Positions 1-24,911 of a stretch of DNA of 24,911 nt are shown in pieces. Under the pieces are notes generated by a model. It was given only the letters and a program-made list of their open reading frames with translations. It made no database searches and was not told where the DNA came from. The stretch covers positions 1 through 24,911 of the IMG/VR virus record IMGVR_UViG_3300034694_000060; one strand, given 5' to 3'. Made by a program: the position numbers and the translations under genes. Origin of the DNA: a virus. Position 1 is the stretch's first letter. Each line of letters begins with the position of its first letter.

Positions 1-576
1 AAGAGCATCTCTTTTCGACTTATCTATAACACCTTGTAATTGAGCTGTTCTTAGTTCTTCTTGCGACATACCTTCAACATCAGCTACACTGAAACCTGAA
101 GCAGCTAAAGACTCAGCTACACTATCTTGTAATGTAAACAAATCTTGTTGCGCTTTAAACTCAGCTTCCTCTTTTTGTTTTTGTTTAGCAGTAATTTCAT
201 CTGAGAAAGTGCTAAGTGTTTCACCTGTAATTTTCTTTACGCCACCTACTATTTCAAATTGCATTTCAGGAGAGTATTTTTCTAAGTAAGACTTCTCCCT
301 TACGAGAAGGTCAGATCGACTAACACCTTGATTAACCAAATCTTGCCTTAGCTCTCTTAGTCCTAGAACACCTTGAGAAAGCTTCTTATTCTGTTCAGCC
401 TCCCTCTGAGTTAAATCTTGAAGTTCAGTTTTTGCTTGTTGTTGTTGATAGAACTGTAAACCTGTACCTACAGCATTAACAATATCCCCGCCTAGAGAAT
501 TACTAGGAGCTGCAAACTGAGGTGTTTGAGAAGCTGTCTTTTGTGCCTGTTTAATTTCTCTTGTAAAATCTACCAC
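1..576 (-). CDS. Internal virion (ejection) protein, gp15-like by position; C-terminus cut by window edge
   Basis: The reading frame is open for 192 codons from a GTG start to the left edge, so only the N-terminal part is seen. The GTG shares its G with the TAG stop of the upstream 1807-residue gene. A strong Shine-Dalgarno (GGAGGGG, 582-588) sits 5 bases before it, and no ATG occurs early enough to be a better start. The protein is rich in Gln, Glu and Lys and is predicted to be mostly helical (for example, QFYQQQQ followed by a long charged stretch). No signal peptide, membrane segment or enzyme motif is visible. Its place after a gp14-like gene and a giant ejection protein suggests it is another component of the internal core or ejectosome. 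The homology to T7 gp15 is inferred from position only. Confidence 0.75.
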   Translation of the reverse strand, partial: MVDFTREIKQAQKTASQTPQFAAPSNSLGGDIVNAVGTGLQFYQQQQAKTELQDLTQREAEQNKKLSQGVLGLRELRQDLVNQGVSRSDLLVREKSYLEKYSPEMQFEIVGGVKKITGETLSTFSDEITAKQKQKEEAEFKAQQDLFTLQDSVAESLAASGFSVADVEGMSQEELRTAQLQGVIDKSKRDAL

Positions 577-3500
577 TATTTCCCCTCCATAATTTCATAA
601 CCTTCTCGAATATGTTTAATCTCTTCTTTCATATCACCTTCAGTAGCTTTTTGCTCTAACAGTTTTAGGTACTTTGTTTTATTATTTTCTGCTGCTGCAT
701 CTAAATAAGGTTTCATGTATACGTCATATCCTTCAGACCCAAATTTTAAACCTCTGTTTATAAAAGCTCTTTCTATATCTTTCTCGTACTTCGGATCATT
801 CATTTCTTTAGTTACTTTAAGCCATTTATCTCTAATTTCATTTTGCTTAATTAAACCAAGCTCAGGATCGCCCTCTCCCGTTACCATGTTGTATATGGCA
901 TTTGATGTAGTTTCCGCTATAGCTTCCCTAGCGTAAGCTTGTAAATTAGCATCTGTTATAGACTTAGCTTTACTGTCTTTAAAAGACAAAGAAAATCCAC
1001 TATTAAATATATTACGATGATAATAATCAGCATGCATTTCAGGTTGAATCCCTAAATTTAAAAGTATAGATTCTGTTTGTGTTATAGGGAGCTGACCAGA
1101 CAAAGAGCGAGCTGAAGCATTTCTTCCTGTCCAGTACGAAATATAAGATTTCATAGCTGTGTTTAGAATTTTAAAATTTTCCATAGCTTCTAAAAATGTC
1201 GCAGAAAGAGCATCCGTCCACTCAATTTCTTCTGTTGCCACCGATTCGTATATTATAGCCCCAGAAGATACTACGCTCTCAAGCACACCTCCTACAGAAA
1301 AAGCTGATGCCCCTACCATGTTTACTTTAGGGAAGTCTTCAAATACAAGGCTAGTAACCATGTCTACAAAAGCAGAGGGACTCATTGTAGCATTTACATC
1401 TACAGAACTATCTTCAATCATTGCATTTATAGATGCATTCATCCCCCCATCTAAAAAAGCATCAAGTACAGCAGGTATTTCTTCAGGTTCATATTGGCTG
1501 CGTATCATGTCTTCAAAAGAACTGCCCATAGATTTACCTAAACCACCTTCTAAACCAAACGCCCCATAAGTAATCAAAGTAGTTAGAAAAGCTTTATTCC
1601 AAGTTTCCGCAAACTTTCCTTTGTTTTTACCCATTTGACCTAAATACTTATCTGTTACAGGACTCATTACTTTGTTAATAGGGGCACGTATAACTTCCCA
1701 TTGCGGCTCAATAACAACATCTAAGAAAAATTTATGCACAGCTTGCATGAATTGCCCTGCTAAAGCTACAGGACTGCCTTGCTCTTGATATGCGAATCTA
1801 TCTAAACTTGTTTGTGACTGAGTACGCTTTTGTGCTTGAAAGGATATATCTGCTTTTCCTTTAGCATCAAAAGCCCTTCCTGCTGCTCGGAGTTCATTAA
1901 ATTCTATTAGATAAGATAAAGCATTGTTTAATACGATTGAACTTTCTTGTATTCCAAGTGATAACGAACGTGGCCCTTTGTAAATTTTAGAACCATATTT
2001 TTTTGCTGTTCCAATTCCCGTTGTAGCAACCGTTGCTCCCTCTTTTCTTGCCAAATCTAAAAAGTCATTACTCCTTCCGATTGCATCTATTAATCCATTA
2101 GTTCTCATTGAGTCAACTAATTCTTTAGCTAAAGACTCACTTCCTAAAAGTTTAGCTAAAGGAGCAAAATTATCTGTTTTAAATGCATAAAGTATTGCAG
2201 GTAATTGAACAACAGCTCCTGCATGTGTTGACCACCCTTTTCTAGGAGCTACCGCTGTAGTTATATTATATAATGCAGGTGCTAAATTCTGTAATCCTTG
2301 ATACAGTCCGTTCCAAACAATATATAACTCGGAAGTTAAAGCTTGTATTTTAATAGCAGCAGATTTTGTACTAGGATTAGATAAAACAGGAGCTAAAATA
2401 GGTGTTAAGATTTTGTCTATACTTTTATAAAAATCGCCTACATTATTCTGTTGTAAAGACTTTAAATAAGCATGATGATTAATAAGTTCTGTTCTCATAT
2501 CAGGGTTTTTAATTAAAGCTTCCATACCCTCTTTAGATACCATTTCTTGCCAAGATGAAAGAAACTTTGTATTTGCACCTTTTTTTAAATACTCAGAAAA
2601 ACCTTTAGTAAATTTAACAAGTAAAGATTGATAAGCATTGTAGTCTAAAGCCGAACCTACACTGCCAATACTTTTAAACAAAGACTCAAAAACATTTAAT
2701 GTATCCGCTGCCCCAACACCATCAGAACCCTTAACTTTTTCTCCCCTTTGTTTTAAATGACTAGCTCCGTATCCAAATTGGACACTTTCACTATCCCCAT
2801 ATATATCACTTTCTAATTGCTGTGTTTCTCTACTAGACTTATATGAAGGGCCAGTTTCCGTAACTGTTTTGCTAGAAGTCCCATCCGCCTTAGAAACCAC
2901 TTTTGTAGTTGTTATAGCTTTTACACCTTCCATAAGTTTTTTAGCTTGGGCTTCAGTTTTAACTATATGAGTAGGTCTCATAATAATCTTTATTACACCA
3001 TCAATTTCTTTTTTAAAAGGAGACAGAACCACCCAACCAGCATCCCTATACATTCTGTCAATGTGTCCTTTGCGTCTGTTTAGTGTTCTATTAGGGGTAA
3101 GTTTTTTTATTTGCTCTGGAGTGACTCTCGCATGGGTATAGGATTTACCATTAAATTCTTTTTCTTTACCTAGTTTTACTACAATAGAATCTGGGGCTAG
3201 GTCTTCTTTATTAACAACTTTTCCGAGAATTGTGTCGTATACAACATCCACTTCAATGTCTTTTATTTGAATAGCTTTTCCTATTCCTAAATCACCATTA
3301 TCTTTAAAGTCAATATATTTTTGATTACCTGCTCTTAACTTGTTGTAGTAGTTTCTTTCTCGTATAACGTAAATGTCTTCATATATAGAACGAATGTCAG
3401 TATAAGATTTCCAAACATTATCAGGAGTCTTAATACCCATATCTTTATTAAGTTTTTGTATAGAGTTCCATGCTTTCCCTTTATTATCCCCATTTTCTAA

Positions 3501-5999
3501 TATTTCCATTAACAGTTTATTTTCTAAACTACTCAAATCTTTAACTGCATTCTTAGCTTTATCTTCCATTTTTTGAAGTGTACTGCGATTTACGTTTTTC
3601 ATTGCAGCAAGACCCCGAAGTAAATCTTCCTCTAGATTGCGGTATCTATTTAATGCCCAAGAAATAGCATTTGAAGGTGTCTTCCCTTTTATTTCTAAAC
3701 CTGCAACATCTGAATAAGGATTAGAATAATGATCTATTTCCACCTCTACAAAAAACCCATTTTCTTTTTGCACGACTTTAAAATCATAACCTACGGCAGC
3801 ACTTTCTATAGCATCTTCCGCTCCCGCTCTTGTAGTAAAACCTCCTTTAGCTCCATCTGTAAGAAGAAAAGTAAACGTTCCATAACTACCTTCTATATCA
3901 TTAGCTACAAAACCTGTAGACGAGTAATCAGGAGTTAACGATGTCCCCATAGGTTTTTCTAATTCTCTGCCTAGTCCTTGCCCTATACTATGTTTATTTG
4001 CGTCTACAAAAATAAGGTCACTAAGCATCTTTTCTTCACTGATATTAGTAAAGCCTTGTTCTGTTTCAGCATTAGGTGTAGGTATAAGTCTTTCTGCTAC
4101 AGCCTCCGCATCTAAACCCGTCTCTTCTACTAGCCCCTTAAAACCTTTTTCAGCTCGTAACGTTTCGTATACAGAAGGTGAAAACCTGTAAAGAGTATCA
4201 AACAAACCTGAATCAGGACGTAAGCCAGTAGGATTAATTGTAGGACTCTGTATGCTTGTTACTGAGAACTCCCCAGTAGGGGTAAGTACATCTGAGACAG
4301 TCATACGACCATCATCTATTAAAGTTTTTGTACGAGATAAATCACTTTCAGCTTTTGCTGCTTTATCAAAGTCTGTAATAAGTACTTGATTAGTACCTTG
4401 TCTTTTTTTCACGACATCTCTAGCTGCAAGATTTTCCTCTCTTACTTCTTTTAAGGCTTCCTTGAACTTTATTTTCTTCTCTCTAGATACTTGTCTTGCC
4501 TTCTTGTTTAAATCCTCTGATTCCAACTTTCCTAGAGATTTAGATAGGTCTTTCTTTTCAGTCTCTAAGGCTTTCCTCTCTTTACGAGAACCTTTAGCTG
4601 ATGCTGCCTTTTTTAAAGCATCCCTGCTGTCAGTAGTACCTTCAACAATTTCAACTTTAGGAGTTGTTCCTTCCATTCGATATTGAGCGTTATCAGGGTT
4701 TAATCTATTAACAGTCTCCGAACGAATAACAGCTTCCATTAATTCTTCTTGTTCTGTAAATGCTTCAGCTAAATGTTTACGAGAGTGCATACGTCTCATT
4801 AACCACTTGCCCATATTACCTAGACTTTTCGCAAGGACTACCGCCTCCCCAATAAACAACGTTCCATTAAAAGCTGTTTCTAACATAGCTGTTACTTCAG
4901 CTTCTGTAGCACCCTCTGCTTTTAATCTTGCTCCTTGCAAAACAGCATTGTACATCGTATCAATTTGTCCTCCAGCAATTAAAGAGTTGTTGTTATTAAA
5001 AAGGTATGTTTCTTGATTTTTAGCCCCCTCCACCATACTTTCAATAAGAGCCATTTGTTTTTCAAAAGGTAAATCTTCAAGCCTGTCTAGATTGTTATAT
5101 ACGTCTGAAGTATATTTTAACCCCTCTTCAGAAGCAGCTCCTACTAAAACAAACATTTCTAAAAAATCTCCAGCCATTTTTAGAGGAGTAATAGTATTAG
5201 CAAACTCATTCTGCATTTTAGAAATATCGTTAGCCATTAAATTGTTTTTAACAGACTCCCTCAAGATAGGATGAAGGCTTTCTATATCTCCTCCCTCTCT
5301 TCCTCCTACTCCTTTTGTAACATTTTGTACGTAGGCTGCTCTTTGTTCAGCAAGAGTAGGTTTCCTTTGTAACTGCCTTTCTAAATCTTGTAAAAGAAGA
5401 GCAATTTCTTTAGGCTCATTTGCTTCTTGTATATTCTTCTCATAAAGAGAAAACATATCTGTATAAAATTCTTCACCAAAAGCATTTGAAGCTTGGCTAA
5501 CCATACTATAGTCGCCATTCTTAATTTGATCCTGAATTACTTCTACAGGCTCACCTGTCTTAGCACTTGCCATAACAGCTTGTTCTTTAGAGGAGTGCTT
5601 TGCTAACATAGGCTGAAATGGTATTTCTTCTACGTCATCAAATGCAAAAGCTTCTAGCTCTTCTTCTTCGGACTCAAAGGCAAAAACGTCTTCACTAGGA
5701 AAAACATTACTTCCTCCACGTACAGCATTCTCTTCACCTTCCTTCATTTCAAGATCTTCAAAGGCAGTCTCTAGTGATTTTACAGCTTCAGGATTAAAAC
5801 GGCTTAAGGTGCTATTCCCTGCTTCTGTAGTAGGTTTATCTGAAACAAGTTCTGTTTCTAATGCTCCAGCTTTTCTAATATCATCTAGAGTATAACCCTT
5901 AGATTTCAAATCTTGAGCTAAGGATATTGCTTTAGCTTGGTTATCTTTAGCTTCAGGATGAGACTCAATCGCGCCTTCTTTTGTTTCTACTTTTCTCAT
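576..5999 (-). CDS. Giant internal virion / DNA ejection protein (1807 aa)
   Basis: This is the largest gene in the window, with an ATG start and an AGGTG ribosome site 7 bases upstream. The N-terminal 130 residues are very acidic (repeated EEEE, DDVEE). Residues about 455-540 are a Lys/Glu-rich predicted coiled coil. Around 1200-1270 and again near 1480-1560 there are long, alanine-rich, mildly hydrophobic helical stretches. The C-terminal 200 residues are charged and helical. This architecture and its position after a gp14-like gene fit the T7 gp16/gp15 class: proteins of the internal core that leave the capsid at infection and form a conduit through the cell envelope. T7 gp16 is about 1300 residues, so this one is longer. 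I see no lytic transglycosylase motif at its N-terminus, unlike T7 gp16, and no polymerase motifs. Function is inferred from context and composition. Confidence 0.7.
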   Translation of the reverse strand: MRKVETKEGAIESHPEAKDNQAKAISLAQDLKSKGYTLDDIRKAGALETELVSDKPTTEAGNSTLSRFNPEAVKSLETAFEDLEMKEGEENAVRGGSNVFPSEDVFAFESEEEELEAFAFDDVEEIPFQPMLAKHSSKEQAVMASAKTGEPVEVIQDQIKNGDYSMVSQASNAFGEEFYTDMFSLYEKNIQEANEPKEIALLLQDLERQLQRKPTLAEQRAAYVQNVTKGVGGREGGDIESLHPILRESVKNNLMANDISKMQNEFANTITPLKMAGDFLEMFVLVGAASEEGLKYTSDVYNNLDRLEDLPFEKQMALIESMVEGAKNQETYLFNNNNSLIAGGQIDTMYNAVLQGARLKAEGATEAEVTAMLETAFNGTLFIGEAVVLAKSLGNMGKWLMRRMHSRKHLAEAFTEQEELMEAVIRSETVNRLNPDNAQYRMEGTTPKVEIVEGTTDSRDALKKAASAKGSRKERKALETEKKDLSKSLGKLESEDLNKKARQVSREKKIKFKEALKEVREENLAARDVVKKRQGTNQVLITDFDKAAKAESDLSRTKTLIDDGRMTVSDVLTPTGEFSVTSIQSPTINPTGLRPDSGLFDTLYRFSPSVYETLRAEKGFKGLVEETGLDAEAVAERLIPTPNAETEQGFTNISEEKMLSDLIFVDANKHSIGQGLGRELEKPMGTSLTPDYSSTGFVANDIEGSYGTFTFLLTDGAKGGFTTRAGAEDAIESAAVGYDFKVVQKENGFFVEVEIDHYSNPYSDVAGLEIKGKTPSNAISWALNRYRNLEEDLLRGLAAMKNVNRSTLQKMEDKAKNAVKDLSSLENKLLMEILENGDNKGKAWNSIQKLNKDMGIKTPDNVWKSYTDIRSIYEDIYVIRERNYYNKLRAGNQKYIDFKDNGDLGIGKAIQIKDIEVDVVYDTILGKVVNKEDLAPDSIVVKLGKEKEFNGKSYTHARVTPEQIKKLTPNRTLNRRKGHIDRMYRDAGWVVLSPFKKEIDGVIKIIMRPTHIVKTEAQAKKLMEGVKAITTTKVVSKADGTSSKTVTETGPSYKSSRETQQLESDIYGDSESVQFGYGASHLKQRGEKVKGSDGVGAADTLNVFESLFKSIGSVGSALDYNAYQSLLVKFTKGFSEYLKKGANTKFLSSWQEMVSKEGMEALIKNPDMRTELINHHAYLKSLQQNNVGDFYKSIDKILTPILAPVLSNPSTKSAAIKIQALTSELYIVWNGLYQGLQNLAPALYNITTAVAPRKGWSTHAGAVVQLPAILYAFKTDNFAPLAKLLGSESLAKELVDSMRTNGLIDAIGRSNDFLDLARKEGATVATTGIGTAKKYGSKIYKGPRSLSLGIQESSIVLNNALSYLIEFNELRAAGRAFDAKGKADISFQAQKRTQSQTSLDRFAYQEQGSPVALAGQFMQAVHKFFLDVVIEPQWEVIRAPINKVMSPVTDKYLGQMGKNKGKFAETWNKAFLTTLITYGAFGLEGGLGKSMGSSFEDMIRSQYEPEEIPAVLDAFLDGGMNASINAMIEDSSVDVNATMSPSAFVDMVTSLVFEDFPKVNMVGASAFSVGGVLESVVSSGAIIYESVATEEIEWTDALSATFLEAMENFKILNTAMKSYISYWTGRNASARSLSGQLPITQTESILLNLGIQPEMHADYYHRNIFNSGFSLSFKDSKAKSITDANLQAYAREAIAETTSNAIYNMVTGEGDPELGLIKQNEIRDKWLKVTKEMNDPKYEKDIERAFINRGLKFGSEGYDVYMKPYLDAAAENNKTKYLKLLEQKATEGDMKEEIKHIREGYEIMEGK
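582..588 (-). promoter_or_regulatory. Ribosome binding site that sets a GTG start
   Basis: On the minus strand GGAGGGG lies inside the last codons of the 1807-residue gene, 5 bases before the GTG at 576. It is the strongest Shine-Dalgarno match near this junction and decides the start of the left-edge gene. Confidence 0.75.
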
Positions 6000-6008
6000 T
6001 TATTACAC

Positions 6009-6482
6009 CTACTGAGGGTTTAAATCTATTACAGGAGCGCCACCATCAGCCCTTGGAGTCGTGCTATTTGGCGACATACTTGAAGCCATCATTGCTAAGT
6101 TAGCTACAGAATTAAACGTAGAAGCTTGCCCTGCATATTGATTAGATTTAGCCATATTCCGTGCAATACGTGTTTGAAAGAAATCCATTTGATTTGAGAA
6201 CTGCATATTCCCTGCTGTAAGAGAACCTACGGCACTATACCCACCTTGAGCTGCACTACTCTGTAATGTCCCTCCCGTAGCTGCTCCTTGAACTATCTGT
6301 GCTTGAGCTATACGCTGTTGACGTACTGCTGCCATTTGCTCTCTAGCTTGCTGCGCTCTCCTTACACCCTCTTGGTTACGAGCCGCTTTCTTCTGTTGTT
6401 TACGGGACTTCTCCCCCGAAACAATACTCCCTGCTGTCGCAGTACCTGCTATTACTAAAGCTGTTGTTATAGGGTCAAGCAT
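6009..6482 (-). CDS. Internal virion protein, gp14-like (157 aa)
   Basis: The ATG at 6482 lies 16 bases inside the upstream gene, with AAGGAG as ribosome site. The N-terminus has a short hydrophobic, glycine/alanine-rich helix (about residues 4-22). A basic, Gln/Arg-rich amphipathic helix follows (about 25-65), then a Gly/Ser/Ala/Asn-rich half with AGNMQF and several Met-Ala pairs. This pattern is typical of the T7 gp14 family (internal virion protein B), which forms the outer-membrane part of the ejection conduit. T7 gp14 is 196 residues, so the size is comparable. It lies between the gp13-like gene and the giant ejection protein, the same position as in T7. The family assignment rests on pattern and context, not on a database match. 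Confidence 0.72.
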   Translation of the reverse strand: MLDPITTALVIAGTATAGSIVSGEKSRKQQKKAARNQEGVRRAQQAREQMAAVRQQRIAQAQIVQGAATGGTLQSSAAQGGYSAVGSLTAGNMQFSNQMDFFQTRIARNMAKSNQYAGQASTFNSVANLAMMASSMSPNSTTPRADGGAPVIDLNPQ

Positions 6483-6787
6483 AATAGTTCTCCTTTAAAT
6501 TGACCATTACTTGTGTACATTTCATCTATTACATCCATACCAAATAAACTACCAAACTTAGTAAGTTTTTTATTGTTACTAAAAGCATAAAGTTCATTTC
6601 GAGGGGCTTGGTCAATTAGGATGTAAAAAACATTAAGCATCTCTCTATACACAGAAAGCTTCCATTTTTCAACAAGACAATGCACTACCCACCCCATTGA
6701 GCTATCCTCAATGTATACAGAAAAATTAGAATCTTTGTATAGACAAGGGTGTTGTATAGAATCTTTTTCTAAAATATCTACAATCAC
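6467..6787 (-). CDS. gp13-like protein with GNAT-like C-terminus (106 aa)
   Basis: The start is GTG, overlapping the TGA stop of the nozzle C-terminal gene as GTGA, with GAGAGG upstream. The C-terminal stretch (residues 77-97, including KFGSLFGMDV and SNGQF) resembles the end of T7 gp13 and of acetyltransferase-like phage proteins, where a G-A/M-x-F turn is followed by a DGQF-like strand. T7 gp13 (138 residues) is needed for virion morphogenesis and sits between gp12 and gp14, exactly the position here. Whether this protein has acyl-transfer activity cannot be told from sequence: no clear acetyl-CoA loop is seen. The assignment is by synteny plus a short motif. Confidence 0.6.
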   Translation of the reverse strand: MIVDILEKDSIQHPCLYKDSNFSVYIEDSSMGWVVHCLVEKWKLSVYREMLNVFYILIDQAPRNELYAFSNNKKLTKFGSLFGMDVIDEMYTSNGQFKGELLCLTL

Positions 6788-8001
6788 ATTCTACCTCTCA
6801 TGGTATAACCTACTGAGTACCCTAAGAGTTGCATATCTTTTTCTGGCTCTGCTTGGAATACAAATTGAACAGCATCCCCATTACCACGAATATTAAACTT
6901 CTTAGAGATAAGACTTTCACCTGTATCAAATGTATAGGGGTAGACATCTGGTATAAAGCCTCTTTGCATTGGCTTGTATAACTGCATTGCTTTACCTCTA
7001 CCTTCACCATTCAAGATACCTGTGTACTTCCCGTATGCGGCACTCTTATCGAAATCCCAACGAGCTTGAAACAAACAAGCACTAGGATAATCAAATACAT
7101 AACTATCTGCTTCATATCCTGTTATTGTTGTTTCTGTCTTTCTGAAAAATACTTTAGCTTGTGACACAGCTTTCTTATTAGAAAACTTACCAAGTGTTTC
7201 ATAACCAGTGACAAGATAAGCTTCTTGGTCTGTACCAAAATCTTTAAATACACGATTAACTCTAGAAGAGAATGAGTACGTGACATTAGTATCAGTTTGA
7301 AGAGAACTGGGATAATACAAAGCATTAGCTATGGTAAATGGCATACGGAGTTTGTAGGAGGCACTAGATTGCTTTTGAGGATAGAATGCACCTACAGTTG
7401 TATCTAGAACTAAACCTGCACCTTGTGTCTGAGGAAGCCACCATTCACATTGTTTAGTACCTGAGTTATATACGCCTTGTGCGCCTTCTCCTGCAAGAGT
7501 AGATAAGTAATAAGAACGTATGGATGTTTCTGTAATATCTGTAGCATCTGCTGTATTAAATTGATTCACAGCAATTTGCATAATAGCGTTATTAGAAAAG
7601 TAATAGATATTATTATCTGCTACTACAATACTTTTAGCACTATCTATACCCCTGTCGGTAATCTTTTCTACATTAAAAGATGTAGCTTTAAATCCTCCAT
7701 CAGGGTTGTAGATATACCACACACCATTACCAGCAAAGATAAGAACACCTGAACTATAAGATTGCATAGCCTTAATACGTTGAGTATCTTCTAGCTCTAT
7801 TACACCTCCATCTGTATCTAGTAAGTCTGGGAACTCACTGCTAGTAGGGTCATTTTGTTGATAACACCTACCTACATCACTGTCAGTTTCTACTACTTGA
7901 GTGAAGTACACCATACTATCTACAGCGTAAAAGAATCTCCCAAATGCACTAGCACAGGAAGTAGGGTTCTTAAAGTTCTTCTTAGGGCTATCTACCGCCA
8001 T
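6784..8001 (-). CDS. Tail nozzle (tail tubular protein B-like), C-terminal polypeptide (405 aa)
   Basis: The start is ATG with an AGAGGA ribosome site 5 bases upstream. The protein opens with KNFKNPTSCASAFGRFFYAV and soon has VYFTQVVETDSDVGRCYQQN and LLDTDGGVIEL. These are hallmarks of the central and C-terminal part of T7 gp12-like nozzle proteins (contain-the-virion-site, cysteine-bearing segment and beta-propeller with GVWYIYN and GGFKATSF). A complete nozzle protein is about 750-900 residues; this one begins in the middle. The missing N-terminal half is the adjacent gene at 8029-9030, in the same frame but separated by four stop codons. It should sit at the distal end of the tail tube and act as the gate that opens on host contact. 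Confidence 0.85.
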   Translation of the reverse strand: MAVDSPKKNFKNPTSCASAFGRFFYAVDSMVYFTQVVETDSDVGRCYQQNDPTSSEFPDLLDTDGGVIELEDTQRIKAMQSYSSGVLIFAGNGVWYIYNPDGGFKATSFNVEKITDRGIDSAKSIVVADNNIYYFSNNAIMQIAVNQFNTADATDITETSIRSYYLSTLAGEGAQGVYNSGTKQCEWWLPQTQGAGLVLDTTVGAFYPQKQSSASYKLRMPFTIANALYYPSSLQTDTNVTYSFSSRVNRVFKDFGTDQEAYLVTGYETLGKFSNKKAVSQAKVFFRKTETTITGYEADSYVFDYPSACLFQARWDFDKSAAYGKYTGILNGEGRGKAMQLYKPMQRGFIPDVYPYTFDTGESLISKKFNIRGNGDAVQFVFQAEPEKDMQLLGYSVGYTMRGRM

Positions 8002-8028
8002 AATATCCTCTTATCTCTTTTAATTTCA

Positions 8029-9030
8029 TTATGGTATATCTAAAAATTCATCACTATAAGGTGGCTTGTAAGGAGGAATACCACCACCACCAGAAGGAGT
8101 ATTAGTGTCTTCAGGGTCTATAACATCAGGCTCATCTGGATTATATGTAGGAGTTCCTGAAAAGTTTATAGTCCCTATAGGAACTAATGTTGTACTTGGC
8201 GCACCATCTTCTTCAGGGTTAAGCAATTTAGCATCTCTGTTAAAATCATTAATGTCATAAACATAATGACCTCGCCCTGCTTTACTGTTTCCGAAGTTAG
8301 CCCCTTTAACATCTTTGGATGAGAAGACTGTATCCCCACCTTCATCTATAATAATTCCTACAGAAGCTACTTGTGCATTACTAGGATAAACTCCTGTAAA
8401 ATTTTTAAAGGCAGTTGTTACAAGTTTTTCTACTTTATTACCTTCTAAATCTGCTCTTGTAAGATGCCAATCAGCATTAAATAAATTGTACTTATGGTTG
8501 TCTGAAAGATTAATAGGTTGCTCGGATATTTCTAATCCATCATCTACTAATTCAAAGTCACGTACATTTACCTTAACACTACTAACAAAAATTTCTTTTG
8601 TAAGTTCTTTGTACTCACACATAACAGGGTTAGTACCTTGGTCTGTAGTGATAATGAGGAAGTTAGTTGTTTCAGCTATTTGTGTTTTTACTACAGCCGA
8701 AGAAATGACAACCTCTGCTATAAATGTAAAGTCATCATCTACCGCATGAAAACGAAGTTTGGTTTGTGGTGTGTCGTCTGTAACTGTAACACATACTAAA
8801 GATGGGCCTCTCCAATAGAATACATTCTCTACAGCAGCAAACCCTCCAGTAATAACAAAAGGAGTTACTAAATCTTGAAACCCTAAACGTCTTTTACGAA
8901 TTAATCCATCTTTATTAATTACAAAATTTAATTCATCTGATGTGAAACTTTCAGGAAAAGCAAGAGCTGAAGTCTCGGTATTCAAACCTTTGATTAAAGA
9001 AAGATAATCTTTTTGTCCTGAAGCCCTCAT
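8029..9030 (-). CDS. Tail nozzle (tail tubular protein B-like), N-terminal polypeptide (333 aa)
   Basis: The ATG has AAGGA 7 bases upstream. The N-terminus has SLIKGLNTETSALAFPESFT and ELNFVINKDGLIRKRRLGF, a typical opening of T7 gp12-like nozzle proteins (bait-like 'SLIKGLNTE' and 'RKRRLG'). The body is beta-rich. The end is a low-complexity acidic and Pro/Gly-rich linker (NPDEPDVIDPED, then SGGGG and PPYKPPY) that would be internal in a one-piece nozzle protein. It stops with TAA, followed in frame by TGA, TAA and TAA before the ATG of the second half. The two polypeptides sum to 738 residues, close to T7 gp12 (794). They are therefore inferred to assemble together into the nozzle. Confidence 0.85.
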   Translation of the reverse strand: MRASGQKDYLSLIKGLNTETSALAFPESFTSDELNFVINKDGLIRKRRLGFQDLVTPFVITGGFAAVENVFYWRGPSLVCVTVTDDTPQTKLRFHAVDDDFTFIAEVVISSAVVKTQIAETTNFLIITTDQGTNPVMCEYKELTKEIFVSSVKVNVRDFELVDDGLEISEQPINLSDNHKYNLFNADWHLTRADLEGNKVEKLVTTAFKNFTGVYPSNAQVASVGIIIDEGGDTVFSSKDVKGANFGNSKAGRGHYVYDINDFNRDAKLLNPEEDGAPSTTLVPIGTINFSGTPTYNPDEPDVIDPEDTNTPSGGGGIPPYKPPYSDEFLDIP

Positions 9031-9032
9031 AA

Positions 9033-9332
9033 CTAATCCTTATACTTACCCATTAAAAACTTCTTAATGGCAGTAGGTTGTTTATGTTTATCTGGAACTT
9101 CCAAATTGTTTACTTCTGCCCACTTCAATAAGTCTGCTTTATTATTTAAGCTTTCTAAATCTGCACTCTTTACAACAGAAGATGCAGGGGCTTTTTTACT
9201 TAGCTCATAAAGTTCCCAAGCTCTCGCTGCTTCACTCTTTCTAATAAAGCATCCACTAAGTGCTTCAGCAACTTTACCACTCCGACTCCACCTATAAAAA
9301 CCATCAAAGATTAATTTGTAATCAGTATCCAT
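9033..9332 (-). CDS. Small protein between adaptor and nozzle genes, possible HeH-like C-terminal domain (99 aa)
   Basis: I do not recognise a named family. It starts with ATG two bases after the adaptor stop and ends two bases before the nozzle N-terminal gene. Residues about 59-95 (NNKADLLKWAEVNNLEVPD, then a Lys-rich helix ending FLMGKYK) look like the short helix-extended-helix (HeH/LEM-like) fold used by several phage head and tail completion proteins. The first 50 residues contain an aromatic/basic stretch (FDGFYRWSRSG) and an Ala/Glu-rich helix. Its location suggests a head-tail joining or assembly role. The fold is a guess from the pattern of hydrophobic residues. Confidence 0.65.
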   Translation of the reverse strand: MDTDYKLIFDGFYRWSRSGKVAEALSGCFIRKSEAARAWELYELSKKAPASSVVKSADLESLNNKADLLKWAEVNNLEVPDKHKQPTAIKKFLMGKYKD

Positions 9333-9334
9333 TA

Positions 9335-10117
9335 TTAGCCATGACCTCTAGGTACGTAACTTCCACTTAGACCTTTCCTTCCATAAGAAGCTTTACTACG
9401 GCCTTGTCCTAATGTACGGTTGTCTTGTTGAAGTTTTATTTTCTTAACTCTTGCTCTTTGAGCAATCATTCCGATAGGTTGTTGATGAACTAAAGTAAGA
9501 GCTTCATTAAGAAACATATCTAAGTAAGTTTCAGATAAATGATTTGGGATAGGTATTTCAAAAACATCTTCTTGTAAAAAGACTTTCTCTTGAGAGCCTA
9601 CAAATCTGGTCTTACTTGCTTGAAGGGTAGTATCGAATTCGTTATTATAAGAATCGAATACAACATGAACATTATCAAAAGAAGTAAAATAAGAAGGAAA
9701 TTGGTTAGTTTTAATAGACATTCTATTATCATTGTAACCTTTTACTATTATAGAGTTTGTAGTATTTGAATGCAACGTATGCTCTACAAAATCAAGTGGA
9801 GGTAAGTACGTTATTAATTGGTAATCAAGTTCACCTGTTTTCTTTGATACGTTGTACCAAATTTTACTTTCTTGTATTTTCTGTACCTTTTTAGGTAGCA
9901 GCATAGAATTAGGACGAGCTATATCTGATAAGGATTCTAAAGCTAAATCATCCATAGTAAATAAAACATTGTCGTATTCTTGCACCATTTGGTAGTACAC
10001 ACGTTCTGCTATTTTAGCTACTTGTTGAGACTCATCCGTATCAAATATACTGTCTACATAAAAACCACTTGTTGCATCAAGGTACTCTTGAACAACCATT
10101 AACAATGTTCTTCTCAT
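9335..10117 (-). CDS. Tail tubular protein A-like adaptor (260 aa)
   Basis: The ATG has a GGAG ribosome site 8 bases upstream, downstream of the hairpin that follows the capsid gene. The N-terminus is helical (VVQEYLDATSGFYVDSI and QQVAKIAERVYYQMVQ), followed by a beta-rich middle and a basic, glycine-rich tail ending YVPRGHG. T7 gp11 (196 residues) and its relatives begin with the same sort of helix pair that docks on the portal ring, and form the 12-fold adaptor between portal and nozzle. The present protein is longer because of an extended middle and tail. Its order (capsid, adaptor, small protein, nozzle) supports the assignment. The match is by architecture and synteny. Confidence 0.72.
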   Translation of the reverse strand: MRRTLLMVVQEYLDATSGFYVDSIFDTDESQQVAKIAERVYYQMVQEYDNVLFTMDDLALESLSDIARPNSMLLPKKVQKIQESKIWYNVSKKTGELDYQLITYLPPLDFVEHTLHSNTTNSIIVKGYNDNRMSIKTNQFPSYFTSFDNVHVVFDSYNNEFDTTLQASKTRFVGSQEKVFLQEDVFEIPIPNHLSETYLDMFLNEALTLVHQQPIGMIAQRARVKKIKLQQDNRTLGQGRSKASYGRKGLSGSYVPRGHG

Positions 10118-10141
10118 TTTTTATCTCCAAGGAACTTTATG

Positions 10142-10165
10142 AAAGGGACTCCTAAGAATCCCTTT
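10142..10165 (-). terminator. Hairpin after the major capsid gene (weak terminator or processing site)
   Basis: AAAGGGA (10142-10148) pairs with TCCCTTT (10159-10165) around a 10-base loop with two further possible inner pairs. It lies in the 65-base gap just after the capsid gene. The 3' side on the minus strand has only the TTT of the stem and then CATAAAG, so there is no real U-tract. It could lower transcription past the capsid gene, as the terminator after T7 gene 10 does, or protect the 3' end of the capsid message. Confidence 0.5.
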
Positions 10166-10182
10166 TAAAAACTACCTGTTAA

Positions 10183-11151
10183 TTAGACAGGCGTTGCTAT
10201 AGTCACTAATGCTTCAGGACGTTTAAGCGCAAAGCCATAACGACAAGTAGCAGACCATTCATCACGTTTCAGGTTAGTGTTACGGAAGAATTCAGTCTCA
10301 GGACGCTGACGGATAACACCCATGAACGGCATTGAAGTGTCATTAGCCATAGACATTGCAACACAACCTTTACCAGTAATTGCACCACCACCAGTGCCAT
10401 CACTTTTGGCAAGAGCTTCACCAGTAATAGCTGGCAAGTTGTGACTTACCATGATGTTAATACCAGCAATGTTACGAACAATATTAAGCTTATCCCCAAA
10501 GCCAGTTTGCACTAGACCTTGTACATCGAAGTTAAACTGTGAACCATTAGTTACTTCAGTAATGTTTAAGAGCTTATTAAGATCGTACTCGGTTTCAGGA
10601 GTAACTATTAACATACGATTTTCGGTAGGGACATAAGCCTTATCAAAAGCGTACTTGATGAACATGATGTCCTCAATAGTTATAGCACCACCAGTACCAC
10701 CACCTTTAAGACGATGAGGGACACCACCAATAGCATTGTTATTACCAAGAGTCTGAGAGTTAGCTGTAGCTAGAACAGCAGTCTCCATATCTGTAGCCAT
10801 AGCAATACCAGACTTGTGGACATTCTCTTGATAGAATGCTTCTGATTGATGCGCATCTTGCTTCATACGGTCTGTTACAAAGAAACCATCCTGCTTATAG
10901 GCAGTAACAGTAAGGTCTTTACGAGAAGTAGTCATACCGTCATAGGTAATCTGAGTATTCTCTGTGTAATCTGAAACATCACGATCTGCCGTCAAGGTAA
11001 CATTAAGAGTGTCACCATCAGGGAAGATACCTGTTTTGTCATCGAACAAAGGACGACCAACTAACCAGTCATCAAACTGCTTCTCTAAAGAAGCTTGATA
11101 TAGCTCTTGACGAACTAGGTTAGGTACTGCTGCATAAGTAAAAGTTGACAT
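10183..11151 (-). CDS. Major capsid protein, HK97-fold (322 aa)
   Basis: The ATG is 13 bases after the scaffold stop. The protein has the look of a T7/VpV262-type coat: YAAVPNLVRQELYQASLEKQ at the start, then a DGDTLNVTLTADRDVSDYTE strand segment (N-arm and E-loop region), an alpha helix with MATDMETAVLATA (spine helix), a VPTENRMLIVTPETEYDL strand, and a C-terminal FFRNTNLKRDEWSATCRYGF segment before a hydrophobic end. It directly follows the scaffold gene and precedes a hairpin and the tail adaptor, the universal order of podovirus head genes. The codon use is biased toward strong codons relative to the neighbours (for example, many GGT, CGT and ACC/ACT), as expected of the most highly made virion protein. 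Assignment is firm by position and pattern; the exact lineage is not. Confidence 0.88.
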   Translation of the reverse strand: MSTFTYAAVPNLVRQELYQASLEKQFDDWLVGRPLFDDKTGIFPDGDTLNVTLTADRDVSDYTENTQITYDGMTTSRKDLTVTAYKQDGFFVTDRMKQDAHQSEAFYQENVHKSGIAMATDMETAVLATANSQTLGNNNAIGGVPHRLKGGGTGGAITIEDIMFIKYAFDKAYVPTENRMLIVTPETEYDLNKLLNITEVTNGSQFNFDVQGLVQTGFGDKLNIVRNIAGINIMVSHNLPAITGEALAKSDGTGGGAITGKGCVAMSMANDTSMPFMGVIRQRPETEFFRNTNLKRDEWSATCRYGFALKRPEALVTIATPV

Positions 11152-11164
11152 AATATTTTCTCAG

Positions 11165-11917
11165 TTAGAAAGTTAATTTAACACCTTGTTTCTCTGCAAT
11201 CTTACGATAGTTATCTACTGCTGTATTTACGCGTGTGCGGTCGTTAAAACCCCGCGAAAAATCCAGACCAGTTTCTTTATTCTGGCTAAAACCAGATACA
11301 GAGTTACTAGGGTTATAAGTTGTTTTGGGTTGTTTATCTAAACCGAATAACTTTTTAAAGCGTTTCGGATTAGCCTGTGCCTCTTTGATAATATCTTCAT
11401 CAGACATACCTAAGTCCTTAGCACTTTCACGGAGTTTCTGCTCATAAGAATCTCCATATATCGCTTGTGCAGCACTAATACTTTCATTTTGGTTTTTACT
11501 AAACACTTCTTGTTGTTGAGAAGTACTTAATGACCCCATAACTTCTTGTAGTAGTTGCTGTTTAAGCGTTTCAACGTCCAACTGAGGGGTTGTCTCAGTG
11601 GTTTGACTTGGCTGCAATTCCTTCACAGGGGATTCCTCTTTATTTTTTAATTGTGATAAAGCGTCTTCCAGCTTTGTACTTTGGTTAAGTTTAGCTTCAA
11701 GTTCCTGAATTCGAGCTTCCATCGTTTTAGTCTCATCAACCTTATCTTTGATAAAGTTCTGAGCAGATTGCCAAGATTGTTGAGCTTCTTCTGTGTTGTT
11801 AAAAAGACGCTCCTTACCTTGACTATCTGTACCACCGAAAAGTGGTTTAACCTCTTCCTGAGATATGACTGGGTTAGTCTCCAAATTTTCTTTTACATCT
11901 GGGTTAGATGTTTGCAT
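11165..11917 (-). CDS. Capsid scaffold (assembly) protein (250 aa)
   Basis: The ATG has AGAGG upstream. The protein is acidic and Gln/Glu/Ser-rich, with a predicted coiled coil at about residues 60-95 (TKTMEARIQELEAKLNQ) and a second helical Gln-rich stretch at about 115-140. The C-terminal region is basic (KRFKKLFGLDK, then a Gly/Asn-rich tail). An acidic coiled-coil body with a basic C-terminal end that binds coat protein is the usual design of phage scaffolds such as T7 gp9 (about 307 residues). It sits immediately before the major capsid gene. No protease is seen nearby, so the scaffold is probably released whole, as in T7 and P22. Confidence 0.85.
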   Translation of the reverse strand: MQTSNPDVKENLETNPVISQEEVKPLFGGTDSQGKERLFNNTEEAQQSWQSAQNFIKDKVDETKTMEARIQELEAKLNQSTKLEDALSQLKNKEESPVKELQPSQTTETTPQLDVETLKQQLLQEVMGSLSTSQQQEVFSKNQNESISAAQAIYGDSYEQKLRESAKDLGMSDEDIIKEAQANPKRFKKLFGLDKQPKTTYNPSNSVSGFSQNKETGLDFSRGFNDRTRVNTAVDNYRKIAEKQGVKLTF

Positions 11918-11929
11918 TCTTAATTCCTC

Positions 11930-12124
11930 TTATTTCTTTTTAGCTGCTGCAAGACTAGCCTTATGGCTATCTCTTATTTTTGTAAGATTAGCAATTATCT
12001 TAGGAGTCTTTGCTGTTTTAGTCATTGTGCTTCTTGACTTCTCTTTCTTAATTAGGTCATTGTACTTCTTAACCTTTCCCGACCATTTCGCTACTTCTGA
12101 CACTGCTTTCTTTGGTGTTGCCAT
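11930..12124 (-). CDS. Small very basic protein of unknown function (64 aa)
   Basis: A longer frame can be read from a GTG at 12166, but the ATG at 12124 has AAGG (12133-12136) 8 bases upstream and does not overlap the preceding gene, so it is the better start. The protein is rich in Lys, Ala, Thr and Ser (MATPKKAVSEVAKWSGKVKK at the start, ASLAAAKKK at the end) with almost no acidic residues in its second half. Such a charge suggests nucleic acid binding or a contact with the acidic scaffold. I do not recognise a family. It lies between the zinc ribbon and scaffold genes and is probably co-made with them. Confidence 0.65.
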   Translation of the reverse strand: MATPKKAVSEVAKWSGKVKKYNDLIKKEKSRSTMTKTAKTPKIIANLTKIRDSHKASLAAAKKK

Positions 12125-12134
12125 TTTTATTACC

Positions 12135-12314
12135 TTAGTTTTGTTTACTCTTCCCGAACCAACCACTACCTTTTAGTTGAAAGTTCGAGCTTCTTATCAC
12201 CTTTGACATAGTCCTTTCACATTCTTTACATTCAACCTTTGGAGATTCTGTCATGCCATGTACAACCTCCTTATCATATTCACATTCGTAGCAGTGATAA
12301 ACATACGTAGCCAT
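12135..12314 (-). CDS. FmdB-type zinc ribbon protein (59 aa)
   Basis: Two cysteine pairs (C8-x2-C11 and C29-x2-C32) within the pattern TYVYHCYECEYDKEV ... ESPKVECKECERTMSKVI, then FQLKGSGWF, match the FmdB / CxxC_CXXC_SSSS zinc ribbon family seen across bacteria and in many phages. A frame extended by four codons starts at a TTG (12326), but the ATG at 12314 shares one base with the TAA of the preceding gene (TAATG) and gives the usual family N-terminus M-x-T-Y-x-Y-x-C, so it is preferred. A GGAAA lies about 8 bases upstream. The function in phages is unknown; transcriptional regulation was proposed for cellular members. The gene sits in the head cluster between portal and scaffold. Confidence 0.85.
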   Translation of the reverse strand: MATYVYHCYECEYDKEVVHGMTESPKVECKECERTMSKVIRSSNFQLKGSGWFGKSKQN

Positions 12315-12592
12315 TAGATTTTCCAATCTAGCTTTTTTATCAGCTCTCTTAATAATCTTCTTTGAGCTTTATTTTTTATAGATACATAAGAGAATTGGAA
12401 TTTTGAGATAAAGTCATTTTTAGATTCATCTTCTTTTACTAATTTTTCTACAGAATCCTCTAAATGAATTATAAAAAGTTCTGTAAAATTATTTTTATGC
12501 CACCTTTTATAACGTTCAATATCTTTTTTCTTTTCTTCTGGATTCAAAGCACTAAAATGCTCTGACATAAAAGAAGGTACTTTAAAGCTCAT
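12314..12592 (-). CDS. Hypothetical protein after portal (92 aa)
   Basis: I do not recognise this protein. The ATG lies 11 bases inside the end of the portal gene with GAGGA as ribosome site. It is helical and highly charged, with KKKDIERYKRWHKNNFTELF in the first third and a basic C-terminal helix (RRLLRELIKKLDWKI). There are no cysteines or membrane segments. Its AT-richness is higher than that of the portal and capsid genes, closer to the TM coiled-coil gene at 15940. Tight coupling to the portal suggests a small head-assembly factor, but nothing in the sequence proves it. Confidence 0.65.
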   Translation of the reverse strand: MSFKVPSFMSEHFSALNPEEKKKDIERYKRWHKNNFTELFIIHLEDSVEKLVKEDESKNDFISKFQFSYVSIKNKAQRRLLRELIKKLDWKI

Positions 12593-14333
12593 CCTCTTCC
12601 TCCATCATTCCCATCTCTAGACTAGTTGGTTGTGAACTAGATTTAACCATCTCTTGTTCAGCCATCATTTGTTTCTCTTGCATTTCTAGATTCTCATCTA
12701 TAGAAGCAAACTTGTTAATAAATGCGTATTGATCAAATCCATATAAACTCTCGACTGTCTTAGCCAAGTTATATGTATTAATATGAGGAGCTACCATCTG
12801 TGCAATGTTCGTGTTAGTTAACTGTGTTAAGCCTTGTAGCTGTTGCAACTGTCTACTAAAACGTCTACTACCCATTGGGAGTAACTTACCATTAGCACTA
12901 AGGTCTTCTTCTGTAATGCTTGTAGTAAGTAAAATACCTTCCTCATCTTCTTCTAAAACTTTAATAATACTAGAGAAGTTATCCTTAGCTATTCTCATCT
13001 CAGCTTGTACAAGAGGCTCTAACAAGTCTTCTTCTACTTGAGATACTTTATTAATAAATCCTCTAAATGCACCATCATTAAGACTCTGCACTTCTGTAGC
13101 AGTCTTTTCTCCTGCTGTCCTGAAACCAGCTAACTGTTGAGGTAGTCTTGCACTTGTACGGGCTAAGTCCCTATGCATCATTATCTGGTTATCAAAAGTA
13201 AGTACAGTACTGTCAGGACGGATGTCTGAAACACTTCCACCTTCAGGCATAATGTACTTCGTATGACCTGTTACTTCGTCATATATCTCTTCTACATCAC
13301 CAACATAAGACCTATCTGGATAAATGAATTTGTCAATAGCATCATTCTTACCATTCTCCCTGTGGTTAATCATGTAGTTGATCCCCACAACTTTATCTAA
13401 TGGGCCTTGACTCCAGAGATTATCAGGTCGTGCAGTCCATCCACCTTTAAATATAGAAGGCTTAATTTCTTGCTTATCTAATACAACAGTATCTTTATCA
13501 ACAATAACAATACAACGTTTCTTATAAACCTCAGTTTCTACTTCATCAAGGATGTCTCCATAGAACCAAAGTAACTCTACGTAACCAGAACTGTAGTACT
13601 CATCTAAACTACCAAAACCTTGTGGTACATATTGCTTCTCTTTATAACGTTCAGCATAGTCTCTAAAACCTCCTGTACGCCTCTGTAAGAGACTCTTAGT
13701 TTCTTCTGGAGTTATCACTTTATCTTCGTCAGAAATACTCTCTAAGAACTCTACAAGCTCTCCTACTGATACTAGACTACGTACTATTTTAGGAGCTTTA
13801 TTAAAATCAGTATATGTTGGGTTAAATACAATATCAAAAGGACTAATTCGTTTGACTGCTGGCCCTGAGTAACCTGATACGTATCCATCTTCTGTATCCG
13901 CTGTATCATTCTTATAATAAGCTTGAGCAAAACAATTACCATAACGTACTAAGTCATCAATCACTTTACGCATTTGAATGTTAAAGCCATTAAGTGCATG
14001 GCACTGTTTTATATAACTTTGAACTTTGCCTCGTAATTGCTTTGTAATTGCATTAATTTCAAAACCTTTCCATCCTAACCAGTCTTCATGTGGGAACATT
14101 GTACTGTAGACAATAGCTAAAAGGTCTTCGTGTAACTCTGAAAGAATAGGAAGGTGTGTCTTGTGGTCAAAATTGTCTCCACCTTCTAACATGCTTGTAT
14201 CTGTAGCGAGTAAATAGTTATCTATTTCTGCCCATAGAGCCATAGCTGTGGTACGTGACGAGTTCCACTCTTCCCAGTAACTAGCTATATCACCAGCTAA
14301 AGCAGCCTTGTTATTATAATTAAGGGTAATCAA
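12582..14333 (-). CDS. Portal / head-tail connector protein (583 aa)
   Basis: The frame starts at a TTG (14333) that overlaps the TGA stop of the large terminase gene (TTGA), with AGGAG 9 bases upstream; the next in-frame ATG would lose 30 residues of a good helical start. Sequence patterns common to T7 gp8-like connectors include WxEWNSSRTTAMALWAEIDN at the start, the membrane-free helical region YGNCFAQAYYKND, the FDIVFNPTYTDFNKAPKIVRS segment, and the C-terminal QQLAGFRTAGEKTATEVQSL (clip/stem). Gln/Met-rich and acidic residues end the protein (EMQEKQMMAEQEM, MMEEEDEL). T7 gp8 has 536 residues. It forms the dodecameric DNA channel on which terminase docks and from which the scaffold nucleates the capsid. 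Assigned by these patterns and by its position after TerL. Confidence 0.88.
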   Translation of the reverse strand: MITLNYNNKAALAGDIASYWEEWNSSRTTAMALWAEIDNYLLATDTSMLEGGDNFDHKTHLPILSELHEDLLAIVYSTMFPHEDWLGWKGFEINAITKQLRGKVQSYIKQCHALNGFNIQMRKVIDDLVRYGNCFAQAYYKNDTADTEDGYVSGYSGPAVKRISPFDIVFNPTYTDFNKAPKIVRSLVSVGELVEFLESISDEDKVITPEETKSLLQRRTGGFRDYAERYKEKQYVPQGFGSLDEYYSSGYVELLWFYGDILDEVETEVYKKRCIVIVDKDTVVLDKQEIKPSIFKGGWTARPDNLWSQGPLDKVVGINYMINHRENGKNDAIDKFIYPDRSYVGDVEEIYDEVTGHTKYIMPEGGSVSDIRPDSTVLTFDNQIMMHRDLARTSARLPQQLAGFRTAGEKTATEVQSLNDGAFRGFINKVSQVEEDLLEPLVQAEMRIAKDNFSSIIKVLEEDEEGILLTTSITEEDLSANGKLLPMGSRRFSRQLQQLQGLTQLTNTNIAQMVAPHINTYNLAKTVESLYGFDQYAFINKFASIDENLEMQEKQMMAEQEMVKSSSQPTSLEMGMMEEEDEL

Positions 14334-15943
14334 GCTCTTTTTCTCCTACTAAGAAATCGGTTAGAAGCATTAACAACAGTCCGTTCTCTTTTATTTGTTG
14401 CAAATTTAGGTTTGGCTAGTCGTTTACTATTACTAACAGCTATCCATACAGCATCTTTTAAATCATCGTGCGGTGGTTTTGTTAAGTGAAGTTCTTCTTC
14501 TAACAATCTTGTGTACCCACCTTTCGTATGGTAAACACTTTTATTTCTGTAAAGAGGTTCAAATAACTGAGAGTTACGTTCTTCTTTTGTGCCTTCTCTC
14601 TGGTTTTTGTGTTGATGTTTAACTACCAACGTATGACCTGCTCTTCGTATCTCGTCTTGAATGAAATTAGCTACTACAGCACCACCAGCATTAGTTTCTA
14701 CTGTTACTTCTCGGAAGTCCCAATACTCATGCATTGTAATAAGCTTCTCATAATATATTTCTGCCTTAGCTGTTTGGAATCTTTGAAGGTCTAGTACGTA
14801 TAAGTACCCTTCATTATCCCAAGCCGTCACGGCAATGGATGTGTAATCTCGTTTAACTTTACGAACACCACTGCCTTCACTAAATGCTAAATCCATACCA
14901 CAAGCTAGTTTTAATTCTTTATTTCCGTAGAACCACCTGTTCTGCCTTTGCTCTAACAGATTAGGCTGGAGGTACATGAAACAATCTCTTGTAATCTTTG
15001 CTTCACTGGCTGCATTAGGGTCATTGTAATACTGTGAGTAATACAGCTCTAAGTTAAATGCTTCAGACTTCTTTTTACTTAATTCTGTCTGATTAAAACC
15101 GTACCAATTACCATCTGGCATTTTAGTTCTAGGCCATACAAAGTCACCTGTACCATCGTATCTTTTACTAGTTTCTACTTTACGTTCAAACCACTTCCAT
15201 AGTGGACGAGTCTCGGTAACAATACCTTCATCATCAAATATCTCGTATTCTTTTTCTTTCAAGGCTGCGTATAAATCATTATCCCCGTATCTTGTTCCTA
15301 CCATCCACTTAATACTTCCTGTAGTGGCAATAGAAGCATACGACTGATAGACTTCTTTAATATCTTCTCGTTCAGCAGCACTACGGTAATTCTCGTTAGT
15401 AACCAAATCATCAAAGATACACATCTTGTAGTGCGCCCCTGTGTTGGTACTCTTAGCACTTGTAGCTGCTACTGTTGGGTCTTTTTCACTACGAGGTCTC
15501 TCAGGGTGGTCTACAGTTATTTCTGTTTTAGTCCAAGTTCCTAAAGACCTATGGTCGTATTCTTTAGTTCGAGGGTTAACTTCGTAGTTAAGCATCTCAG
15601 GCCAAAGCTCTCTGTAGGAATCACTCTTAAATATATTCTTAATAACTGTCAACTGTCTTTCAGACAAAGTTGGGTTAGAAGATACATATGTAACAGTAAA
15701 CCAAGGGTATTTAGTAATAGCCCATGAAGAAGCAACTGCTATACAAAAAGACTTCTGGTGGTCACGAGGTATCAATGCCGCAGCATTATCGCCTTGCCCT
15801 GTTTCCATTGCTTCTTCTAGAGACCTTTGAAAGAAACGAAACATCTCTTCATGAACTTCTCCAAAGTACCTACTAGGAAACATAACTTGAGCATAGAAGA
15901 AAAGGTCACTCTCACAATCTTTCTTTAGTTGTTCAATACTCAT
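14330..15943 (-). CDS. Terminase large subunit (537 aa)
   Basis: ATPase and nuclease parts are both recognisable. The Walker A-like loop is PRDHQKS (residues 59-65), an atypical form that keeps the terminal Lys-Ser. Walker B is CIFDD (175-179), and the coupling motif lies in TGSIKWMVGTRYGDND (208-223). The RNase H-like nuclease has GMDLAFSEG (Asp351), VTVETNAGGA (Glu416) and PPHDDLKDAVW (Asp493/494, Asp497), giving the full set of metal-binding acids. Length is close to T7 gp19 (586). It pumps DNA into the procapsid with ATP and cuts the concatemer. It overlaps the upstream coiled-coil gene by 4 bases (ATGA) and the portal gene by 4 bases, so the three are translationally linked. Confidence 0.93.
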   Translation of the reverse strand: MSIEQLKKDCESDLFFYAQVMFPSRYFGEVHEEMFRFFQRSLEEAMETGQGDNAAALIPRDHQKSFCIAVASSWAITKYPWFTVTYVSSNPTLSERQLTVIKNIFKSDSYRELWPEMLNYEVNPRTKEYDHRSLGTWTKTEITVDHPERPRSEKDPTVAATSAKSTNTGAHYKMCIFDDLVTNENYRSAAEREDIKEVYQSYASIATTGSIKWMVGTRYGDNDLYAALKEKEYEIFDDEGIVTETRPLWKWFERKVETSKRYDGTGDFVWPRTKMPDGNWYGFNQTELSKKKSEAFNLELYYSQYYNDPNAASEAKITRDCFMYLQPNLLEQRQNRWFYGNKELKLACGMDLAFSEGSGVRKVKRDYTSIAVTAWDNEGYLYVLDLQRFQTAKAEIYYEKLITMHEYWDFREVTVETNAGGAVVANFIQDEIRRAGHTLVVKHQHKNQREGTKEERNSQLFEPLYRNKSVYHTKGGYTRLLEEELHLTKPPHDDLKDAVWIAVSNSKRLAKPKFATNKRERTVVNASNRFLSRRKRA

Positions 15944-16278
15944 TTCTTTCCAAACTCTTCGCCAAGAATCTTATACTTCAAGATTGCCATATCCGAATGT
16001 ATATCAACCATCATCCCTGATATTACTTTTACTTGGTTGTCTACTTCTGAAAATCTATCCATAAGAGGAAGAACTATATGTTCTTTAATTTCTCTTTTGT
16101 CGTAGTAGTTTTTATTTAATTCCATTTCCAAGTTTATGATACTTTTTTCAATGTCGGCTTGTTTCTTTGAAAGCAATTCGCTTTTTTTCTCAAGAGAGTT
16201 AAAGTAGCTTTTTGCAAAAAAAGTAAAAACAGCTAGTGCTGGAATCCACAGAAATTTAGCTAAGGCACTAAGTTCCAT
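15940..16278 (-). CDS. Membrane-anchored coiled-coil protein, i-spanin-like by position (112 aa)
   Basis: The ATG overlaps the small terminase gene by 11 bases. An N-terminal hydrophobic helix (residues about 6-24, FLWIPALAVFTFFA) is followed by a long charged coiled coil (KKSELLSKKQADIEKSIINL and onward). This is the topology of an inner-membrane spanin subunit, and in T7 the i-spanin (gp18.5) also lies between the small and large terminases. No lipoprotein signal for an o-spanin is visible in another frame. The coiled coil is short for spanning the periplasm, and the gene is more AT-rich than its flanks. It might equally be a membrane tether of unknown function. Confidence 0.6.
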   Translation of the reverse strand: MELSALAKFLWIPALAVFTFFAKSYFNSLEKKSELLSKKQADIEKSIINLEMELNKNYYDKREIKEHIVLPLMDRFSEVDNQVKVISGMMVDIHSDMAILKYKILGEEFGKK

Positions 16279-16777
16279 TAACCAGATTCCTTTTTCTTAT
16301 TTCAGTTGCAATATTGCTGACATTGCTCGTTTTAATAGTTGGCACTTTCTTTTCAGGACGACCCACCCCTTTCGTAACTTCTTTTTTAGTAACTTTGTCA
16401 TATAGTTTCCAAGCTGCTTGAGTATCACCATCAGCAATAGCATCCAGAAGAACCCTTTTAGCAGCCGATTCGTTAGACTTTTCTTTTTCTTCTCTCCAGT
16501 CATTAAGTCCTGTAAAGTTACTGCCATTTACTTCTCCTGTTTGAAACCACTTTTCTTTACAAAGCTTTTGCCAGTGGCCCCAACTGTTAAGAAGAGATAG
16601 AGCTGCATCATATTCATCGACAGATTCCCTATATACTCTAGCAAAGCTGACATACGTATTACCTTTACGAGAAGTATAATCTTCAGGTCGAAGAGTAAAA
16701 AGGGCATCAGGATTGTTATATTCATAGAATAACCCTTGAGTAAACATCACACCATTACTACCTTTTAATTTACTCAT
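16268..16777 (-). CDS. Terminase small subunit (169 aa)
   Basis: The ATG has AGGAAAG about 6 bases upstream. Residues about 27-80 show the pattern FTLRPEDY ... YVSFARVYRESVDEYDAA ... WGHWQKLCKEKWF, found in small terminase proteins of many T7-like and marine podoviruses ('YTL.D.D..GY.SLYRLY...DPTEY.FA...L.GW.HW..L'). A central helical region and a basic C-terminal tail (VGRPEKKVPTIK, then KRNLV) that could bind DNA or the large subunit follow. T7 gp18 is 89 residues, so this is a longer form. It recognises the concatemer and stimulates the large subunit, whose gene lies two genes downstream. Confidence 0.78.
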   Translation of the reverse strand: MSKLKGSNGVMFTQGLFYEYNNPDALFTLRPEDYTSRKGNTYVSFARVYRESVDEYDAALSLLNSWGHWQKLCKEKWFQTGEVNGSNFTGLNDWREEKEKSNESAAKRVLLDAIADGDTQAAWKLYDKVTKKEVTKGVGRPEKKVPTIKTSNVSNIATEIRKRNLVNGT

Positions 16778-16789
16778 AAACTTTCCTTT

Positions 16790-18937
16790 TTAAGATGTAA
16801 AGAATTGTCTTCTAGCACTCCAAGGGCTTACAATACCACTTGTACTTGTAAACCTTAATCTTACGTATAGATTACTTGCTGCTGGTAAACCTGAATAAAC
16901 TACACCATACTTGTCATTGGGGTTTGCATAGCTAGTAAAAACAGGGTTAAGGAACTGTTGGTCGGAGGCTATTTCCCAATCTGAGCTAGCATGGGATTGA
17001 CCTGTAGTGCCAGCAAATACACTAGGCACGAATCCACCGTTATTTGGGTTTTTTGTTACACCATCTACTGCTGGGTTAGTTATGCTAGGCGTAACGACTT
17101 GAGGGTATACAGCAGCTAAAGAAACATCCTCAATTAAAGAAAATTCAGGGGTGTTGTTGGGGTCACTATAATCTCCACTTTTTGAACATATAAAGAAAGC
17201 ATACTTCTGAAAGTCAAATGCTGGGAGAGGAGATACATTAACATTTGAGTTACTTATTACGTCACCAGCAGTCCAAGCTCCTGAATTAGGAGGAATGAAA
17301 CCTCGAAGAAATCTTCCTTTAAAACCATCTTGAATATAAGCAGTACCAAAATCCGCTCTTAATTGATTTGTATCATCTATTTCTATTCCCGTATTGCTTA
17401 AACCCCCTACTAAACGCAAGATACCATTTACTGCGGTACACTCTAAACTGTTTCTTAACCACTTTCCTTCCGTAGCATTGCTAGGAAGACGTATTGTCCA
17501 ACTCTGTAAAGTTGTATAAGGAGTTTGTTCATTTCTTACTAGGAAAGTATTTCCAATATAACGAGGGTTTTCTCCTGAAGCGTGTAGGATTATATTTCTA
17601 AATAAAACACTATCGACATTTTCCGTAATAAATATGTTATTTTCTACTAGTAAGTTATTCACAGTCCCTGTATCAAATGTAAACATACTAGTATAATGAT
17701 TAGGAACAATAATCTTACAATTTTTAATTGTTAGGTTGTTAACTATGTAGTGTGTTCCATTTTGTTGAACGTTATCCCCCCTAGTCCTTATAAAGCCCCC
17801 ATTTGGGGTATTATAATAACTGTCAGTAAGAGGGTCGTAGGTAGCAGAGGGGTTATCAGGGTCATTGTCTTTAGTAAAGATTTTAGTAATCCCGTCAAAA
17901 GTACAATCAGATGAGTTAGAAACACCATCCGCATCACTATCTATCTCTAAAATATCTTTATATAAGTTACCATACCCTTTATCTACAATAGGCTGTGCGC
18001 TGTTATTAATTACACCATTCATACAAGTGAAGTAAGAACATCCTTCTAAAGAGTATATACCATTACGTTGTTCTGCATCTGTACCCAAGCTGTTATCGAA
18101 TACAAAACCATCTAATACATTACCTCTGCCTGTACCATGAACTATACCGGCTGCTATATTATATCCATGTATATCTCTAATTGAGTTGTAACTTGCACCA
18201 CCATCAAGAGTTATGCAGCGAGGAATACTGGGATTAGAAGCACTTACATTAACACAACGTTCAACTGTGATACCTTCAACTGTGTTTCTATGCGCTCCTG
18301 CACCTGTTAAATGTACGGCTGCTGCACTTGTTGATGTATCAGGAGTAGCTCCCATGTTTTTTACTTTTAAATCTTTTATAATGTTGTATGCAGATTCTAT
18401 TCGTAAGGGATAAGAAGCTGTATTAAGCATATCAAAAGTAATGTCACTTATATGCGAACGGTCTGCTTGAATTGTAATAAGAGGGAGAGTATTATCATAC
18501 GTACTTATTGGACAAACCGTACCACTCCCTGCCAGTAAAACCCTTTGAGCATATATAACATTAGAGAAGTAATACACACCCCCTTCAATTAACACAGTTT
18601 CTAGAGTATTTGCAGATGCTAAAGCAAGGTTTAACGCAGTAATACTATCGAAAGTCGGGTCATTAGGGATTGCCCCAAAATCTCGAATGTCTCGGTAAGT
18701 AGTAGGTATTGCCTCTGCAACAATGTTTAAGTCTTGTAGTCTTACTGCATCATTTGGGTCAGAAGGAGCTGGCAAATTTAGAATTTTATTTCCATTCAAA
18801 TCCAAATGATCAGTCATCTGATTAGGAGCTTCTCCTGTTCTGGATATAAAATCTTCTTGAGCCGCAGCAATCTTCTCTAACTCTGTGTTTAGAGTTCCTA
18901 TTGTGCTTTTAATGCCTGATGTTGTGTACCTTGCCAT
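16790..18937 (-). CDS. Tail spike/fibre with virion-anchor N-terminus and beta-helix (715 aa)
   Basis: ATG with GAGG 6 bases upstream. Residues 1-70 (MARYTTSG ... ELEKIA ... ILNLP ... VRLQDL) are a conserved anchor that is about 60% identical to the N-terminus of the fibre at 19393. From residue about 81 (YRDIRDFGAIPNDPTFDS) the protein enters a pectate-lyase-like right-handed beta-helix with many Asn- and Gly-rich turns and short repeats of I/V-x-N. The last 90 residues (about 625-715: SDWEIASDQQFLNPV ... YVRLRFTSTSGIVSPWS) look like a fibronectin type III domain. Spikes of this layout bind and often cleave surface polysaccharide; catalytic residues cannot be fixed by eye. A likely depolymerase or receptor-binding protein. 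Confidence 0.83.
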   Translation of the reverse strand: MARYTTSGIKSTIGTLNTELEKIAAAQEDFISRTGEAPNQMTDHLDLNGNKILNLPAPSDPNDAVRLQDLNIVAEAIPTTYRDIRDFGAIPNDPTFDSITALNLALASANTLETVLIEGGVYYFSNVIYAQRVLLAGSGTVCPISTYDNTLPLITIQADRSHISDITFDMLNTASYPLRIESAYNIIKDLKVKNMGATPDTSTSAAAVHLTGAGAHRNTVEGITVERCVNVSASNPSIPRCITLDGGASYNSIRDIHGYNIAAGIVHGTGRGNVLDGFVFDNSLGTDAEQRNGIYSLEGCSYFTCMNGVINNSAQPIVDKGYGNLYKDILEIDSDADGVSNSSDCTFDGITKIFTKDNDPDNPSATYDPLTDSYYNTPNGGFIRTRGDNVQQNGTHYIVNNLTIKNCKIIVPNHYTSMFTFDTGTVNNLLVENNIFITENVDSVLFRNIILHASGENPRYIGNTFLVRNEQTPYTTLQSWTIRLPSNATEGKWLRNSLECTAVNGILRLVGGLSNTGIEIDDTNQLRADFGTAYIQDGFKGRFLRGFIPPNSGAWTAGDVISNSNVNVSPLPAFDFQKYAFFICSKSGDYSDPNNTPEFSLIEDVSLAAVYPQVVTPSITNPAVDGVTKNPNNGGFVPSVFAGTTGQSHASSDWEIASDQQFLNPVFTSYANPNDKYGVVYSGLPAASNLYVRLRFTSTSGIVSPWSARRQFFTS

Positions 18938-18993
18938 TATAACCTCTTAACCTTAAATTTAATTATACTGACCAAACCGCAGCCATATTCTGT

Positions 18994-19008
18994 ACAGCTA
19001 GTTGCTGT
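18994..19008 (-). other. Small hairpin in the 72-base gap between the 128-aa and 715-aa genes
   Basis: ACAGC (18994-18998) pairs with GCTGT (19004-19008) around a five-base loop, one base past the TAA of the upstream gene. The gap (18938-19009) is one of the few spaces in the operon. There is no U-tract, so an RNA-processing or translation-spacing role is as likely as termination. Confidence 0.35.
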
Positions 19009-19009
19009 G

Positions 19010-19396
19010 TTACGCAAATATACCTAAGATTGTTGGTGGAGTGTATTCTGTCACATTTCCATCAGCATCAGTAATTTCAACTGCTGTTCTGTCATAAACA
19101 CTGTCGTATATTTCTTGACCACCCTCATCAAAAATATACTCGCCATTTTCACAAACGCCAATTCTTTGACATGTATCTAGTGAATCAAAAACATCAACTT
19201 CATCTTGATTTAACAGACGTATTAATGACAATGTTCTTTTCCCGTCGGGATGATAAAAAACTGGTATTTTGCCAACTTCATAAGATAAATTATTATCATC
19301 ATCAATACTAAATCCTAGTATTTCATTTTCAGCATTTGCCTGTGCTTCTGCTCTAAATTCTTCAACGTTTGGTATGTATGTTATTAAATCAATCAT
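19010..19396 (-). CDS. Small acidic protein between two tail-fibre genes (128 aa)
   Basis: The family is not recognised. The ATG overlaps the stop of the 751-residue fibre gene by 4 bases (ATGA). The protein is acidic and probably beta-rich: DLITYIPNVEEF at the start, a central block with two cysteines (LDTCQRIGVCENGEYIF), and VTEYTPPTILGIFA at the end. Position between two receptor-binding proteins suggests a fibre-assembly chaperone or an accessory subunit that sits on the fibre. Neither a chaperone motif nor a signal peptide is visible. Confidence 0.68.
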   Translation of the reverse strand: MIDLITYIPNVEEFRAEAQANAENEILGFSIDDDNNLSYEVGKIPVFYHPDGKRTLSLIRLLNQDEVDVFDSLDTCQRIGVCENGEYIFDEGGQEIYDSVYDRTAVEITDADGNVTEYTPPTILGIFA

Positions 19397-21648
19397 GGCA
19401 ATAAATACTCTATCTCGTTAGCGTTTAACGCAAAATCATAAATTCTAAAATCTTTTATATTTCCGTTTGACTTTTTTAATGCACTTCCCGCAAGATCAAA
19501 AAATAATACATTACCTGATAATAATAAGGATGGGTCAGAAAGTTTAGTAGCCGTAGCTTCTGTGCCGTTGATGTTTAATTTTACATTTGACCCCTCTACA
19601 GTTATTGCAAAATATACTGTATTTTCTGTTGAAGCAACACCAAGTTGTACTGCTGCACTAGCATCATCGTATCTAAATAAATATGTGTCTGGATTGGCTG
19701 CGCTGTAAAAGAACGTAAAAAATCCGACCGAAGAAGTTGGTATTGTAAATATTCTTTTAGCTCCTGTATTTGTGTTTACTGATTTATTAGATATAATTCC
19801 AAAAATAGAAAATTCTTTTGTTACTACGTTATTTAAAACTGGTAGCAAAGCTGTATCAGCTATTCTAGTGGCAGGCGTTGCAACTGTTGGTATGTAACTA
19901 GTAGCAACTAGAGATTGTTCAATCTGTGCGCCCCAAGCATATATAGTTTCACCTGTGCCAAGTGTTTGTCCGCCGCCGATAAGAAACAAGTTGGCAGCCA
20001 CGTCATTACTGTTAATTTCAAATCTTTGCCATTCTGTTGTTAAATTTATTGATTTTTCTTGTTGTACCCCACCTTGAAAGAATAATTTGATTAATTTTGG
20101 AACATCAGCTCTTAGCCAAACACTAGCAGTAGACAGAATTGATGTTGCTGCAAAGCTTTGTTTTACAAGACCGTTAGCAGACGTTCCAACGAACTTGTCA
20201 GCAGTCATAGTGCCGTCTGGTGCTACAACGTTGTTTGCTGTTACAGTAACTGTATTTTTAACCCAGACCGAATTGTCAAATTGCTCAGAATATCGAGCAA
20301 TATTAGTGCCCGCCTGTTCAATTAAAAACCCATCTTTTTCTTCTCGAATAGTATCAACTGCTGCTATTTTTACAATGCCGTATCTGTCAACATATGTTGC
20401 CATTGATGCTCTTGTAAATGTTATATCGCTATCTGTGCCCGTTGGCGCTGATGTCTCTACAAGTTTATTTGTTTTAAATAAATGACATAACGGATTATCA
20501 AGTAAAGACTGTCTCTTTAGAGAACTTCTGTCAGCTTTTAAATCAAGAGCTGTTTGTTGTGCAGTGCTTACAGCCTTGTTTGCGTCTGATGTATTATTAA
20601 CATTGCTTAACCCAACGTCTGCTTTAACAAGAGATACAACTCCCGTTTTACCTGCTACAGAGTCTACAACATTAACTTCAGCTCCTGCTGCGATCCCATC
20701 TAACTTGACGTTATCAGCGCTGGTAAAGTTTATCTCTGTTAACCCACCATCACCCACTGAGTAAGTGGTATCGGCAGGGATTGTGACGGTCTCAGTTGTA
20801 TTATTGCCGCGCTTGAGTGTAATCACCTGCCCTGCGATTGATAAAGCGTCTGTGGCGTGTAATGCGCCTGCTTCAGTATCGTGAACAACTGAGGCGGGTA
20901 ACGTGTAATTATTCGCACTTGCCGCAATACCATCGAGTTTAGTATTATCTGCCGTCGTAAAGTTAACTTGCGTCAATCCACCGTCACCAACCGTATAGGT
21001 AGTGTGAGTGTCTGTGAATAAAGCGCCAAGAGGTACGTTAGTCAAAACTTGCGTATCATCTACTTTACTATTTAAAGCAATTTGAGTTAGAGTAGATATA
21101 GGCTTATCAGCATCTGCTGTATTGTTTACGTTAGACAACCCAACTTGTGTCTGTGTAACAGAATGTGGATTATTTATATCTGCAGTATGTGCAGTTAAAG
21201 CAGTCGTATCCGCCTTTAAGCCTATAGCTGTACTTTGTGCTGTACTAACAGGTTTATTTACGTCTGATGTGTCATCAACGTTTCCAAGACCTACTTCTGA
21301 TTTATCTGGAGCATGTCCTGTATGAAAATTAATAGATGTAGCAGCATAAGCATCTTCTGCCCTTAAAATGCCTGATGTGGCTGTAGGACTTGTTGTTAAA
21401 TCACTTTCATAAAGGATACCTATAATTTCAGGTAAAGTTAAATCTTGTAATCGCACAGGGTCAGATGGATTTACAGGAGGAGGGAGGTTTAAGATACGGT
21501 TATTATTCATATCTAAGTTGTATTCTATTTGATTCGGAGTGTCCCCTACTCTAGATAGCAAGTCTTCTTGCGAGACAGCAATTTTTTCTAGTTCTGCATT
21601 GAGAGCTTCTAGTGAAGTTTTCTGTCCTGATGTGGTATAACGTGCCAT
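19393..21648 (-). CDS. Tail fibre with shared anchor, phage tail repeats and LamG-like tip (751 aa)
   Basis: ATG with AGGAA 8 bases upstream. Residues 1-70 are the anchor shared with the spike at 16790. Residues about 119-373 hold three copies of a tail repeat (VGLxNVxNTxDxxKPVST at about 119, 169 and 345) and two copies of VGDGGLT-x-x-NFT-x-ADN-x-KLDGIAA (219-244, 298-323), together a trimeric fibre shaft. From about 405 the C-terminal part has DITFTRASMATYVDRYGIV, FLIEQAGTNIARYSEQFDN and a beta-sandwich (about 590-751) ending DFRIYDFALNANEIEYL. This resembles the LamG/concanavalin-like carbohydrate-binding tips of many phage fibres. It is most likely a receptor-binding protein. The shaft (DNA about 20690-21005) is more GC-rich than the rest. 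Confidence 0.85.
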   Translation of the reverse strand: MARYTTSGQKTSLEALNAELEKIAVSQEDLLSRVGDTPNQIEYNLDMNNNRILNLPPPVNPSDPVRLQDLTLPEIIGILYESDLTTSPTATSGILRAEDAYAATSINFHTGHAPDKSEVGLGNVDDTSDVNKPVSTAQSTAIGLKADTTALTAHTADINNPHSVTQTQVGLSNVNNTADADKPISTLTQIALNSKVDDTQVLTNVPLGALFTDTHTTYTVGDGGLTQVNFTTADNTKLDGIAASANNYTLPASVVHDTEAGALHATDALSIAGQVITLKRGNNTTETVTIPADTTYSVGDGGLTEINFTSADNVKLDGIAAGAEVNVVDSVAGKTGVVSLVKADVGLSNVNNTSDANKAVSTAQQTALDLKADRSSLKRQSLLDNPLCHLFKTNKLVETSAPTGTDSDITFTRASMATYVDRYGIVKIAAVDTIREEKDGFLIEQAGTNIARYSEQFDNSVWVKNTVTVTANNVVAPDGTMTADKFVGTSANGLVKQSFAATSILSTASVWLRADVPKLIKLFFQGGVQQEKSINLTTEWQRFEINSNDVAANLFLIGGGQTLGTGETIYAWGAQIEQSLVATSYIPTVATPATRIADTALLPVLNNVVTKEFSIFGIISNKSVNTNTGAKRIFTIPTSSVGFFTFFYSAANPDTYLFRYDDASAAVQLGVASTENTVYFAITVEGSNVKLNINGTEATATKLSDPSLLLSGNVLFFDLAGSALKKSNGNIKDFRIYDFALNANEIEYLLP
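20691..21006 (-). repeat. Imperfect protein-coding repeat in fibre shaft, GC-richer segment
   Basis: Two copies of a 26-residue unit (VGDGGLT...KLDGIAA) are separated by about 50 residues. The segment uses more GC-ending codons (GCG, CGC, GCC, GTG) than the flanking fibre sequence. This suggests exchange with, or import from, another phage fibre gene. Confidence 0.6.
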
Positions 21649-21663
21649 TATAATGTTCCTGTT

Positions 21664-23739
21664 TTAAAATAAAGACCCTTCAAAGGGGAGTTCGCTACTT
21701 GTGGGGTCATTCTGAAAAACTATATTAGCTATGTTGTTTGAAATAACTGTCCCCTTAAACAGAGTATCAATATTAGTATTAGAGTAAGACCCACCTCTCA
21801 TGTTCAAAGTGAATTCCACACTAACATCACAAATTGCATTAACAATCTCAATCTCACAGTTTTCTATTGTAAAGGTAGATCCTCCACCAGTACGTGGTAC
21901 AAAAACCTCTCGAAAGGAAGATACTGCATCATTTATGAATTGACAGTTAACAGCTTTATTCTTTCGAGTCATATGGTAAAGACCGCGAGAGTTTGTAAAC
22001 TTAGAGTCTTGTATTATGTTGCTTTGATCACCATCTGTTAAATCTTCTCCTGCTCCTGCTCCAGCAACTTGCCCCCCTAAGTACACACCATATGAACAAT
22101 TTACTAAGTCACATCTGATGAATGTATTTTCCCTACATCCGTTGTGCTGTGTTAAATAGGAAGCGTTTGTTCCTTGGAAGTCTATGCAGTCCATTACTTT
22201 GTTTCTGTGACTAAAAGATATAGAAGCGCAGTGTCTCCCCTCATGGCTCTTCAAATACTGAGCTGTATTATCATTTCCATCACTTAGTTGTCCAGCGTAT
22301 GCTAAACCGTTAGTACCTGCTGCTGTAGGTGACTTTTGATATATACCTAACAAGTAAGAATCTGCACAGCAAACTAACTCGGCTACTCCAGAAGCATTAT
22401 ATAAAGAATTAAAATTACTTATTGTTATACCTACACAATAACTAGCTCGTACACCCATTCCATAGTATTGAGATGATCTGTTGGGAGCAAACTTAATTAA
22501 AGACGGCCCTTCCATTCTAGAGTTTGTGTTAGGTACATCTAACCTCGAAACTTGAGAACCCGAAGCTAATTGCCTTATAGGAAGAGTTCTATCCGTATAA
22601 ACTATGTTACCAAAAATATCTGTAATAATGCATACATGCTTATTAATGCGTATAGCATCACCTTCTTGGAAGGCACTTGCATCTATAACTGAGAAAGAGT
22701 TACCGCCTTTATTTGTTACGGCTGCTGTTGTAGTAAGGACTGTCTCATTAGTGCTTGTCCCGTTTACATCTACGTTTATGCTGTACAAAGCTTTTGTTGT
22801 TGAACTTAATTCTCCTGCCCCTAAGAATGTAACTACGCAATTACTTGCATGGGAAACTTCTTTAAAGCCTTTATTGAACAGTACAAAACCTGAGAGAGAA
22901 AAGCTTGTACTATCTATATATAAACTTCTATTAGGGTTTAACTGTGCAGCTAATGCTTGGAGGTTAGCAGTGTAATCTGCGCCATCTGACCTCATACCTC
23001 CCATACTACTTGTTAGTACATTAGATATATTCTTAGCTACATCTCCTGATGCTACATAGAAATCTACATATCCATCTGGTACTACACCGTAATCGGCTGG
23101 AGACAGAATAATAAAATCCATATTAGGTACAGGGGCTTCATTTGTGTAATACCGTCTTGTTGATACAACCAAACCCCTTACTGGACTACTACTTATTAAG
23201 TCTGCAACATTATCAAATAGAGGTCTTAAAGCTACTTCATCTAATAGGCTTGTAGTATTATTTGCTATATCTGTAGTATTATTTGATATAGCTGTAGCAT
23301 TAGCAGAAATATTAGTATTTTGTGTAGTTTGTTCGGTTTGCAAGTTTGTTATTTGAGCAGTATTGATTCCTGTTTCAACTTCTGTATCTGTGACACGAAG
23401 AGTTAAAGCTGCAAGACTTTCTTCTGTAGCAGCCTCACCTATGTTCTCAGCATTAAGTTTGACCTGAGTGTCGAGTAGTTTGTCAGCGTTCTTTAGGGAA
23501 GTTGCGCCTGTAAGATAATTGGTTGTTGGGTCTGCGGAGTAAGTCCCGTCTGCCTCTAACCCAGCTCCCGTTTCAATTGCATCAATTCTATTTCCTAGTG
23601 TAGTATCTGCCAATAAAAATTTTTGATCTAAAGCCAGAAGTTCGGAAGTAGTATTTTTAGATAAGTTTAAATCCGATCTTTTTCTCTGTCTCTCTTCACC
23701 ACGTATTCTATTCTTATGACTTACGGGTATACGGCTCAT
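21664..23739 (-). CDS. Tail fibre/spike with coiled-coil stalk and beta-helix (691 aa)
   Basis: The ATG overlaps the holin stop (ATGA) with AAGG 9 bases upstream. The N-terminus is basic (KNRIRGEERQRKRSD), followed by a segment with TGATSLKNADKLLDTQVKLN (about 77-96) that is common near the base of phage fibres. Residues about 100-165 are a Thr/Asn/Ala-rich coiled coil with 7-residue repeats (ISNNTTD, IANNTTS). From about 252 (DGADYTANLQALAAQL) it enters a pectate-lyase-like beta-helix, and the end is rich in Asn and Thr turns. The N-terminus is unrelated to that of the other two fibre genes, so it must attach differently, perhaps as the T7 gp17-like fibre bound to the adaptor/nozzle. Likely receptor-binding or depolymerase protein. 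Confidence 0.8.
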   Translation of the reverse strand: MSRIPVSHKNRIRGEERQRKRSDLNLSKNTTSELLALDQKFLLADTTLGNRIDAIETGAGLEADGTYSADPTTNYLTGATSLKNADKLLDTQVKLNAENIGEAATEESLAALTLRVTDTEVETGINTAQITNLQTEQTTQNTNISANATAISNNTTDIANNTTSLLDEVALRPLFDNVADLISSSPVRGLVVSTRRYYTNEAPVPNMDFIILSPADYGVVPDGYVDFYVASGDVAKNISNVLTSSMGGMRSDGADYTANLQALAAQLNPNRSLYIDSTSFSLSGFVLFNKGFKEVSHASNCVVTFLGAGELSSTTKALYSINVDVNGTSTNETVLTTTAAVTNKGGNSFSVIDASAFQEGDAIRINKHVCIITDIFGNIVYTDRTLPIRQLASGSQVSRLDVPNTNSRMEGPSLIKFAPNRSSQYYGMGVRASYCVGITISNFNSLYNASGVAELVCCADSYLLGIYQKSPTAAGTNGLAYAGQLSDGNDNTAQYLKSHEGRHCASISFSHRNKVMDCIDFQGTNASYLTQHNGCRENTFIRCDLVNCSYGVYLGGQVAGAGAGEDLTDGDQSNIIQDSKFTNSRGLYHMTRKNKAVNCQFINDAVSSFREVFVPRTGGGSTFTIENCEIEIVNAICDVSVEFTLNMRGGSYSNTNIDTLFKGTVISNNIANIVFQNDPTSSELPFEGSLF
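23251..23313 (-). repeat. 21-bp tandem repeat coding heptads of the fibre stalk
   Basis: Two near-identical 21-base units (23251-23271, 23272-23292) and a third diverged unit (23293-23313) run in tandem. Each codes one seven-residue turn (ISNNTTD, IANNTTS) of the predicted coiled coil in the 691-residue fibre. Repeat unit and heptad length match exactly, so unit gain or loss would keep the frame and lengthen or shorten the stalk. Confidence 0.8.
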
Positions 23740-24137
23740 CGAGCCTTACCTTGTAGCTTTTCTACTGTACGTAAGCCAGCTAAGCCTAACATTGCTAATG
23801 TAAGCTCCATCATAACTTCAAGAGGAAGAACTGGAGAACCTACTTCAGGCATAATCCACTGGATTACAGGATTGATAACAAAAGAGAATAAGAATCCTAA
23901 TCCACATACCCAAAGAATAAAGGGTCTAGCACCAGCTACGAAAACACTTCTGTGCTGTGTTTGTGCTTTTGTTATTTCAGCTTGAGCAAGGGCAGGTTGT
24001 AAAAAGAGTCTTTGCTTAATAATTTCTTTATCCAATTTTTCTTCATCAGAAGTGAATAAAGCATCAAGAACATTACCTACAGCTTCTATAGGTTCTGATA
24101 CTGCCTTACTTCCTGATAACCAATTAAATATACTCAA
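23736..24137 (-). CDS. Holin, GTA-type 3TM family (133 aa)
   Basis: The frame starts with TTG (24137), decided by GGAG (24143-24146) 5 bases upstream; an in-frame TAG lies nine codons or so upstream and the next ATG is far inside. The N-terminal half is soluble and charged. Residues about 60-130 match the Pfam 'holin of 3TMs, for gene-transfer release' pattern: QHRSVFVAGARPFILWVCGL (61-80), hydrophobic FLFSFVINPVIQWI (82-95) and LAMLGLAGLRTVEKLQG (114-130). Membrane segments are about 70-95 and 104-123. It would open the inner membrane at the end of infection. No endolysin gene is seen nearby. It is the first gene of the operon. Confidence 0.85.
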   Translation of the reverse strand: MSIFNWLSGSKAVSEPIEAVGNVLDALFTSDEEKLDKEIIKQRLFLQPALAQAEITKAQTQHRSVFVAGARPFILWVCGLGFLFSFVINPVIQWIMPEVGSPVLPLEVMMELTLAMLGLAGLRTVEKLQGKAR

Positions 24138-24142
24138 AGAAA

Positions 24143-24146
24143 CTCC
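24143..24146 (-). promoter_or_regulatory. Ribosome binding site that sets the holin TTG start
   Basis: GGAG on the minus strand, 5 bases before the TTG at 24137. There is no competing ATG upstream within the open frame, so this site fixes a non-ATG start. Confidence 0.7.
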
Positions 24147-24216
24147 AAAAGAATACTAGGGCAAGAGGAACACATCCTACGATACCCGTAGCTTGAAAGA
24201 ATAATGTACAAGAAGT

Positions 24217-24289
24217 CCTCTTAAAGAGGTCTGCACATACGTGTAACATGAAAAGTTACACTAGAACTATTGGAAGTATGTTTACATAC
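24217..24289. other. Three successive hairpins in the putative holin leader
   Basis: CCTCT (24217-24221) with AGAGG (24225-24229) and a 3-base loop; GTGTAAC (24241-24247) with GTTACAC (24255-24261) and a 7-base loop; GTATG (24276-24280) with CATAC (24285-24289) and a 4-base loop. All stems are perfect. None has a U-tract on the minus strand. They lie between the candidate promoter and the holin gene and may be RNA-processing, stability or regulatory structures. Confidence 0.6.
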
Positions 24290-24313
24290 GACCTTGTTGT
24301 TAGCATTATGATT

Positions 24314-24342
24314 AGTATAGATAGAAGTTATAAATAAAGCAA
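24314..24342 (-). promoter_or_regulatory. Candidate sigma70-type promoter of the late operon
   Basis: On the minus strand TTGCTT (24337-24342) and TATACT (24314-24319) are exactly 17 bases apart, with an AT-rich tract upstream (about 24343-24370) that could act as an UP element. The -10 box has 5 of 6 consensus bases and the -35 box has 3 of 6. Transcription would begin near 24307 and run through the leader hairpins into the holin gene. Confidence 0.42.
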
Positions 24343-24386
24343 GTCTACATAAATAAAATTTATTAATCATCCGACTGCTACTGTGC

Positions 24387-24405
24387 GAAGTATGACTTCA
24401 GTCAT
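24387..24405. other. Two mutually exclusive hairpins
   Basis: GAAGT (24387-24391) can pair with ACTTC (24395-24399) over a 3-base loop, or ATGAC (24392-24396) with GTCAT (24401-24405) over TTCA. The two structures share 24392-24399 and so cannot form together. Confidence 0.5.
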
Positions 24406-24438
24406 GGTGAGCAAAAGCAAAGTCGTATTACCGAGGCT

Positions 24439-24454
24439 AATTTTTGTAAAAATT
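24439..24454. other. Perfect inverted repeat AATTTTT-GT-AAAAATT
   Basis: Seven-base arms with a two-base centre. It is AT-only, suited to a protein-binding or strand-melting site rather than a stable RNA stem. Confidence 0.5.
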
Positions 24455-24471
24455 TGTGGAGTGTTATGCAT

Positions 24472-24572
24472 ACACACACCGTGGGAAGCAAACCCCCTGC
24501 TGGGGGCAATCATCCAGCGAAGCTGGTATACGTTATGTTATAACATTACAATTACACACGGATGTGGGAGGC
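24472..24572. repeat. Two diverged copies of an ACACAC...GTGGGA-R-GC element
   Basis: The first copy is 24472-24489 and the second 24554-24572; GTGGGA begins at 24481 and at 24564, 83 bases apart. Each copy is followed within 6 to 10 bases by a short hairpin (CCCCC/GGGGG and AATCC/GGATT). Confidence 0.4.
24493..24526. other. Pair of GC-rich mini-hairpins, one with a GCGAAGC core
   Basis: CCCCC (24493-24497) pairs with GGGGG (24502-24506) over TGCT. CCAGC (24514-24518) pairs with GCTGG (24522-24526) over GAA, so its top is GCGAAGC (24517-24523), the sequence known to form an unusually stable DNA mini-hairpin. They are the most GC-rich part of an AT-rich region. No U-tract follows on either strand. 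Confidence 0.6.
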
Positions 24573-24599
24573 CTAGCAATCCTAAAGGATTACCAGCCT
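24569..24599. other. Compound hairpin AGGC...AATCC-TAAA-GGATT...GCCT
   Basis: An inner stem AATCC (24578-24582) with GGATT (24587-24591) and an outer stem AGGC (24569-24572) with GCCT (24596-24599), separated by small internal loops. There is no poly-U after it. Confidence 0.45.
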
Positions 24600-24911
24600 A
24601 AGTAACTGTTATGTATATAGTTAAGCCATGTTGCAAGCCTCATGTCTTACACTTATCAGTGATGTGATTGTTACTCTTCTATATATATGTATTTATATAG
24701 CTATTCTTTCTATCATTCAAACTTATAGATAATGCTGTTTACTATTTGTACAGTGGTCTAATCTCTTTCAAGGAATAGTAAGGCTAGGGTTTAAGTATTA
24801 TGCTCTTAGAATGGCTTATAGGAAGTTTTATGAGTATTGTATGTTTATACATATGTACAAATTAATTGTTGACTCCTCTTCTTATTCTATGATATGCGCA
24901 TACGCGGTTCA

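Follow-up and report, generated by a model that had tools for sequence, protein, structure and literature searches.

Gene content of the nozzle locus

The window, i.e. the whole 24,911-nt stretch of marine phage DNA analysed here (IMG/VR record IMGVR_UViG_3300034694_000060), carries on its minus strand two neighbouring genes of 333 aa (8029..9030) and 405 aa (6784..8001), which share one reading frame and are 27 bases apart. In a profile search both products matched phrog_8094 'tail appendage' (769 aa) in consecutive parts, the 333-aa chain at positions 5-288 (E 6e-23) and the 405-aa chain from position 349 (E 5e-79). At the sequence level, the tail tubular protein B of cyanophage A4 matched both halves in order (E 7e-16). 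T7 gp12 alone gave no direct sequence signal against the family profile, and a Pfam search with either half returned nothing above the cut-off. Searches of the PDB by single sequence yielded chance matches only, and a DNA-level search of a phage collection found no match. The window pair is tied to T7 gp12 by its fold, described below, and by the cyanophage A4 nozzle sequence: one nozzle protein with the T7 gp12/P22 gp10 fold is divided between the genes at 8029-9030 (N-terminal part) and 6784-8001 (C-terminal part). The claim of an earlier note that the pair equals one T7 gp12-like protein is thus borne out for nozzle family and fold, but not as a direct sequence match to T7 gp12.

The N chain is predicted to comprise the N-terminal platform strands, the first propeller blades and the nozzle-tip domain, followed by a Pro/Gly/Asp-rich tail, and the C chain the remaining propeller blades, the fibre-dock region and the C-terminal platform. 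The N-chain tail (residues 291-333; 8032..8160, minus strand) is Gly-rich, predicted by pLDDT to be disordered and, by dN/dS, weakly constrained, and could have a binding partner. Within the tail, a GGGG(I/L/V)PPY-type motif is present in the window's subclade and absent elsewhere. The tail ends in Ile-Pro (8032..8037, minus strand), a dipeptide that was compared with the Leu-Pro of fused relatives.

The junction between the genes (8002..8031, minus strand) consists of the TAA stop codon of the N gene and a 27-nt spacer with in-frame TGA, TAA and TAA; up to the start codon of the C gene it reads TAA TGA AAT TAA AAG AGA TAA GAG GAT ATT ATG. The coordinates of both genes, their common frame, the 27 bases between them and the four in-frame stops (8029-8031, 8026-8028, 8020-8022 and 8011-8013), all reported previously, were confirmed in the sequence. 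The AGAGGA ribosome-binding site of the C gene is also present (8006..8011, minus strand), at a distance of 4 nt from the ATG (7999-8001) rather than the 5 given before.

Upstream lies the gene for the tail adaptor, or tubular tail A (9335..10117, minus strand; phrog_7592 tail protein, E 2e-57). As this gene usually accompanies that of the nozzle, the pair in the window has the expected neighbour. The same order of adaptor and nozzle is found in the phages RIO-1 and HP1 and in oyster-associated phages. The gene order downstream of the pair is that of Zobellviridae phages, and a 1807-aa protein (576-5999) occupies the place of the relatives' internal virion protein. A 106-aa gene (6467-6787) shares 4 nt with the end of the C gene; searches of PHROG and Pfam found no family match for it, and its position is taken in relatives by a GNAT acetyltransferase or a small gene of no known function.

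Predicted fold and position of the cut

A joint model of the two chains was obtained with AlphaFold as a monomer, using a read-through chain in which the stops were read as Gly and an alignment of 60 sequences. The read-through chain ties the halves together artificially, and a monomer model leaves the hexamer aside. The model reached a pLDDT of 87.1 and a pTM of 0.83, with pLDDT about 90 across residues 11-290. Disorder (pLDDT below 50) was confined to residues 311-344, and the terminal Ile-Pro was placed without confidence. The model has the platform and beta-propeller fold. Nozzle or muzzle proteins of podoviruses accounted for all of its best 30 structural matches (Z 19.7-24.8); they covered it from start to end and included T7 gp12 (7ey9, Z 23.4; 7boy, 22.8) and P22 gp10 (8eap, 21.1). 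WD40 and other propellers matched the model over residues 47-592, i.e. across the cut. The C half modelled alone gave a mean pLDDT of 76.7 and a pTM of 0.66, and nozzle proteins again headed the list of matches; it aligned to T7 gp12 from residue 334-336 (to 791), to SU10 over 584-1005 and to P22 gp10 over 131-472. The cut position corresponds to T7 gp12 residue ~300-336.

In T7 gp12, three platform strands come from the N-terminal 45 residues, the propeller is closed by its own first strand, and both chain ends contribute to the platform barrel as well as to blade 1. The T7 propeller has a second opening, where the chain departs to the tip domain (PMC6702177). The alignments of the C half, combined with this chain topology, place the cut where the chain comes back from the tip domain, or immediately behind that point. 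According to the model, the cut would thus coincide with the natural second opening of the propeller after the tip domain, so that one beta-propeller is bisected and both chains are needed to build it. The earlier note had proposed a break in a linker between two folded halves; the disordered linker is indeed there, whereas the picture of two independently folded halves does not agree with a cut predicted to run through one propeller. In the split form the platform and blade 1 would be composites of two chains, which we infer to be the reason why the pair holds together.

The end of the N chain was compared among the relatives described in the next section. It is Pro in 30 of 49 split loci, as against 8/240 among other ORF ends, and in 27 of the 30 the residue before it is I, L or V. 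Of 40 fused relatives, 31 have a hydrophobic-Pro dipeptide, mostly Leu-Pro, close to the AGRV(F/W)Y motif, and in 30 of those 31 it stands exactly 14 residues before the motif. The Ile-Pro of the window apparently corresponds to this conserved Leu-Pro, and from these counts the cut seems to lie directly after it. Because the sequences are related, and because a subgroup of split loci with a short N chain lacks the terminal hydrophobic-Pro, this end is a pattern rather than proof of a docking function.

Relatives of the split gene and their junctions

A search of IMG/VR with the C half returned 33 close relatives, every one of them (33/33) split here with start codons in place. Wider sampling by profile searches and from phage records led to a first set of 76 non-redundant loci, 50 of which are split at the same place, while 26 are fused or broken elsewhere; the set used for the junction analysis contains 49 non-redundant loci, including the window, that share the split at its point. 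The break has the same profile limits (about 280-325) in the window, RIO-1, HP1 and Vibrio phage 1.208.B. On a C-half tree of 72 rows the state changes once, on a branch with support 100/99 and in 200/200 bootstrap trees, compared with a mean of 20.9 changes when the labels were shuffled on the same tree. The N-half tree has the same single change (SH-aLRT 97), so that the RIO-1-type split shows common descent on both trees. A tree of 120 rows again gave one change for the window-type split, with lower branch support (78). The case of intact relatives with the window as a lone mutant, which the earlier note had named as damaging to its proposal, was checked: the closest relatives are all split, and by the C-half, N-half and 120-row trees the window is not a lone mutant. 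The collections searched yielded no near relative of the window with a single open frame.

Both halves are under purifying selection, as judged from dN/dS values of 0.08-0.16 for residues 1-280 of the N chain and 0.08-0.14 for the C chain. For N-chain residues 281-333 the values were 0.30-0.74.

In the 49 split loci, the second start lies at -1 relative to the first stop (TAATG) in 20 and at -4 (ATGA) in four. Another 20 have it at 0 to 17 nt, often as TAGGAG with the stop inside the ribosome site; it lies at 27 nt in the three loci of the window's own subclade and beyond whole genes in two. A site resembling a Shine-Dalgarno (SD) sequence is present within 17 nt in 36 of the 49. The stop-start distances of most loci suggest that translation of the two halves is coupled, and the proposal that the split sets the stoichiometry or order of tail-tip assembly is not favoured, with the second gene starting between -4 and +17 nt from the stop in 44/49 loci. 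The frame offset between the genes is 2 in 37 loci, 0 in 10 and 1 in two; the in-frame stops, on which weight had been put before, are a derived detail of the window's own subclade. Even the two subgroups nearest to the window, with the same 27-nt spacer, have three stops rather than four. The window junction retains the remnant CCATAATG, which resembles the TAATG overlap of stop and start seen in most relatives (L010, L016-L019 and others were compared); behind CCATAATG come about 28 additional bases that include a new ribosome site. Given this TAATG-like remnant and the later bases with their own site, the common frame and the four stops of the window can be read as a side effect. What did hold of the earlier proposal is that the polypeptides are started separately, owing neither to a sequencing error nor to readthrough, as the split is kept in relatives while the frames vary.

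The RNA structure at the junction was not unusual (z 0.05). Promoter-like sites near the junction were fewer than in shuffled sequences, and a terminator scan found none between the halves. A search of Rfam gave no match to the window, nor to loci in which insertions separate the parts, so the insertions are not explained by a known intron.

Probable origin of the proposed two-chain nozzle and its known counterparts

The homology of both halves, the position of the cut, its conservation across the clade, the single change on the tree, the purifying selection and the separate starts are established, and we consider it very probable that an ancestral single-chain nozzle gene was split once, long ago, and that the window carries the resulting two-chain state, in which the chains rebuild one nozzle. 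The trees are most likely explained by one ancient fission on a single well-supported branch; its direction is taken not from a rooted tree but from the fact that all solved nozzles are single chains. With the cut at the second opening, just after the conserved Leu-Pro, no core element would be lost. The N chain would provide the platform's first strands, the propeller's first blades and the tip domain; the C chain would complete platform and propeller and add the fibre-dock region. The two-chain platform barrel and blade 1 could then hold the pair without a covalent bond. The two chains would be made by coupled synthesis at about 1:1, and six pairs would form a 6+6 nozzle below the 12-fold adaptor ring.

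If the C chain by itself made up the nozzle core, with the N chain acting independently as a tip or adaptor protein, one would understand why the tip domain resides in the N chain, why genes may intervene between the halves in RIO-1, HP1 and KZY1, and why the C half alone still folds recognisably (pTM 0.66). However, the N chain also holds platform strands and first blades that the fold requires, and the C half, with a mean pLDDT of about 90 as part of the joint model, reaches 77 by itself (the alignments differed between the two). The N and C trees show the same single change, the halves lie side by side in sampled split loci, and the stop-start distances suggest coupling, which leaves such a division of labour unlikely. 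The opposite direction of change, with two genes ancestral and the single gene arising by fusion, fits the one change on an unrooted tree (the C-half tree is unrooted) just as well. It is very unlikely nonetheless, because the solved nozzles of T7, P22, SU10, crAss001, Pam1, VP1 and others are single chains with the same order of parts, and fusion would require a second, much older split or repeated fusions.

A full-length product made by programmed readthrough or frameshifting might be expected from the aligned frames of the window and from the single in-frame stop in L075, L093, L105 and L117, yet the frame relation is not conserved among the 49 loci, the window has four stops, and whole genes separate the halves in RIO-1, HP1 and KZY1. 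With a second gene that has its own start and ribosome site, and a junction of ordinary RNA structure with no Rfam match, we regard this as highly improbable. Least probable of all, to the point of being nearly negligible, is the reading of the window's split as a pseudogene in decay or as an error of sequencing in an otherwise intact gene. One such case does occur in the set (L163, compared with L162), but all 33 nearest relatives are split, dN/dS is about 0.1 in both halves and the split loci fall on one side of a branch. In L163 an in-frame TAA (4847-4849) lies in the same linker as the split of the window's clade, whereas L162, 99.95% identical over the compared stretch, is intact; this TAA is a lone mutant or an assembly error. 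In L086 (1-3096) the N-half gene is in two pieces, one on the opposite strand, an arrangement that is an inversion or a misassembly at a contig end.

Other breaks of the nozzle gene were found in the otherwise fused clade, at profile positions about 65, about 178, 585 and 640-655. In the model they map to loops or to the edges of domains, and start signals are present at the ones inspected; on the 120-row tree, all breaks together amount to six changes. The break at about 65 occurs in L164 and L172, where the first about 65 nozzle residues form a separate ORF (L164 3998-4215; L172 3989-7221). In L172 the N-terminal stretch is duplicated, the second copy being fused to a 250-aa region of no known family. 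The break at about 178 occurs in L141 (Vibrio 1.253.O) and L186, which stand apart on the tree, and that at 585/589 in L138/L227. L138 (3959-6349) has a TAG stop with a new ATG soon after, and its tree position is apart from the window's clade. At 640-655, L047 and L140 (Vibrio 1.015.O and 1.139.A) have 0.75-2.6 kb of genes between the parts: the last 95 nozzle residues are encoded after one inserted gene (L047 2733-7941; L140 6007-10969), of 250 aa in 1.015.O and 867 aa in 1.139.A, without a PHROG match. Neither the 313-aa ORF of L172 nor the inserted genes reached the Pfam cut-off.

Genes also intervene between the halves in RIO-1 (L036 6963-8914), HP1 (L037 4963-5505) and KZY1. The insertions of RIO-1 and HP1 have phrog_8270 in common, the intervening gene of HP1 sharing it with RIO-1_43. 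HP1 ORF 17, described as a structural protein and host-range candidate that is also found in a siphovirus genus (PMC5498523), is probably this HP1 gene. We give an even chance to the wider reading that the nozzle has undergone six or more cuts, which fall at five places (profile about 65, 178, 280-325, 585 and 640-655), all of them loops or domain edges. On that reading the oldest cut founded a large clade with a conserved hydrophobic-Pro C-terminus, and the gaps of RIO-1, HP1, KZY1 and Vibrio 1.139/1.015 host inserted genes, at least one of which is probably a virion protein (HP1 ORF 17). If this is true, the nozzle offers a natural series of split propellers, and new tail genes dock at its cut sites.

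Short-tailed phages have the nozzle as their DNA gate, and descriptions normally give it one chain. A two-chain nozzle throughout a large marine clade, cut inside the propeller, would show which bond this machine can spare and gives a laboratory handle, since the halves can be expressed apart and tagged. It is also a warning for annotation: many records call one half hypothetical and the other a head-closure protein or a tail appendage.

The split nozzle as such is already annotated in RIO-1, and the window is another member. The literature searched, to which the RIO-1 papers (J Virol 2013; Virology 2016) did not belong, contained no description of split nozzle genes; the extent of the split, its age and single origin, the junction pattern and at least five further independent breaks appear to be undescribed there. 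The gp44 and gp40 of Pseudoalteromonas phage RIO-1 (KC751414/NC_021300; Zobellviridae, Melvirus) and the gp18 and gp16 of phage HP1 belong to the same family and have the same break as the window, their halves being about 35-41% identical to those of the window. Three genes lie between the halves in RIO-1 and one in HP1, whereas the window has just 27 bases. In the RIO-1 record, gp44 and gp40 are described as the N- and C-terminal portions of PA11 gp38, and also as T7-like tubular tail B. Vibrio phages 1.208.B and 275E43-1 and oyster-associated Zobellviridae contigs (PQ867847, PQ867848, PQ867849, PQ867850 and PQ867853) also have the same break, with the genes mostly adjacent; their spacing is unlike that of the window, and PQ867853 has a gene between the halves. 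Their records name a hypothetical protein and a head-closure protein, or two tail appendages, and never halves of one protein. PA11 gp38, SIO1 gp27, ICP2 gp9 and CW02 gp43 (tail appendage or tubular tail B) resemble the window pair in profile and gene neighbourhood but, unlike it, are single uninterrupted chains. T7 gp12 and P22 gp10, likewise single chains, share with the window pair its predicted platform and propeller fold (Z 20-23).
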